Source: Pseudomonadota bacterium (lineage in GTDB: Bacteria; Myxococcota_A; UBA796; GCA-2862545). From it: 63,178 nt of DNA. Position 1 is the first letter of the stretch; the number at the start of each line of letters is the position of its first letter. The notes beneath the pieces were generated by a model that saw only the letters and a list, made by a program, of their open reading frames with translations, ran no database searches and was not told the origin of the DNA. This document shows, piece after piece, positions 1-63,178 of the stretch. Location: contig JAGSGY010000026.1 of NCBI GenBank assembly GCA_023954855.1, forward strand, positions 1 to 63,178, read 5' to 3'. A program made the position numbers and the translations under genes.

Positions 1-2
1 GC

Positions 3-1427
3 ACCCGGTACCAGAGCCCCCTTGTCGCTCGGTATGCCAGTCCAGAGATGTCTCACGCCTTCTCGGACGAGAAGAAGTTCCGCACCTGGCGCCGCCTCTG
101 GCTCGCCCTGGCGACGGCGGAGCAGGAGCTGGGACTCGAGATTCGCGATGACCAGCTCGCTGAGCTTCGCGCGCACCTCGACGACATCGACTACGACGTG
201 GCCGCCGCCTACGAGAAGGAGCTGCGTCACGATGTAATGGCGCACGTGCACGCCCTCGGCGACGTGGCTCCGAACGCCCGTCCCATCGTGCATCTGGGCG
301 CGACGAGCTGCTACGTCGGCGACAACACCGACCTGATCGTGCTGCGGACGGCGTTGGACCTGACCCTGCCGAAGATCGCGACCACCATCGCCCGGCTCTC
401 CGACTTCGCTCGCAAGTACGCAGACCTGCCGACCCTGGGGTTCACGCACTTCCAACCGGCGCAGCTCACCACGGTCGGCAAGCGCGCCACGCTCTGGATC
501 CAGGACCTGGTCATGGACCTGCGCAACCTGACCCGAGCGCGTGATGACCTGCGCTTTCGCGGCGTGAAGGGCACGACCGGCACGCAGGCCAGCTACCTGA
601 CGCTCTTCGACGGCGACGATGCCAAGGTCGAGGCGCTCGACACGAAGGTCGCGACGGCGATGGGCTTCGAGTCCTCGTACGCCGTGACCGGCCAGACCTA
701 CACCCGCAAGGTCGACCACGACGTGCTCTGCGCCCTTGGGTCCTTCGCGGCGTCCGCGCACAAAATTGCGACCGACATCCGGCTGCTCGCGCACCTCAAG
801 GAAGTCGAGGAGCCCTTTGGCAAGAAGCAGATCGGCTCGTCGGCGATGGCCTACAAGCGCAACCCCATGCGTTCGGAGCGCGTGTGTGCGCTCGCTCGTC
901 ACGTGATCACGCTGCAGCTCGACACGGCGCAGACCGTGGCCGTGCAGTGGATGGAGCGCACGCTCGATGACTCCGCCAACCGTCGTCTCTCGCTGCCCGA
1001 GGCCTTCTTGGCCGTCGACGGCATCCTCGAGACGCTGATGAACGTGGCGGGAGGCTTGGTCGTCTACCCGGCTGTCATCGGCCGCCGCGTCGAGAGCGAG
1101 CTGCCGTTCATGGCGACCGAGAACCTGATCATGGCGATGGTTCGTCGCGGTGCCGACCGCCAAGAGGTCCACGAGGCCATTCGCACCCACGCCATGGATG
1201 CCAGCTACCGCGTCAAGGCCGAGGGCAAGGACAACGACCTACTCGACCGCGTGCGTGCCGACGCCTTCTTCTCGCCCATCCACGGCGACATCGACGCGCT
1301 GCTCGACCCCTCCACCTTCGTCGGACGGGCTCCGGCCCAGACCTACGCCTTCCTCGATGGTGAGGTCCGTGAGGCGCTCGAACCCTGGAAGGACCAGCTC
1401 TCGGGCGGTTCGGAGCTTCGAGTCTGA
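3..1427 (+). CDS. purB: Adenylosuccinate lyase, eukaryote-like type (5' partial)
   Basis: This lyase cleaves adenylosuccinate to AMP and SAICAR to AICAR in cytosolic purine synthesis. The frame is open from base 3, upstream of the ATG at 48, and those codons read [11 protein letters not shown], which matches the N-terminus of the animal enzyme as I remember it. The true start is therefore outside the window. The fumarase/aspartase superfamily signature [16 protein letters not shown] is present, as are [29 protein letters not shown] and [10 protein letters not shown]. These blocks resemble human-type ADSL more than the short bacterial PurB (the E. coli or Bacillus types). The stop overlaps the next ATG by one base (TGATG), so translation is probably coupled to pdxH. 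Identity is very sure; the eukaryote-like assignment is from memory. Confidence 0.95.
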
Positions 1428-2011
1428 TGGGCTGGGGCACCGATCCAACCGCTCTCCTCGACCTTTGGCTTGCCGAGGCGCACCCGACGGAGCTTCGCGT
1501 CTCCGAGGCGATGCAGCTTGCGACCAGCACCGCCGATGGACGTCCGTCGATTCGCACCGTGCTGCTGAAGAGCCACGATGCGGCAGGCGTAGTGTTCTTC
1601 ACCAACTTCCTGAGCCGGAAGGCACAGGAACTCAACGCCAATCCCCATGCGGCGCTGCTGTTCCACTTCAAGGGACTCGAGCGGCAGGTCATCGTCGAGG
1701 GGCGGGTCGAGCGCGTCGATGCCTCTGAGAGCGATGCCTACTTCGAGAGCCGGCCCCGCGGCAGCCAGATTGGCGCGTGGGCCAGCCACCAGAGTGCAGA
1801 GACCGAGGGGCGTGCCGCGCTGCTTGAGAGCGTCGCCGAGGTCGAGGCGCGCTTCGAGGGACAAGAGGTCCCGCGTCCGCCGCACTGGGGTGGCTACCGG
1901 GTCGTACCCGACCGCTGGGAGTTCTGGCAGGGGCACGAGAGCCGTCTGCACGAGCGCTGGGCGCTGACCCGCGACGGCAATGGCTGGGTGGGTGGCTGGC
2001 TGCAGCCCTAG
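1427..2011 (+). CDS. pdxH: Pyridoxamine 5'-phosphate oxidase
   Basis: This FMN enzyme oxidises pyridoxine or pyridoxamine 5'-phosphate to pyridoxal phosphate, the last step of vitamin B6 salvage. The 194-residue protein has the family blocks in order: RTVLLK and FFTNFLSRKA for FMN and phosphate binding, RQVIVEG, SRPRGSQIGAWAS, and the C-terminal PPHWGGYRVVPDRWEFWQG followed by RLHER. The length is slightly short at the N-terminus compared with the roughly 215 residues of E. coli, which is common for the family. The start overlaps the purB stop by one base. The C-terminus ends WLQP, close to the usual RLAP. The convergent gene on the other strand stops one base further on. Confidence 0.96.
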   Translation: MGWGTDPTALLDLWLAEAHPTELRVSEAMQLATSTADGRPSIRTVLLKSHDAAGVVFFTNFLSRKAQELNANPHAALLFHFKGLERQVIVEGRVERVDASESDAYFESRPRGSQIGAWASHQSAETEGRAALLESVAEVEARFEGQEVPRPPHWGGYRVVPDRWEFWQGHESRLHERWALTRDGNGWVGGWLQP

Positions 2012-2012
2012 G

Positions 2013-2741
2013 CTAGTAGCCCGAGTACCACATCGTGATGCCGCCAGGACCTGGCGAGCCAATCGTGATGTCGACGCGCGACGACCCGCGGGTCACCGAC
2101 GCACTTCCGTACGTGTCGGAGGGCGCCACGGTCTCGACATCCCACCCGCTCAGAACGAAGGCGCGCAGGATGTCGTTGAGCATCTCGCCGCCGCTCGGCC
2201 CCCCAAATCCGTCCCAGGTGACCTCGACCATCGTCGAGGAGCTTCGGATCTTGCCGCCCTTGAAGTCGAAGGCGAGGGTGTCCCAGGGTGCGACCAGCAC
2301 ACGGTTGTAGCGAGTGACGGTCATTTGGCTGGGGGAGGGCATGCCATAGCCGCCACCGTAGCCACCGTAGCCACCGCTGTAGGACTGTGAGGCATCGAGC
2401 TGTAGCTCTACATCGCCTTTCGAGAAGCGACGACCGTACGCGTACACGGCGACGTTGGAGTCCTCGACCCAGCCCTCCGAGCGCAGGTGGTCACCGTACA
2501 GCTCGAACATCTCGGCGTTGGTGCTCATCTGGTGGTACGTCGTCATCGACGTGTCGCCGCTGAGCATCCCGACGTTGACGCCAGGAGGCGGTAGGTTCAG
2601 GTCCTTGAAGACCTGTGGTAGCGGCGCGCCGTAGACGTCGGTGGTCCGGTCGCCTTCGTATTGCGACTGGTCGTAGAACATGCCGCCGCACGCGAGCGAG
2701 AACAGCAGGAAGGGCACGATGGCTGGCAGCCAAGGGCGCAT
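2013..2741 (-). CDS. Hypothetical lipoprotein with Gly/Tyr-rich segment
   Basis: The 242-residue protein starts with a hydrophobic signal ending in the lipobox SLAC, with the Cys near residue 18, so it is probably a lipoprotein. A low-complexity stretch of Gly and Tyr (GGYGGYGGGYG) lies near residues 125-135. The rest is predicted mixed beta with two similar-looking halves that each mention an increment-like field (SEGWVEDSN and LSGWDVETV). No family was recognised. The ATG overlaps the stop of the upstream gene by one base (TAATG) with GGAG 8 nt before it, so the two are an operon. Function is unknown. Confidence 0.8.
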   Translation of the reverse strand: MRPWLPAIVPFLLFSLACGGMFYDQSQYEGDRTTDVYGAPLPQVFKDLNLPPPGVNVGMLSGDTSMTTYHQMSTNAEMFELYGDHLRSEGWVEDSNVAVYAYGRRFSKGDVELQLDASQSYSGGYGGYGGGYGMPSPSQMTVTRYNRVLVAPWDTLAFDFKGGKIRSSSTMVEVTWDGFGGPSGGEMLNDILRAFVLSGWDVETVAPSDTYGSASVTRGSSRVDITIGSPGPGGITMWYSGY

Positions 2742-3928
2742 TAGGGGAGCTCCGACCGCCAGTCGTCCGGACAGTCCGACGCGATTCCGCCGCAGTAGTC
2801 CTTGAGCTCGGCGACGAAGGACGTGTGCCGCTCTCTGGCCGTCGAGTACTGCAGTTCGGTCTCGACCGAGCCGGCGCCATCATGCGTGCGCTTGGCCACG
2901 CCAACGAGCTGCTTCTGCGCCTTGACGCGGATCACGAGTGCCTCGCCGAGCATGCCCTTGTGACGTTTGCCGGTGAGCTCTGGGCCCTGATCGACGACGA
3001 TCTGGCTCCAGCGGATGACTTCGCTTGCGTAGACCTCACCGCGCTTTCCGAGGTAGCGGCCATGGCGGAGCGCCAGACCGGCTTCGTGCTGGCCGGTCTC
3101 GTTGTGGTACCAGGTCAGCAGGTGGTCCCAGACGGCGGGGTCTTCGGAGCCATCGGCGTTGGAGACGAGGAGGCCCATCACGCGGCTGCGGCCGAGCGGC
3201 ATGCGGATCCACCGGCCCTTGAGGCAGGAGACCTCTTGCTCGGTGAGCTTGCCCACCTTGGCCGGCGTGTCGAAGGTCTCGAGGTCTTCGCAGACGTCGT
3301 CCTCGATGACTTCCACGTCCCAGTACGGGCCACAGTCATCGTAGACGAGGCAGGGTGCTGCGACCTGCGTCCAGTACTGGGCGCGCTCGCGGTACGAGGC
3401 AACTCGCTCGGAGTTGAGCGTGGTCGGGTTCTCGTTGTTCCGCTTTTCGGCGATGATCAGCGTCTCGAGACCGGCTTCGATACGCATCTGGTAGAGGCGC
3501 TTCATCCGCTCGCGGTAGACGCGGGCCTGTTTGGCCCACTGCACGCGGTTCTCGATGGCGACGCGAACCCAGCGCAGGCGCTCGAAGGGGCTCGCACTCT
3601 TCTGCTCGAGGAGGATGGCGTACATGTAGGCGACGTCGGCGTCGGTCGTGTTCACCAGGGTGAGGTGACGACGCAGCAGGGCGGCGTAGGTGTCCTGCTC
3701 GCCAGCCATGAAGGCGTTGGTAATCAGCACAAACGAGGCGCGGGTGGCCGCGTGAGGCTCTGCGCTGTTCACGAAGTCTTCGAGACAGGTGCGCTGTTCG
3801 TCGGTGAGCTTCGACTTGAAGGCCGTCGACTCGAGCCCCTCGAATTCACCACAGCCTGCCACCTCTTCCGCTCGAGCTTCGCCCGTGAGGCAGAAGAGCG
3901 TGACGATGAGGAGCGCGAGTAGCCGCAT
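2741..3928 (-). CDS. Hypothetical exported protein
   Basis: The open frame extends to 4105, but the ATG at 3928 is preferred because it begins a clean signal peptide (MRLLALLIVTLFCL...GEARA, cleavage near residue 20). The mature protein is about 375 residues, rich in Glu, Arg and Cys, with two similar segments that start around LTDEQRTCLEDF and LTEQEVSCLKGRW. This suggests an internal duplication of an alpha-helical domain. Cysteine pairs fit a periplasmic or surface location. No family was recognised. It is cotranscribed with the lipoprotein that follows (1-base overlap). A plausible promoter lies at 3981-4010. Confidence 0.8.
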   Translation of the reverse strand: MRLLALLIVTLFCLTGEARAEEVAGCGEFEGLESTAFKSKLTDEQRTCLEDFVNSAEPHAATRASFVLITNAFMAGEQDTYAALLRRHLTLVNTTDADVAYMYAILLEQKSASPFERLRWVRVAIENRVQWAKQARVYRERMKRLYQMRIEAGLETLIIAEKRNNENPTTLNSERVASYRERAQYWTQVAAPCLVYDDCGPYWDVEVIEDDVCEDLETFDTPAKVGKLTEQEVSCLKGRWIRMPLGRSRVMGLLVSNADGSEDPAVWDHLLTWYHNETGQHEAGLALRHGRYLGKRGEVYASEVIRWSQIVVDQGPELTGKRHKGMLGEALVIRVKAQKQLVGVAKRTHDGAGSVETELQYSTARERHTSFVAELKDYCGGIASDCPDDWRSELP

Positions 3929-3980
3929 ACGAAACAACCTCGAGTCCGTATCGCCGGGCGCCGGCAATCTGGACCCTTGC

Positions 3981-4010
3981 ATTCTACCGGGGACCGCATT
4001 GGATTGTGAA
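3981..4010 (-). promoter_or_regulatory. Candidate housekeeping promoter for the 3928-2013 operon
   Basis: Read on the minus strand, TTCACA (4010-4005) and TAGAAT (3986-3981) are 18 bases apart and close to the -35 and -10 consensus. The -10 lies about 53 bases before the preferred start at 3928 but after the longer ORF start at 4105, which supports the shorter start. This is a pattern match only. Confidence 0.45.
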
Positions 4011-4079
4011 AATTCTCTTACGCCTGTCATCGTGCTTTGCGCCTCGTGCTCCGTGAACACAGCATTCACAGTCGAAAAG

Positions 4080-4112
4080 AACAACGCCCGGAGGCCGTGA
4101 AGCACTCCGGGC
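4080..4112 (-). terminator. Intrinsic terminator of sodB
   Basis: On the minus strand, 25 bases after the sodB stop, GCCCGGAG (4112-4105) pairs perfectly with CTCCGGGC (4093-4086) around an 11-base loop. It is followed by GTTGTTCTTTTC, a T-rich run. An 8-bp GC stem with a T tract is a standard Rho-independent terminator. Confidence 0.75.
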
Positions 4113-4137
4113 GATCCGACATCGGTGTCGTGCGACC

Positions 4138-4734
4138 CTACTTTGCGCCGCCGAAACGAGCGCCGACGTCATCCCAGTTCACCAGGCTGGCGAAGAAGGT
4201 GTTGACCCATTCGGCGCGGCGGTTCTGGTACTTCAGGTAGTAAGCGTGCTCCCAGACATCGACGGCCATCAGCGGCACGGAGCCCCACTGGGACGAGTGC
4301 TGGTGGTTCAGAGTCTGGAGGATCTCGAGCTTGCCAGTGAGGCGGTTCCAGACGAGCAGTCCCCAGCCGGAGCCCTCGACCGAGGTCGTGGCGGCCTTGA
4401 ACTGAGCCAGGAAGGCGTCGAACGAGCCGAAGTCGGCGTCGATCTGCGCGGCGAGAGCGCCCGACGGGGTGCCACCGCCACCGGCCTTCATGTTGGTCCA
4501 GAAGATGGTGTGAAGCACGTGGCCCGAGCCGTGGAAGGCGAGGAGCTGCGAGAGCGCCTTGACGGAGCTCATGTCGCCACTCGCGCGGGCAGCTGCGAGC
4601 TTTTCTTCGGCGGCGTTGAGGCCCTTCACGTATCCAGCGTGGTGCTTGTCGTGGTGCAGGCGGACGGTCTGCTCGTCGTAGTGCGGCTCGAGAGCGTCGT
4701 AGGCGTACGGAAGGGGCGGGAGCTCGTAGGGCAT
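4138..4734 (-). CDS. sodB: Superoxide dismutase (Fe/Mn family)
   Basis: This enzyme dismutates superoxide to oxygen and hydrogen peroxide in the cytosol. From the ATG at 4734 the protein is 198 residues and begins MPYELPPLPYAYDALEPHY, the usual start for the family; the longer reading from 4773 adds a non-conserved tail. The metal ligands are visible: His27 in RLHHDKHH, the His of GHVLHTIFW, and Asp and His of DVWEHAYYLKYQNRR. The Gln in the NHQHSSQWG region and GGGGTP do not decide between Fe and Mn, so the sodB symbol is nominal. It has its own 133-bp upstream gap and a strong terminator, so it is probably monocistronic. Confidence 0.95.
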   Translation of the reverse strand: MPYELPPLPYAYDALEPHYDEQTVRLHHDKHHAGYVKGLNAAEEKLAAARASGDMSSVKALSQLLAFHGSGHVLHTIFWTNMKAGGGGTPSGALAAQIDADFGSFDAFLAQFKAATTSVEGSGWGLLVWNRLTGKLEILQTLNHQHSSQWGSVPLMAVDVWEHAYYLKYQNRRAEWVNTFFASLVNWDDVGARFGGAK

Positions 4735-4867
4735 AGGGTCTCCAGGATCACGGCGGGTTGCAGCCGATGGCAAAGGCCACTCGCCTAACGACTGGAGACG
4801 AGGTGTGCACTATGTTGCGGCGATGTTCTGGCTCGAGGTGGGCGAACGCTGTGTCCCAGCCGCGAGA

Positions 4868-5344
4868 TCAGGCGTTGAGCCGGGGATCCTTGGGGCCCTC
4901 GACCGGCGTGACCAGGACGCCGTGGCGCGACAGGTACTCGACGCCATTTGCCCCGGCGTACCCGCCATCGATCACGTAGACCCGCTTGATGCCGGCATGG
5001 TGAATCAGCTTCGCGCAGAGAATGCACGGCTCGCCGGTCACGATCAGCCACGCATCGCGGCATCGCACGCCATTTGCGGCGGCGTTGCACACGACATTCA
5101 TCTCGGCGTGGTGGCAGCCGATCTCCATGCGGGTGCCAGACTGCACTTCCATGGTATCGCGCAGGCAGGTGTCGCCTCCGCAGAGGGCCCCGCCGCTGCG
5201 CGGGCCGCCGTTGTAGCCATCCATCAGGATGACGTTGCGCTCGGGGTCGACGAGCAGCGCTCCAAACTTGCGACGCGGGCAGTTGCTGGCTTTTGCGAGG
5301 GCCAGGCACTGCTCGATGCGGATGCGCAGGTGCTTTTCCTTCAA
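4868..5344 (-). CDS. dCMP deaminase (ComEB-like cytidine deaminase fold)
   Basis: The protein probably deaminates dCMP to dUMP for dTTP synthesis. Zinc-site motifs are present: His79-Ala-Glu81 and PC107xxC110, plus the extra CGGDTC...GTRMEIGCHHAE segment typical of dCMP deaminases. The open frame extends to 5458 into the upstream gene, but a TTG at 5344 with GGAG six bases before it, 13 bases after the upstream stop, gives a 158-residue protein of normal length (MKEKHLRIRIEQ...). That start is preferred. It is the last gene of the rsgA / outer-membrane protein / deaminase operon. Cytidine-type deaminases of other specificity cannot be fully excluded. Confidence 0.9.
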   Translation of the reverse strand: MKEKHLRIRIEQCLALAKASNCPRRKFGALLVDPERNVILMDGYNGGPRSGGALCGGDTCLRDTMEVQSGTRMEIGCHHAEMNVVCNAAANGVRCRDAWLIVTGEPCILCAKLIHHAGIKRVYVIDGGYAGANGVEYLSRHGVLVTPVEGPKDPRLNA

Positions 5345-5357
5345 GGGACGCTCCAGG

Positions 5358-6020
5358 TCAGAACCGATAGCCCACCGTGACCCAGGTCGTGGCCCCGATC
5401 TCGGCCTCGATGTGCACCTTGTGGCTGGCCCAGTAGTAGAGGTAGACACCGCCGACAAAGCCGGGGCGCCACTCGATGCATTCGGTAGAGAGGCTGGGGT
5501 CGCAGACGACGTCTGGAATGGAGCCCACGCCCATTCTCAATCCGACGGCGCTCTCGGACTTTCCGTCTCGGACGAACTCGGCGATCGCGATGGCCCGTGG
5601 CGCGTAGCCAATCGGTCCCACCTCGACGGCGCCAAACCCAGCGCCGAACAGCATCTCGCCGCCGACTTCGAGGCCGAAACGCATGTCCATCGCCTGCTGC
5701 TCGAGCGGTGCGATCAACGTGCCGCCGACCGTGTTTCGCACGATGAGCGGCCCCTGAGCGCTGATGCCGTTGAGCTGTTCGCGGCCCGACGGCAGGGTCT
5801 TGTACGCCCACGAAAAGCCCCAAGCCGGGGCGATGCGCCCATGCAGGGAGGGCTTGGTCGGTGAGGCCATCCACGAGAGATCGATACCCGCGATCGGGAG
5901 CCGCGTGGACTGGGCCAACCCGATGCCCGCTGAAAGGGCGGGTGCGCGGTGGGGTACCGGCTCGTCGACGGTCTCTGGGGGAGACTGCGCGAGGGCTGAT
6001 GTGAGGAGGAGCCAGAGCAT
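5358..6020 (-). CDS. Hypothetical outer-membrane beta-barrel-like protein
   Basis: The 220-residue protein has a short signal peptide (MLWLLLTSALAQS) followed by a Pro-rich linker. Alternating hydrophobic/aromatic strands follow, and the protein ends in VTVGYRF with the terminal Phe expected of a barrel recognised by the BAM complex. No family was recognised. It lies 32 bases after rsgA and 13 bases before the dCMP deaminase, so it is probably in one transcript with two cytosolic enzymes; nothing in it explains that link. An outer-membrane location is an inference from composition and the C-terminal Phe. Confidence 0.75.
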   Translation of the reverse strand: MLWLLLTSALAQSPPETVDEPVPHRAPALSAGIGLAQSTRLPIAGIDLSWMASPTKPSLHGRIAPAWGFSWAYKTLPSGREQLNGISAQGPLIVRNTVGGTLIAPLEQQAMDMRFGLEVGGEMLFGAGFGAVEVGPIGYAPRAIAIAEFVRDGKSESAVGLRMGVGSIPDVVCDPSLSTECIEWRPGFVGGVYLYYWASHKVHIEAEIGATTWVTVGYRF

Positions 6021-6052
6021 GAGCGGCGCATAGCATGGCGCTCACCCCGCTG

Positions 6053-6982
6053 TCAGTAGCGGCGGTCCTGGACCTCGGTGACCTGGCCAAGCAGGGTCCG
6101 GTACGAGTCCATCAGCGGCTCGGAGAGCTCTTCCTCGGCCACGCAGCCCTCTTCGCCGGGACGATGCAGGCAGTCGCGGTACTTGCAGACGAGGTCGCGC
6201 ACCCGCGGGAAGTGGCGGCCGATGTCCTGTGCGGTGAGCCCAGCGGGCGTAAAGTTGCGAATACCTGGGGAGTCAGCGATCTCTCCCCCTCCGGGCAACG
6301 CGAACAGCCGCGAGTGCGTGGTGGTGTGCTTTCCGGTGCCCCAGAACTCGCTGATCTCAGCGACGGGGCCGACGTCCAGGTCGGGGAGCAGCACCTGTAC
6401 CAGCGAGGTCTTGCCAACGCCGGACGATCCCACGAGTGCCCACGGCCGGCCTGTGGCGTGCTCGGCGAGGAAGGCCTCGAGCTCTTCGATTCCCGCCTTG
6501 GGGTCGATCGACGTGCGAAACACAGGGAGGTCAGCGTGCTCTGTGCGGCGTGCAATCTGCAGCTCGGTCTCGTCGTCGACGCCGAGGTCGGTCTTGGTAA
6601 CGACGAGTGCCGCATCGAGGCCAAAGACGTCTGCCGCGACCATGTAGCGGTCGAGTAGGGCAGCGCGAAATCCGGGCTCCCGGGCGCTGACGGCGATCAG
6701 CAGACCACCGAGATTCGAGGCGAGCACTTGTTCACGGCCGCGGTGGTCCATGCGCACGAGCGCGCGCTCACGAGGCTCCACGGCCACAATCTTTCCGCCC
6801 TCGCCCTGGGCAGGTACCCAACGCACGCGATCGCCGATGACCGCGCGGTGTCCGGAAAGAAAGCAGACGCGCTCACCCTCGTCATCGCGGACCCGTACAC
6901 GACGTCCCACCGTCTCGACAACCCGGCCAGTGCGGGCGTCTGTAGGAATCTCTTTGGTACGTGGGGAGCGCTTTCTTGCCAC
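6053..6982 (-). CDS. rsgA: Ribosome small subunit-dependent GTPase RsgA
   Basis: This circularly permuted GTPase helps mature the 30S ribosomal subunit. Domains appear in order: an N-terminal OB-fold (TGRVVETVGRRVRV), then the permuted G motifs with TKTD (G4) before the P-loop GSSGVGKTSL (G1), GKHTTTH (G2) and DSPGI (G3), then a C-terminal zinc knuckle with VCKYRDCLH and a further Cys in EEGC. The length of 309 residues is normal. The start is GTG at 6982 and lies 66 bases from the divergent gene at 7049. It heads a three-gene operon. Confidence 0.96.
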   Translation of the reverse strand: MARKRSPRTKEIPTDARTGRVVETVGRRVRVRDDEGERVCFLSGHRAVIGDRVRWVPAQGEGGKIVAVEPRERALVRMDHRGREQVLASNLGGLLIAVSAREPGFRAALLDRYMVAADVFGLDAALVVTKTDLGVDDETELQIARRTEHADLPVFRTSIDPKAGIEELEAFLAEHATGRPWALVGSSGVGKTSLVQVLLPDLDVGPVAEISEFWGTGKHTTTHSRLFALPGGGEIADSPGIRNFTPAGLTAQDIGRHFPRVRDLVCKYRDCLHRPGEEGCVAEEELSEPLMDSYRTLLGQVTEVQDRRY

Positions 6983-7048
6983 GGGTGCGCTTAGCTCGGC
7001 TGTCCCACGATGGCGACGAGACCGCTATGATGCCTTTGCGGAGGTCAG

Positions 7049-7522
7049 GTGAAGAAACTCATCGGTGCAGTGCTGGTTCTCGGAGTGATGGGCGTCGGGC
7101 TGTTGTTGCTCGGCGTACTCGTGGCTGGCGGAACCTACCTGATGGTCGGCAGCGAGCCGGAGTTCACTGCGGAAGAACCCGGTCTCGAAGCCGTTCTTGG
7201 ACGCGGCGACGAGGTGGCCGAGGTGGCCGAGGTGGCACCTACGCCTGAAGAACCGGAACCCGCGGCCGAAGCACCCAAGCCAGCGCCTGTTGCCGCTCGC
7301 CCCTCGCCCTCGCCCTCTCCGAGGCCCACGCCCCGGAAGGCCGCGCCTCGCCCTGCTCCCGCTCCGACGCCCGTGGCACCGGCGCCCGAGCCCGAGCCTG
7401 AGCCCGATCCACTCGAAGAACTCCCCGAAGATGAGGCGGAGTCCCTGGACGAAGTCATGAACGACTTCGTCATCGAAGACCTCGACACCGAGCCCGAGCC
7501 GCGAAAGCGGCGTAGGCGCTGA
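7049..7522 (+). CDS. Hypothetical membrane-anchored Pro/Glu-rich protein
   Basis: A GTG start with GGAGG a few bases upstream opens a 157-residue protein. An N-terminal transmembrane helix (residues 4-33, many Val, Leu and Gly) is followed by a disordered Pro/Ala/Glu linker with PAPAPTP and PEPEPEP runs. It ends in an acidic segment and a final cluster of Arg/Lys (RKRRRR). It has no recognisable enzymatic domain. The protein could tether or organise its neighbours, because it is 7 bases from the next gene in the same direction, but that is a guess. Confidence 0.75.
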   Translation: MKKLIGAVLVLGVMGVGLLLLGVLVAGGTYLMVGSEPEFTAEEPGLEAVLGRGDEVAEVAEVAPTPEEPEPAAEAPKPAPVAARPSPSPSPRPTPRKAAPRPAPAPTPVAPAPEPEPEPDPLEELPEDEAESLDEVMNDFVIEDLDTEPEPRKRRRR

Positions 7523-7529
7523 GGCCCAC

Positions 7530-8600
7530 GTGCGTCGCGACATCCTCGAACTCGATACCTCTCTGAATCGCCAGGTCACGGACCGCGAGCTGTCACTCCA
7601 CGACGTCGAGGCGATTCGACTGTTGCTGTCGGGCAGCAGCGTGGTCGATTGGCAGCGCCTCGCATTCACGGACTACTCCGAGGTCGACCGCTACCTGGCG
7701 ACCTTGCTTCTCGACATGAACCGTGGCGAGGACCGCGAGCGCGTTCGCTACGTCTTCAACGAGTCGGTTGCCTACCTCGAAGAGCAGATTCAGCTGCGTT
7801 TTCCGAAGGACATCCGCGATCCCGCCGATGTGCGCGACCTGTTCATCTGGGCTTCCTCCCGCGGTGGTTTCCGGCGCCGGCAGATCCTGTCGTGCGTGAT
7901 CCTCAAGCTGATGCACGTCATCCAGCACATGGAAGCCGCAGATCTACGCTTTCAGACGGCGATCTCAGAGGCTGCCCTCTTCGACCTTGCCGAGGACCGC
8001 ATCCTCAACCAGGCCCGCGACATGCAGGACCGAGGATTGCCGATCGTGGCGCTGTATGGCAGCCGCAAGTCGCGCAGCAGCGTCATCACCAAGCTGATCG
8101 CCAAGCGCGAGAACCTCGCGGCCACCATTTTCGACAAGCTTCGATACCGCATCATCGTCGAGAAGCACGAGGACCTGCTGCCCGTCCTCAAGTTCCTCAC
8201 CACTCAGGTGCTTCCGTTCAACTACACGATTCCCGGGCAGAGCCACAACAACCTGCTCGACCCCGACACGCTCTGGCAGGCCCTTCCGCCTGATGCGTCG
8301 GCCCAGCGCGTCGACCGGAGCATGCCGCTCACCGCCGAGAGTGGAAAGAACGAGTTCAGCGGCTCGAACTACCGGATGATCAACTTCATTGCGGACTATC
8401 CCGTCATCTTGCCCGAGACGCCCGCGGACTCCTTCTCGTTCGAGCTCGGTCGCATCGTCTTTCTGATGGTGGAGTTTCAGCTGGTCGACGAAGAGACGGC
8501 TCGGCTGAACGAAGAAGGCGAGAGTGCACATTCACTCTACAAAGACCGCCAGTACGAGGAAGTCTCGAGGCGGCTCAAGCGCGGCAGGGGCCGGCGCTGA
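7530..8600 (+). CDS. Conserved myxobacterial-type protein with a RelA/SpoT-like segment
   Basis: The 356-residue cytosolic protein starts at GTG. Residues about 170-230 contain GSRKSRSSVITKLIAKR followed by IFDKLRYRIIV and a DLLPVLKFL helix. This spacing recalls the (p)ppGpp synthetase fold of RelA/SpoT, where a Lys/Arg- and Ser-containing loop is followed by an Asp and R-x-[IV]-V strand. The rest is mostly helical. I recall an uncharacterised deltaproteobacterial family modelled as TIGR04552 that looks like this, but could not check. It overlaps the phosphatase that follows (TGATG), so the two are made together. Gene reality is very sure; the RelA/SpoT relation is tentative. Confidence 0.85.
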   Translation: MRRDILELDTSLNRQVTDRELSLHDVEAIRLLLSGSSVVDWQRLAFTDYSEVDRYLATLLLDMNRGEDRERVRYVFNESVAYLEEQIQLRFPKDIRDPADVRDLFIWASSRGGFRRRQILSCVILKLMHVIQHMEAADLRFQTAISEAALFDLAEDRILNQARDMQDRGLPIVALYGSRKSRSSVITKLIAKRENLAATIFDKLRYRIIVEKHEDLLPVLKFLTTQVLPFNYTIPGQSHNNLLDPDTLWQALPPDASAQRVDRSMPLTAESGKNEFSGSNYRMINFIADYPVILPETPADSFSFELGRIVFLMVEFQLVDEETARLNEEGESAHSLYKDRQYEEVSRRLKRGRGRR

Positions 8601-9055
8601 TGCGGGTGCTGTTTGTGTGCTTGGGCAACATCTGTCGAAGCCCTATGGCCCACGGCCTGATGGAAGAGAAGCTGCGCCGAGCGGGTGTGGCTGGAGTCGC
8701 GGTCGACTCGTGTGGCACTGGTGCTTGGCATGCGGGAGAGCTCGCGGATCCGCGTACACGCGCGGTACTCGCCAAGCACAATGTGGGGCTCGACCATCGC
8801 GCTCGCCAGCTCCGGGACGACGACTTCGAACGCTTCGATCTGTTGTTAGCGATGGATCGCGCCAACCTTCGCGACATGACCCGCCGCTGTCCGGCCGAAC
8901 ACGTGGACAAACTGCATCTCACTCTGGCCCCGATCGACCGGGTGGATGTGCCGGACCCGTACTACGGCGGACCGAGCGGCTTTGATGACGTGTACGCCAT
9001 GCTCGATGAGGCGCTTGAGCACTGGGTGAGCCAGGTGCAGTCCTCGCTCCCGTGA
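8600..9055 (+). CDS. Low-molecular-weight protein-tyrosine phosphatase family
   Basis: The protein is a cytosolic phosphatase of the LMW-PTP/arsenate reductase fold. The P-loop C7LGNICR13S is at the N-terminus and the general acid is Asp119 in the PDPYYGG motif, as in true LMW-PTPs. The length of 151 residues is normal. The substrate is unknown: it could act on phosphotyrosine proteins, exopolysaccharide tyrosine kinases or phosphoarginine. It starts inside the stop of the RelA/SpoT-like gene and is followed at once by a terminator whose stem includes its stop codon. Confidence 0.93.
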   Translation: MRVLFVCLGNICRSPMAHGLMEEKLRRAGVAGVAVDSCGTGAWHAGELADPRTRAVLAKHNVGLDHRARQLRDDDFERFDLLLAMDRANLRDMTRRCPAEHVDKLHLTLAPIDRVDVPDPYYGGPSGFDDVYAMLDEALEHWVSQVQSSLP

Positions 9056-9070
9056 CCGGGTCACGGTTTT
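9050..9070 (+). terminator. Intrinsic terminator overlapping the phosphatase stop codon
   Basis: CCGTGAC (9050-9056) pairs perfectly with GTCACGG (9060-9066) around a three-base loop and is followed by TTTT. The TGA stop (9053-9055) lies inside the left arm. It closes the 7049-9055 operon. No further gene is seen in the 220 bases before the kinase. Confidence 0.75.
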
Positions 9071-9292
9071 CGAAGCTTCACTTGCTGGCTGCGCTCGATC
9101 TCGAGAAGAGGGCGGTGCTGGTGGCGTCCTTTGGCCCCTAGGGACGGGCGATTGCCCTGGATGTGCCGGAAAGATCACCGCTGCCGGCTTTTGCGCGTTT
9201 GGTCCATCACGGGGCTTGCATGGGGCCATCGACGGCCTGCACCGCGGACGGAGCGCGTCAACAGGCGGATCTCAGGCTAGGCTCTGGCCGCA

Positions 9293-10840
9293 TTGCAGAC
9301 CTCGCCCTACCACTGGATCTCGCGACTTGGCACCGGCTCTTCGGGCGAAGTGTGGGCCGCGGTGCGCTCCGGAAAGGAGATCGCGGTCAAGGTCCTCCGA
9401 AGCCGCCCTGGCTCCGCGCACGGTGAGGCTCTTCGTCGTGAGATGCGGCTGGGCCCGATTCTCGCGGGTCACCCGAACATTGTCGCGGTGGACCGGGTCG
9501 AGCAGGTGCAGGGGGCGCTGCATCTCGAGATGGAGTGGGTTCGCGGCCCTTCGCTCGCAGACGTACTCGCTTGGCGAGCCGAGAAGGGGCAGCCTCCGCT
9601 TCCGCCCTCTGTGGTGGTGCCTTGGGCCATTCAGGTGCTGAGCGCGCTCGACTGGGCGGGTAGTCGCGTCGCGCCCACGCAGCCCTCATCCTTTGTGCAT
9701 CGGGACATCAAGCCTGCGAACTTACTGCTCGACACCGATGGCCGCCTTCGCATCACCGACTTTGGGATTGCGCGGGCCGAAGCCGAGCTGGGCTTTCAGA
9801 CGACCCATGCGGGAACGGTCAAGGGCTCCCCCCGGTACATGGCGCCCGAGATTCTTTCGGAAGCCAAGGTCGATGCGCGCGCCGACCAGTTCTCTCTCGG
9901 TGCGGTGATGTACCAGCTGATGATGGGCGAGCCGCTCTACCGAGGAGGCGACCTCGCGGCGACCTTGCTCGAGGCACTCGAAGCGGACGTCGGTCCGCGT
10001 CTCGATGCCTTCAACGGGCCGATTCGCGTGCGCAAGATCCTGACGACCTTGCTGGCCAAGGACCGAAACCACCGGTACACCAACCACCGCGTCGCTGCGG
10101 ATGCACTGCGGGCCCTCCGCCTGTCGGGTTCGGGGGTGCAGACCTACCTTCCGAAACTGCTCGAGGCGGTTCCGGTTGAAATCCAGGATGCGGGCGGCCC
10201 GTCTCTCTCGCGGCTGCCGGACCTCGGTGGTTTCGCCGAATATCCAACCGGGACCGACGATATACGCCTGGCTGCGGACACCTTGGACCTACCGAGCCTG
10301 GACCTCGACGTGTCGATTCCCCCAGTCTCGGCCCTGCTGGCGGACCGAGACAAGGGCGACACCGTTCCGCTTCGGCGAGGGTTTCTCGACGACCCCGCGA
10401 CCGAGCGCTCGGTGACCCACAAAGGCTATTCTTCCGACCTCGCACGGGACTTAGCAGCACTCGAGGATGGGTCGGTCACCGCCCCCATTCCGATGCACGA
10501 CGACGAAGAGGACACGGTCCTCAAGAGCATGGACGAGCTGGCTCACGAGCTCAGCCTTCTGGGCATTGGCGGCGATGAGCACACGGTCGCGAGCATCGAG
10601 CTGCCCGAAGAGAGCAGTCTCTCCGAGACCGATGGCCACAATGAGCGCACCGTGGTGCTGCCAGAGGTCGAGGTTCGCGCTCCGCCACCGCCACGCACGC
10701 CAGTGCGGCCTCCTCCGCAGGTCGACGACGGGGCGATTCCGGTGTGGGTCTACGGCGCGGTCGGGTGCAGCTTCGTTCTGCTCGCCCTCGCCGTGGTCAT
10801 TGCTGGCGTGGCCGTCGGGTTGCTGCTCGCGCGGATGTAG
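9293..10840 (+). CDS. Membrane-anchored eukaryote-like Ser/Thr protein kinase
   Basis: The start is a TTG that places the Gly-rich loop (GTGSSGEVW) near residue 13, as expected. Kinase motifs follow: the ATP-binding Lys of AVKVL, FVHRDIKPANLLLD around residue 136, DFGIARA around 156, and GSPRYMAPE with the Asp of RADQFSLG. A disordered acidic and Thr-rich region follows from about residue 280 and may carry phosphorylation sites. A single transmembrane helix at about 487-512 is followed by only a few residues (LLARM). It therefore has no extracellular sensor, unlike PknB types. It probably signals from the membrane on cytosolic input. Confidence 0.93.
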   Translation: MQTSPYHWISRLGTGSSGEVWAAVRSGKEIAVKVLRSRPGSAHGEALRREMRLGPILAGHPNIVAVDRVEQVQGALHLEMEWVRGPSLADVLAWRAEKGQPPLPPSVVVPWAIQVLSALDWAGSRVAPTQPSSFVHRDIKPANLLLDTDGRLRITDFGIARAEAELGFQTTHAGTVKGSPRYMAPEILSEAKVDARADQFSLGAVMYQLMMGEPLYRGGDLAATLLEALEADVGPRLDAFNGPIRVRKILTTLLAKDRNHRYTNHRVAADALRALRLSGSGVQTYLPKLLEAVPVEIQDAGGPSLSRLPDLGGFAEYPTGTDDIRLAADTLDLPSLDLDVSIPPVSALLADRDKGDTVPLRRGFLDDPATERSVTHKGYSSDLARDLAALEDGSVTAPIPMHDDEEDTVLKSMDELAHELSLLGIGGDEHTVASIELPEESSLSETDGHNERTVVLPEVEVRAPPPPRTPVRPPPQVDDGAIPVWVYGAVGCSFVLLALAVVIAGVAVGLLLARM

Positions 10841-10843
10841 GCG

Positions 10844-11479
10844 CTAGTTCGGGACCTTCACGGTGATCGTGCTCGCGAGCTCGCCGTCGGTCAGGCTAAT
10901 CGCGGCGATGGTGCCCTGTTCGGAGGGAACGACGAGCGAGACGATCTTGTTCTTGCCCTCGGTGATCTCGTGTCGAGTCACGGCGCCGCGTTTGCCGAGC
11001 TCGGCCTGCCAGTGTGCCTCGATAGCGTCTTGCGACCCGCCCGCGTGCTGCATCATCAGCATGTAGGTGGTGCCGTTGCCGTCCTTGCTGCTGTTTGCGA
11101 AGGCGATCTCGGCGCCCTTGGGCACCGCGAGTGGGAAGCCCGCCGGCACCTCGCCGTCGGTGCCAGCAGTGAACTCGACCTTGGTTCCGTCCGCGCCGGT
11201 GAAGTCGAGGGTGGCGCCGTCGTCGTCGCCGTTGAGCACCATCGTGCCTTCTTCGGTCTTCATGCTGATCGTACCGGTCTTCTGGTCGATCTCGAGGTCG
11301 TCGATGTCGGTGGCGGCCTCGATGACCTTCTCGGTGATGGCCTCGGCAGCCCGCTCTTCGAGCGCATCCGTCCAAGACGAGGATGAGGATGACGAAGAGC
11401 CTCCACCGCCTCCGCCGCAACAGCAGCAGCCCGTGGCGTACAGCAAGGCGATGGCGGGAATCGTGAGGCGAATCAGCAT
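10844..11479 (-). CDS. Hypothetical lipoprotein with Cys4-Gly6-Ser8 linker
   Basis: The ATG at 11479, preceded by GGGAGACCTCC, begins a signal peptide ending in ATGC, a lipobox. The longer reading from 11626 is not supported. Right after the lipidated Cys come three more Cys, a run of Gly and a run of Ser (CCCCGGGGGG then SSSSSSSS), an unusually simple tether. The globular part is about 180 residues, mostly beta, with DDDG- and DGTK-rich turns and an ending (ASTITVKVP) typical of small beta domains. No family was recognised. It is divergent from the threonine operon. Confidence 0.8.
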   Translation of the reverse strand: MLIRLTIPAIALLYATGCCCCGGGGGGSSSSSSSSWTDALEERAAEAITEKVIEAATDIDDLEIDQKTGTISMKTEEGTMVLNGDDDGATLDFTGADGTKVEFTAGTDGEVPAGFPLAVPKGAEIAFANSSKDGNGTTYMLMMQHAGGSQDAIEAHWQAELGKRGAVTRHEITEGKNKIVSLVVPSEQGTIAAISLTDGELASTITVKVPN

Positions 11480-11624
11480 GGAGGTCTCCCGGCTCGGATA
11501 GAGCGGCTCAATGCCCATGTGATGCCTGGTGCAGTCGGGTTTTGCAAGGGCGCTCGGCTCGGTCTCGCGTGTGTGCGCGCGTAGGCGCAGGACACAGGGC
11601 CGCTGGCAGGCTAGTCGCGTGGGC

Positions 11625-14144
11625 ATGCGGATCGAGGTTCACAAGTTTGGAGGCACCAGCGTCGGCTCGGCCGAACGCATCGCCAACGCTGCGCGTCTCT
11701 CACGAGATGCGGCGTCGCGGTGTGCGCTGGTGGTGGTCAGTTCTGCGATGAGTGGGGTCACTGACGCCCTCGTCGGCGCGGCACGGCGTGCGGCTGCCGG
11801 GCAGCTCGAGGAGGCTACGGCCGACTTCGCAGCCATGCGTGTGCGCCATCGCGAGACCGCAGAGGCGCTAGCGCTTCCGGAAGAGCGCGAGGCCCTTCAG
11901 GCCGAGCTCGAAGGTCTTCTCGATGGCATCGAGGCGTTGCTCGCGGCTGTCGTCCAGCTCGGTGACCTTCCGCCACGTGCCGAAGACCGGGTGCTCTGCA
12001 CCGGCGAGAAGCTCGCCATTCGTCTGGTCGCCGCAGCGATTCGGGCGCAGGGTGGCAAGGCGGTGGCCGTCGATGCCGACACCTTCCTCGAGACCGACGG
12101 CAACTTCGGCTCGGCCTCGCCCCTTGATGGCGTCGCCGACCGCACGACGCGGGCTGCGCTTCGCCCGTTGCTCGAGCAGGGCACAATTGCGGTCGTCACC
12201 GGCTTCACCGGCCGAGCCCCCGACGGTGCGACGACGACGCTCGGCCGCGGCGGCAGCGACCTCACCGCCACCGTGCTCGCAGCCGCTCTCGATGCCGATG
12301 AAGTCACGATTTGGACCGATGTGGACGGCGTCTACTCAGCAGATCCCCGCATGGTCTCGGGCGCACGCCCCATCGCCCACCTCAACTACCGCGAGGCGGC
12401 CGAACTCTCGTTCTACGGTGCCAAGGTCCTGCATCAGCGCACGATGATTCCGGTCGTCGCCCAGGGCATTCCTGTGCTCACGCGCAGCTCGCTGCGTCCG
12501 GAGCTCCCGGGCACCATGGTGGATGGCCGCTTCTCGCCCGGATCCCACCCGGTCAAGGGCATCAGCGCGGTCAAGGACCAGGCGCTGGTGTCCCTCGAGG
12601 GCAAGGGCATGGCAGGCGTTCCCGGCATCGCGGCCCGCATGTTCGGCGCCCTCGCCGAGCGGGACATCAGCGTGACCATGATCTCGCAGTCCTCTTCGGA
12701 GTCGTCGATCTGCATCGCGGTGCCCAGCAGCCAGGCGAGCGCCGCGGAGTCGGTGCTACGGCGCGCCTTCCGTCGTGACCTCTCGGCAGGACTCGTCGAA
12801 GAAGTGGCCGTGCGCCCGAGCGTGGCTCTCGTTGCCGCCGTCGGGCTCGGCATGGCCCAGCATCCGCGCATTGCGGTCCGGGTCTTCGAGGCGGTCGCCG
12901 ACGCCGAGGTCAACGTGCTCGCCATCGCGCAGGGCAGCTCGGAGCTGAACATCACGGTGGCCGTCGAGAGTCGGGACATCGCCGCGGCGGTGGGGGCCAT
13001 TCACGGCATGTTCGGCCTCGATCGCAAGGACACCGGCTCGGACGTGCGCGAGCGCATGGACGTGCTGCTCGTCGGCTGTGGCAACGTTGGCCGACGCGTC
13101 ATCGAGCTCGTGGAAGAGCGTCGAGCCCATGCACTTCAGCGCTTCGGCATGGACATTCGCGTGGTCGGCCTGGCCGACTCGAGCGGGTTCCTGTTCGCGC
13201 CGAGTGGCCTCGACGATGTCGGTGCGATTCTCGCGGCCAAGAGCAGCGGAACGCGCGTGGCCACCCTGCCCGGAGCTGTCGCGACCTCCGATGCCGTCGA
13301 CTTCGTGAACGAAGCGGCGAACTGGCGACTTGTGCGACCGGTTCTCGTCGACTGCACCGCCTCGCCCAGCACCCTGCCGGCCTTCCGAGCCGCCCTTGCC
13401 TCGGGCATGGACGTGGTGACCGCGAACAAGGTGCCGCTCGCCGGCTCACTCGAGGACTACACGGCTCTCGAGACCGCTGTCCGGGAAGGAGGGCGCTTGC
13501 TTCGCGCCGAGGCGACCGTGGGCGCGGGCCTGCCGATTGTCGACACCCTCGAGATGCTGCTCGCGACCGGCGATGCACTCTCGTCGGCCGAGGGCTGCTT
13601 GTCTGGCACTCTCGGATACGTGATGAGTGGCCTCGAAGCGGGACAGAAGCTGTCCGAGGTGGTCCGCGAGGCCCACGCGAACGGCTACACCGAGCCCGAC
13701 CCGGTGGCCGACCTGTCTGGCGCCGACGTCGGCCGCAAGGCCACGATTCTCGCGCGCTGGACGGGGCTCGCGCCCTCCGCCGAGGTGTCGCTCGAAGGGC
13801 TGGTTCCCGCAGACTGGGAGGGCTTGCCTCTCGATGAGCTCTTCGCCCGGCTCGAGACCCTCGATGATGCGATGGAAGCCCGCGTGGGCGCTCTTCGCGA
13901 GCGCGGCGAAGTGCTTCGCTACGTCGCTCAGGTCACCGCCGACGGCATCGAGGTGGGGCCGACGGCAGTGTCCGCGGACTCGCCAGTGGGCCGCCTACAG
14001 GGCACCGACAACATCCTCGTCCTGCAGTCCGAGCGCTATGCCTCGCGACCGCTGGTCATCACTGGACCGGGCGCAGGAATCGATGTGACCGCCATGGGCG
14101 TGCTCGGCGACCTGTTCCGGATTGCCGCCGAGCGGAGGACCTGA
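11625..14144 (+). CDS. thrA: Bifunctional aspartokinase / homoserine dehydrogenase
   Basis: The fused enzyme catalyses the first and third steps from aspartate to homoserine. The aspartokinase domain begins KFGGTSVG and contains WTDVDGVYSADPRMV. Two ACT domains (about residues 310-460, with VPGIAARMFGALAERDIS and ITVAVESR) should bind the feedback inhibitor. The dehydrogenase starts at about 478 with the Rossmann loop VGCGNVGRR and carries ANKVPLAGS and GCLSGTLGYVMSGLE. At 839 residues the length equals E. coli ThrA (about 820). ATG 11625 is chosen because it begins directly at the conserved strand; GTG 11619 is possible. The stop overlaps thrB by one base. The symbol could equally be metL, but linkage to thrB and thrC favours thrA. 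Confidence 0.95.
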   Translation: MRIEVHKFGGTSVGSAERIANAARLSRDAASRCALVVVSSAMSGVTDALVGAARRAAAGQLEEATADFAAMRVRHRETAEALALPEEREALQAELEGLLDGIEALLAAVVQLGDLPPRAEDRVLCTGEKLAIRLVAAAIRAQGGKAVAVDADTFLETDGNFGSASPLDGVADRTTRAALRPLLEQGTIAVVTGFTGRAPDGATTTLGRGGSDLTATVLAAALDADEVTIWTDVDGVYSADPRMVSGARPIAHLNYREAAELSFYGAKVLHQRTMIPVVAQGIPVLTRSSLRPELPGTMVDGRFSPGSHPVKGISAVKDQALVSLEGKGMAGVPGIAARMFGALAERDISVTMISQSSSESSICIAVPSSQASAAESVLRRAFRRDLSAGLVEEVAVRPSVALVAAVGLGMAQHPRIAVRVFEAVADAEVNVLAIAQGSSELNITVAVESRDIAAAVGAIHGMFGLDRKDTGSDVRERMDVLLVGCGNVGRRVIELVEERRAHALQRFGMDIRVVGLADSSGFLFAPSGLDDVGAILAAKSSGTRVATLPGAVATSDAVDFVNEAANWRLVRPVLVDCTASPSTLPAFRAALASGMDVVTANKVPLAGSLEDYTALETAVREGGRLLRAEATVGAGLPIVDTLEMLLATGDALSSAEGCLSGTLGYVMSGLEAGQKLSEVVREAHANGYTEPDPVADLSGADVGRKATILARWTGLAPSAEVSLEGLVPADWEGLPLDELFARLETLDDAMEARVGALRERGEVLRYVAQVTADGIEVGPTAVSADSPVGRLQGTDNILVLQSERYASRPLVITGPGAGIDVTAMGVLGDLFRIAAERRT

Positions 14145-15082
14145 TGCCTTCTGTAGCCGCATTTGCCCCCGCGACCGTCGCCAACCTGGCGGCGGGCTTC
14201 GATGTACTCGGGCTCGCGCTCTCCGGCGTCGGCGATACCGTGATCGCCCGCAGTTGCGACCGTCCAGGAGTGCACATCACCCGCATCGACGGGGATGGCG
14301 GAGTGCTGCCCACCGAGGCCTCGCGCAACACCGCAGGCATCGCCGCCATCGCGACCCTGCGCCGTGCTGGCGTCGAGATGGGCGTTGAGCTGGAGCTCAA
14401 AAAAGGTCTGCCCATCGGTTCGGGCCTCGGGTCCAGCGCGGCGAGCGCTGCGGCTGCGGCGATGGCGGTGAACCTTCTCGTCGGCTCTCCCCTGCGCAAG
14501 ACGGAGCTCATCGAGCCCTGCCTCGAGGCCGAGGAGCACGTGTCTGGGCGGCACGCCGACAACCTCGCTCCAGCACTACTCGGCGGCCTGGTGCTCGTGC
14601 GCAGCGTCGACCCGATGGACTTCGTTCGCCTGCCGATTCCCGAGGACCTCGTGCTCGCCGTCGTCTCTCCGGACTTCGTGCTCGAGACCCGCAAGGCTCG
14701 TGAGGTCCTGCCCTCCGAGGTTCCGCTCTCCGCGATGATTCGCAACAGCGCCAACCTGGGCTCGCTGGTCGCCGCCTGCTTCTCTGGGGACCTGTCCCTG
14801 CTCGGCCGCTCGATCACGGACGAGGTCGTCACGCCGGCGCGTGCCGCGTTGATTCCCGGGTGCGCGGACGTCATTGCCTCTGCGCTCGAGGCCGGAGCCC
14901 TCGGTGCCAGCATCTCGGGTGCAGGCCCCGCCGTCTTCGCGATCTGCCGGTCACCGCGCTCTGCCCGAGAGGTGGGTCAGGCCATGCAGGCTGCATATGC
15001 AGCTGCCGGGCTCGAGTCCGTCCTTCACCTGTCTCCCGCGACTGCCCCCGGCGCGCGTCGCGTCGCTCTGGAGTCCCTGTGA
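14144..15082 (+). CDS. thrB: Homoserine kinase (GHMP family)
   Basis: The enzyme phosphorylates homoserine with ATP. The N-terminal AFAPATVANLAAGFDVLGLAL is the family signature and GLPIGSGLGSSAASAAA is the GHMP phosphate loop. The C-terminal ISGAGPAVFAI matches the third GHMP motif. Its length of 312 residues is normal. It starts in the thrA stop (TGATG) and its own stop overlaps the thrC start (GTGA), so the three proteins are translationally coupled. Confidence 0.96.
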   Translation: MPSVAAFAPATVANLAAGFDVLGLALSGVGDTVIARSCDRPGVHITRIDGDGGVLPTEASRNTAGIAAIATLRRAGVEMGVELELKKGLPIGSGLGSSAASAAAAAMAVNLLVGSPLRKTELIEPCLEAEEHVSGRHADNLAPALLGGLVLVRSVDPMDFVRLPIPEDLVLAVVSPDFVLETRKAREVLPSEVPLSAMIRNSANLGSLVAACFSGDLSLLGRSITDEVVTPARAALIPGCADVIASALEAGALGASISGAGPAVFAICRSPRSAREVGQAMQAAYAAAGLESVLHLSPATAPGARRVALESL

Positions 15083-16353
15083 GCTTTCATCTCGCCTGTG
15101 TCGGCTGTGGCACCACCTACGATGGACTCAAGCTGCGCTACCGCTGCGACTGCGGAGAGACCCTCGACGTCATCCATGATCTCGAGCGCCTCAAGGGCAC
15201 CCTCAGCACGGCGACCTTCGACGCGCGTCGCATCTCGCGCGACCGCCTCGACAAGTCCGGCGTCTGGCGCTTCCGCGAGCTGATTCTCGATGTGGCCCCC
15301 GAGCACGTGGTGACCAAGCCCGAGGGCAACACCAACCTCTACGATGCGCCTCGCGTCGCCAGCTGGGTGGGCCTCGACGCGCTGGCCCTCAAGCACGAGG
15401 GCGAGAACCCCACCGGTTCGTTCAAGGACCGTGGCATGACCGGCGGTGTCACCGCTGCCAAGCGGCTTGGCGCGACCCGAGTGGCGTGTGCGTCGACCGG
15501 CAACACTTCGGCCTCGATGGCCTCCTACGCGGCCCAAGCGGGCATGGAGGCGCTGGTCTTCATCCCCGACGGCGAGATTGCGTACGGCAAGCTCTCGCAG
15601 GCCCTCGCCTACGGTGCGCGTACAGCCCAAATCTCCGGCGACTTCGACAAGGCCATGGAGCTCGTGCAGGACCTCTGCAACGACGAGGGCATCTACCTGC
15701 TCAACAGCGTGAATCCCTTCCGCATCGAGGGCCAGAAGGCGATTGGCTTCGAGATCTTGCAAGACCTCGGCTGGCAGGTCCCAGACTGGATTGTGCTTCC
15801 CGGCGGCAACCTTGGGAACAACTCGGCGCTGTCGAAGGGCATGGCCGAGCTCTACGCACTGGGCTTGATCGACAAGCTGCCACGCATGGCTGTCGTCCAG
15901 GCGGCGGGCGCAAACCCGTTGTACAAGGCGTTCGCGGCCGAGACCGTCGAGCTCGAGCGGGTGTCGGCCAAGACCCTGGCGACCGCGATTCAGATCGGAA
16001 ACCCCGTGTCGTGGAAGAAGTCGATTCGCGGCTTGCTCGCCCTCGATGGCGTCGTGACCGAGGTCACCGACCAGGAAATCCTCGATGCCAAGGCCCAGGT
16101 CGATGGCCAGGGCATCGGAGCCGAGCCCGCGTCCTGCGCCACCGTGGCTGGAATCAAGCGCCTGGTCGCCGAGGGTGTGATTGCCCCCGATGCCCATGTG
16201 GTCGGCATCCTCACGGGCAACCTGCTCAAGGACCCCGACATCGTGGTCGGGTACCACAAGAGCACGCTCGAGGGCTTCACGTCGACCTATGCGAACGCAC
16301 CGACCCGGATTGGGTCCACGCTCGCCGATGTCAAAGCCTGGCTCGAGGGCTGA
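15079..16353 (+). CDS. thrC: Threonine synthase
   Basis: This PLP enzyme converts O-phosphohomoserine to threonine. A GTG start overlapping the thrB stop by four bases gives 424 residues. The N-terminus has a zinc-ribbon-like set of cysteines (CVGCGTTYDGLKLRYRCDCG), as in the archaeal and plant-like class. The PLP Lys is in NPTGSFKDRGM, the phosphate loop is GGNLGNN, and STGNTSASMASYAAQAG is conserved. The longer upstream frame inside thrB is ignored. The stop abuts, with no gap, the stop of the convergent sulfatase. Confidence 0.96.
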   Translation: MSFHLACVGCGTTYDGLKLRYRCDCGETLDVIHDLERLKGTLSTATFDARRISRDRLDKSGVWRFRELILDVAPEHVVTKPEGNTNLYDAPRVASWVGLDALALKHEGENPTGSFKDRGMTGGVTAAKRLGATRVACASTGNTSASMASYAAQAGMEALVFIPDGEIAYGKLSQALAYGARTAQISGDFDKAMELVQDLCNDEGIYLLNSVNPFRIEGQKAIGFEILQDLGWQVPDWIVLPGGNLGNNSALSKGMAELYALGLIDKLPRMAVVQAAGANPLYKAFAAETVELERVSAKTLATAIQIGNPVSWKKSIRGLLALDGVVTEVTDQEILDAKAQVDGQGIGAEPASCATVAGIKRLVAEGVIAPDAHVVGILTGNLLKDPDIVVGYHKSTLEGFTSTYANAPTRIGSTLADVKAWLEG

Positions 16354-17745
16354 TTACCAGCCGAGCGTGAGCTCTTCTTTGAGGCGGTCCATCTCGGCCG
16401 TCAGACGGGCGAGCTCTTCGGCTTCGGCCGTCGTCAGCGTGGTCGTATCGAGGGGCGAGCCCTCGTGGTACTCGCTGCTCGCCAGGTCGTAGAAGCGGTC
16501 GGTGTAGACCCCGGTCTGATCTTCGTTGCGGATCAGCTTGTGGGTCATGCTGCGCACGGTGCGGTTGTGGTAGGTGTGCACCCCGGGCCCGTTCGGGTAG
16601 AACTCCTCGGTAAACAGCAGCTCACGCGGGTTCTGGCTGGGGTCCTCGAGCACGTCGAGCAGCGAGTAGCCGTCGAGCTGCAGGGGCTGGCCGCGCGAGT
16701 CACCGCTCTCGACCGTGAGCGCCGAGGCGTCGACTCCGACGATGTCGGCGAGGGTCGGGAACACATCCACGAAGTGTACGAGGGCATCGGTCGTGCCGGG
16801 CTCGGGAACGTGAGGCCCGGTGACAATCATCGGCACCCGCACGCCGCCTTCGTAGACGGTTCCCTTGCCGCGTCCGCGGTCGTAGGGCTCTTCGATGGCG
16901 TCGCCGGGGGTGCCGTTGTCGGCCAGGTAGATGATCGTGAGGTCCTCGCGGACCTCGGGGTCAATGGAGTCGAGCAGCCGGGCGAGCTCCATGTCCGCGG
17001 CCTTCGTGTCGGCGTCGTACAGCGCGTAGGCCGAGTCGGACTCGGTGACGCCCATCGGGTTCAGATCGTCTGGCGGCACGTGCCAGGGCTTGTGTGCGGC
17101 GTTTAGGGCGACCCACAGGAACCAGGGCTCGGGCATGTCCTCGAGCATCTCGATGGCCTCGTTCACGGTGTCGGTGGTCATGTAGTCCTCGGACCACTCG
17201 ACTTCGCCGTCGACGTTCTTCTCCCAGTTGATGTAGCTGCGGGGTGTGTTGCCGGACTGGACCGCGTCGAGGGGGTTCGCAAGGGAGCCGCGGTGGTGGT
17301 TGAAACCCTGGTCGAGAGGGTGCTCTGTGGGCTGGTCACGGGTGAAGCGCACCATGTGCCACTTGCCGACTGCCGCGCTCGTGTAGTCGCCCTCGGCATG
17401 GGTGAGCATCTCTGGAATCGTCATCTCGTCCAGCGACAGGTCCCAGGTCTCGGTGTCTGGGTAGATCCATCGGCCGATGCCGTGTCGCGACGCGTGACGC
17501 CCAGTCTGCAGGCTGCCGCGTGAGGCAGAGCAGGTCGGGTTCGAGTAGGCGTTTCGGAACACCATGCCCTCGGCCGCCAACGCGTCGAGGGTGGGCGTAA
17601 AGGTCTCGCCCTCGGGGCCATAAGCGCCAGTCTTGTCCTCGCCGATATCGTCGCTGATGATCACCAGGATATTCGGACCTGGCGTGCGCTCAGTAGGCTT
17701 CTTGCACCCTGTGATGGCGAGTGCGAGGACGAGTACAAGGCGCAT
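16354..17745 (-). CDS. Sulfatase lipoprotein (formylglycine type)
   Basis: The protein is a secreted, lipid-anchored sulfatase that should hydrolyse a sulfate ester. The ATG at 17745 begins a signal ending in ITGC (Cys14). The mature part begins PNILVIISDD, whose Asp residues bind Ca, and the catalytic motif C72SASR76GSLQTGR is a proper formylglycine site, so it needs a maturase acting in trans. ADNGTPGD and GKGTVYEGGVRVPMIV are further family blocks. The substrate is unknown; length (463) fits arylsulfatase-like enzymes. It starts two bases after the glpK stop, so it is cotranscribed with glycerol kinase. No full FGE maturase gene is in the window. Confidence 0.93.
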   Translation of the reverse strand: MRLVLVLALAITGCKKPTERTPGPNILVIISDDIGEDKTGAYGPEGETFTPTLDALAAEGMVFRNAYSNPTCSASRGSLQTGRHASRHGIGRWIYPDTETWDLSLDEMTIPEMLTHAEGDYTSAAVGKWHMVRFTRDQPTEHPLDQGFNHHRGSLANPLDAVQSGNTPRSYINWEKNVDGEVEWSEDYMTTDTVNEAIEMLEDMPEPWFLWVALNAAHKPWHVPPDDLNPMGVTESDSAYALYDADTKAADMELARLLDSIDPEVREDLTIIYLADNGTPGDAIEEPYDRGRGKGTVYEGGVRVPMIVTGPHVPEPGTTDALVHFVDVFPTLADIVGVDASALTVESGDSRGQPLQLDGYSLLDVLEDPSQNPRELLFTEEFYPNGPGVHTYHNRTVRSMTHKLIRNEDQTGVYTDRFYDLASSEYHEGSPLDTTTLTTAEAEELARLTAEMDRLKEELTLGW

Positions 17746-17747
17746 GG

Positions 17748-19223
17748 CTACGCCCTCTCGACGGCGCGCGTCCATGCGGCCTTGGAGGCAGCCAGCTCTT
17801 CGGCATCTCCCGCGGGTGCGAAGGTGCGCTCTTCGGCCCAGGCCGTGGAGACTTCGTCGGTGGACGACCACACGCCGGTGGCGACGCCCGCGAGTAGAGC
17901 ACTGCCGAGGCCGGTGGTCTCGAGGACCTGGGGCCGAACGCAGCGGGTGCCGAGAAGGTCGGCCTGCCGCTGCATCAGCAGGTTGTTCTTGGCCGCTCCG
18001 CCGTCCACGCGGAGCTCGGCGAGAGGAGCTCCGAGGTCAGCGGCCATTGCGCCGAGGATGTCGACGAGCTGCATCGCTACGCCGTCGAGGGTCGCGCGGG
18101 CGATGTGAGCCTTTGTCGTACCGCCGGTGATGCCGGTGATGATGCCGCGCGCATGGGGGCGCCAGTGGGGTGCGCCAAGACCCGCGAGGGCAGGGACGAA
18201 GACCACGCCGCCAGAGTCGGGAACCGACATGGCGAGTGCCTCGACCTCAGGGGCGGAGCCGATGATCTGCAGGCCGTCCCGGAGCCACTGCACCGCGGCT
18301 CCAGCGATGAAGGCGGAGCCCTCGAGCGCGTAGGTGGTCTTGCCCCCGACCCGCCAGCCGACGGTGGTCAGCATGCCGTGGTCCGAGACGCGGGGGGCTT
18401 CGCCGGTGTTGAGCAGAATGAACGCCCCGGTGCCGTAGGTGCACTTGGCCATGCCCTCCTTGAAGCAGGCCTGGCCGAACAGCGCGCCCTGCTGGTCGCC
18501 AATCACGCCGGCGACGGGGATGCCGTCGGGAAGGAAGGACAGGCCCTTGGTGTGGCCGTAGATCTCGGACGAGTCGCCGACCCTTGGCAGCGAGGCGGTG
18601 GGCACATCGAGGATGTCGCAGAGCTCCTCGTCCCACTCGAGCTTGTTCAGGTCGAAGAGCAGCGTGCGCGAGGCGTTCGAGGGGTCGGTGATGTGCGCAC
18701 CGCACAGGCGCCAGGTCACCCAGGAGTCGATGGTGCCGAAGGCGAGGTCGCCGTTCTTGGCCTTGGTGCGGGCGCCGTCGACATTGTCGAGCATCCACTT
18801 GGCCTTGGTGCCGCTGAAGTAGGGGTCGAGCACCAGGCCTGTCTTCTTCTTGAAGAGTGCCTCGTGGCCGGCGTCCTTGAGGGACTGGCAGTAGTCAGCG
18901 GTGCGGCGGTCCTGCCAGACGAGGGCCCGATGGATGGGCTGGCCGGTTTTGCGGTCCCAGAACAGGGAGGTCTCGCGCTGGTTGGTGACGCCGATGGCGG
19001 CGATGCGGTTCGCCGAGACGTCGGCCTTGGCGAGGGCACCGGAGACCGCCTGGGCGATGGAGGTCCAGATCTCGGCGACGTCGTGCTCGACGTGGCCAGG
19101 CTGCGGATAGTGGTTCGGGAACTCGACGTTGTGGGACGCGACAACGCGGATCTGGCTGTCAATCAGCAGCGCGGTGCTTCCCGTGGTGCCCTGGTCGATT
19201 GCGAGTACGAGGTCCTTGGCCAT
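17748..19223 (-). CDS. glpK: Glycerol kinase
   Basis: The enzyme makes glycerol 3-phosphate from glycerol and ATP in the cytosol. Family motifs are clear: LAIDQGTTGSTALL at the N-terminus, GVTNQRETSLFWDR, ALVWQDRRTADYC, GVIGDQQGALFGQ and LRVDGGAAKNNLLMQ near the C-terminus. The 491 residues match the usual length. GGAGGG lies 6 bases before the ATG. There is no glycerol facilitator or GlpD next to it; instead it sits between a giant OmpA-type protein (52 bases upstream) and the sulfatase (2 bases downstream). Confidence 0.97.
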   Translation of the reverse strand: MAKDLVLAIDQGTTGSTALLIDSQIRVVASHNVEFPNHYPQPGHVEHDVAEIWTSIAQAVSGALAKADVSANRIAAIGVTNQRETSLFWDRKTGQPIHRALVWQDRRTADYCQSLKDAGHEALFKKKTGLVLDPYFSGTKAKWMLDNVDGARTKAKNGDLAFGTIDSWVTWRLCGAHITDPSNASRTLLFDLNKLEWDEELCDILDVPTASLPRVGDSSEIYGHTKGLSFLPDGIPVAGVIGDQQGALFGQACFKEGMAKCTYGTGAFILLNTGEAPRVSDHGMLTTVGWRVGGKTTYALEGSAFIAGAAVQWLRDGLQIIGSAPEVEALAMSVPDSGGVVFVPALAGLGAPHWRPHARGIITGITGGTTKAHIARATLDGVAMQLVDILGAMAADLGAPLAELRVDGGAAKNNLLMQRQADLLGTRCVRPQVLETTGLGSALLAGVATGVWSSTDEVSTAWAEERTFAPAGDAEELAASKAAWTRAVERA

Positions 19224-19274
19224 GCAGCCCTCCGAAGTGACGGGGAGGGTAGCAGAGGAGCGAGGTCGGACCGG

Positions 19275-22200
19275 CTATTCGCCGTCGGCCATCTCGAGGA
19301 TCTCGAACTGCACGCGTCGGTTGAGGGCTCGGCCGTCTTCACTGTCGTTATCGGCGATCGCGAGGGTGGAGCCGAAGCCTCGGGCGACCAGACGTTCCGG
19401 CGCGACGCCGCGAGCGACGAGTGCGGCGACGACGGCCTCAGCACGCTGCTGGGACAGCTTGAGGTTCACGACATTGCCGCCGGTGGGGTCGGTGTGTCCC
19501 TGAACCTCGACGCGGGCGACTCTGTTGTTCGCGAGAAGCGTCGCAGCGACTTCTTCGAGGATCTCGGACGACTCGGCGCGGAGCGTGGCCTTGCCGAGGT
19601 CGAACTGGACCTTGCCGAGGATCTTGACCTCGCTCGCGGTCGTCTCGACCTGGGCCTTTCCGAGCGTGAAGGCGACGTCTTGCTTCTTCGTTCCGGGAGC
19701 GAGTTCCACCGCTTCGCTCTTCACGCCGAGGCCGTCGGCGGAGGCCAGGATCTGCCAGTCGCCCGGGGGCAACACGAAGCTTGCCTTGCCGTTGGTGACG
19801 GGCACGGGATCGAGGGCCGCGGGTCCGTCGAAGGCGAGGGTGGCGGCCAGCGGGTTCCCGTCGCCGTCCTGGACGGTCGCGCTGACCTGGACGGGCACGT
19901 AGGCGAGCTGGAGGATGCGTTCCTGGGGTCCAACCTGTAGGATCGTGCCGCTCATGGTGGCGGTCTTGAAGTGTTCGGCCGTGACCTCGATGTCGACGGA
20001 ACCGGGCTTCAGGCCGGTCAGTAGGACCACGCCGCCATCGGGGGTCGTGGAGGTCTCGCCGGCGACCTGAACCGAGGCTCCAGAGACGGGCGAGCCGTCG
20101 GGGCCGACGACGCGAACGACGAGCTCTGCGGCGTCTCCAGCGGGCTGAAGGTCGAAGCTGAGCTTGTGGGGGCCGCTCTTGCTGCCGTCGAGGGTGATCG
20201 ACTTGGCTTGCAAGCCGAAAGTGGGCGAGGTCACGAGCGCCTGCCACGTTCCGGCCTGGAGGTCGGACCAGGCCTCGCCCTCGTCGTCGACCGAGAGGGG
20301 GTTCTTCATCTCGGGACCGGCGAAGCGAACGGTCGCGTCGGTGACCGGCGAGCCAGCGCTGCTCACCTGAATTTGCACGGCACCTGGGCTCCACTTCAGC
20401 GTGGCCTTGTGGTCGTTCGACCCATCGCGCAGAGACAGCGAAGAGGCCTTGTACGGCTTGAAGAGTGGGGCGTCGATGGTCAGCGCCCGGCGTCCGCCGG
20501 CAAGGCCCTGGAGGGTGGCGGTGCCGCCGGAGCTCGTGCTGCCGAGTGCGATGCCGTCGAGGGCAATCGCGGCCCCGACCACCGGCGTTCCGTCGGGCGC
20601 AACGGCCGTGACCGAGAGCTCGGAGTTGCCGTTTTCGGGAGGTCCGAAGACAATGTCGGCGCGGGTCAGGCGGCGCGAGTCGCCCGGAATGGCGAGCATG
20701 CGCTGCTGAATGCCGTGGGTCTCGGAGGTGACGAGCATCGCCCAATCACCGCTGCCCACCTCGAACCATCCGAGTCCGTCCGCGTCGAGCACGCCAGGAT
20801 CGACGGGGCTCGCGCCTGCGAAGCGCACCTTGCCATCTTCGACGGGGGCTTCGGGTCCGACGGCCGAGACGCGGACGGTGCCGGGTCGCCAGTCAAGGGT
20901 GAGGGCCTTTTCTTGTACGCCTTCGATGAGGAAGACGCTCTCTGGGTCGCGCGCGACGAAGTGCTCGCCGCCGGCGCTGACCGAGCGGGGGCCGGGAGCG
21001 AGGCCCGCGATCTCGACGGCTCCACCAGAGGAGGTCGAGCCGTAGGACTGGCCATCGATCTGGACGTCCACTCCCTCGAGAGGCTGTCCATCCGGGTCGA
21101 CGACGGCGATGCGCAGGTCGGCGGAGCCGCCCTCGGGCTTTTGCATCTGGAAGTCGACCGTGAGCAGTCGCGTGTCATGCTCGTCGACGACGAGCTCACG
21201 GCGCTGCAAGCCGTAGTCGGGCGACACGGCCCAGACTTCCCAGGTGCCCGGCCGCATGGCGGGGAAGATGCGCTCGCCGTCGGTGCCGAGTGGCGCTGCG
21301 GGCAAGCGCGAGGGTCCCTCGAAGCGCACCGAGACGTCGGGGACGGGTCCCGACTCGCTGTGGGCCATGACCAAGACCGAGCCTGGGAGGCGGCGAAGGG
21401 GGAAGCCGACGCTGTTCTCGCCCGCGGACAGCATCAGGTCGCTCTGCTCCAGCGACTGGTAGGCATCCGAGAGCACTTCGATGTCGTGCTCGCCCGCAGC
21501 CAGGCTTCGTACGGCGATGCGGCCGCCATCTCCGGTCTCGCCGACGGGAGCGCCGTCGATGCGGACGGCGACACCCGTGAGGGGGCGGCCATCGCGGTCG
21601 GTGACGTCGAGGACCAGCTCTGCGTCGCCACTCTCGGCGAGAAGTAGGACTTGTACCGGTTCGCTACGCTCGAGAGCCTCGACGACCACGCTGCGGGACT
21701 GGCCGCCGTAGCCTTCGGCGTCGATCTGCAGGTCCCAGTCTCCGGGCGGGAGCTCGACGAGCGCAACACCGTTGGCGTCGATGGCGACGGGGTCGAGGGT
21801 GGTGGCCCCAACGGGCGTGACTGTGCCGCTGACGGCACTTCCGTCCTGGTTTCGGACCGCGACGGGAACGCCAACGGGAAGCGGCGTGAGGGCCACGGTG
21901 GCGGCGGGGCCGTCCGGCTGCGCAACGCTCTGGGCTTCGAAGCCCTCGGAGCGAACCTCGACGCCCTGGCGCCACTTGGTGTTCGCGGGCAGCACGATGC
22001 GGCCGTCGGCGTCGGTCATACCGACTTCTTCGCTGCCGACGAACACGGCTGCATTTGCGACGGGCTGGCCGTTCGCATCGAGGATGACCAGCTCGGTCGG
22101 CATCGCCTCGGCGGGAAGCGAGCTCGGGTCGTCTTCGGGGAGCTTGCTGTACCCGATGCCGGCGAAGGCCCGGACCTTGGAGGCGCCGGCGCCGCCGGTC

Positions 22201-23036
22201 AGTCCGGTTCCGAGGCCAGCACCCCACCACAGGCCAGAATCTGCCCGTCCGCGAATGCCGAGAAGGCCTTCCACGGGGGAGGTTCCGGGGAGGGCCGCGC
22301 CGCGGATTTCGGCATGCAACGCGAGGGCCTCGGAGAGTCCGTACGAGCCGCCGACACCACCGAGAAGCTCGACGCCGGAGCTGATGTTCTCAGACGTCTC
22401 GGTGCCGCGGTACCCGCCACCGAGGTTCGCCGTGAGGCCGATCGGGCCGAGGTCGACGCCGAAGAGGCCGACCACACCGGCGGTGACGCCCGCGTCCGCG
22501 ACGAAGCGCCCATTGCTACCGGTCGGCAGCTCCGTGTAGGGCGCCACAGCTAGGGACGCGCCGCTGCCGTCGGACTTGGGGAGCACCAGGCCAATCGGCA
22601 CGCGCAGCTGCAGATCGCCGAGAGCGGGGCCGTTGACGCTGAAGGTCGGGTCGGCGCCGATCGGGGTCGTGTCCTGCGACGTTGTGGCGGGGAAGAACGG
22701 CAGGCTTAGGCCGACAGCGACGCGCTTCGACAGGCCGACCTGGCCCGAGAGATTGATCGCCGGGACGTGCTGGAGCAGCAGGATCTTCTGTTCCTGATCG
22801 CCGTCGATCAGGTAGCGCGCAAGGGGCTCATTGCCGTACTCGAAGATTGCGCCGAATGAGTAACTTCCAAGCGATTGAAGCCCGGGGCGGCTGAGGGTCA
22901 GCGGATCCGTGGCGCGGCCATCCGTGGCGGGAGGCGTGAGGCCGTGCCCGTCGAAGTCGCCGGTCAGCACATTCTGGGCGGCTGCAGGGAGGCTGAGCGC
23001 CAAGCCGATCAGCACGGACAGCGGTCGAGAAATCAG
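19275..23036 (-). CDS. Large OmpA-family outer-membrane protein with alternating Ig-like repeats
   Basis: Signal peptide (ISRPLSVLIGLALSLPAAAQ), then about 290 residues of beta-strand-rich sequence (SKRVAVGLSLPFF, VAPYTELPTG, GGGYRG) that looks like an outer-membrane barrel. Residues about 330-1120 are tandem carboxypeptidase-regulatory/Ig-like units of two alternating kinds: type A (V-x-DG-PV-GA-V-x-[VI]-DG...TSSGG...GL-x-G) and type B (V-x-F-AGP...G-W-x-x-LVTS-x-x-x-GLQ). The last about 110 residues are an OmpA peptidoglycan-binding domain (QFDLGKATL, VQGHTDPTG, LSQQRAEAV, GFGST). The start is uncertain: ATG 23075 lies inside the preceding gene, while CTG 23036 (or ATT 23033), 5-8 bases after GGAGG, gives the clean signal peptide and is preferred. 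Confidence 0.88.
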   Translation of the reverse strand: MISRPLSVLIGLALSLPAAAQNVLTGDFDGHGLTPPATDGRATDPLTLSRPGLQSLGSYSFGAIFEYGNEPLARYLIDGDQEQKILLLQHVPAINLSGQVGLSKRVAVGLSLPFFPATTSQDTTPIGADPTFSVNGPALGDLQLRVPIGLVLPKSDGSGASLAVAPYTELPTGSNGRFVADAGVTAGVVGLFGVDLGPIGLTANLGGGYRGTETSENISSGVELLGGVGGSYGLSEALALHAEIRGAALPGTSPVEGLLGIRGRADSGLWWGAGLGTGLTGGAGASKVRAFAGIGYSKLPEDDPSSLPAEAMPTELVILDANGQPVANAAVFVGSEEVGMTDADGRIVLPANTKWRQGVEVRSEGFEAQSVAQPDGPAATVALTPLPVGVPVAVRNQDGSAVSGTVTPVGATTLDPVAIDANGVALVELPPGDWDLQIDAEGYGGQSRSVVVEALERSEPVQVLLLAESGDAELVLDVTDRDGRPLTGVAVRIDGAPVGETGDGGRIAVRSLAAGEHDIEVLSDAYQSLEQSDLMLSAGENSVGFPLRRLPGSVLVMAHSESGPVPDVSVRFEGPSRLPAAPLGTDGERIFPAMRPGTWEVWAVSPDYGLQRRELVVDEHDTRLLTVDFQMQKPEGGSADLRIAVVDPDGQPLEGVDVQIDGQSYGSTSSGGAVEIAGLAPGPRSVSAGGEHFVARDPESVFLIEGVQEKALTLDWRPGTVRVSAVGPEAPVEDGKVRFAGASPVDPGVLDADGLGWFEVGSGDWAMLVTSETHGIQQRMLAIPGDSRRLTRADIVFGPPENGNSELSVTAVAPDGTPVVGAAIALDGIALGSTSSGGTATLQGLAGGRRALTIDAPLFKPYKASSLSLRDGSNDHKATLKWSPGAVQIQVSSAGSPVTDATVRFAGPEMKNPLSVDDEGEAWSDLQAGTWQALVTSPTFGLQAKSITLDGSKSGPHKLSFDLQPAGDAAELVVRVVGPDGSPVSGASVQVAGETSTTPDGGVVLLTGLKPGSVDIEVTAEHFKTATMSGTILQVGPQERILQLAYVPVQVSATVQDGDGNPLAATLAFDGPAALDPVPVTNGKASFVLPPGDWQILASADGLGVKSEAVELAPGTKKQDVAFTLGKAQVETTASEVKILGKVQFDLGKATLRAESSEILEEVAATLLANNRVARVEVQGHTDPTGGNVVNLKLSQQRAEAVVAALVARGVAPERLVARGFGSTLAIADNDSEDGRALNRRVQFEILEMADGE

Positions 23037-25291
23037 CTTCTCCTCCGGACGAACAGGGTCATGACGAGCAGCCATGTCCAGGTGGACGGCGAGCGTACCG
23101 CATGCGTGCAGCCTCGTCCGCCGATGGTCGATGTGGTGGCGTGACCGGAGCAGTCTTGGTCTCGCCCGTCGTTGGGCGTGTCGCTGGCGAGAGGGTGGAT
23201 TTCGGGGTCGCTGTCATCGCAGTCAAAGGGGGGCGAGAAGCCGTCCCCGTCCTCATCTCCGTCGAGTCCGTCGCAGTCGGTGTCGCGCCCGTCGCCGACG
23301 ATCTCGAACGCGCCAGGAAAGACGGTGGGGTCGTAGTCGTCGCAGTCCTGGCCTTCGGGCCATCCGTCCTGGTCGCGGTCGATGGCAGAGGCGTTTGGCC
23401 CGCCGGTGGCCCCGAGGGAGGGGATGCCGATGGCCGGGGAGCCAGGCTGGAGCGTGAGGTCTGCGCCACACGCACCGCTACGGTCCGTGAACAGCGGGTC
23501 CTCTTCGATGGCGTTCGAGCCCACGTCGGCGGCGTCCGTCGTCAGCAGGTCGTTGTCGAAGAAGAGGTTTCGGTCGGCGGCAAATCCGGGTCCGGCCATC
23601 GCCACATCGTGGCCCACAACGAGACTGTTCGTGAGCTTGAGCGGCCCCGAGGCTCGCAAGCCCAGCCCGGTGTTGTCGACCAGCGTGACGTGGTCGATGT
23701 TCAGCACGCCGGTGTCTGTCATCGTCCCGTTGTGGCCAATGACGCCGCCATCTCCGGCCTGGTTTGCCGTCAGTGTCGAGGCTGCGATGAGGGTCGGTCC
23801 TAAGCTTCCGCGGAAGCCGATGATGCTGTCGACTCCGGCGGTGAAGCCGCACACGCGTGCACGGAGCATCTCGAAGGCGACCGGATCGGCGACAGAGATG
23901 GCACCGGTGCGCCCCGACACACCACTGCCGCTCATGACCACGTCGTGCAGTCGGGTCTGGGCATTGGTGCTGTAGAGAACCCCCGCAGAGCCCGCGCTCA
24001 CGTCTTCGAAGTGTGTGCGGTAGATCTCGGTGGTGCCGCCGCTCTGCGTGATGGCCCCGGCGGATGAGGTGGCGAAAAGGTGCGCGAAGCGGCTGTCGGC
24101 GATCGTAAGATCAGCGCCTTGTGCGGAGATCGCCGCCCCGCCCGAGAAGACCTGCAGGTTGATGAATTCGGTGTTGACCACGTCGAGATCGCCGCCATTG
24201 AGGGCGATTGCGCCGCCAAGAGAGCCGCTCTCACTGCTGACCTCGAAGCGACCATCGAGGGTGCTGTCGAACATGGACACCGAGGTTCCCACCGTGAAGA
24301 TGGCGCCACCGCTGTTGGCCCAGAACGACTCCATGGTCGTGTTCTCGAGGGTGAGCCAGCCGTTGGATTGGTAGATGACGCCGCCGGTCGTCGCGGCTCC
24401 GCCGTTGTCGGCCCAGTTGTTCTGAAACAGGCTGTCGCGGAAGAGCAGCGCCACCTGGCCCGCGGAAGAGATGGCGCCTCCGGAAGAGGCCGTCGCGCCC
24501 TGAATATAGGTCTGGTCCAGGCTGACGTTCAGCGCAATCGGCGTCTGGAGGAGCCCGTCGTCGCGGATGTGGATGGCGCCTCCGCTCTGGCCCGCCGTCG
24601 GTGTCCGCAGCGTGGTGCGGATGAGCTGGGCGTTGACGTTGAGTAGGGCGATGCTTCCGCCATTCGCCGAGGCCGTCGCATCATCGCTCGTGACGTCCTG
24701 CGCAGTGAAGGTTCCTCCGGCGTGGGCGAGCACGTCACCACCGTTCTCACCGCTGTTTCCGCTGAAGCTGACGTTGGCCAGGTCCAAGACCGAGCCCTCA
24801 CTCAAGATCGCGCCGTTGCTGTGGTCGCTGAAGCTGCTGTTGCGGATGATCGCCTGGCTTCGCACCAGTTGGATGCTGCGGCCCAGGCCGTGGGTGGGCA
24901 CGTGTAGCTCGCTGATGTCGACCAGACTCTCGGTGGCGCTTAGGCCGATCGAGTGGATGGAAGGCATGCTCACCGTGTCCAGCTGGACGGCGGCGTTGGA
25001 TGCCACGAGACTTCGCGACAGGCCCTCGACCACGCTGCTCCCCGCGAGCGATAGTTGCTCCAGCCGCACCTCGGCGTCCGTGATCACCAAGGTTGGGAGC
25101 TCGGGCGTGCCGTTGAAGCCGACCAGAGTCAGATCCTTGGCGAAGGCGATGGGCGAGGTGGTGTGGTCGACCGACCCGTCTATCCGGATGACCGACCCAG
25201 GAGGCGCCGCGCCGATCACCACGTCGAGGGCTCCGTCGTCGGGAACGGTCAGGGTGCCCGCGAGGGCAGTGGCGAGAGAGAGGATGATCAT
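23033..25291 (-). CDS. Beta-helix surface protein with MopE-like Asp motifs and MYXO-CTERM-like tail
   Basis: From ATG 25291 the protein is 752 residues with a signal peptide (MIILSLATALAG). Most of it is a right-handed beta-helix with repeated GG[AS]I motifs (QSGGAIHI, SSGGAISS, NSGGAIFT, LGGAIAL, SAGAITQ), like chlamydial Pmp-type adhesins. Next come two Asp-rich DxDGD/DCDDxDP motifs with an EIVGDGRDTDCDG linker, like the metal-binding region of MopE. The C-terminus has a Cys (GRGC), a hydrophobic stretch and FVRRRS, a variant of the MYXO-CTERM sorting tail. It is probably a surface-anchored adhesin or structural protein. The stop overlaps the start region of the OmpA-type gene. Confidence 0.85.
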   Translation of the reverse strand: MIILSLATALAGTLTVPDDGALDVVIGAAPPGSVIRIDGSVDHTTSPIAFAKDLTLVGFNGTPELPTLVITDAEVRLEQLSLAGSSVVEGLSRSLVASNAAVQLDTVSMPSIHSIGLSATESLVDISELHVPTHGLGRSIQLVRSQAIIRNSSFSDHSNGAILSEGSVLDLANVSFSGNSGENGGDVLAHAGGTFTAQDVTSDDATASANGGSIALLNVNAQLIRTTLRTPTAGQSGGAIHIRDDGLLQTPIALNVSLDQTYIQGATASSGGAISSAGQVALLFRDSLFQNNWADNGGAATTGGVIYQSNGWLTLENTTMESFWANSGGAIFTVGTSVSMFDSTLDGRFEVSSESGSLGGAIALNGGDLDVVNTEFINLQVFSGGAAISAQGADLTIADSRFAHLFATSSAGAITQSGGTTEIYRTHFEDVSAGSAGVLYSTNAQTRLHDVVMSGSGVSGRTGAISVADPVAFEMLRARVCGFTAGVDSIIGFRGSLGPTLIAASTLTANQAGDGGVIGHNGTMTDTGVLNIDHVTLVDNTGLGLRASGPLKLTNSLVVGHDVAMAGPGFAADRNLFFDNDLLTTDAADVGSNAIEEDPLFTDRSGACGADLTLQPGSPAIGIPSLGATGGPNASAIDRDQDGWPEGQDCDDYDPTVFPGAFEIVGDGRDTDCDGLDGDEDGDGFSPPFDCDDSDPEIHPLASDTPNDGRDQDCSGHATTSTIGGRGCTHAVRSPSTWTWLLVMTLFVRRRS

Positions 25292-25449
25292 CGCTTCATT
25301 GACACACGAGGGCGTTCCTACGGAAAGCGCTTCAGGGTTGTTGCCTACAGTGAACGCTCGGATGGCCGTTGTCATCGAGGGAGTGAACTGCTCGGGTTCG
25401 GGCGAGCAAAGATGGCTGTCTTTGGCTATGGTGGCGCGCGGAGCGTGGC

Positions 25450-27549
25450 GTGCTCAAGCCTGGCGAAACTATCGACATCTGGGTCGTCGAGAAGGCCCTC
25501 GGAGCAGGTGGAATGGGCAGCGTTTATCGCTGTCACAACCGCAATGCGCGCCGGATTCTGGCCGCGGTAAAGGTGCTTGAATCTTCGATTCGGCGAGTGC
25601 CGGGCGCCGAGGAACGCTTCGTTCGCGAAGCTGAGATCCTCTTCGCCCTCGACCATCCGAACATCGTCAAAGTGCGCAACATTCGCACCGACAGCGATCC
25701 GCCGTACCTCGAGATGGAATTCATCGCGGGCACGAGTCTCGAGGATGTGCTTCGGAAGGGCGCGCCTCCGTTCGAGCGGTCGCTCTCGCTGATCGAGCAG
25801 CTGCTCGGAGCTGTGTCCTATCTGCACTCTCAGGGCGTGCGGCACCGCGACATCAAGCCGGCGAACGTGCTCGTGCAGGACGACGGCACGCTGAAGCTCG
25901 TGGACTTTGGCCTCGCGATGGAGGCGGATACCTCGCGAATCACCCAGGGCACGATGGCCTTCGGGACAGTGAGCTACGCGCCTCCCGAGTGGGTGAAGCC
26001 CGATACGCTCGACCCCATGGCCTGGGATGCCTACGCGTGTGGCGTGCTCGCCTACGAGGTGCTCACCGGCGACGTCGCCTTCCCCGTGGGTGGTGGTGGC
26101 AGTGCTCGCCAACAGGCGATGCAGGTGATCCTCGCGAAGCAGGGACATCCGCCCCTCGACCCGGGGCCCACGTTCTCGAATGATCTTCGCAACCTGGTGG
26201 GCCGCCTCACCGATTCGGATGCGAGCAAGCGTCTCGTCGATCTGCCCGAAGCCATGCGTCTGCTGCGCGAAGTCGACCGCACCCGGACGCGTCGGGTGGG
26301 CCAGACCTTGGCGCCGATGCCTGACGAGCCAGTCAGCGAGCTGATCCCCCCCGCGCCGACGCCGGTCGCGCCGCAGCCTCGCGACGGGCAGACCTGGTTC
26401 GATGGCGAGGGCCCACTCGATAGCTTCGCCTCGGCGAGTCAAGAGAACCCGGTCTTCGAGCGCACGGCCCCGTCGGCACCCAAGGCGGGTGGAACCTTCC
26501 TGCTCCTCGCCCTGGCTGCCACGATGGTGGTGCTGGTGCTCGGCGTGGGCGCCTTCGTGTATACGGCCTCGCAGGGCCAGGTCGAGACCAAGGTGCTCGA
26601 ACGCCCGGCGGCAGTGACCGTCTCGGGCCTTCCCCCCAAGAGCGATGTGTCGGTGCGCTTTCGGGGCATTCCGCCCGAGTCGCGTGAGGGCTGGGTGTTT
26701 CGCTTTGGCACCGGGCCCCTCGGGCCGGGCACGGTCTCGGTCGTGGTGGGCGCCGATTGCCCAGAGCTCACCTGTCCGGGCAGCGCCTGCCCAACCTGGT
26801 GTGCGACCCACGAAGAGTCGGTCGAGATTCACGAAGGGGACGGTGAGCAGTCGGTCTCGGTCGAGGTCGCCCCTCCCGAGGCGCGTTCGGTGAGCGTCTC
26901 TGCAGCGCGCGGTGTGTCCCTGGTCACAAGGCCCGAGGCCGATCTCAGCGCGGGCAAGCTGATGCCCGCCCGCTACGAAGTGCTCGGGTCGATGGGCAAG
27001 TGTCCTGAAGACCCCTGGACCTGCGTCGAGGAGCCCTGCGAGGGCTGCACCGTCGAGGTGGCTGATCTGGTCGTGCCCTGGAAGGGGGAGGTCGTGGACC
27101 TCAAGCACCCGCTCAAGCCGAAGAAGACGGCACCGTCACCGGGACCGGTGGGCCCGCGTCCCAAGGCATCGGGTGGAGGCGGGCAGATCACCTACGGCGG
27201 CTTCGCACGCTGGCTGGCGAACAACCCGGATTGGGCACCGGACAAGGTGCGCGGGACCGGCCGCGGCGATGGCAACTACCTGGCGGACTGGTCTGGAAGC
27301 GAGCCGCCCGCCGGCAAGTCGCGTGCGCCGATGGTGAACATCAGCTGGTACGCGGCATCGGCCTACTGCATGGGGCACGGTGGCCTCGCGGACGTCGCGT
27401 CGGCGCCTGAGACCTGGGGTAGCGGCCCAAGCCTGGAGCTTCGCTCTTCGGGCGGACGCGGCGCTTGGCGCACAAGTGATGGTACGACCTCGACCAGCGT
27501 CGATCTGAAGCAGAGCAACGGCTTCATGGGCGCGCGCTGCGCCAAGTAG
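25450..27549 (+). CDS. Ser/Thr protein kinase with FGE-like ectodomain
   Basis: A GTG start opens a 699-residue protein. The kinase domain (about 10-275) has GAGGMGSVY, AAVKVL, HRDIKPANVLVQDDG, DFGLAM and GTVSYAPPEW. After a Pro-rich linker a transmembrane helix lies at about 349-372. Outside are about 200 residues of beta-rich sequence with Cys pairs, then a final about 120 residues (ITYGGFARWLANNPDW, YLADWSG, APMVNISWYAASAYC, NGFMGARCA) that follow the outline of a formylglycine-generating-enzyme/sulfatase-modifying domain. The usual RLPTEAEWE block is replaced by LADVASAPETWG, and the domain is much shorter than a catalytic FGE. It is therefore probably a degenerate ligand-binding version acting as a sensor. 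A minus-strand ORF over it is a shadow. Confidence 0.92.
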   Translation: MLKPGETIDIWVVEKALGAGGMGSVYRCHNRNARRILAAVKVLESSIRRVPGAEERFVREAEILFALDHPNIVKVRNIRTDSDPPYLEMEFIAGTSLEDVLRKGAPPFERSLSLIEQLLGAVSYLHSQGVRHRDIKPANVLVQDDGTLKLVDFGLAMEADTSRITQGTMAFGTVSYAPPEWVKPDTLDPMAWDAYACGVLAYEVLTGDVAFPVGGGGSARQQAMQVILAKQGHPPLDPGPTFSNDLRNLVGRLTDSDASKRLVDLPEAMRLLREVDRTRTRRVGQTLAPMPDEPVSELIPPAPTPVAPQPRDGQTWFDGEGPLDSFASASQENPVFERTAPSAPKAGGTFLLLALAATMVVLVLGVGAFVYTASQGQVETKVLERPAAVTVSGLPPKSDVSVRFRGIPPESREGWVFRFGTGPLGPGTVSVVVGADCPELTCPGSACPTWCATHEESVEIHEGDGEQSVSVEVAPPEARSVSVSAARGVSLVTRPEADLSAGKLMPARYEVLGSMGKCPEDPWTCVEEPCEGCTVEVADLVVPWKGEVVDLKHPLKPKKTAPSPGPVGPRPKASGGGGQITYGGFARWLANNPDWAPDKVRGTGRGDGNYLADWSGSEPPAGKSRAPMVNISWYAASAYCMGHGGLADVASAPETWGSGPSLELRSSGGRGAWRTSDGTTSTSVDLKQSNGFMGARCAK

Positions 27550-27643
27550 GCGCACTACTGACAACTGGCGACGGGGTCGCGGCTGACAGGGGAGTGCGGA
27601 CGGCATACTCGGCCGGGGTCACCCTCGTCCCAGGTACGCGCCC

Positions 27644-28918
27644 GTGCGACTCGGTCTGTTCCCTTACCTCGCCCTGATCTTGCTCCTCGTTGGAGGGCAG
27701 TACGCGGCCGCGACAACGCTCGATGGCTCGAATGCCATTGTCGGGGCCTTGCTGCTCCTGCAGCTGCTGAAGCTGCCCGTAGCGGCGGCTCGTGCGCGGG
27801 ATCTCGGCTTCGACGGGGACGAGGCGGTTCAGGCCATGCTGCCGATTGGCAACCTCACCTTGTTCTGGCGCTTGCTGGCGCGCACACCCTCGGATGAGGT
27901 TCGCGCCGCACGTCAGGCCATTCACGCGGGTGAGTCCACGGCCTACGGGTTGGTGGCCAACGGACTCAAGACCCTTGCCTCGACGGCACCCGTCGTCTTG
28001 CCCGCCGCCATCGGCGTGGGTCTTGCGGATGCAGCGCTCACCGAGTGGGCGGTGGCCCAGGTTCCCGCCATTGCCGAGTGGGAGGCAGAGCGCCTGGCAC
28101 TCGTGGGGCAAGTCCTCTGGGGTGTTTCGGCGCTGCTCTTCCTCTACACGCTGATGCAGGGGACCAAAGCCGCCACGGTCGCGCGAAGCTCTTGGTTCCC
28201 GTCCCTGCTTCTGCCGAGCACCCTCGGGGGCGGCATCGGATTCCTGGCCCTCGGTTCGGCGCGCGGCAGCGCCGATCCACAGCAGATGATGCTGATTGCG
28301 GTCATCTTCCTTGGCTTTGCGATGATTCCGTTCTTCGCCGTAGGTGGGGCCTGGGCTGCGGCTGTGGCCCACATTGCCACCCGCGGTGCCATCCGGGGCG
28401 AGAGGGTGGGCTTCGAGGCTTGGGGTCAGGCCGGCAGCCGTCTTCGTGAGCTCGCGGCCCCTCACGCCGCGGTTCGCTACCTGATCTCGATTGGTCTCCA
28501 GGTGATGATTCTCCCCGGGCTGATGTACGCCACCCAGTACGCGCTTGTGGACCAGGTCGCCTTCGAACAGCCCGAGAGCCGGGCTCTTCGCGCATCGAGC
28601 GATCTCTCGCGGGGTCATCGGGCGCGCGCATTCCGCCTGCTTCTGGTGGTTGGGGTGCCGATTGGCCTGCTTCAGATGGCCGTCGGTGTGGTCGATATGG
28701 GGGACGTGGGCTCGCTCACCGAGGTCGCACTCAACCCCTTCGCACTGTCGACCGGCGCCGCTCTGGCGGGGGGAGCGTTGTACGCCCTCGGCTTCGCCAT
28801 CTTCGAGGTTGCTGCGACCCATATGTACTTCGAGCGCATGGAGGTAGTGGGGGCCAAGGTTGTCGCTGAGGTGACTCCGGCCATTGCCGAAGACGTCTTC
28901 GCACCCCCAGGCGCATGA
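27644..28918 (+). CDS. Polytopic membrane protein of unknown function
   Basis: A GTG start opens a 424-residue protein with about seven to nine hydrophobic segments (for example LFPYLALILLLVGGQ, LPAAIGVGLADAAL, LVGQVLWGVSALLFLY, MMLIAVIFLGFAMIPFF, FRLLLVVGVPIGLLQ, GGALYALGFAIFEVAA). Soluble loops are rich in Ala and Arg. No transporter or enzyme motif was recognised. Its stop overlaps the mfd ATG by four bases (ATGA), so it is translated with the repair factor, but no functional link is visible. Confidence 0.8.
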   Translation: MRLGLFPYLALILLLVGGQYAAATTLDGSNAIVGALLLLQLLKLPVAAARARDLGFDGDEAVQAMLPIGNLTLFWRLLARTPSDEVRAARQAIHAGESTAYGLVANGLKTLASTAPVVLPAAIGVGLADAALTEWAVAQVPAIAEWEAERLALVGQVLWGVSALLFLYTLMQGTKAATVARSSWFPSLLLPSTLGGGIGFLALGSARGSADPQQMMLIAVIFLGFAMIPFFAVGGAWAAAVAHIATRGAIRGERVGFEAWGQAGSRLRELAAPHAAVRYLISIGLQVMILPGLMYATQYALVDQVAFEQPESRALRASSDLSRGHRARAFRLLLVVGVPIGLLQMAVGVVDMGDVGSLTEVALNPFALSTGAALAGGALYALGFAIFEVAATHMYFERMEVVGAKVVAEVTPAIAEDVFAPPGA

Positions 28919-31900
28919 GCTTTCTCCAGCGCGCGACCGACGTCCTCGAGGCAGGGCAGGGATGGGCGGGTCTGCGCGGCGACGCCCTCGCTTTCGTGCT
29001 CTCGCAGATTGGCACTCAGGGCCGCTGGCTCGTTGTCGTCGACGAACAGGATGCCGCGGAGCGGCTCGCTGAGAGCCTTCGCTTCTTCATGCGCGAGCCA
29101 GGCTTGGTCCAGCTGCTTCCAGCGGACGACTGCCGGCCTTACGACGGCTTCTCACCCTCCCCGGCGGTGCTTCGCCAGCGTCTGCTGACCCTCCACCGGC
29201 TCGACCGCAAGCGCGATGGCGTGCTGATTGCGCCGGTCCGCTCGCTGATCCAGCGCCTGCCTGACGCGGCGACCCGTCGCCGTGGGACCCGCACCCTTCG
29301 AGCGAATGACATCGTCGAGCGCGATGCTCTGTCCCGCTGGCTTCAGGACGCCGGATACCTCGCGACTGGACGCGTGCAGGAGCCGGGCACCTTCGCGATT
29401 CGCGGCGACGTCATCGACGTCTGGCCACCAGGACTCCGCACGGCGGCGCGGGTCGACTTCTTCGACGATGAGATCGAGTCGATTCGCCGGATGGATCCCG
29501 AGACTCAGCGCTCGCATCGTCCACTGCCCCGGCTGGTCCTGCTCCCCGTCCGTGAAGAGCGCCTCGACCGGCGCGCCATGGCGCTGCTCGAAGGCAATCT
29601 GCACCGGCTCTACAACGAGCAGCATCGCGGCCTAAAGCTGCGTCGGCGCGTCATCGACGAGCTGCGCTCGGGCATCCGCTTCTCGGCTGTCGAAGACTAC
29701 CTGCCCGCTCTGGTGTCGACCGTGGCTCCGCTCAAGCTCTTCGAGGGCATGCGGGCCATCGTCGTGCATCCTGACGATGTGCTCGCTTCAGCCCGCGACC
29801 TGACCGGTACGCTGCACTCGCGCTGGGAGTCCCTCGAGGAGAACGAGCGGCCGTTGGTCCCGCCTTCCGAGCGCTTCGAGCCCGTCGCGACGATCGAAAC
29901 CTTCGTGGAACAGGCCCACAAGGTCTACGACATGGTGTCGACGCAGAAGGCGGTCGACCTTGGCGCGAAGACGGCGGATGGCCTGATTGTGCGCGGCACG
30001 GACCTCGACGCATTGATCGGTCGCATTACCGACCTTGCCGGGTCAGGCGTGCGTCTGGGCCTGGTGGCCGGCCAGGACCGCCTCGAGCGAGTCAAAGAGA
30101 TGCTCGACTCCCGCGAGGTCGAGAGCGTGCCTGTTGAGCACCCCCTCGACATCGCGCCAAGCCAGATCGCCCTGGTGAAGGGCCACCTGCCGCGAGGCTT
30201 CATCGCCGAGGACTCAGGCTGGGCCTTCGTGCCGACGGGGGTCCTGTTTGGTGAGCGTCCGGGTCGCCGCAAGACGGAACACGCGGCCTTCCGGGCGTCG
30301 GTCTCGTCCCTGTCACAGCTTCGGGAGGGCGACTTCGTGGTGCACCGCTTTCACGGAATTGGCCTGTACTGCGGCATGGCGCGGGTCGATGCGGGTGGCG
30401 GCGAGCAGGACTTCGTGGTGCTCGAGTACCGCGGCGGCGACCGCATGTACCTGCCGGTGACCCACATCGACCAGCTGTCGCGGCATGCCCCGGCTCGGTC
30501 GGGTGCGAAGGTCCGCCTAGACCGACTCGGTGGCACGACTTGGACGGCACGAAAGGGTCGGGTGCGCGACTCGATCCTGCAGATGGCTCAGGAACTGCTC
30601 GCCATCTACGCGCGGCGCGAGATTGCGTCTCGAGAGGCCTATCCGCCTGCCGGTGAGTGGTCGCAGCGCTTCGAGGCGGACTTTCCCTACGAGGAGACGC
30701 CGGACCAGGCCGCGGCGATCGATGCGGTACACGCCGACCTCTCCAAGAAGAATCCGATGGACCGGCTGCTCTGCGGTGACGTCGGCTTCGGCAAGACCGA
30801 GGTGGCAATGCGCGCCGCCATGCGGGTGCTCGAGCACGGCAAGCAGATCATGGTGCTCTGTCCGACGACCGTGCTCGCGTTCCAGCACTACCGCACCTTT
30901 CAGGAACGCTTCGAGTCGTTCGGCGCCAAGGTGGCGATGCTGTCGCGCTTTGTGTCGACCAAGGACCAGAACGCCATCAAGAAGGGCCTCAAGGACCACA
31001 CCGTCGACATCGTCGTGGGCACGACGGGGCTGCTCGGTCGCGGAGTGAACTTCGACAGCCTTGGGCTGGTCATCATCGATGAAGAGCACCGCTTCGGCGT
31101 GCGGCAGAAGGACCGTCTCAAGAAGATGCGGGCCAGCGTCGACATGCTTTCGATGTCGGCGACCCCGATTCCACGCACTCTCGAGATGGGCCTGATCGGT
31201 ATGCGCGAGATGTCGATGATGTCGACGCCGCCGTCGACCCGCCTCGAGGTACGCACCTCGGTGGCCCGTCTGACCAAGACCCGGGTCCGCGATGCGTTGA
31301 TGCTCGAGCATCGTCGCGGGGGACAGAGCTTCTTCGTCCACAACCGCATCGAGGATCTACCGGATCTCCTCGCGCGGCTGCAGGAGTGGGTGCCCGAGCT
31401 CAAGTTCGTCGCAGCCCACGGCAAGATGGATGACGCCGAGCTCGAGAAGAAGCTGGTCGAGTTCATTCGCGGCGAGCACGACGTGCTGCTGTCGACGGCG
31501 ATCATCGAGAGCGGCATCGACCTGCCGAACGTGAACACGATGCTGGTCAACCGAGCCGACCGCTTCGGACTTGCGCAGCTCTACCAGCTGAGAGGCCGGG
31601 TGGGACGCGGTGATTTACGCGCGACCTGTCTGCTGCTCGTCCCCGAAGAGCTCACCCCCGACGCTCGGAAGCGCATTCGCGTGTTGGTCGACCACACGCG
31701 GCTCGGCAGTGGCTTCCAGATCGCCACGGCGGACCTCGAGCTTCGCGGTGCTGGCAACCTGCTCGGCGACGCCCAGAGCGGAAACATCGACGCCGTCGGC
31801 TACGAGATGTGGCTCGAGCTATTGGCCGGAGCCGTTCGCGAGGCGAAGGGCGAGATCGAGCGCGAGCAGATCGACCCCGAGATCGAGGTCCCGGTGCCGG

Positions 31901-32319
31901 CGTTCATTCCGCAGCAGATGGTACCCGAGCTGCACGAGCGCCTCGAGCTGTACCGCCGGTTCTCCCATGCTCAGTCGGCATCCGAGATCGATGGGTTGGT
32001 CGATGAACTCGAGCTTGACCACGGCAACTTGCCCGTCGAGATGCGCAACCTCGCGGGGCTCTCCCAGACCAAGATCCTCTGCCGCGACCTCGGCATTGTG
32101 CGGTGCAGCTGGCTCAAGGTGCGCGTGGTCTTCGAGCTCCACAGCGCCGCGGACATTCGCCAGGAACGGCTCGAGCGTGTGCTTCGCGTACACCCCAAGC
32201 GCTTCTCGCTGGCCGAGAAAGAGGGCGTCCGGCGGCTCACGGTGCGCTTCTTGCCCGATGAGTCCGAGCGACCCTTCCGGTTCATCCGCTGGGCGTTGGC
32301 CCAGCTGATGCGCGACTAG
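28915..32319 (+). CDS. mfd: Transcription-repair coupling factor
   Basis: The ATPase displaces RNA polymerase stalled at DNA damage and recruits UvrA. The N-terminal UvrB-like module is present (about 1-330, RGDVIDVWPPG). It is followed by the CarD-like RNA polymerase interaction domain at about 465-530 (LREGDFVVHRFHGIGLY, RMYLPVTHID). The helicase core has GDVGFGKTEVAMRA (about 622), IIDEEHRFGVRQK, SMSATPIPRTL and QLRGRVGRG. The C-terminal UvrA-masking domain is LPVEMRNL through RFLPDESE. Length of 1134 residues is normal. The stop codon shares the palindrome CTAG with the stop of the opposite gene. Confidence 0.97.
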   Translation: MSFLQRATDVLEAGQGWAGLRGDALAFVLSQIGTQGRWLVVVDEQDAAERLAESLRFFMREPGLVQLLPADDCRPYDGFSPSPAVLRQRLLTLHRLDRKRDGVLIAPVRSLIQRLPDAATRRRGTRTLRANDIVERDALSRWLQDAGYLATGRVQEPGTFAIRGDVIDVWPPGLRTAARVDFFDDEIESIRRMDPETQRSHRPLPRLVLLPVREERLDRRAMALLEGNLHRLYNEQHRGLKLRRRVIDELRSGIRFSAVEDYLPALVSTVAPLKLFEGMRAIVVHPDDVLASARDLTGTLHSRWESLEENERPLVPPSERFEPVATIETFVEQAHKVYDMVSTQKAVDLGAKTADGLIVRGTDLDALIGRITDLAGSGVRLGLVAGQDRLERVKEMLDSREVESVPVEHPLDIAPSQIALVKGHLPRGFIAEDSGWAFVPTGVLFGERPGRRKTEHAAFRASVSSLSQLREGDFVVHRFHGIGLYCGMARVDAGGGEQDFVVLEYRGGDRMYLPVTHIDQLSRHAPARSGAKVRLDRLGGTTWTARKGRVRDSILQMAQELLAIYARREIASREAYPPAGEWSQRFEADFPYEETPDQAAAIDAVHADLSKKNPMDRLLCGDVGFGKTEVAMRAAMRVLEHGKQIMVLCPTTVLAFQHYRTFQERFESFGAKVAMLSRFVSTKDQNAIKKGLKDHTVDIVVGTTGLLGRGVNFDSLGLVIIDEEHRFGVRQKDRLKKMRASVDMLSMSATPIPRTLEMGLIGMREMSMMSTPPSTRLEVRTSVARLTKTRVRDALMLEHRRGGQSFFVHNRIEDLPDLLARLQEWVPELKFVAAHGKMDDAELEKKLVEFIRGEHDVLLSTAIIESGIDLPNVNTMLVNRADRFGLAQLYQLRGRVGRGDLRATCLLLVPEELTPDARKRIRVLVDHTRLGSGFQIATADLELRGAGNLLGDAQSGNIDAVGYEMWLELLAGAVREAKGEIEREQIDPEIEVPVPAFIPQQMVPELHERLELYRRFSHAQSASEIDGLVDELELDHGNLPVEMRNLAGLSQTKILCRDLGIVRCSWLKVRVVFELHSAADIRQERLERVLRVHPKRFSLAEKEGVRRLTVRFLPDESERPFRFIRWALAQLMRD

Positions 32320-33218
32320 TTCGCGTCGGCGACGGTCTCGCGAACGGCGTGCTCAGCGACGTGGCGAAGGCCGAGTTCTCCACGCTCGTGGGCGTAGGGC
32401 AGCAGGTACACCGCGTACTGTAGGGCGCGGTAGCGGGCTCGCTCGCGCTGTCCTTTCTCGAGCAGCCCTCCGGCGCGTTGGTAGGCGGCGAAGAAGCGTT
32501 CGCGAGCCGGGCTGGTGAACCACGTGAAGGCCAGCGGGAGGTCGACGCTCGGGTCGCCGCGGTGGACGTCGCCCCAGTCGATGATGCCGGTGGCGCCGCC
32601 ATCTTCGTCGATCAGGACGTGGCGAGGGTAGAGGTCCCCATGCACAAGGCAGATGCGTTCTGGAGCCGGGGCCTGGGCGCCGGCGAGCACCGCCTCGATG
32701 CCGTCCCAAGGAAGGTCTGGGGCGAGTGCTCGCACGGTCGGCAGGCGCTCTCTTACGTGGCCGGTGCGTCGAACGAGGTCGGCGTAGCCCAGAGTGTCGC
32801 CGGGCACCGCGTCGGGAATGGGCGTTGCGTGTAGCCGCGCCAAGAACGTACCGACTTGCCCCGCTGCGGTGACCGTGCCCGGTACGCACTGGTCGCCGTC
32901 CACACCGTTGAGGCGGCGGTAGCCAGCAAAGCTGTGCGGGTAGTCGGGCGGGTCGATGACCTGGAAGACGGGCCGGGGAATCGGCAGTCCCAAGTCTGGG
33001 AGGGCGGTGAGTGTGGCCAGCTCGGCGGTCATGAACTGCCCGGCAATGGCGCGGCGTGGAAAGCGAAACAGCCAGGCGCCGTCCACGAGGAAGGCGGCGT
33101 TGTCCCAACCCTCACCGGCGACGACCACGCTCTTTCCGGCAAGCTCGGGCACGTGGGTGGCGATGAGCTGGCGGACGCGGTCTAGATCGATGGCGACGTC
33201 TGCGTCCCAGTCGGCCAC
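32316..33218 (-). CDS. Aminoglycoside/macrolide phosphotransferase-like kinase
   Basis: The protein has the APH fold. ICLVHGDLYPRHVLIDEDG is the Brenner motif (with His in place of the usual final Asn, as is common in the macrolide-2'-phosphotransferase-like branch) and IIDWGDVHRGDPSVDL is the metal-binding DxD. N-terminal VVVAGEGWDNAAFLVDGAWLFRFPRR is the nucleotide loop and Lys/Arg strand. There is no ATG at the family start; GTG 33218, 8 bases after the upstream stop, with GAGGAAG ahead, gives 300 residues. Real substrates of chromosomal members are mostly unknown, so resistance should not be assumed. It is cotranscribed with the upstream lipoprotein. Confidence 0.88.
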   Translation of the reverse strand: MADWDADVAIDLDRVRQLIATHVPELAGKSVVVAGEGWDNAAFLVDGAWLFRFPRRAIAGQFMTAELATLTALPDLGLPIPRPVFQVIDPPDYPHSFAGYRRLNGVDGDQCVPGTVTAAGQVGTFLARLHATPIPDAVPGDTLGYADLVRRTGHVRERLPTVRALAPDLPWDGIEAVLAGAQAPAPERICLVHGDLYPRHVLIDEDGGATGIIDWGDVHRGDPSVDLPLAFTWFTSPARERFFAAYQRAGGLLEKGQRERARYRALQYAVYLLPYAHERGELGLRHVAEHAVRETVADAN

Positions 33219-33226
33219 GGGGGTGT

Positions 33227-33898
33227 CTACTCTTCCTCGGCGCAGTCGATGTGTAGGTAGGTCGTGTAGGCGCGGATGATCTCGAAGTCCGGCGCGCGCG
33301 AGCTGCCCCATCCGGTGACCAAGGAGCAGCCGGCAGGCAGGCCATCGAAGTCGGTGCTGTAGTCGCCGGCGGGCAGGTTGAGCCAGGTGCCGCCACCGTT
33401 CTCGGTCGTCGCATCCTCGTCGGTGCTCGGCAGACCCAGGGTCGTCAGGTACAGCGGCCCATCGCCCTCGTCGGGGTCCAGGGACACGGTGACGCCCGAC
33501 AGATCGACGCCATCTTCGGGCACGCCGTTCGACACCAGGAACTGCATCTCGCCCGTCTCGGGCTCGGCCTCGATGCCGAGGAGCGTGTATTGGGCGTTGG
33601 AGGCGAGGGTGCTCAGCATCGGCACATCGCCGAGGTCCACGTCGATGCCATCGAGCTCGAAGGGCACGGCCACGGGGGCGTAGCTGTTCGAGGTGACCCG
33701 CAGCGACAGGATGCTGGGACTGGGGACCTTCAGGCTGTAGCTACCGTCCGACTCGGTCTCGGTACACACATCAGAGGTCGCGCAGACCTGGGCGTCGACG
33801 CCGTTGCCGGAGAGTAGATCCGAGACGGTGCCGGTGACTTCGGCGTTTCCGCTGCAGGCGACGGTGAGCAGCGCGAGGGCAGGAGCGAGGGAACGCAT
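33227..33898 (-). CDS. Hypothetical lipoprotein with a carboxypeptidase-regulatory-like domain
   Basis: ATG 33898 begins a signal peptide ending in TVAC (Cys17). The next 70 residues (VTGTVSDLLSGNGVDAQVC, ETESDGSYSLKVPSP, LRVTSNSYAPV) look like the CarboxypepD_reg beta-sandwich also used in the giant OmpA-type protein. The rest (DVDLGDVPML, DDEGDGPLYLTTLG, AGDYSTDFDGLPAGC) is beta-rich with several Cys and acidic loops that might bind Ca. Function is unknown; it probably faces the surface or periplasm. It starts about 110 bases from the divergent methyltransferase. Confidence 0.82.
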   Translation of the reverse strand: MRSLAPALALLTVACSGNAEVTGTVSDLLSGNGVDAQVCATSDVCTETESDGSYSLKVPSPSILSLRVTSNSYAPVAVPFELDGIDVDLGDVPMLSTLASNAQYTLLGIEAEPETGEMQFLVSNGVPEDGVDLSGVTVSLDPDEGDGPLYLTTLGLPSTDEDATTENGGGTWLNLPAGDYSTDFDGLPAGCSLVTGWGSSRAPDFEIIRAYTTYLHIDCAEEE

Positions 33899-34009
33899 AG
33901 AGACTCCGGGGCGAGACGAGCCGGTGTTCAAGGCAGGTAGCCCGTGATGCGCGATGGAGTCACCTCACGAGCTGCGTTTCGGCATATATGGGCGGCCGAG
34001 GAGGGCTGT

Positions 34010-34630
34010 GTGGCCTGGTCCGACCTGTTCTCGAACTTCTACGACCAGTCCCTCGAGCCACTGTACCGAGAGCAGCGGGTCCTGGCCGCCGATGCGCTCG
34101 CTGTGAGGCCTGGCCACTCCATCCTCGACCTTCCGTGTGGCACGGGGCAGAGCTTTCCCGCCCTCGCGGACCGCATGGATGGGGGTGTGCTTGTCGGCGC
34201 GGACCTGTCAGCAGGCATGCTCCGGCGGGCCCAACAGCGTGCAGATGCTCTCGATGCCGAGATCCGAACCGCGGTCGGTGATGCGACAGCCGTGGATGCG
34301 GACTGGCTCGAGGCGACAGCGGGTAGGCGCGAGGTCGATCGGCTTCACGTCTTCCTCGGCATGAGCGCGTTCCCGAGCTGGCAGACCACCTTTGGACAGC
34401 TGTGGGCTCTTCTTGCACCCGGGGGCCGCTGCGTGGTGGTCGATGTCTACGCCGAGACGCTGGGCGTTCAGGGGCACATGGTGAATCTCGTGGCCCAAGC
34501 CGACATCCGACGTCGCGGCTGGGAGCCCCTCGAGGCCGTGGCAGAGCAATTCGAGCGGCGTGATCTGCCGTCGCTGCCCGCCCACGGTGGAACGATGTGG
34601 CTGGCGACGGGAACCAAGCCCGCCGCCTAG
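34010..34630 (+). CDS. SAM-dependent methyltransferase (class I)
   Basis: The fold is a Rossmann methyltransferase: ILDLPCGTGQSFPALA is motif I, GADLSAGMLRRAQQ motif II, and ALLAPGGRCVVVDVY the post-III strand. The frame is open from 33944, but GTG 34010 directly follows GAGGAGGG and begins SDLFSNFYDQSLEPLYREQR, which looks like the natural N-terminus, so it is preferred (206 residues). The substrate is unknown; ubiquinone/menaquinone-type (UbiE-like) or small-molecule activity is possible. The stop is 9 bases from the convergent DoxX gene. Confidence 0.87.
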   Translation: MAWSDLFSNFYDQSLEPLYREQRVLAADALAVRPGHSILDLPCGTGQSFPALADRMDGGVLVGADLSAGMLRRAQQRADALDAEIRTAVGDATAVDADWLEATAGRREVDRLHVFLGMSAFPSWQTTFGQLWALLAPGGRCVVVDVYAETLGVQGHMVNLVAQADIRRRGWEPLEAVAEQFERRDLPSLPAHGGTMWLATGTKPAA

Positions 34631-34639
34631 CACAGCGTC

Positions 34640-35062
34640 CTACAGCTTTGCGAGCCAACCCTTGGTCGGGACGGCATAGCGGCCCGGCCCCATCAACGCC
34701 GAGGCCAGCGCACCCGCTGCGTAGAACACGTGCAGCTCGAGGGCGTACTCGCCGTGGCTTCCGAGCGAGAACAGGTCACCGGAGTGCAGCATGTAGACGG
34801 CCACGAGCATGGTGAAGATGATCGCCGCAGCGGCGCTTCGCGTGGCCACTCCGAGCATCAGGAGCACCGGCCCCACCACTTCGCCGACGTAGACCCCGGG
34901 GGCCAGAAATCCTGGGAGGCCATTCTTGGCGAGGGCGCCGGGGAGCCAGTCGATGCCTCCCATGAGCTTATCGACGCCGTGAAACAGCATCAGACCGCCC
35001 ACGGTGAGGCGTAGGAGCAGTGCGCCGGCGTCACGCTCTGCGGGGGTTCTGTTCGTCGTCAT
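34640..35062 (-). CDS. DoxX-family membrane protein
   Basis: The 140-residue integral membrane protein has four hydrophobic helices. The family start is visible as LLLRLTVGGLMLFHGVDKLMGG, with VGEVVGPVLLMLGVATR and the C-terminal ELHVFYAAGALASALMGPGRYA. ATG 35062, preceded by GGAGAAGCC, is chosen over a longer frame to 35383 that crosses non-conserved sequence. DoxX proteins are often linked to redox or thiol stress in membranes; nothing here fixes the role. Confidence 0.9.
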   Translation of the reverse strand: MTTNRTPAERDAGALLLRLTVGGLMLFHGVDKLMGGIDWLPGALAKNGLPGFLAPGVYVGEVVGPVLLMLGVATRSAAAAIIFTMLVAVYMLHSGDLFSLGSHGEYALELHVFYAAGALASALMGPGRYAVPTKGWLAKL

Positions 35063-35144
35063 GGCTTCTCCGAAGGGCCAGATACTCTGCCGCGCCGCCA
35101 CAGATCGGCTGATCGACAATCGATGACGACCTGACGAGCGACCC

Positions 35145-35630
35145 CTAGTGGTCGAGGTGAGCCGATTCGCAACCCAGAGCGTAGGGGTCGCCAGATGGCT
35201 CGTTGACGCCGTTGAAGTCGACCCACAGCGTGTGGTGCTCGACCATGAGCCGGTAGTAGCCTTCGCGGCACGGAGCGTAGGCGTCTTGCTTTCGTGTCGC
35301 AGCGTGCCCGGGTTCCCCGGCGATGCACTCAATGTCGAGCGTGCAGACGAGTTCTCCGTCGTCCCACAGCTCGGTGTAGCCAATCACTCCGCCGTCACGG
35401 GCGCGTTCGTCGAGCACCAGGACCTGCCATGCCGTGATGCTCGGCGGACTCGGAGGCTCGCCTTCCCAGCGACCTGCCAGCTCTTGGAAGTTGCAGCGCG
35501 GCTCGAGATCCATCTGCATCGAACGTGAACCGCCAGTATCGCCCGTGTCGAGGCTCTCAGGGCTGCAGGCTGCCGCCCAGATTGCCGTAGCAACCAGGAG
35601 CTTTGGTGGCGTGCTCCACCGGGTTTTCAT
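35145..35630 (-). CDS. Hypothetical small lipoprotein with DTG motif
   Basis: The 161-residue protein has a signal peptide ending in AAAC, followed by SPESLDTGDTGGS, a short DTG repeat like those at the mature start of the three trypsin-like proteins further on. The main domain (FQELAGRWEGE, AWQVLVLDE, GVIGYTELWDDGELVCTLDIE, YRLMVEHHTLWVDFNGV) is a beta-rich fold that resembles a small lipocalin-like barrel, but no family was recognised. It has four Cys that may form disulfides. No clear ribosome site was seen before ATG 35630 or the TTG two codons earlier. Confidence 0.75.
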   Translation of the reverse strand: MKTRWSTPPKLLVATAIWAAACSPESLDTGDTGGSRSMQMDLEPRCNFQELAGRWEGEPPSPPSITAWQVLVLDERARDGGVIGYTELWDDGELVCTLDIECIAGEPGHAATRKQDAYAPCREGYYRLMVEHHTLWVDFNGVNEPSGDPYALGCESAHLDH

Positions 35631-35755
35631 GGACAAGACCCAAGCATGGGGCAGTAGAACATCTCCGTGCGTGGAACTCTGGAGATCTGTTCTGAATGGT
35701 CCATTTTGGCGGATTGACCAGCGTCATCCGAAGTTGCAGAGGGGAGCGCGAAGAC

Positions 35756-35875
35756 TCAGCAGGTGAGGGCGAGCATCACCACCGGAACCATCATCAACAC
35801 GATGGCGAAGATCATGAAGGCCGTTTTGGCCGTCGACCCACTCTCAGTTGGCTCTGTCTCTTCGTCGTCGGCCAT
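35756..35875 (-). CDS. Small single-helix membrane protein (39 aa)
   Basis: ATG 35875 with GGGGAAG 4 bases ahead opens a 39-residue protein. It has an acidic Thr/Ser-rich head (DDEETEPTESG) and one hydrophobic helix rich in Met and Val (FMIFAIVLMMVPVVMLAL). It ends in Cys. It lies 56 bases after the Asp-ladder hydrolase on the same strand and may share its transcript. Codon use is in keeping with the region. It is short, so the call rests on the ribosome site, the clean topology and the lack of any overlapping gene. Confidence 0.6.
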   Translation of the reverse strand: MADDEETEPTESGSTAKTAFMIFAIVLMMVPVVMLALTC

Positions 35876-35931
35876 CGTCTTCCCCGGAGCGGCTCCTAAC
35901 CCGAGGTCGACAATGGCGGACGCGAACTGGC

Positions 35932-38055
<2,124 letters not shown>

Positions 38056-38105
38056 CAGAACTCCAGAACAGAAGAAAAAAAAGCTTCGAACTGGTAGGCC
38101 GGGGC

Positions 38106-38136
38106 GTGTGCTTCTGCGTGTTTCGGAGTGTTTCGG
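38106..38136. promoter_or_regulatory. Direct repeats in the hydrolase/regulator intergenic region
   Basis: GTGTTTCGG occurs at 38118-38126 and again at 38128-38136 (10-base period), with a looser GTGTGCTTC at 38106. OmpR/SARP-type winged helices usually bind direct repeats about 10-11 bases apart, and the adjacent gene encodes such a domain. It is a candidate operator only. Confidence 0.35.
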
Positions 38137-38192
38137 CTTGCTGAGGTGTGCGTGTCGACGTGCTTTCCGGCGGCCCAGTTGTATGCTGCGCC

Positions 38193-40604
38193 ATGCTGAA
38201 GATCGGCGAGCGCAGAGTCGACCCGCGAACGGGTGAGGTGCAGGGTCCCGAGGCTGGCGTCAGCTTGACCTCGATGGAGCTCGCGCTGCTCGTGTACCTG
38301 CACGAGCGTCCAGGACAGCTGGTGAGCCGGGATGAACTCTACGAGCGAGTGTGGGGCTATGCGCGAAGCGTGCGGTCACGAGCGGCGGATGTCGCCCTCA
38401 CTCGCCTGCGTCGCAAGCTCGAGCCGGAGCCGAGCAAGCCACGGTTCTTCCACACGATTCGTGGAGAGGGCTACCGCTACGATCCGCCCGAGACCGGAGG
38501 GATCCAGGGGTTCTGGGTGGGGCGCGAGAGCTTGCTCGGTGAGCTGTCAGCGCGCACCGACCGGTCACTCATGCTCGTCGGACCCGGAGGTGTCGGCAAG
38601 TCCAGTCTGGTTCGGCGAGTGGTGGGAGAGGCGGCCGCCTGGGTGAAGCTCGACGAGGGGCAGGGGCTGCGCCCGGCACTGGCGCTCGCTCTCGGTCTGC
38701 AGTCTGGGGACGATGCGGCCCTGGCTCTCTCGCTCGAACACCAGCCAGCGCTGATCGTGCTCGACGGCGCCGAGGCGCAGCTCGCAGACGTGCGGGCGCT
38801 GATTGAAGCGCATCCAGACCTTCGCATCTGGGTGACCTCAAGGCATGTCATCGAGGGTCTTGAGAGGGTCTCGGTGCCGCCGCTTGACGCCGAGAGTGCG
38901 GCGCGGTTGTTCACCCATCACGCCGAGCGGATCCGCCAAGGCTCACTGACCGAGCAGGAGCGTGAAGACCTGCCGGAGCTGTTGCGTGCCCTCGACCACA
39001 ACTGCCTCGCCATTGAGCTCGCTGCTGGCCGCTGCGCGTTGCTGAGTGTGGCCGGGTTGTCGAACCGACTGGGCGACCTCTCTGTGCTCTCCGAGGGTCC
39101 GGGTGGCTCGATGGAGGCCGTTCTCGCCACGTCGTGGTCACTGCTCGAGGCCCAGACCTGCGACGCGCTCGAGCGGCTCGCGCAGTTCTCGGGCGAGTTC
39201 ACGGTCGCGGAGGCGGAAGCGGTCGGAGGGCCACTTCCCATCCTCGAGAAGCTGATCGCCACCAGCCTTCTGCGGCAGGCTGGGCCCGACCACCTCGTGC
39301 TGCCGGCGCTGGTTCGACGGCGGGCGCGCACCCGGCTTCCAGGCTCCACGAGCTTTGCGGAGCAGATGGCGAGCTTCGGCGATGAAGGCATGGCGGTTCA
39401 GCTGAGTCCGGACCAGGCCATTCGCAGTCGTGAGCGGCTGCAAGCCCGTCTGCGTGAGCTGGTCCGCGCATCCGAATGGGCCCTCGACCAACAGCGGCCA
39501 GAGCTCTCGGCCCGTTGCGTGATCGGCCTACACTTTGCGAGTCGCAGTGTGGGTCGGGCTGTCGAAGTCGCCCTTGTCGAACGGGTGCTCCAGCTCGAAC
39601 CGTCGGAGCGGCTCTCGGCCTGGTTGCACTACTGCGGCGCGGTCGCCCATCTGCTTGAGCGAAGGGACCCCGGCCGCACGATTGCTCGAGGGGTGGCTGC
39701 ATCGACTTCTTGTGGCGAGAGTGCGGTGCTTGCGCTTCTGAACGGATTGCTCGCGCTGAGCGCCGTGCGTGGAACTGCGGCCAATGAGGAGGGGCTTCTC
39801 GACGAGGCGTTGGCCTCGGCGGTGGCCTCCGGAGTTCCGTGGGTTCAGGCGTCGGCGCACTCCAGCTTCGGCATCTGGCACAGCCGCAACCGTCGCTGGC
39901 CTGCCGCGGATCGAAGCTATGCGAGGGCGCAGCACCTGTTTGAAAAGGTGGGCCACCCGATTGATGTCGCGGTGGTGCTTGCCTCTCGGGCGGTGCTCGA
40001 GTCGAGCCGGGCGCGGACGGGCGCAGCGATCCGATTCGCTCTCGAGGCCGCTCGTCTACAGCGGGAGCACGGCAACACGCTCGGCGAGGCCTACGCCGAG
40101 AACACGGCCGCGGTCGCTCTGATGATGGAAGGCGACTTCGAACGGTCGCGCGAGAGCTTCGAGCGGGCCGGGGACTGCTTTGCACGCGTGGGTGCCACCG
40201 GCCCGTGGCACTTTCTCCAGGCTGGGCGAGGGGAGCTCTCCTTTCGAGAGGGTGCGGTGCACGAGGCGCGCCAGATCTGGGAAACCGCCTACTTCGCGGG
40301 CGTGGATCTGGACTGGGCCGAGCTGGCCGGCATGTCCTTGGCGGGCCTCGCCATGGTCGATGCGCTCGAAGGCGGCGTAGATGAGCAGCAAGAGCGCTTC
40401 GACGAGGCCATTGCCCTGCTCGACACAGCGAACGCCCACAACGGGCGCGGGGTTGCAGAGCTTCGCCGCTGCTTGGCGCAATACCGCACGGGCAGCAGGT
40501 CAGAGGCGCTAGAAGCACTCGCTGCGCTCATCCAGCGACTGCCCGATGTCGAGAAGGGCTTTGGCAGCTGGTACGTCGACGGCATGCGGCCTGTGGAGCG
40601 CTAA
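38193..40604 (+). CDS. OmpR-type winged-helix / STAND ATPase / TPR regulator
   Basis: From ATG 38193 the protein is 803 residues. Residues 1-100 form a winged helix of the OmpR/PhoB type (LTSMELALLVYLHERPG, LYERVWGYARSVRSRAADVALTRLRRKL, FFHTIRGEGYRYDPP). Residues about 127-400 form an AP-ATPase-like module with P-loop GPGGVGKSSL, Walker B ALIVLDG and IWVTSRH. The C-terminal half is alpha-helical with TPR-like repeats (AASTSCGESAVLALLNGLLALS, RSYARAQHLFEKVG, EAYAENTAAVALMMEGDFERSRESFERAGD). This is the AfsR/SARP-like STAND architecture, so it probably switches transcription when a ligand or partner binds the TPR part. It is divergent from the Asp-ladder hydrolase, which may be a target. Confidence 0.9.
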   Translation: MLKIGERRVDPRTGEVQGPEAGVSLTSMELALLVYLHERPGQLVSRDELYERVWGYARSVRSRAADVALTRLRRKLEPEPSKPRFFHTIRGEGYRYDPPETGGIQGFWVGRESLLGELSARTDRSLMLVGPGGVGKSSLVRRVVGEAAAWVKLDEGQGLRPALALALGLQSGDDAALALSLEHQPALIVLDGAEAQLADVRALIEAHPDLRIWVTSRHVIEGLERVSVPPLDAESAARLFTHHAERIRQGSLTEQEREDLPELLRALDHNCLAIELAAGRCALLSVAGLSNRLGDLSVLSEGPGGSMEAVLATSWSLLEAQTCDALERLAQFSGEFTVAEAEAVGGPLPILEKLIATSLLRQAGPDHLVLPALVRRRARTRLPGSTSFAEQMASFGDEGMAVQLSPDQAIRSRERLQARLRELVRASEWALDQQRPELSARCVIGLHFASRSVGRAVEVALVERVLQLEPSERLSAWLHYCGAVAHLLERRDPGRTIARGVAASTSCGESAVLALLNGLLALSAVRGTAANEEGLLDEALASAVASGVPWVQASAHSSFGIWHSRNRRWPAADRSYARAQHLFEKVGHPIDVAVVLASRAVLESSRARTGAAIRFALEAARLQREHGNTLGEAYAENTAAVALMMEGDFERSRESFERAGDCFARVGATGPWHFLQAGRGELSFREGAVHEARQIWETAYFAGVDLDWAELAGMSLAGLAMVDALEGGVDEQQERFDEAIALLDTANAHNGRGVAELRRCLAQYRTGSRSEALEALAALIQRLPDVEKGFGSWYVDGMRPVER

Positions 40605-40730
40605 TCAAAGGTTCCGGATGCCCGAGACGTTTCCTGACGCCCAGGTCCGTTCCGCTGCGATAGCGTGCCCTCGCCACCGCAATCTGGCGTGGCCTCCTTC
40701 ACCCTTCCGACCGTGAGCTTCACCTTGTCT

Positions 40731-41312
40731 ATGCCCACTGCCGATGTCGCCCTCTCCCGCCTAACCGCCGGCAACGCCCGCTTCGTGTCCGACCAGACCC
40801 TCGCCGAGGGACGCGATCAGTCCCGTCGCGCAGAGCTCGTAGGCGGTCAGCAGCCTTGGGCCATCGTTCTATCGTGTGCCGACTCCCGCGTGGCACCCGA
40901 GATCGCCTTCGACACCGGCCTCGGCGAGCTGTTCGTCATCCGCGTGGCTGGCAACGTCGCCAACACGTCCTCGATTGCCAGCATTGAATACGCCGTCGCG
41001 CACATTGGCACCCCGCTGATCGTCGTGCTCGGGCACCAGTCCTGTGGTGCGGTCGGTGCGGCCATCGCCGGTGGAGACAACGGACACAACCTCAATCACT
41101 TGCTCGCCCACCTCGAGCCGGCTCGCGCCGCGAACGAAGGTGCTGCCGTCGACGTGGTGGTGCGCGACAACGCCGCCCGCCAGATCGGTGAGCTGTCCGC
41201 GCGCTCCGCCATCATCCGCGACGCCGTCGCCGGCAAGGGGCTGCAGATCGTCTCGGCCTTCTACAGCCTCGCAGACGGCTCGGTGACCTTCGCATCGGGT
41301 GGCAACAGCTAG
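40731..41312 (+). CDS. Beta-class carbonic anhydrase
   Basis: The zinc enzyme interconverts CO2 and bicarbonate. Zinc ligands are Cys49 of SCADSR, His102 and Cys105 of GHQSCGAV, with the Asp51-Arg53 dyad. The frame is open from GTG 40665, but residues before ATG 40731 (MPTADVALSRLTAGNARFV) are not conserved, so the shorter start is used (193 residues); GTG 40713 is also possible. The supply of bicarbonate could serve carboxylation for fatty acid synthesis, but that is general. The stop lies 11 bases from a convergent gene. Confidence 0.94.
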   Translation: MPTADVALSRLTAGNARFVSDQTLAEGRDQSRRAELVGGQQPWAIVLSCADSRVAPEIAFDTGLGELFVIRVAGNVANTSSIASIEYAVAHIGTPLIVVLGHQSCGAVGAAIAGGDNGHNLNHLLAHLEPARAANEGAAVDVVVRDNAARQIGELSARSAIIRDAVAGKGLQIVSAFYSLADGSVTFASGGNS

Positions 41313-41323
41313 GAGCCGTGCCC

Positions 41324-42376
41324 CTAGAGGCCGAAGAGGTTCAGCACACGGTCGATGACGCCGCTAGACTCGTCGACCGTCCGCTGAGGCGCGCCCGCGG
41401 GGGTCGGAGCAAATAGGCGCCGGCCCGCGCCGGGGTCGGTGGCCACGGCCGTCTTGTTCGCGCGCTCAAAGAGCTGTGGCGCCGGTCGACTGCGGATCTG
41501 ACAGGGGCCCTCGGGCTCGGGACGGTACACGCGCAGCAGCAGGCAGTGCGGGACCTCGACGCGTAGCGCCGGCTCTTGCAAGTCCACCATGGCGGCGAAG
41601 AGCTGCTCCTGAAGCGTCACGGCCTCCGGAGCTTCGCCGATGCCTGCGAGCGCAGCGGCGAAGGCCTTGCTCGGCCGGAAGAACACGTACAGCGAAGCGG
41701 GAATGTTTGCCGGCTGGCCGAAGCGGTCCACGGCCTGACGGGACGGACGAATTCGGCTCTCGATGCTGCCCCATGCGCCAAGCTGCACAGGATCTCCGCC
41801 GTCCGCGACGGAGCGGAATGCCGCGGTGAGGTCGCTGACGGCCTCCACGGGCCGGGCAGTGTGACGCAGAAGATCGACGGCCGACCAAAGCGGGCCTTGG
41901 CTACGGGTGAGCGCCGATGCTGCGCGGGGATAGCGCGCGGCCAAGGTCGCCAAGGGGATGGTGACCGCCGGCCACGGCTGTTCGGCAGGCGCCTTGAGCG
42001 AGTCGCCTTCCGCGGCGGCTGCGACCGCTACGGCCCGTGTGAGGCTCTCGCCCACGTCGGCGGTCATTTCCGCCTTCTCGAGGTCCGCGGCGGTCTGCGG
42101 GTTTCGGGTGAGGGTCTGAACGAAGCTCTCGCCGTGCATGATCCACCACGTCCGCAGCAGGTCGAAGTCACGGGTTGAGCGGGTGCCGAAACACAGGGCG
42201 GCGACCTCGTGGTGGGCTCGGGTACGCAGGCTCTGATCGACCTCGGTGGCCCAGCTGTAGAAGGCCCGCCGCTGTTCGGCCGAGAGCGCCCGCAGCGCTT
42301 GCTCGACGGGTGCGATGACTGGGCCTTCGCCTTCATGTGCCAAGCCCAATGCCGCCAATTGCCAAAATCCCTTCAT
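41324..42376 (-). CDS. Hypothetical protein with DUF4240-like N-terminus
   Basis: ATG 42376 lies 5 bases after GGAGG and is preferred to 42388. The first 110 residues (ALSAEQRRAFYSWATEVD, AALCFGTRSTRDFDLLRTWWIMHGESFVQTLTRNP) follow the outline of the DUF4240 family, which has an F...W..GR..F...L.NPD core. The rest of the 350 residues is helical and then beta, with CQIRSRPAPQLFE near the C-terminus. It has no signal peptide, so it is probably cytosolic. No function is known. Confidence 0.78.
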   Translation of the reverse strand: MKGFWQLAALGLAHEGEGPVIAPVEQALRALSAEQRRAFYSWATEVDQSLRTRAHHEVAALCFGTRSTRDFDLLRTWWIMHGESFVQTLTRNPQTAADLEKAEMTADVGESLTRAVAVAAAAEGDSLKAPAEQPWPAVTIPLATLAARYPRAASALTRSQGPLWSAVDLLRHTARPVEAVSDLTAAFRSVADGGDPVQLGAWGSIESRIRPSRQAVDRFGQPANIPASLYVFFRPSKAFAAALAGIGEAPEAVTLQEQLFAAMVDLQEPALRVEVPHCLLLRVYRPEPEGPCQIRSRPAPQLFERANKTAVATDPGAGRRLFAPTPAGAPQRTVDESSGVIDRVLNLFGL

Positions 42377-42491
42377 GCGGACCTCCATCCTCCGTACCTA
42401 CATCGCCCGCGGGTGTGGCGAGGGTCATGAAATTGTACGTACGGCCATGGGCAGCCGCCGACGTCGGTCTCCGACGGGCTGAGGGCGGGGC

Positions 42492-42749
42492 TCAGGTCCC
42501 GAGAAGGTCCAGCATGCCCTCTTCGTCGATTAGCGCACGCACTTCGTCTCGACGGGACGCAGGGACGAGGGGCCATGCTGCACAGACCTCGGAGCTGCAG
42601 ACAACACCGACGCCACGGACCATCGCTCTCTCCACGATGTCCGGAGGATGGACCTCGGCGAGCACTGCACCGAGTGCGTCGAGGTCGACCCGTCTGCGCT
42701 TGATCAGCACCTGCAGCGCGACGGCAATCCGATCGGCGGTGTCGAGCAT
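42492..42749 (-). CDS. Hypothetical small cytosolic protein
   Basis: ATG 42749 is 4 bases after AGGAG and gives an 85-residue protein; the longer frame to 42833 lacks support. The sequence is amphipathic and helical (LDTADRIAVALQVLIKRRRVDLDALGA..) with CSSEVC near residue 55 and ends MLDLLGT. No family was recognised. It is divergent from the small lipoprotein at 42925. Confidence 0.6.
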   Translation of the reverse strand: MLDTADRIAVALQVLIKRRRVDLDALGAVLAEVHPPDIVERAMVRGVGVVCSSEVCAAWPLVPASRRDEVRALIDEEGMLDLLGT

Positions 42750-42924
42750 GCGGCTCCTGTGTGAGGGCTCCTGGATATCCCCGAAGCGAACGAGAGGCCC
42801 GGCCTGTCGAAGGGAAGGGGAGGCGGCAGCCACGGCCCTACGCGGAGTTCCTCGCCCCTACCGCGGACCCGGAGGACCTTCTCACGAAGCTTTTCAGGGT
42901 GGTAGTCTGGGTGCGGAGTCCGGA

Positions 42925-43377
42925 ATGAACCGATTGTTCCTGTGCCTGTGTTTGTTCGGCTGTCCAACGACCTCGCCGTACCCGGCGACGGAAGGCACCT
43001 TGCCGGGTGAGTGCACAGACGACGCCGACAACGACGCCGATGGGCTCTTCGACTGCAACGATCCCGACTGCTTCGGTGCAGCCGCGTGCCAGCCTTTCCC
43101 GGACTCGGGGGGAAACGGGGGCCTCTCCCAGGAGCAGTTTGTGGAGCAGGCTCAAGGTGAGGTCTGTCGTATTCTCGTAGCCTGCGAGCTCTACGCGGAC
43201 GTCGCGAGCTGCCATGCGAACGCGGAGGATCCCGACTTCACGGATTGCACGTACGACTCTGGGGCAGCCCGAGCTTGCGTGTCAGGCCTGCAGGCCATTG
43301 AAGGCTGCCCTGACCCCTTCATGCTCCCTGCGGCTTGCTCGAGTGTGCACGCGTGCCCGAGCGATACCGGGGGGTAG
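42925..43377 (+). CDS. Hypothetical Cys-rich lipoprotein with Asp-rich motif
   Basis: ATG 42925 begins a signal ending in LFGC (Cys13). Near residues 28-50 is GECTDDADNDADGLFDCNDPDCFG, an Asp/Cys motif like the calcium- or metal-binding repeats seen in many myxobacterial surface proteins. The C-terminal part has eight or more Cys (VCRILVACELYADVASCHA, DCTYDSGAARACVSG) and should be disulfide-rich. No family was recognised. The upstream part of the frame (to 42337) is not conserved-looking and is excluded. Confidence 0.8.
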   Translation: MNRLFLCLCLFGCPTTSPYPATEGTLPGECTDDADNDADGLFDCNDPDCFGAAACQPFPDSGGNGGLSQEQFVEQAQGEVCRILVACELYADVASCHANAEDPDFTDCTYDSGAARACVSGLQAIEGCPDPFMLPAACSSVHACPSDTGG

Positions 43378-43394
43378 GCGGCAGTACCGCCCCC
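43371..43394. terminator. Hairpin between convergent genes
   Basis: GGGG-TA-GGCGG (43371-43381) pairs with CCGCC-CCC (43387-43394) around a five-base loop. It covers the stop of the Cys-rich lipoprotein and abuts that of lipA. It could serve both strands, but neither side has a T tract, so Rho-independent action is doubtful. Confidence 0.4.
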
Positions 43395-44287
43395 TAGGCG
43401 GTCTGCGAGCGCTCGAGGTAGTCGCGAATGAAGTACTCGCCGGCCTTGTAGCTGCTGCGCACCAGGGCGCCGGAAGCGACGTACTTGAAGCCCATCTCGA
43501 GGCCGATGGCCTCCCACGCCGCGAACTGGTCGGGGTGCACGAACTCTTCGATGTCGATGTGCTTCTTGCTCGGCTGCAGGTACTGGCCGATGGTGAGAAA
43601 GTCGCAGTCGACGGCGCGAAGCTCGCGCATGGTCTTCTCGACCTCTTCGGCGGTCTCGCCGAGTCCGACCATGATCGAGGACTTGGTCATGCGGCTGGGG
43701 TCGATCTGCTTGGTGTGTGCGAGCACATCGAGCGAGGTCTTGTAGCCGGCCTTCCGGTCGCGAACGGGGTGCGTGAGGCGCTCGACGGTCTCGATGTTGT
43801 GGGCGAGCACATCGGGCTGGGCGGCGATAACCTTGAGCAGGTGGCCGACGTTGCCGGCGAAGTCCGGGATCAGGACTTCGACGCGGGTCTTCGGGTTCAG
43901 GCGCCGAATCTCGGTGATGCAGGTGGCGAAGTGCTCGGCACCGCCATCTTCGACGTCGTCGCGGTCGACCGAGGTGACGACGACATAGTCGAGGCCCATC
44001 TCGTGAATCGCAGTGGCGACGTTGAGCGGCTCGGACGGATCGAGCGGTGGCGGGCGCTTCATGGTCTTGACTGCGCAGAAGCGGCAGCCGCGGGTGCAGG
44101 TATCGCCCATGACCATGAAGGTCGCAGTACCCCCGCCCCAGCACTCGCCGATGTTCGGGCAGCGCGCCTCTTCGCAGACCGTAGACAGCGACAGCTCGCG
44201 AGCCCGCTCCTTGATCTTGGCGTAGCGCGGTGAGCCTGGCATCTTCACCTTGAGCCAGCTGGGCTTTTGGCGGAGTCGGGGATCCAT
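43394..44287 (-). CDS. lipA: Lipoyl synthase
   Basis: This radical-SAM enzyme inserts two sulfurs into octanoyl groups of 2-oxoacid dehydrogenases and the glycine cleavage H protein. Both Fe-S clusters are visible: the auxiliary cluster C38xxxxC43xxxxxC49 ([13 protein letters not shown]) and the SAM cluster C64xxxC68xxC71. RSSYKAGE provides the C-terminal Ser ligand. AGGAGG lies 5 bases before the ATG. The length of 297 residues is normal. No lipB is next to it in the window. Confidence 0.97.
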
Positions 44288-44406
44288 GAGGGCCTCCTGC
44301 GGGAAGGGCCGTGGTCTAACGCAGCAGGGCCCGCCTGTCTTCGGGCTCGCTCTGGGGTTTCCGCTCGGCGGACCGCGCTTAGGTCTCGTGAATCACGGAG
44401 GCCCGC

Positions 44407-45102
44407 TTGTTTCTCGATCCGCTCTACCTCGTCGTCATGGGTATCGGCGCCGTGCTCTCGTTCGGAGCGCAGGCGTGGGTCAAGGCGTCGTTTGCCCGCT
44501 GGAGCCAGGTTCCAACCGGCGGCGGCAAGACTGGGGCCGACGTCGCAAAGGCGATCTTGCGCGCCGAGGGCATCACGAATGTGAGCATCGAGCCCGTGCC
44601 GGGCATGCTCTCGGACCACTACGATCCCCGCAGTAAGACCCTTCGGCTCTCGCCGGATGTGTACGGGGGACGCTCTGTTGCGTCGGCTGGCATTGCGGCG
44701 CATGAGGTGGGCCACGCCCTGCAGGACGCACAAGGCTACCTGCCGATGCGCTTTCGCCAGGCTCTGGTTCCCGTCGCGAACATCGGAACGCAGTTCGGTA
44801 TCTGGATGGTGATTATCGGCGGCTTCATCGGCTTTACGGGTCTCGCCAAGTTCGGCGTGTTGCTGTTTGCCGGCTTCGTCGCATTCACGATCATCACGCT
44901 TCCCGTCGAGCTCGACGCGAGCTGGAGGGCCCGGCGAACGCTCGAAGAGCACCACCTGCTCGATGGCGAGGAACTCTCGGGTGTGACCCGCATGCTCACC
45001 GCCGCCGCCGGGACCTACCTGGCCGCTGCTGCGACCGCGGTGCTCCAGCTGATTTATTGGGCCTACCGCGCCGGTCTGATCGGGGGTCGCCGCCGCGACT
45101 AA
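44407..45102 (+). CDS. Membrane zinc metallopeptidase (YugP-like)
   Basis: The protein is a membrane peptidase of the Zn_peptidase_2/YugP family. It has H99EVGH103 after the YDPRSKTLRLSPDVYGGRSVAS block that is typical of the family, and DASWRARRTLEE, which holds the further ligand region. Hydrophobic helices lie at the N-terminus, at about 125-160 and near 200-220. The start is a TTG at 44407 preceded by GGAGG 5 bases away, giving 231 residues. The substrate is unknown. Confidence 0.92.
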   Translation: MFLDPLYLVVMGIGAVLSFGAQAWVKASFARWSQVPTGGGKTGADVAKAILRAEGITNVSIEPVPGMLSDHYDPRSKTLRLSPDVYGGRSVASAGIAAHEVGHALQDAQGYLPMRFRQALVPVANIGTQFGIWMVIIGGFIGFTGLAKFGVLLFAGFVAFTIITLPVELDASWRARRTLEEHHLLDGEELSGVTRMLTAAAGTYLAAAATAVLQLIYWAYRAGLIGGRRRD

Positions 45103-45199
45103 GGGCGGACAGGTCCTGGCATTCCCGGTCAAGTCTTGTCCCCGGACATTTTCTGGCTTGCTCGCCCGGTATCCCTTTGTGGAGAACAGGGGGGGGCGA

Positions 45200-45529
45200 A
45201 TGCGCACAGGGTCAATTCAGCTGCAGCTCGAACAGGGGGACGTGGCGCTCGGCACATGGTGGTCGGGCCGCGGTCGTGAGGCGACCGGACTGCTTCGTCG
45301 GTACCTGCCGGAGCTGGACCTGACGCCGCGAGATCTCGCGGATTTGATCGACGGGGACGCGGTGCTGTTGGTGGTGCGGGTCAATGCGACGGCACTCGGC
45401 GAAGTCGTGACCGAAGACCAAGTGCGCGTTCGAGCGGCCCATCTTGCACTCACCGCCGTTCCGCGCGGAAGGCGGGTGACCCGACGTCGGGTCAGTCGCG
45501 GAAAGAAGGCGAAGTTCGAGGCTGCGTGA
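45200..45529 (+). CDS. Hypothetical small protein
   Basis: ATG 45200 after a G-rich Shine-Dalgarno (GGGGGGCG) gives 109 residues; an earlier ATG at 45158 has no ribosome site. The sequence is mixed alpha/beta (GSIQLQLEQGDVALGTWWSG, LLRRYLPELDLTPRDLADLIDGD) and ends in a strongly basic tail (RGRRVTRRRVSRGKKAKF) that could bind nucleic acid. No family was recognised. It is 13 bases before the next lipoprotein gene. Confidence 0.65.
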   Translation: MRTGSIQLQLEQGDVALGTWWSGRGREATGLLRRYLPELDLTPRDLADLIDGDAVLLVVRVNATALGEVVTEDQVRVRAAHLALTAVPRGRRVTRRRVSRGKKAKFEAA

Positions 45530-45542
45530 GGATCGGGCTACC

Positions 45543-47399
45543 ATGGCCGACATGCGTCATCTTATTTCTCTGCTCCTGCTCACTGCCTGTGGTGAGAATC
45601 TTGGCCAGCTGCCGAACCGGCCTGGTGGAAACCCGGTCGCGCCTGACATCGCGCTGTTTCCGTACCCGGCGGATCTGTATGTGAGCGATGGCCGCGTCGC
45701 CTTCGAGCCAGACGGTCTTCCGGACGAGATGACGCCTGAGCTGTTTGCGGATGGTGATGGTTTCTCGCGCATCACGCCGATCCTCACGTGGCTCGATGGC
45801 GGCTTCGACAAGGACAGCCTTCCAGATCCCACCGATGGCGGGGCCACCATCGCCGATGGCGCTCCGATCTGGCTCATCGACGCGCTCACCGGTGAGCGGG
45901 TGCCGCACCTTGCCGAGCTCGATGGCTACGCCGATGCGCCCGAGGAAGCCACGCTAATCATTCGCCCACTCCGTGTGCTCGAGCCCTCGACGCCGCACGT
46001 CGTCCTGCTGAGGAGTGCGCTCCTGCGGGCAGATGGCAGTGCACACACGCCCACCGAGGCCTTTCGCGCCCTTCGAGACGGTATCCGAACCGACACCGAT
46101 GAAGTCGAGGCCCAGCGCGAGGACTACGAGATTGTGAACGAGGCCATTGCGGGCGAAGGACTGGATCCCGAGGACGTCTACAGCGCGTGGATGTTCACGA
46201 CTGCCAGCCGCGAGCACGTGACGGGGCCAAGCCATCGTCTCGCGGCGATCATGGATGAGGCCGAGCTCGGCACCGCGACCCTCGAAGCGCCGGTTCGCTC
46301 CGGGCCCAACGACCTGATCATCGGTAGCTTCACCGCTCCGAACTTCCTTGATGACGACTCGCGCATTCAGGTCGATGCCGACGGCGAACCGATTCAGCAG
46401 GGCACGGCCGAGGTGGCCTTCGCGGTCACGGTTCCCGACAGCGTTACCGAGACGCGCCCGGTGATTGCCTTTGGCCACGGCTTCTTCTCGTCCATCGAGG
46501 AGCCGACCTGGAGCGCCGCGCAGGCGGGCTTGCAGCCCTGGGCCATGTCAGCGGTCGCGACCGACTTCTTGGGCTTCAATGAGGCTTCCCAGCTCTCTTC
46601 GGCAGGCGTGCTTGCCGGGGACTTCGCTCGTCTGCCCGAGATCGTGGATCAGCAGCGGCAATCCCAGGCCAACTTCACCGCTATGGCGCGCGTGGTTCGC
46701 GAGCAGCTCGCGTCGACGCTGACTGTCGACAAGGGCGATGGCAGCTTCCTCCCTCTCGACGCGTCGAACATGCCGTACGCCGGCGCGAGCAACGGCGGCA
46801 CTCAGGGCTTGGTGATCATGGCGACGTCGAGCCAGTTCGATCGGGGCTGCGCTGTCGTTCCGGGCGGCGGCTGGTCGCACATGATGCAGCGTGCGGTGCA
46901 GTGGAACACCCTCGGCGGAATCATGCGGGACAAGTACCCGAATGAGCATGAGATGCAGCTCGCCCTAGCGCTGTCTCAGCAGCTCTTCGATTCGGTCGAC
47001 TCCATGAACTACATGGACGCGCTGGTCGAGAACCGGGTCGACGGGCGCACCGACGTGAAGATTCAGCTGCACGAGGCGGTGGGCGACACCCAGGTGAGCA
47101 ACTTCGTCTCCGAGATCCTCGCTCGCACCATCGACATGCCGCTTGTGGGCCCTTCTCCGCGCGAGATCTGGGGCCTTGAAGAAGTCATCATCGACGCGCC
47201 CCGCACCGACATGAACACGGCGCTGTACGTGTACGACGAGGGCCACGACCCGCTGCCCCTCGACAACGTGGCTCCCGCGGAAGAGAACGGAACCCACGAC
47301 GGCGTGCGAAAGCTCCAGTCGTACATCGACCACGTGGGGCCCTTCCTCGAGGATGGCAGCTACGTCTACGCCTGCGAGGGAAGCTGTGACCCCAACTGA
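45543..47399 (+). CDS. Alpha/beta-hydrolase-like lipoprotein
   Basis: The 618-residue protein has a lipobox (LLTAC, Cys16). The N-terminal third is a beta-rich region typical of large secreted lipase-like proteins (FPYPADLY, DGFSRITPILTWLDGGFD, YADAPEEATLIIRPLRVLEP). The second part is an alpha/beta hydrolase with an AFGHGFF turn and the nucleophile elbow GAS416NGG. Acid and His residues can be assigned only loosely (a late EGHDPLP). It probably hydrolyses an ester or lipid at the surface. The start could also be ATG 45552. Its last 14 bases overlap the next gene. Confidence 0.86.
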   Translation: MADMRHLISLLLLTACGENLGQLPNRPGGNPVAPDIALFPYPADLYVSDGRVAFEPDGLPDEMTPELFADGDGFSRITPILTWLDGGFDKDSLPDPTDGGATIADGAPIWLIDALTGERVPHLAELDGYADAPEEATLIIRPLRVLEPSTPHVVLLRSALLRADGSAHTPTEAFRALRDGIRTDTDEVEAQREDYEIVNEAIAGEGLDPEDVYSAWMFTTASREHVTGPSHRLAAIMDEAELGTATLEAPVRSGPNDLIIGSFTAPNFLDDDSRIQVDADGEPIQQGTAEVAFAVTVPDSVTETRPVIAFGHGFFSSIEEPTWSAAQAGLQPWAMSAVATDFLGFNEASQLSSAGVLAGDFARLPEIVDQQRQSQANFTAMARVVREQLASTLTVDKGDGSFLPLDASNMPYAGASNGGTQGLVIMATSSQFDRGCAVVPGGGWSHMMQRAVQWNTLGGIMRDKYPNEHEMQLALALSQQLFDSVDSMNYMDALVENRVDGRTDVKIQLHEAVGDTQVSNFVSEILARTIDMPLVGPSPREIWGLEEVIIDAPRTDMNTALYVYDEGHDPLPLDNVAPAEENGTHDGVRKLQSYIDHVGPFLEDGSYVYACEGSCDPN

Positions 47400-47988
47400 A
47401 CCCTGGTCCGACATCCTCTCCTTCTGGTTCGGCAATACCGATGCCGAAGGTGGCTTCACCGAGTCGCGGAACGCGCTTTGGTGGGGCAAGGACCCCGACG
47501 TCGATGCGGCGATTCGGGAGCGATTTGGCAAGCGGATTGACCAAGCCTCGGCGGGAGAGCTCGACTGGGCCGCGGATCCGAGGGGCCGGCTCGCATTGGT
47601 GCTCCTCATCGACCAGATGCGTCGCAATGCCTTTCGCGACACCGCCGAGATGTACGGCGCCGACCCGGTCGCGCGTGCGCTGGTCCTCGAGGGCCTGGAA
47701 CAAGGCGCCGATGTGCGCCTCGATCCGATGCAGCGGGTGTTCTTCTACCTTCCGCTCGAGCACTCGGAACAGCTCGCGCATCAACAGCGCTGCGTGGAGT
47801 TGTGTGAGGCGTTGGCCGCCTCGGTTTCGGCCAAGCGCGACGTCTACGCCAACATGGTGACCTACGCGATCCGTCATCGAGACATTGTGGAGCGCTTTGG
47901 CCGCTTTCCGCATCGCAACGCGATCCTCGGGCGGTCGTCGACGCCAGAAGAGGTGGAGTTCCTGCAACAGCCGGGCTCGTCTTTCTGA
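47386..47988 (+). CDS. DUF924 family protein
   Basis: GTG 47386, with GAGGGAAG just ahead and 14 bases inside the previous gene, starts a 200-residue protein. The family pattern is clear: ILSFWFG, WWGKDPDVDAAIRERFG, AGELDWAADPRGRLALVLLIDQMRRNAFRDTAEMYGADPVA, QRVFFYLPLEHSE and FPHRNAILGR. Members are helical, TPR-like cytosolic proteins of unknown role. Confidence 0.93.
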   Translation: MTPTEPWSDILSFWFGNTDAEGGFTESRNALWWGKDPDVDAAIRERFGKRIDQASAGELDWAADPRGRLALVLLIDQMRRNAFRDTAEMYGADPVARALVLEGLEQGADVRLDPMQRVFFYLPLEHSEQLAHQQRCVELCEALAASVSAKRDVYANMVTYAIRHRDIVERFGRFPHRNAILGRSSTPEEVEFLQQPGSSF

Positions 47989-48024
47989 CCTTCGGTATCC
48001 TAGGCGTCTGCCTGGGAGAGCGTG

Positions 48025-49497
48025 ATGGACGAGAAGCTGGTGCTGACGGTCTTCCGAGAGGGGGTGCTCCAGACTCGCGGCTCGCAGATGCCGAAGACCT
48101 GGGAAGAAGTTGCGGCGTTTGTCGGAAAGCCGCTGCCGGACGCCGGCAAGCCCAAGACGGCGTATTCGCTGTGGTCCTTCGGCGTGTACCCAGGCAACGC
48201 CTACAAGGCCGCCGCCGCACAGAACATCCGAGCGCTCGTGCTCGACTACGACGCGGACCCCGAGATCAGTGCTGAGCGCATCGCTGAGCTCTGGGGCGAG
48301 GTGGCCTACGCGGCCCACACGACGTTCTCGAACTTCCGGCCCAAGCATGGGGCTCCGCCTCTTCCTCGGTGGCGAGTAATCATCCCGCTCGCGAGAGCAG
48401 TGTCGGTGGCCGAGTGCGGTGATCTGCTGCAGTGGGCACAGAACCGCTCGAAGACCGTCGGCGATGTCGACGCTGGACAGTGGTTCATCATGCCTGTCGA
48501 CCGGTCGGCGACGAGTGAGCGCACCGGGTACAAGAGCGCGGTGAACAGCGGATCCTGGCTCGATCCTGATCAGTGTCTGCGCGAGCTGGCGCGCGTGCGA
48601 GCCCAGGAGGGACGTGCCGAGCAGCTGTCTCGCCTTCGCGAGCGCGGGGCCATGCCGATTGCCGATCTGCTCGCCGGTGCGCTCAAGGGCATCGAGGCTC
48701 GCTCCTCGGGACTGGAGCCGCCCATTCCTGTGCCGTGGCCGACGCTTGCCCAGGCGCTCGGGGGAGGGCTTCGCCCCGGTATCCACTTGATCACCGGCGT
48801 TCCCGGCTCGGGGCGTACCCAGGTGGCGCTGGAGATCGCGATGCACGCGGCGCAATCGTACGTGCCCACGATGTTTGTAGGCCTGTCGGTGGGCCCACAG
48901 CAGCTGATCGCTCGAGCGCTAGCGATTGCCGCGGGCGTTCCGTGGTCGGTGCTGTGGAATGGTGCGGACCCCGAGACACTGAAGTTGGCGCGCGCGCAGG
49001 CGAACGAGCTCGCCGGCCTGCCGCTTTCGCTTCAGACGGCGACGCGCTCGGGCTGGGGAGCCGACTACATCTACGACTACGCCGAGACCTTTGCGGTAGC
49101 CCACGAGGCGCGTCCGTTCCTGTTCGTGCTCGACGGTGTGCAGCTGCTCGCCGCGCCGGGCAACACCCCCGCACTCGAACGGCGGCAGCGCGTGCTCCGT
49201 GCGATTGCCGAGGCCCGCGCCGCGGTTCAAAACCTCGGTGCGGTCGTGGTGATGGTGAGCCACTCCAGCCCGCAGCCAAGTCCAGGCATCCCTGGCGAGG
49301 TCGATGCGTCCGAGTGGCTGGGACGTGACGAGATGCTCCGCGAGCTCGAAGCGGCGGCCGATAGCGCACTGCCCCTCGTAAGTATTCGCGAGGGTGTGGC
49401 GCTGGGGCTGGCCAAGGTCAGAGCCGCGGACGGTCTGCGTCCCGACCGGGGATGGCTGAACCTGCATTCCCACGACGGTCGCTTCGTCGAGGGCTAG
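48025..49497 (+). CDS. Primase-like / RecA-type ATPase fusion (primase-helicase-like)
   Basis: The 490-residue protein has two parts. Residues about 65-165 match the outline of an archaeo-eukaryotic primase (AEP): LVLDYDAD (the DxD), AAHTTFSNFRP with PRWRVIIPLARAVS after it, then DVDAGQWFIMP. Residues about 230-480 are a DnaB/RecA-type ATPase with a Walker A loop GVPGSGRTQ in which Arg replaces Lys, LFVLDGVQLL as Walker B, and VVMVSHSS as a DnaB-like motif. Such fusions are usual in phages and plasmids, yet no phage gene lies nearby. Start ATG 48025 follows GGGAG. Activity is uncertain because of the Arg. Its stop shares CTAG with the convergent protease gene. Confidence 0.8.
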   Translation: MDEKLVLTVFREGVLQTRGSQMPKTWEEVAAFVGKPLPDAGKPKTAYSLWSFGVYPGNAYKAAAAQNIRALVLDYDADPEISAERIAELWGEVAYAAHTTFSNFRPKHGAPPLPRWRVIIPLARAVSVAECGDLLQWAQNRSKTVGDVDAGQWFIMPVDRSATSERTGYKSAVNSGSWLDPDQCLRELARVRAQEGRAEQLSRLRERGAMPIADLLAGALKGIEARSSGLEPPIPVPWPTLAQALGGGLRPGIHLITGVPGSGRTQVALEIAMHAAQSYVPTMFVGLSVGPQQLIARALAIAAGVPWSVLWNGADPETLKLARAQANELAGLPLSLQTATRSGWGADYIYDYAETFAVAHEARPFLFVLDGVQLLAAPGNTPALERRQRVLRAIAEARAAVQNLGAVVVMVSHSSPQPSPGIPGEVDASEWLGRDEMLRELEAAADSALPLVSIREGVALGLAKVRAADGLRPDRGWLNLHSHDGRFVEG

Positions 49498-50651
49498 CTC
49501 CGTCGGCGCCTGATGCCGAGCAGTCCGAGAAGTCCGAGGCTCCACCCAGCCACAGGACTCGGGCTCGTGGTGCAGCCGCAGCCGGTCTCGGCCACGGTCA
49601 CGTCGATGAACACTTCGGTGACCCCGGGCGGCACGTGGTCGTCAGCGACAGAGAGTACAAAGCTGTCGGGGCCGATGTAGCCCTTCTCGGCCTTGTAGAT
49701 GAGCTTGCGGTCGTTCTTGATCTGCACGGTGCCGTGGGCGGGTGCAGCTGCGAGTCCGGTCGTGAATGCCGTTGAATCACTGTCGGTGACCGTGAAGGTG
49801 GTCGAGTCACGGCCGTTCTTGTTGACGACGTCGAAGGGTTCGACCGTCACGACGGGCAGCGCATTGCACTCGGGAACGGCGGTCACGTCGCCGCCAGAGG
49901 TGCTCTGAATCCAGTCCAGGAACGCGTCGGGGCGCGTGTAGACACCGCCGTCTCCGCACCTCACCGTGCCCTCGTAGTGGGGGCGCGAGGTGACGCCGAT
50001 GAGCACGTAGCCGTACTCAGTCTGCAGGTAGAGCGGACCGCCGGAGTCGCCGTTGCACGAGTCGAAGCCGTTTCCGCCTGCGACGATCTCTGAGCCAACG
50101 GGCGCGTTCTGGTCGCAGCCGTAGGTCTCGGTGCAGTTCGCGTCGGTCACCGAGACGGTGACTTCCATAAGGGCCGAGTTCTGCCCGCCACCATCGCTCT
50201 GGGTGCTGCCGAAGCCCACGGCCTGCGCTGTGGCGCCGTTGACGGCGAGTCCGTCGGTGCAGTCTTGCGAGATGGGACGCGGCGTGAACGAAGAAGCGGA
50301 GGCAAGGCGAAGTACGGCAATGTCGTGGCCGAAGCGGCGGTAGTCCGGGTGCGGGATGGCCGAGGTGACGGCAATCCACTCGCCCTGTCCCTGGTCCCAC
50401 GAGTTGATCGAGCCGAGCACGACGTGCGACACGCCTCCGTCGAGACAATGCGCGGCGGTGAGCACGGTCTGCGGGCCGACCAAGGTGCCGGTGCAGCCGA
50501 CGTATCCGCCGATCACGATGCCCGCGGTGTCATCCCACTTGCCCGCCGGCGCGGCGTTGCCGCCCACAATCGGGGGCGCCACGAAGCCGGTGTCGAAGCC
50601 GGTGTCTTGCGCCACAGCGAGGGGCGCGAGTGCGAGAAGGAGTGCAAGCAT
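49494..50651 (-). CDS. Trypsin-like serine protease with MYXO-CTERM
   Basis: Signal peptide (MLALLLALAPLAVA), then QDTGFDTG, then a trypsin domain with IVGG activation site, TAAH68C, HDIAVLRL and CNGDSGGP, so all three catalytic residues are present. It has Cys pairs for disulfides. A cadherin/Ig-like beta domain follows (TTFTVTDSDSTAF, GYIGPDSFVLSVADDH). The C-terminus GCGCTTSPSPVAGW, then LGLLGLLG and RRRRS is a classic MYXO-CTERM that should be processed by a myxosortase and anchor the protein at the cell surface. It is third in a tandem paralogous set, 6 bases after the middle gene. Confidence 0.94.
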   Translation of the reverse strand: MLALLLALAPLAVAQDTGFDTGFVAPPIVGGNAAPAGKWDDTAGIVIGGYVGCTGTLVGPQTVLTAAHCLDGGVSHVVLGSINSWDQGQGEWIAVTSAIPHPDYRRFGHDIAVLRLASASSFTPRPISQDCTDGLAVNGATAQAVGFGSTQSDGGGQNSALMEVTVSVTDANCTETYGCDQNAPVGSEIVAGGNGFDSCNGDSGGPLYLQTEYGYVLIGVTSRPHYEGTVRCGDGGVYTRPDAFLDWIQSTSGGDVTAVPECNALPVVTVEPFDVVNKNGRDSTTFTVTDSDSTAFTTGLAAAPAHGTVQIKNDRKLIYKAEKGYIGPDSFVLSVADDHVPPGVTEVFIDVTVAETGCGCTTSPSPVAGWSLGLLGLLGIRRRRS

Positions 50652-50657
50652 GCGGCC

Positions 50658-51839
50658 CTACTCCCGGCGGCGGCGAAGGAGGACGAGACCCGCCAAGCCG
50701 AGAGACCACAGTCCCATGGGCTCCGCTCCCGTTGCGCAACCACAGGTGTTTCCGTCGACAACGACGAGAGGCACGACCACATCGGTGGCGTTGCCGTAAT
50801 CGTCGACCACCCTGAAGGTGAATTGGTCACGGCCCTCGTAGACGCCGTCTCCGACGTAGCGGAGCGTCGAGTCGTTCGGGATCTCGATCAGGCCGTTCGC
50901 GGGCGGAACAGGCAGCTCAAAGGTCCACGAGGTCGAGTCGGGGTCGGTGATCGTGAAGCTCGTCGTGGAGTTGCCCTTGTTTCCGACGGCGCCGAACGAC
51001 TCCACCTCGACGATGGGGGAGGCGTTGCACTGGGGCCGCAGCAGAGGGTCCGTGGTCTGCTGCTGAATCCAGTCGATGAAGGTGTCGGCGCGGGTGTAGA
51101 TGCCGTTGCCTCCGCAGGCGTAGCCGGTCTGCTGGGCTGCGTAGCTGGCCCGACTGACGACGCCGAGCAGCGTGTAGCCTTGCGGCGTCTGCAGGTAGAG
51201 CGGGCCGCCGGAGTCGCCAAAGCAGGAGTCGACGCCGTTTGCACCCGCCGTCATCTCGCCCAGGGGCGGCATGATCTCGGAGCAGTACCAGTCCTCGCTG
51301 CAGTCGTGGTCGGTGATGACCGTCGACGCTTCCTTGAGCTGCGAGTTCTGGCCGCCACCGTCAGCGCGGTCCGAGCCGAAGCCAACGATGTGTACGGCGG
51401 CGCCATCCTGAATCAGCGGGGTGCTGCAGTCGACGGCGAAGGCGCGGGGCTGCACGCCCTGGACCGGCTGCTGGAGCCGAATGACGGCGATGTCGAAGCC
51501 GCCGACCTGGTCGTTGCCGTAGCTCGGATGGTTCACCGTGCTCGACGCCGGGTACCAGTCGCCCTGGCTCTGATCGTAGTAGTTCGTGGTTCCGACCACG
51601 ACGCCCTGGACGCCGTTGTTCTCATTGCAGTGCGCGGCGGTCAGCACGGTCTGTGGGCCGATCAGCGTACCGGTGCACACCGAGTCCCGGGTGGAGACCA
51701 AGACGGTGTCCAGCCAGTTGCCGGGCTGCACGACGCTACCGCCGACGACCGGAGGGGGCGCGTAGCCAGTGTCCTCGAAGCCAGTGTCCTGGGCGGAGGC
51801 GGTCGCGAGGGTCAGGGCGAGAAACGCTGAAATAGTCAT
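50658..51839 (-). CDS. Trypsin-like serine protease with MYXO-CTERM
   Basis: This paralogue of the flanking genes begins at ATG 51839 (frame open to 51938 but without a signal peptide further up). The signal peptide is followed by QDTGFEDTGY and a trypsin domain with TAAH70C, FDIAVIRL and CFGDSGGP, so it should be active. An Ig/cadherin-like domain (TSFTITDPDSTSW, GRDQFTFRVVDDYG) and the tail CGCATGAEPMGLW, then LGLAGLVLL and RRRRE, a MYXO-CTERM, follow. It is 393 residues and lies between its two paralogues. Confidence 0.93.
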   Translation of the reverse strand: MTISAFLALTLATASAQDTGFEDTGYAPPPVVGGSVVQPGNWLDTVLVSTRDSVCTGTLIGPQTVLTAAHCNENNGVQGVVVGTTNYYDQSQGDWYPASSTVNHPSYGNDQVGGFDIAVIRLQQPVQGVQPRAFAVDCSTPLIQDGAAVHIVGFGSDRADGGGQNSQLKEASTVITDHDCSEDWYCSEIMPPLGEMTAGANGVDSCFGDSGGPLYLQTPQGYTLLGVVSRASYAAQQTGYACGGNGIYTRADTFIDWIQQQTTDPLLRPQCNASPIVEVESFGAVGNKGNSTTSFTITDPDSTSWTFELPVPPANGLIEIPNDSTLRYVGDGVYEGRDQFTFRVVDDYGNATDVVVPLVVVDGNTCGCATGAEPMGLWSLGLAGLVLLRRRRE

Positions 51840-51934
51840 AATTCTATCTCTCGGAGTTGGGTGGCACAGTACCTTCGCGATCTGCCACTGCCAACATACT
51901 CGGCACTTGCTCACATCCGCCTTACGATTGGCTC

Positions 51935-53104
51935 TCACACGGTATTGACGCGCCTCCGTCGACCCGCCAACAGCAGGGATCCAACGACTATAAACAGAGT
52001 CGATCCGCCGGTGTGTGTGCCGTTGTTACAACCGCATCCGAGAAAGCCCTTTCGGACCACATCGAGATCGACACCCACCACCGACTCATTGCCGTCGGGA
52101 TCTTGGACCTTCAGTGTGAAGCTGTCGGGGCCGGTGTAGTCGCGGTCCGCGCGAAAGCGGAGCTGGCTCGTCGTGAGGATGTCCACGAAGCCGTGCTCGG
52201 GCTGTTCGGGGAACAGGAAGGTGAACGGTCCATCGGGGTGGTCGCTGTCGGTCACGACGTAGGAGGTGCGGCCGCTTCCGCCCGATGCGACCGGGTCAAA
52301 GGGCTGGACTTCGATGATCGGGGTGCCGTCGCAGATGGGAAAGGCCAGCTCGTCTTGAGCAGCTTCTTCAATCCAGTTCTTGTAGGCATCGGCGCGGGTG
52401 AAGATGAACGAGTCGCCGCAGGCCTGGCTAGCCGAGGCCGCACTTCGCGATGCGATGCCCAGCAGCACGTCGCCGCTCGCTGTGGAGAGATAGGCGGGCG
52501 ATCCTTCGTCACCGGTACACGGACCCACGCCTTCGCCGCCCGCGAGAAACTCGGTGCCCTGCGGGGCTTCTTCGTCGCAGCCGTCCGAGGCATCGCACGC
52601 GAGGCTGGTGATGGCTCCGGTCACCGCGTTGAGGCGAGTGTTGGGGTCCACCTCGTCGACCCGAAGGGCACCAAAGCCGGCAAAGGTGAGGGGGGCATCG
52701 ACGGCGATAGCCTCGATGGCGCAGCCGTCGGCGATGGGGCGTGGCTCGAACTGGGAGGGTCGGGTCAGCTGCAGGACCGCGATGTCGAGGCCTTCGTTGA
52801 AGTACAGCGGGTGCATTTGGTAGGCGGCGACCGGAAGCAGCTCGCCTTGGCTCGACGCCCAGTCCTTGGAGCCGATAATCACGTGCGAGGCATCCGGGGC
52901 GCAGAGCGCGGTCGTGACGACCGTCTTTGGGCCTACCAAGGTGCCCGTGCACTTGTAGACGCCGCCTGAGAGAATGGCGACGGCGTCGTCGTAGCGGTCA
53001 GCACCCACCTGGGCCCCGCTGACGATCGGAGGCGCAACGGCGGTGTCGCCGGTGTCCTGTGCGCTTGCGGCAGGTGCGAGCGCGAGGAGCAGGGCCACAA
53101 TCAT
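51935..53104 (-). CDS. Trypsin-fold pseudoprotease with MYXO-CTERM
   Basis: ATG 53104 with GGAGG 7 bases before it begins a signal peptide, then QDTGDTAVAPP. The trypsin fold is kept (IVSG, KCTGTLVGP, disulfide Cys pairs), but the catalytic His is Leu67 (TTALC instead of TAAHC) and the Ser motif reads GDE200GSP instead of GDSGGP. The Asp (LDIAVLQL) is kept. It should therefore be inactive as a protease. The second domain (TSYVVTDSDHPDGPF, GPDSFTLKVQDPDG) and the tail (GCGCNN..., hydrophobic stretch, GRRRR) are like its paralogues. It is first in the tandem set and may bind substrate or regulate the other two. Confidence 0.9.
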   Translation of the reverse strand: MIVALLLALAPAASAQDTGDTAVAPPIVSGAQVGADRYDDAVAILSGGVYKCTGTLVGPKTVVTTALCAPDASHVIIGSKDWASSQGELLPVAAYQMHPLYFNEGLDIAVLQLTRPSQFEPRPIADGCAIEAIAVDAPLTFAGFGALRVDEVDPNTRLNAVTGAITSLACDASDGCDEEAPQGTEFLAGGEGVGPCTGDEGSPAYLSTASGDVLLGIASRSAASASQACGDSFIFTRADAYKNWIEEAAQDELAFPICDGTPIIEVQPFDPVASGGSGRTSYVVTDSDHPDGPFTFLFPEQPEHGFVDILTTSQLRFRADRDYTGPDSFTLKVQDPDGNESVVGVDLDVVRKGFLGCGCNNGTHTGGSTLFIVVGSLLLAGRRRRVNTV

Positions 53105-53251
53105 CAGAAGTCCTCCAGGGTGTGCCCCGCGATGGCTCGACCTCGGGGCACCGCACGGTACAGTGGGAGGGTAAGCGGTGCTTTCGCCGTCGTCGACGTT
53201 CGTCGAGATTTCGAGACAGAACGCCCTTGCCTTCGCCATTTCGGAGACCCC

Positions 53252-54115
53252 ATGGCCGAGCGTCCCGACCTCGACTACGCGATTCCTCGCCTGCGGGAGG
53301 CGGTGTGCGGACGCGTCGTCGAGACGGCGGCGGTTCTCGATCCGGTCGTGCTGCGACTCATGGAAAGAGGCACGCTCGAGAGTCTGGTAGAGGGCCACAC
53401 CATCGAGGGCGTGGAGCGGCGGGCGCAGTTTGCGCAGTTCCTTCTGAGTGGGGGGCGCTCGATCCTGGTGGCGCCCATGTTGGCAGGCCGCTTCGCGCTC
53501 GGGCAGAAGGGCAAGCGGCGGCGCAAAGACACCGTAGTCGTGGTGACGCTCGACGATGGCGTGGAGCTTCGCTACCGAGACGATGTGCGCATGGGGAAGG
53601 TCTACGTCTGCCAGACGGACGCGTGGTCCACCATCCCCGGGCTTCAGCAGCTCGGCCTAGACCCGCTCGATCCCGCGACCTACACGCTCGAGGCTTTCAC
53701 CAAGCGGATTCGCAAGCATCGGAACCAGGTTCGGCTGTTCCTGATGGACAAGAGCCAGATCGACGCGCTCGGAAACGCCTACGCAGACGAGGTGTTGTTC
53801 GCGGCAAAGCTGCACCCGAAGCTACGCTGCAACAAGCTCACGACGGCGCAGATTGCGAGCCTTCACGCTGCGGTGCGCGATGTATTGACCTCCGCTCTTC
53901 AGACTCTTGAGGAGCGCCAGCCCGCGCTGGACATCAAGCTGCGCGACTTCCTGAAGGTCCGGAACCGAAAGGGGGAGCCTTGCCCCGTGTGTGAGACGTC
54001 GATTCGCGTGGCCGGCGTCCGTGGATACGACAGCTTCTTCTGCCCGAGCTGTCAGCCGTCCGGGGGCGGTGGCGGTTTGGTCGACTGGAGCAAGCTTCGA
54101 GGCAAGCGCTCCTAA
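53252..54115 (+). CDS. Formamidopyrimidine-DNA glycosylase-like (Fpg/Nei family)
   Basis: The 287-residue protein has the Fpg/Nei layout: an N-terminal beta sandwich (MAERPDLDYAIPRLREAVCG), the H2TH region LGNAYADEVLFAAKLHP, and a C-terminal zinc finger CPVC...FFCPSCQP at about 243-270. GGAG lies 5 bases before ATG 53252, so the start is well supported. After Met removal the N-terminus would be Ala, not the catalytic Pro of Fpg/Nei, although Glu3 is kept. It may be a non-canonical or monofunctional glycosylase, or an inactive DNA-lesion binder. A longer frame upstream has no ribosome site. Confidence 0.88.
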   Translation: MAERPDLDYAIPRLREAVCGRVVETAAVLDPVVLRLMERGTLESLVEGHTIEGVERRAQFAQFLLSGGRSILVAPMLAGRFALGQKGKRRRKDTVVVVTLDDGVELRYRDDVRMGKVYVCQTDAWSTIPGLQQLGLDPLDPATYTLEAFTKRIRKHRNQVRLFLMDKSQIDALGNAYADEVLFAAKLHPKLRCNKLTTAQIASLHAAVRDVLTSALQTLEERQPALDIKLRDFLKVRNRKGEPCPVCETSIRVAGVRGYDSFFCPSCQPSGGGGGLVDWSKLRGKRS

Positions 54116-54136
54116 ACTGGGGCACGTGGATCCCAG

Positions 54137-54172
54137 TTGTCCCATCTTGGTGCGATCATTTTGTCCCGCACC
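54137..54172. promoter_or_regulatory. Candidate activator-binding sites for the sigma-54 promoter
   Basis: TTGTCCC occurs at 54137-54143 and 54161-54167, 24 bases apart. GGTGCG (54149-54154) and CGCACC (54167-54172) form an inverted repeat with 12 bases between. All lie about 60-95 bases before the expected start site, where bacterial enhancer-binding proteins usually sit. Confidence 0.4.
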
Positions 54173-54204
54173 GTGGAGAATGGCCTGCAATGGGCGGGTC
54201 GAAG

Positions 54205-54221
54205 TTGGCACGGCCCTTGCT
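54205..54221 (+). promoter_or_regulatory. Sigma-54 promoter of the M13 peptidase gene
   Basis: TTGGCACGGCCCTTGCT matches the RpoN consensus TGGCACG-N4-TTGC exactly, with GG at 54207 and GC at 54219, 12 bases apart as required. Transcription would start near 54232, 175 bases before the ATG at 54407. Confidence 0.8.
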
Positions 54222-54406
54222 TCTATGCAGAGTATCGAAGACGTCTCTGCGTCACGCATTTCATTCTGGCTCTCTCCCGTCTATCTATGACGCGCAGCGG
54301 CTCGGTCCTTCCTCCTCGGGGCCGAGCCGTTCTCGCTCAGGGGCTTGCCCGGGTGCATGGCATTTCTTGACGTGCTGCAACCTCGGGATCGGGTAGAACG
54401 CCGCCC

Positions 54407-56437
54407 ATGCGTACCACTACCCTCGTCTCAGTCCTCGCGTTCACCCTGCTCTCCTGCGGAGACAAAGCCCCGCCGACGGCGTCGACTCCCGACACCCCGG
54501 CGATGCCCGATGACCCGGTCTCGGCGAGCATCGAAGCGGCGCTCGATCGCAGCACGGACGCGTGTGACGACTTCTACCAGTTCGCCTGTGGCGGCTGGAT
54601 CGAGGCGAATGAAATTCCCGGTGACCAGGTGTCCTGGGGCCGTAGCTTCCACGAGATTGCGAAGACCAACCAGGAAACCCTGCGCTCGCTGCTCGAGTCG
54701 AACCCCGAGACCCGTGAGGGCCAGTTCTACGCCTCGTGCATGGACGAAGAGTCCATCGAAGCCGCCGGAGCCGAGCCGCTTGCACCGCTGCTCGCCGAGA
54801 TCGACGCTATCGCCGACAAGAAGGGCTTTGCCTCGATCGTCGGGTCCTTCTCGCTCAAGCAGATCTCGCTGCTGTTCGACGGCTACGCGATGCCCGACTT
54901 CGTCGACCCCGACAAGATGGTGCTGCACTTCGCCCAGGGTGGGCTCGGACTTCCGGACCGCGAGTACTACCTGGCCGAGGACAAGGGCTTGGTCGAGGCC
55001 TACCAGGCGCACGTCATCGCCACGCTCGTGCTGGCCGGCGTCGATGCCGAGCAGGCCGCCGCCGATGCGCCGAAGATCGTGGCCTTCGAGGCCAAGCTCG
55101 CTGAAGCCTCGCGTCCGCGCGCCGAGGTCTGGGACCCGGACAAGAGCCACCATCCGATGACCCGCGAGGAGCTCGCGAAGCTCAGCGGCGCCTTCGACAT
55201 GGAGGCGATGTTCACGGCCGAGGGGCACGACTTCAAGGACCTCAACATCATGACGCCCGAGTTCTTCGAAGCGATGGGCGCCATCGTCGACGAGACCGAG
55301 CTCGACACCCTCAAGGCCTACTCCCGCTTCCACACCGTGCACGCGGTCACGCCCTACCTCTCCAAGTCCTTCATCGACCAGCGCTTTGCCTTCTACGGCA
55401 CCACGCTGTCGGGCCAGAAGGAGCAGCGTCCCCGCTGGAAGCGCTGTGTGGCCCAGACCGACAACGCCGTCGGTGAGCTGCTCGGAAAGGCCTACGTCGA
55501 GAGCGCCTTCGCTGGCGAGAGCAAGACCGTGGCCCTCGAAATGATTCAGGCCATCGAGACCGCGTTTGAGGCCGGCCTCGCCGAGCTCGAGTGGATGGAC
55601 GACGAGACCCGTGAGAAGGCGGCCGAGAAGGCCCGCATGGTCACGAACAAGATCGGCTACCCCGACACCTGGAAGACCTACGAGGGCGTCGAGTTCAAGG
55701 CCGGCGACCACTTCACCAACGCCATGGTCACCCAGCAGTGGGCCGTGGACCACGTCGCCACCAAGGTGGGCGGGCCTGTCGACAAGAGCGAGTGGTACAT
55801 GACCCCGCCGACGGTGAACGCCTACTACAACCCGTCCGCGAACGAGATTGTGTTCCCGGCCGGCATCCTCCAGGCTCCGTTCTTCGACGCCGGTTTCCCG
55901 CGGGCGCTGAACTTTGGCGCCATCGGCATGGTCGTCGGTCACGAGCTCACCCACGGCTTCGACGACGACGGTCGCAAGTTCGATGGCACCGGGCGCATGC
56001 ACGAGTGGTGGGCCCCCGAGGTCGCCGAGCGCTTCGAGGAGCGCGCAGCCTGCGTGACCGAGCAGTACGCCAAGTACGAGGCGGTGCCGGGCGTGCAGCT
56101 GAACGGTGAGCTCACCCTCGGCGAGAACATCGCCGACCTGGGCGGCATCAAGCAGACCTACCGGGCCTACAAGGCCTGGGCCGAAGAGAACGGCGCCGAA
56201 GAAGGCAAGGCCGGCTTCACGTCGGACCAGCTGGTGTTCATCGGATTTGCGCAGGGCTGGTGCTCGGAGGCCACGCCCGAATACGCCGCCATGCTTGCCG
56301 CCGTCGACTCGCACAGCCCCGGTCGCTACCGGGTCAACGGCTCGCTCGTGAACACGCCCGAGTTCGGTGAGGCCTTCGGCTGCGAAGTCGGAAGCCCGAT
56401 GCGTCCGCCCGAAGACGAGATCTGCGAGGTCTGGTAG
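54407..56437 (+). CDS. M13-family zinc metallopeptidase lipoprotein (PepO/neprilysin-like)
   Basis: The 676-residue enzyme cuts small peptides outside the cytosol. A signal peptide ends in LLSC (Cys17). CDDFYQFACGGWIEANEIPGD is the N-terminal family block, H512ELTH516 with the GFDDDGR that follows is the zinc site, and GENIADLGGI gives the third ligand Glu. NAYYNPSANEIVFPAGIL is also conserved and the C-terminus ends GSPMRP..EICEVW, as in M13. It is driven by a sigma-54 promoter, so it is probably made under starvation or development signals rather than constitutively. Confidence 0.96.
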   Translation: MRTTTLVSVLAFTLLSCGDKAPPTASTPDTPAMPDDPVSASIEAALDRSTDACDDFYQFACGGWIEANEIPGDQVSWGRSFHEIAKTNQETLRSLLESNPETREGQFYASCMDEESIEAAGAEPLAPLLAEIDAIADKKGFASIVGSFSLKQISLLFDGYAMPDFVDPDKMVLHFAQGGLGLPDREYYLAEDKGLVEAYQAHVIATLVLAGVDAEQAAADAPKIVAFEAKLAEASRPRAEVWDPDKSHHPMTREELAKLSGAFDMEAMFTAEGHDFKDLNIMTPEFFEAMGAIVDETELDTLKAYSRFHTVHAVTPYLSKSFIDQRFAFYGTTLSGQKEQRPRWKRCVAQTDNAVGELLGKAYVESAFAGESKTVALEMIQAIETAFEAGLAELEWMDDETREKAAEKARMVTNKIGYPDTWKTYEGVEFKAGDHFTNAMVTQQWAVDHVATKVGGPVDKSEWYMTPPTVNAYYNPSANEIVFPAGILQAPFFDAGFPRALNFGAIGMVVGHELTHGFDDDGRKFDGTGRMHEWWAPEVAERFEERAACVTEQYAKYEAVPGVQLNGELTLGENIADLGGIKQTYRAYKAWAEENGAEEGKAGFTSDQLVFIGFAQGWCSEATPEYAAMLAAVDSHSPGRYRVNGSLVNTPEFGEAFGCEVGSPMRPPEDEICEVW

Positions 56438-56449
56438 GGCTAGCGGGCC

Positions 56450-56947
56450 TCACTCTTCTGCGATGTGGATGAATGAGGCCGTGCCCGAGCGGTAGTCCGA
56501 CTCGAGAAAGTCACCGAGGTCTGCGAAGTCCTCGAGCGTGCAGCTGTTGCTGGCATAGCAGGCGTAGGCGCCGGCGATCGCGATGAGGCCGCCGATCATG
56601 CCCATGCTTTCGCCGGTTTCGCAGGTGCCCGTCAGCCCGCCCTCTTCGGTTGCGTTGACGACGAAGCGCGCAGGTCCGGCCTGAAGCTCCATCGTGTTGC
56701 GACTCAAGGACCCCGCGACGGCGTGCTCATTGGCCATGTCGCCGAGGACGAGCTGGGCGCTGCCCGTGTAGGTCCGCGCGCTGGTGCCGGAACGGCCTGT
56801 GGATTCGGCAAGGATGAGGTCGACAAGCAGTGGCTCTTCCACGTCATCGAGGATGCACTCGCCTTCCCAGGTCCCTGCGTATGGGTCCGGGGAACAGGCA
56901 GTGGAAAGACAGACCAGCGCAATGAGACTCGGGAAAGAACGGGGCAT
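56450..56947 (-). CDS. Hypothetical lipoprotein
   Basis: ATG 56947 follows GGAGG by 7 bases and begins a signal ending in STAC. The frame to 57124 has no such features. The 165-residue protein (PDPYAGTWEGECILDD, TYTGSAQLVLGDM, AGPARFVVNATEEGGLTGTCE) is a beta-rich domain that resembles other small secreted proteins of this genome, with a Gly-rich turn (MGMIGGLIAIAGAYACYA) and four Cys. No family was recognised. It is divergent from the PUFA locus across a 407-base region. Confidence 0.8.
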   Translation of the reverse strand: MPRSFPSLIALVCLSTACSPDPYAGTWEGECILDDVEEPLLVDLILAESTGRSGTSARTYTGSAQLVLGDMANEHAVAGSLSRNTMELQAGPARFVVNATEEGGLTGTCETGESMGMIGGLIAIAGAYACYASNSCTLEDFADLGDFLESDYRSGTASFIHIAEE

Positions 56948-57354
56948 CGCAGCACCTCCGGCTGCCCAGTTGCGACCCTCGTGCCAATGGCGGGGTGGTT
57001 GAAACAGGCGGATCGACGGCGATGTCTTGAGTCTCTGCTGTCCACGATCGATGGCGACTGTCCGCCTCGAAGACAGGCCGTGCTCATGGGCCTTCAGCGG
57101 CCGCTGAGATCGCCGCGGTGACAAAAGTCCTAGAGCTCGGGCCGAAAGTGAGGCCGAAACGGCTCTGAGGAGGGGCCTCGTCGGTGCTGGGGAAAGTCGG
57201 GCGCAACCCTGCGTTCTTGCCGGCCGGCAGGGGCAGAGCTCATGGAGGCCCCGCCATTGTCATCGCACTGAATCACTCCTCATGCTCAGACGCGCGGTTT
57301 TGGCCCGTGGAACCGCATTCCAGGCCTTTTCCGGTCCCGTGACAAAACGAAGAT
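56948..57354. other. Long divergent region upstream of the PUFA operon
   Basis: No gene is seen in 407 bases. The 5' leader of the PUFA operon has potential RNA pairings: GGGGCCTC (57172-57179) with GAGGCCCC (57245-57252), enclosing CCCTGC (57207-57212) with GCAGGG (57227-57232), and a small GCCG-AAA-CGGC hairpin at about 57153. AGAGCTC is repeated at 57132 and 57235. GTGACAAAA occurs at 57118 and 57339, the second 8 bases before the pfaD ATG. No named riboswitch or -10/-35 pair was convincing. Confidence 0.5.
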
Positions 57355-59016
57355 ATGCGCCCAATAAATGCGGTGTTCCATGACTACCTGGAGAAGTCTT
57401 TGGCGCTCGCCTCGATCGGAATTTGGTCCTCTGGCCCCTATGCACCTGCGTTTGCGGACGATGACATCGTCGCTGCGACTCAGCGTTTTCGCGAGCCAGC
57501 CCACATTGTTCAGCACGATCAGGGAGCGGTTGGCGTCGCGATCGGCGGCGATCTGATCCGCGAGAGCGAGATCAATGGCGTGCCGACGTACCCACTCCTC
57601 GCTTCGCTGCCGGCGCTGTACCCCGAGTGGCTCGGTGACCGGTCCTTCCTCGAAGTGCACCAGGTCCGCTACCCCTACGTGCAGGGCGCGATGGCCAATG
57701 GCATCGCGACCGCCCGCATGGTCATTGCGATGGCCCAAGCCGGCATGCTCGGCTTCTTCGGTGCTGCGGGCCTGCAGGCCCACGTCGTCGAGAAGGCCCT
57801 TGATGAGATCGAGGCCGCGCTCGGCATGAACGCGATCTGGGGCTCGAACCTGATTCACAGCCCCCACGAGCCCGACCTCGAGCAGGCGGTCGTCGACCTC
57901 TACCTGCGCCGCGGCGTCCGTCGCGTGTCGGCCTCGGCGTACATGGCGCTGACCCCGATGGTCGTGCAGTACGCGTTCACCGGTGTGCGTCGTCTTGCAG
58001 ACGGCACCATCCACCGCGACAACTACCTGTTCGCAAAGAACTCGCGTCCCGAAGTCGCGAAGCGCTTCCTCTCGCCGCCGCCTGCCGAGATGCTGAACGC
58101 GCTGGTCGCCAACGGTCGCCTCACCGCCGCCGAGGCCGAACTCGCAAGCCAGCTTCCCGTCGCCGAAGACATCATCGTCGAGGCCGACTCCGGCGGTCAC
58201 ACCGACAATCAGGCGCTTCCCGCCCTGTTCCCGACGATTGTGGCGGTCCGTGACGAGTGCCTTCGCACCTACAAATACGACCGCCCGATTCGCCTCGGAG
58301 CTGCTGGTGGCCTCGGCTCGCCGTCGGCTGTCGCTGCGGCCTTCGCCTTGGGTGCGGCCTTCGCACTCACCGGCTCGGTCAACCAGGGTGCGGTGGAGTC
58401 GGGTCTGTGCGAAGACGGGCGTCTCGCCCTTGCCCAGGCCGGTCTCGCCGATGTCGTGATGGCCCCCGCCGCCGACATGTTCGAGCTCGGCGTGAAGGTC
58501 CAGGTGCTGCAGCGCGGCACCATGTTCGCCAACCGCGGACACCGCCTCTACGAGGTCTACAAGTCCTACCGCTCCATCTCCGAGATTCCCGCTGCGACCA
58601 AGCAGCGCATCGAGAAGGAGATCTTCAAGCGCACGCTCGAAGAAGAGTGGGCCAGCACCGCCGCCTTCTGGAAGATGCGCGACCCGCGCGAGCTCGAGAA
58701 GGCCAACCGCGACCCCCATCACCAGATGGCGTTGATCTTCCGGTCCTACCTAGGACAGGCGAGCCGCTGGGCCATCGCCGGCGTCCCCGAGCGCCGCATG
58801 GACTACCAGATCTGGTGTGGCCCAGCGATGGGCGCGTTCAACGCGTGGGCAAAGGACAGCTTCCTCGAAGCGCCTGAGAACCGCACCGTTGTGCAGATTG
58901 CTTTCAACATGCTCGAAGGTGCCGCGGCCATCACCCGCGCACAGCAGCTCCGTACCTACGGAGTGGCCGTGCCGCCTGCCGCCTTCGACTATCGCCCGCG
59001 TCCCCTCGCTGGCTAA
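57355..59016 (+). CDS. pfaD: PUFA synthase enoyl reductase (PfaD-like)
   Basis: This FMN TIM-barrel protein reduces enoyl-ACP intermediates in PUFA synthesis. The sequence shows family blocks: SGPYAPAFADDDI, YPLLASLPALYPEWLGDRSF, YVQGAMANGIATARMVIAMAQAGMLGFFGAAGL split over residues about 100-140, EADSGGHTDNQ (the Gly-rich FMN loop), LGAAGGLGSPSA and FALGAAFALTGSVNQG. At 553 residues the length equals other PfaD proteins. It is first in the operon, as in myxobacterial pfa1-pfa2-pfa3 loci, with only 39 bases before the megasynthase gene. The start at 57355 has a weak CGAAG ribosome site. Confidence 0.94.
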   Translation: MRPINAVFHDYLEKSLALASIGIWSSGPYAPAFADDDIVAATQRFREPAHIVQHDQGAVGVAIGGDLIRESEINGVPTYPLLASLPALYPEWLGDRSFLEVHQVRYPYVQGAMANGIATARMVIAMAQAGMLGFFGAAGLQAHVVEKALDEIEAALGMNAIWGSNLIHSPHEPDLEQAVVDLYLRRGVRRVSASAYMALTPMVVQYAFTGVRRLADGTIHRDNYLFAKNSRPEVAKRFLSPPPAEMLNALVANGRLTAAEAELASQLPVAEDIIVEADSGGHTDNQALPALFPTIVAVRDECLRTYKYDRPIRLGAAGGLGSPSAVAAAFALGAAFALTGSVNQGAVESGLCEDGRLALAQAGLADVVMAPAADMFELGVKVQVLQRGTMFANRGHRLYEVYKSYRSISEIPAATKQRIEKEIFKRTLEEEWASTAAFWKMRDPRELEKANRDPHHQMALIFRSYLGQASRWAIAGVPERRMDYQIWCGPAMGAFNAWAKDSFLEAPENRTVVQIAFNMLEGAAAITRAQQLRTYGVAVPPAAFDYRPRPLAG

Positions 59017-59055
59017 TCCCCCCCCTTTATTCGCATTTTTCCGAGGTTTCCCCAC

Positions 59056-62000
59056 ATGTCACAGCGTCCGAACGCCCGCTGCCCCATCGCTATTGTCGGC
59101 GCCAGCGCCCTGTTCCCCGGATCCGTCGACAAGACCGGTTTCTGGAACGACATTCTCGCCGGTAGCGACCTGATCAGCGACGTGCCCAAGACGCACTGGC
59201 TGATCGACGACTACTTCGACGACGACCTCAAGAAGCCCGACCACACCTACGCGAGCCGCGGTGGGTTCCTCAAGGACATCCCGTTCGATGCACTGTCCTG
59301 GGGCGTTCCGCCGAGCATCCTCTCGGCCACCGACACCTCGCAGCTGCTCGCCCTCGTCATCGCGCTTCGCGTGCTCGAAGATGCGCACCAGGGCCAGTTC
59401 GCGAACGCGGACAAGAGCCGCACCTCCGTCATTCTCGGCGTCACCAGCTCCCAGGAGCTCCTCGGCTCGATGGTCAGCCGTCTGCAGCATCCGATCTGGC
59501 GCAAGTCCATGCGCGAGGCGGGTCTGCCCGAGAGCGAGGTCAACGACATCGTCGAGCGCATCTCGAGCCACTACGCGACCTGGCAGGAGTCGACCTTCCC
59601 CGGTCTGCTCGGCAACGTGGTCGCCGGCCGTATCGCCAACCGCCTGGACCTCGGCGGCACCAACTGCGTGACCGACGCCGCCTGCGCGAGCGCGTTCTCC
59701 GCCGTCTCGATGGCCGTGAACGAGCTGTACCTCGGCGACTCGGACATGGTGGTGTGCGGCGGTGTCGACACCATGAACGACATCTTCATGTACATGTGCT
59801 TCAGCAAGACTCCGGCGCTGTCGAAGTCGGGCGACTGCCGTCCGTTCTCGGCCGCCGGTGACGGCACCATGCTCGGTGAGGGCATCGGCATGGTGGCCCT
59901 CAAGCGTCTCGCCGACGCCGAGCGCGATGGCGACCGGATCTACGGTGTCATCCAGGGTGTGGGTTCGTCCTCTGACGGCCGCTCCAAGAGCGTGTACGCA
60001 CCGGTTCCGAAGGGACAGAGCAAGTCGATTCTTCGCGCCTACGAGCGCGCTGGCTACGACACGTCCACCGTCGAGCTCGTCGAAGCTCACGGCACCGGCA
60101 CCGTCGCCGGTGACGCCGCCGAGTTCGGTGGCCTCGAGATTGCGTTTGGTGAGTCCGACACCGAGGAGAGCGGCTGGTGTGCCCTCGGCTCGGTCAAGTC
60201 GCAGATTGGCCACACCAAGGCGGCAGCCGGTTCCGCGGGCCTGTTCAAGGCCGTGATGGCGCTGCACCACAAGGCGATTCCGCCGACCATCAAGGTCGAC
60301 GCGCCGAACCCGAAGATCGACCTCGACGGGCCGTTCTACATCTCGACGAAGACGCGCCCGTGGGTCCGTGACTCGTCGCATCCCCGCCGCGCAGGTGTCA
60401 GCAGCTTCGGCTTCGGCGGCAGCAACTTCCACGTCGCCGTCGAGGAGTACAAGGGACCGAACGCCGCAGCCCGTCTGCGCACCGCTCCCGCCGAGGTCGT
60501 CGTGCTCACCGCCGACAGCCCCGCCGCACTCGCTTCGCAGGCCGCCGAGCTCGGCAAGCAGGCCGCCACCCACGGCGGAAACGAGCACCTGCCGTCCTTC
60601 CTCGCCTGGCTCGCTCACGACAGCGCCAGCAAGCTCGACGTGAGCAAGCCCGCGCGCGTCGCCATCCTCGCCAAGGATGATGCGGACCTGGCCTCCAAGC
60701 TCTCGCAGGTCGCCACCCTCGTCGCCAAGCAGGGCGAAACCGCCATCTCGACGCCCACCGGCATTCACTACGCCTTCGGTAACGATGCCGGCGAGGTCGC
60801 GTTCTTGTTCCCCGGTCAGGGCAGCCAGTACGTCGACATGGGCTCGGCCACCGCACGCTTCTTCGACGAGGCGATTGCCGCGTGGGATGCCGCCGCGGAC
60901 GTCGACCTCGGCACGGACATGCCGCTGCACGGCGTGGTCTTCCCGAAGCCGTCTTTCGAAGCGGGCGCCGCCAAGGCTCAGACCGCATTGCTGACCGCCA
61001 CCGAGTGGGCCCAGCCCGCCCTCGGCGTCAGCTCCGTCGCCATGCTCTCGCTGCTTACCAAGGCCGGCATCAACCCCGCCATGGTCGGTGGTCACAGCTA
61101 CGGCGAAGTCACCGCTCTGCACGCTGCTGGTGTCATCTCCTACGAGGACATGGTCAAGGTCGCCCGCAAGCGCGGCGAGCTGATGCGCGAGGCCGCAAAG
61201 GTCCCGGGCTCGATGTGCGCCGTTCCGCTCGAGGTCGAGGCCGTCCGCGCCCGCCTCGAAGAGTGGGGAGTCGACGTCGTCGTCGCCAACCACAACGCCC
61301 CGACGCAGGTTGTGCTCTCGGGTACGACCGAGGCCATCGCCGATGTCGAGAAGCGCTTTGAAGGTGTCGGCGTCACGGCCAAGCGCCTCAACGTCGCGAC
61401 CGCGTTCCACAGCTCGGTCGTGTCCCCGTCGACCAAGCCCTTCGGCACCTTCCTCGACGGCGTGAAGTTCAAGAAGGCCGGACTGCCGGTCTACGCCAAC
61501 TCCGAGGCGGCTCCGTACCCGAAGACGGCCAAGGCGATGCGCAAGGTGCTGGCTGGCCAGATCGCCAAGCCCGTTCGCTTCGTCGAGCAGGTCGAGGCCA
61601 TGTACGCCGCTGGCGCACGCACCTTCATCGAGGTCGGCTCTGGTCGCGTACTCTCGAACCTCGTCGGTCAGATTCTCGACGGCAGGGCGCACACCGCGGT
61701 GAACCTCGACCACAAGCGCAAGAACGGCGTCGCTGCGCTGTTCGAGGGCCTCGGTCGCCTCGCGGTCGCCGGTGTTCCGGTGAACCTCGCTGCACTCTGG
61801 GAGCGCTTCGCCGAGCCGGTCGACCCGCGCACCATCGCGAAGATGAAGATGCCCGTGGACATCAACGGCTCCAACTACGGCAAGCCCTACCCGCCGGCCG
61901 ATCTGTCGAAGCTGCCGGGACCGAACCCCGAGCGTCCGAAGGTTGCGCCGGTCGCTGCTGCGCCTGTGAAGGCCATCGCGACGCCTGCGGCGAAGCCCAC

Positions 62001-63178
62001 TCCGAGGCCCGTCCCCGTCGCTGCTCCGGTTGCCGCGAAGCCGGCACCGCGTCCGGTTGTGGCCCAGCCTGCACCCGCGCCGGTTGCGGCCCCTGTCGTG
62101 CCCACGGTCGTCGCCGCACCGACGCCGGCCTCTCCGGCCTGGCTCACCGCCTACACCGAAGCGCAGCGCCAGACCGCTGAGGCCCACTCCGCCTACCAGA
62201 ACGCCATGGCCGATGTGCACATGGCCTACCTACAGTCGGTCGAGACCTCCTTCTTCGGCATGACCGCGATGCTTCAGCCCGGCGCACTGCCGGCCCCCGC
62301 ACTGCCGGCCATGACGGCGTCGCCCGCGCCCGCTCCGGTCGCCGCACGTCCCGTGGCAGCTCCCACGCCGATGCCGATTCCCGTCGCCGCGCCGGTGCCT
62401 GTGGCCGCGCCGAAGGCCTCGCCGAAGGCCGTGCCGAAGGCCGCCGCTCCCGTGCTGATGCCGAAGCCCATCGTGCCTGTGTCGACCAGCTCGCTGGCGG
62501 GTCTTCCGATCATGTCCGGTGAGATGGCTGCGCCGAAGGCGGCGGCGAAGGCCGCAAAGCCGGTTGCCGCGCCGAAGCCGGCCGGCATCGACCTGACCGC
62601 GCTGCTGCTCGAAGTGGTCGCCGAGAAGACCGGCTACCCCTCCGAGATGCTCTCCCTCGAGATGGAGCTCGAGTCTGACTTGGGCATCGACTCGATCAAG
62701 CGGGTCGAGATCCTCTCCGGCATGCGCGAGAAGGCGCCGAGCCTCCCCGAGGTGGATGCCTCCGAGATGGCCGAGCTGCAGACTCTGGCGCAGATCGTCG
62801 AGTACATGGGCGCTCAGTCGCCCGGTCTCGCCGCGGCTCCCGTAGCGGCTGCCGCTCCGGCTGCGTCCGGCATCGATCTGACCGCTCTGCTCCTCGAAGT
62901 GGTCGCTGAGAAGACCGGCTACCCGTCCGAGATGCTCTCCCTCGAGATGGAGCTCGAGTCCGACCTGGGCATCGACTCGATCAAGCGGGTCGAGATCCTC
63001 TCCGGCATGCGTGAGAAGGCGCCGAGCCTCCCCGAGGTGGATGCCTCCGAGATGGCCGAGCTGCAGACCCTGGCGCAGATCGTCGAGTCCATGGGTGCGC
63101 AGTCGCCCGGACTCGCGGCTGCCCCCGCCCCTGCGGCGGCTCCGGCGGCTTCGGGCATCGACCTGAACGCGCTGCTGC
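59056..63178 (+). CDS. pfaA: PUFA synthase megasynthase PfaA-like: KS-AT-ACP repeats (3' partial)
   Basis: The frame is open from ATG 59056 to the window edge (1374 codons). Domain order: ketosynthase at about 9-430, with Cys210 in DAACAS, EAHGTGTVAGD and the NFHVAVEEY end; acyltransferase about 583-870 with FPGQGSQY and Ser681 in GHSYGE; a 250-residue Ala/Pro-rich linker; then acyl carrier repeats, with the phosphopantetheine Ser1213 and Ser1308 in GIDSIKRVEIL. The third repeat is cut by the edge. This is the KS-MAT-ACPn layout of PfaA/Pfa2. The KR, DH and following enzymes must lie outside, so the product (EPA, DHA or other) cannot be told. A long minus-strand ORF here is a shadow. Confidence 0.93.
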   Translation, partial: MSQRPNARCPIAIVGASALFPGSVDKTGFWNDILAGSDLISDVPKTHWLIDDYFDDDLKKPDHTYASRGGFLKDIPFDALSWGVPPSILSATDTSQLLALVIALRVLEDAHQGQFANADKSRTSVILGVTSSQELLGSMVSRLQHPIWRKSMREAGLPESEVNDIVERISSHYATWQESTFPGLLGNVVAGRIANRLDLGGTNCVTDAACASAFSAVSMAVNELYLGDSDMVVCGGVDTMNDIFMYMCFSKTPALSKSGDCRPFSAAGDGTMLGEGIGMVALKRLADAERDGDRIYGVIQGVGSSSDGRSKSVYAPVPKGQSKSILRAYERAGYDTSTVELVEAHGTGTVAGDAAEFGGLEIAFGESDTEESGWCALGSVKSQIGHTKAAAGSAGLFKAVMALHHKAIPPTIKVDAPNPKIDLDGPFYISTKTRPWVRDSSHPRRAGVSSFGFGGSNFHVAVEEYKGPNAAARLRTAPAEVVVLTADSPAALASQAAELGKQAATHGGNEHLPSFLAWLAHDSASKLDVSKPARVAILAKDDADLASKLSQVATLVAKQGETAISTPTGIHYAFGNDAGEVAFLFPGQGSQYVDMGSATARFFDEAIAAWDAAADVDLGTDMPLHGVVFPKPSFEAGAAKAQTALLTATEWAQPALGVSSVAMLSLLTKAGINPAMVGGHSYGEVTALHAAGVISYEDMVKVARKRGELMREAAKVPGSMCAVPLEVEAVRARLEEWGVDVVVANHNAPTQVVLSGTTEAIADVEKRFEGVGVTAKRLNVATAFHSSVVSPSTKPFGTFLDGVKFKKAGLPVYANSEAAPYPKTAKAMRKVLAGQIAKPVRFVEQVEAMYAAGARTFIEVGSGRVLSNLVGQILDGRAHTAVNLDHKRKNGVAALFEGLGRLAVAGVPVNLAALWERFAEPVDPRTIAKMKMPVDINGSNYGKPYPPADLSKLPGPNPERPKVAPVAAAPVKAIATPAAKPTPRPVPVAAPVAAKPAPRPVVAQPAPAPVAAPVVPTVVAAPTPASPAWLTAYTEAQRQTAEAHSAYQNAMADVHMAYLQSVETSFFGMTAMLQPGALPAPALPAMTASPAPAPVAARPVAAPTPMPIPVAAPVPVAAPKASPKAVPKAAAPVLMPKPIVPVSTSSLAGLPIMSGEMAAPKAAAKAAKPVAAPKPAGIDLTALLLEVVAEKTGYPSEMLSLEMELESDLGIDSIKRVEILSGMREKAPSLPEVDASEMAELQTLAQIVEYMGAQSPGLAAAPVAAAAPAASGIDLTALLLEVVAEKTGYPSEMLSLEMELESDLGIDSIKRVEILSGMREKAPSLPEVDASEMAELQTLAQIVESMGAQSPGLAAAPAPAAAPAASGIDLNALL
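62584..63178 (+). repeat. Tandem 285-bp acyl carrier protein repeats
   Basis: Copies begin at 62584, 62869 and 63154, each starting with GGC ATC GAC/GAT CTG. The period is 285 bases (95 residues). The first two are almost the same at the base level; the main ACP core differs by one residue (Y to S in IVEYMG/IVESMG). The number of copies cannot be counted because the window ends in the third. Confidence 0.93.

Follow-up and report, generated by a model that had tools for sequence, protein, structure and literature searches.

Three open reading frames homologous to trypsin, genes A, B and C, lie head to tail on the minus strand at positions 49494-53104 of the window, the whole 63,178-nucleotide stretch of DNA analysed here (Table 1). 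On re-reading the sequence, we found the coordinates, strand and residues given in an earlier note on this DNA to be correct throughout. All three products match the Pfam trypsin model PF00089 (E values of 5e-18 for A, 3e-32 for B and 2e-35 for C), begin with a signal peptide recognised by eye, and carry a Big_9 Ig domain, which in B scores 0.1 bit under the cut-off. The motifs of gene B (TAAHC, GFDIAV and DSCFGDSGGP) and of gene C (TAAHC, GHDIAV and DSCNGDSGGP) make up complete catalytic triads, from which we take both to be active-type enzymes. Both also carry Asp189, suggesting a trypsin-like pocket for Arg or Lys. A Pro-Pro pair stands immediately ahead of the I/V16-V17 N terminus of the trypsin domain in seven of the seven array members of the window and of the sister locus described below (L039), which makes activation by a trypsin-like cut after Arg or Lys unlikely.

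Table 1. Features of the tandem trypsin array in window coordinates (residue numbers for the domains of gene A)
Feature	Position	Strand	Basis or remark
Gene A, judged a pseudoprotease, 389 aa	51935..53104	-	ORF and Pfam
Gene B, active-type trypsin paralogue, 393 aa	50658..51839	-	ORF, Pfam and TIGR03901
Gene C, active-type trypsin paralogue, 385 aa	49494..50651	-	ORF, Pfam and TIGR03901
Trypsin domain of gene A, dead	res. 27-249		Pfam
Ig/Big_9 domain of gene A	res. about 258-351		Pfam
Codon CTC, Leu67 at the catalytic His57 position	52904..52906	-	Gln in the orthologue
Codon GAA, Glu200 at the catalytic Ser195 position	52505..52507	-	also Glu in the orthologue
TTGGCA-N17-TACTGT, promoter-like, in the A-B gap	51866..51894	-	same hexamers and same spacing in the sister species
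GAACGTCGACGACGGCGAA, 19-base block upstream of A	53183..53201	-	conserved in the sister species

The N-terminal part of gene A consists of the signal peptide followed by a short pro-segment ending in PP, directly ahead of IVSG. As had been noted earlier, the sequence reads Leu for the catalytic His (TTALC, L67) and Glu for the catalytic Ser (GPCTGDEGSP, E200); Asp102 is still present as D107. A syntenic locus with four tandem trypsins was found in the sister genome G001 (Deltaproteobacteria bacterium isolate M1803, contig SBGP01000010.1), the sole other genome found in the genus, which is thus sampled by two genomes. The arrays of both species share a RecA-like ATPase, an M13 peptidase and a lipase-like gene as neighbours. 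The first gene of the G001 array is the orthologue of gene A (58% identity) and is also dead, with the motifs TAAQC and GPCVGDEGSP. In each of the two arrays, therefore, the dead gene is the first, and active copies again adjoin it in G001. Conservation of Leu67 and Glu200, proposed as a check in the earlier note, holds in part: Glu200 is again Glu, Leu67 is replaced by Gln, and the loss of His is conserved. The note had also held that orthologues with an intact triad would make gene A a strain-specific mutation; the single orthologue found is dead, and its presence in another species rules out both a strain-specific mutation and an assembly error. The fourth member of the sister array (L039:10073-11113) has a DTG/SGT-rich linker instead of an Ig domain, and its start and stop codons overlap those of its neighbours.

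The dead form appears to be confined to this pair. Among 48 homologues aligned from a search of 58 related genomes, only gene A and its orthologue are dead, and the triad is intact in 46 of the 46 others. Together with the recurrence in a syntenic orthologue, this distribution argues against chance. No further dead trypsins were seen among the 13 and 19 PF00089 matches inspected in the two genomes; several PF00089 matches, mostly of the HtrA type, have variant Ser motifs such as GNSGG or GQSGSP and retain the Ser. A profile of the dead pair gave nothing above active homologues in 63 genomes of the order and 71 of the class. Likewise, a single-sequence scan of genome contigs gave no match, and the pair-profile scan returned the known orthologue only. 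A separate tandem trypsin pair with intact triads occurs in another genus of the family (L040:7253-10732, G002:C4), on an unrelated branch of the tree.

We scored the lesions at positions that are invariant in the active members of both clusters, five in all, with chymotrypsin numbering set by motif anchors rather than by a solved structure. Both dead copies share D189G, S195E, G197S, L199A, the change of IVGG to IVSG and the loss of His57. In addition, G226 is altered in both, to Phe or Ser, and position 190 is Pro in both (Ser, Ala or Thr in the five active members). As read from these positions, the S1 pocket is altered along with catalysis in both dead copies. The array-wide cysteines, Asp194, Gly193 and the PP-IV N terminus are retained. 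Such retention, together with Asp102 and a Glu195 that is invariant in the pair, could be taken to mean that gene A hydrolyses by an unusual mechanism, e.g. via Glu195 or Asp102. We regard this as scarcely credible, because position 57 offers no general base (Leu/Gln), position 195 offers no nucleophile, and the S1 pocket has changed; to our knowledge, no S1 enzyme works via Glu195 or Asp102.

The claim that the three proteins share one architecture stood for the trypsin and Ig domains, which all three have, and only partly for the sorting tail. The MYXO-CTERM model TIGR03901 scores above its cut-off in B and C and finds no match in A. By eye, all three tails, that of A included, show GCGC, a hydrophobic stretch and RRRR, with TCGC instead of GCGC in B; the tail of the orthologue of A scores 20.5 bits against the TIGR03901 cut-off of 20. 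The genome encodes an MrtX-like protease scoring 121 bits against a curated cut-off of 180, and MrtX does surface sorting in Myxococcus xanthus (PMC11980579). MYXO-CTERM sorting in this genome is thus plausible, and we infer a surface location for A, B and C.

The seven tandem members group together in the tree (clade support 100/99), next to an active paralogue that both species carry in single copy (G000:C159, G001:C32). The stem branch leading to the dead pair (support 100/100) is 1.83 changes per column long; the corresponding stems measure 0.22 (C pair) and 0.35 (B group). Since the species split, divergence has been 0.70 in the dead pair and 0.53 in the C pair. With the Nei-Gojobori method, we obtained dN/dS of 0.33-0.34 for gene A (bootstrap 0.25-0.45), 0.45 for gene C (bootstrap 0.35-0.58) and 0.64 for gene B (bootstrap 0.50-0.83), the last from copies that are not a strict one-to-one pair; all values are rough, because dS is near 1 and hence near saturation. 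The dN/dS of gene A is not above that of the active copies, which argues that the gene is not decaying. On these sequence comparisons, the history of gene A is one of a fast shift followed by constraint. The lost catalytic residues, the long stem branch and, in this species, a tail without a MYXO-CTERM match would suit a functionless duplicate in decay. However, the reading frame, the cysteines, the dead active-site motif and the Ig domain are retained in two species, and the upper bound of dN/dS is only 0.45, so that this explanation is largely refuted and in our judgement very unlikely.

An AlphaFold2 model of gene A built with seven homologues has a mean pLDDT of 75.8, with values mostly of 70-94 in the trypsin domain apart from some weaker loops, 86-94 in the Ig domain, and low values in the signal and pro-segment and in the tail. 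The predicted trypsin domain aligns with S1A proteases with a Z of about 27 over 204-223 residues (VIA-align), and the top Foldseek matches of the model are VesB (4lk4) and VesC (6bqm) of V. cholerae, each across both domains, although the two domains are arranged differently (rmsd 13). By sequence, too, VesC and VesB rank among the best PDB matches of A. The prediction thus bears out the earlier statement that the trypsin fold is kept. The PF00089 score of 66 bits (cut-off 20.6) places A in the S1A trypsin-fold family, while the residues at His57-Asp102-Ser195, which are Leu/Asp/Glu in A and Gln/Asp/Glu in the orthologue, set it apart from active S1 peptidases. Conserved loss of catalysis, the fold and purifying selection, seen in two species, are the marks of an S1A pseudoprotease, and from the sequence evidence we judge gene A to be a genus-specific one. 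A syntenic dead orthologue, purifying selection no weaker than that on the active copies and a predicted retention of the fold also uphold the proposal of a retained protease/pseudoprotease set as opposed to a strain mutation.

The 70-80 and autolysis loops form exosites in S1 proteases. In the dead pair, these loops are 82% identical (23/28), compared with 52% (15/29) in the C pair, and are more conserved than the rest of A; the comparison is post hoc, with p of about 0.02, uncorrected, for loops picked after inspection and judged from sequence. Conserved surface loops near the cleft, on a fold and a predicted anchor like those of B and C, would also be expected of a decoy that binds protease inhibitors or the defence molecules of prey and so keeps them from blocking B and C. 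However, canonical inhibitors of B and C should dock poorly on copies without Asp189, Ser190 and Gly226, and the loss of these residues disfavours any simple use of a trypsin-like S1 pocket as a decoy or for holding substrates, two of the roles that the earlier note had suggested. We therefore consider a decoy role improbable.

The description of gene A as the first-transcribed copy of one operon is unproven, because a promoter-like block lies in the roughly 95 bases between A and B and is conserved in both species. TTGGCA-N17-TACTGT has one exact copy in the window; about one chance match is expected at two mismatches, so the evidence for the block lies in its cross-species conservation. It may be a separate promoter for B and C, which may then form a transcription unit separate from A. 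The block GAACGTCGACGACGGCGAA upstream of A lies in the gap to a divergent gene, which by eye resembles a DNA glycosylase, and is a possible regulatory element shared with that gene. In the G001 array (L039:8913-12243, G001:C18), identity between Ig domains is 67% for B against C and only 34% for C against its own orthologue. This sharing suggests that a domain swap or gene conversion has taken place within the array and has bypassed A.

That A and B each have a conserved upstream element of their own, and that A stands outside the Ig homogenisation in G001, would also be expected if A were a stand-alone surface binder (an adhesin, or a ligand or metal binder) on a trypsin fold, decoupled from B and C and next to them only as a relic of duplication. 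The dismantled S1 pocket (D189G, S190P, G226F/S) and the long stem branch, which implies a large functional shift, point the same way, and there is a precedent in the dead protease domain of MamO, which binds transition metals (PMC4794232). On the other hand, nothing points to a particular ligand, and the first place of A in each of the two arrays fits a linked function, although plain inheritance could also account for it. We hold such a decoupled binder to be a real possibility, if a somewhat doubtful one, and the chief competitor of the partner model below, not far behind it.

The most likely reading, which we favour tentatively, is that A works without catalysis of its own as a partner of B and C, the active paralogues anchored beside it. 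This reading is favoured by the loop conservation and by the surface location predicted for A as for the active trypsins next to it. A VesB-like surface protease would have been duplicated in tandem in the ancestor of the genus to give rise to gene A, which would have shed both catalysis and the S1 pocket during a single rapid phase and would since have been held by selection. The protein would be exported and anchored on the cell surface through its MYXO-CTERM-type tail beside the active trypsins B and C. Lacking catalysis, it may bind B and C or their substrates through its surface loops and Ig domain, and such binding would steer, scaffold or moderate their proteolysis. The possible separate transcription of B and C and the Ig homogenisation without A weaken this link, the exclusion of A fitting functional separation as well as partnership, and A is known from only two species. 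The stronger proposal, a bacterial cell-surface protease/pseudoprotease module whose active VesB-like trypsins depend obligatorily on a co-anchored dead S1A paralogue as non-catalytic cofactor, and which arose independently of animal serine protease homologues (SPHs) and of MamO, seems to us rather unlikely.

A selectively maintained dead trypsin beside active surface paralogues would offer a compact system for the role of such a protein in a bacterium, and the array would be an independent parallel to the animal SPHs; the wider impact is modest until an interaction or a phenotype is shown for A. Pseudoproteases as such are already known, and the surface-anchored tandem version is new. A 2008 survey called 2 of 247 prokaryotic S1 proteins inactive (PMC2605481). 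In the literature searched, no VesB-type array of surface trypsins that includes a dead one is described, which does not prove absence, and no relevant precedent for pseudoproteases in Myxococcota was found.

VesB, whose structure matches the model of A best across the two domains, and likewise VesA and VesC of V. cholerae share with A the signal peptide, the S1A trypsin domain, the C-terminal Ig-type domain and a sorting tail, the last being putative in A. Unlike A, which lacks the triad and the S1 pocket, VesB is active, and its GlyGly-CTERM is cut by rhombosortase rather than being a MYXO-CTERM. Measured against VesB, a surface protease of trypsin, Ig fold and GlyGly-CTERM (PMC11389362), A has the architecture without the catalytic residues, and B and C keep the triad. 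Among vertebrate S1A pseudoproteases, HGF, protein Z and azurocidin have lost both His57 and Ser195 and retain the fold, and HGF has Gln at position 57, as does the orthologue of A; they differ from A in their unrelated lineage and their other partner domains. MamO of Magnetospirillum, which promotes MamE proteolysis non-catalytically (PMC4794232), is, like A, a bacterial trypsin-fold pseudoprotease from a duplicated pair. However, it belongs to the S1C/HtrA branch and is a metal-binding magnetosome membrane protein with a TauE domain rather than a surface protein of the S1A/Ig/MYXO-CTERM type. Insect SPHs serve as protease cofactors (PMC6901238), and the clip-domain forms are, like A, secreted S1A pseudoproteases beside active S1A proteases; unlike the bacterial A, they have a clip domain, a cascade context and proteolytic activation. 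Pfam found only the Trypsin and Big_9 domains in A, which is thus not a clip-domain SPH, but by analogy it may work in a similar mode.
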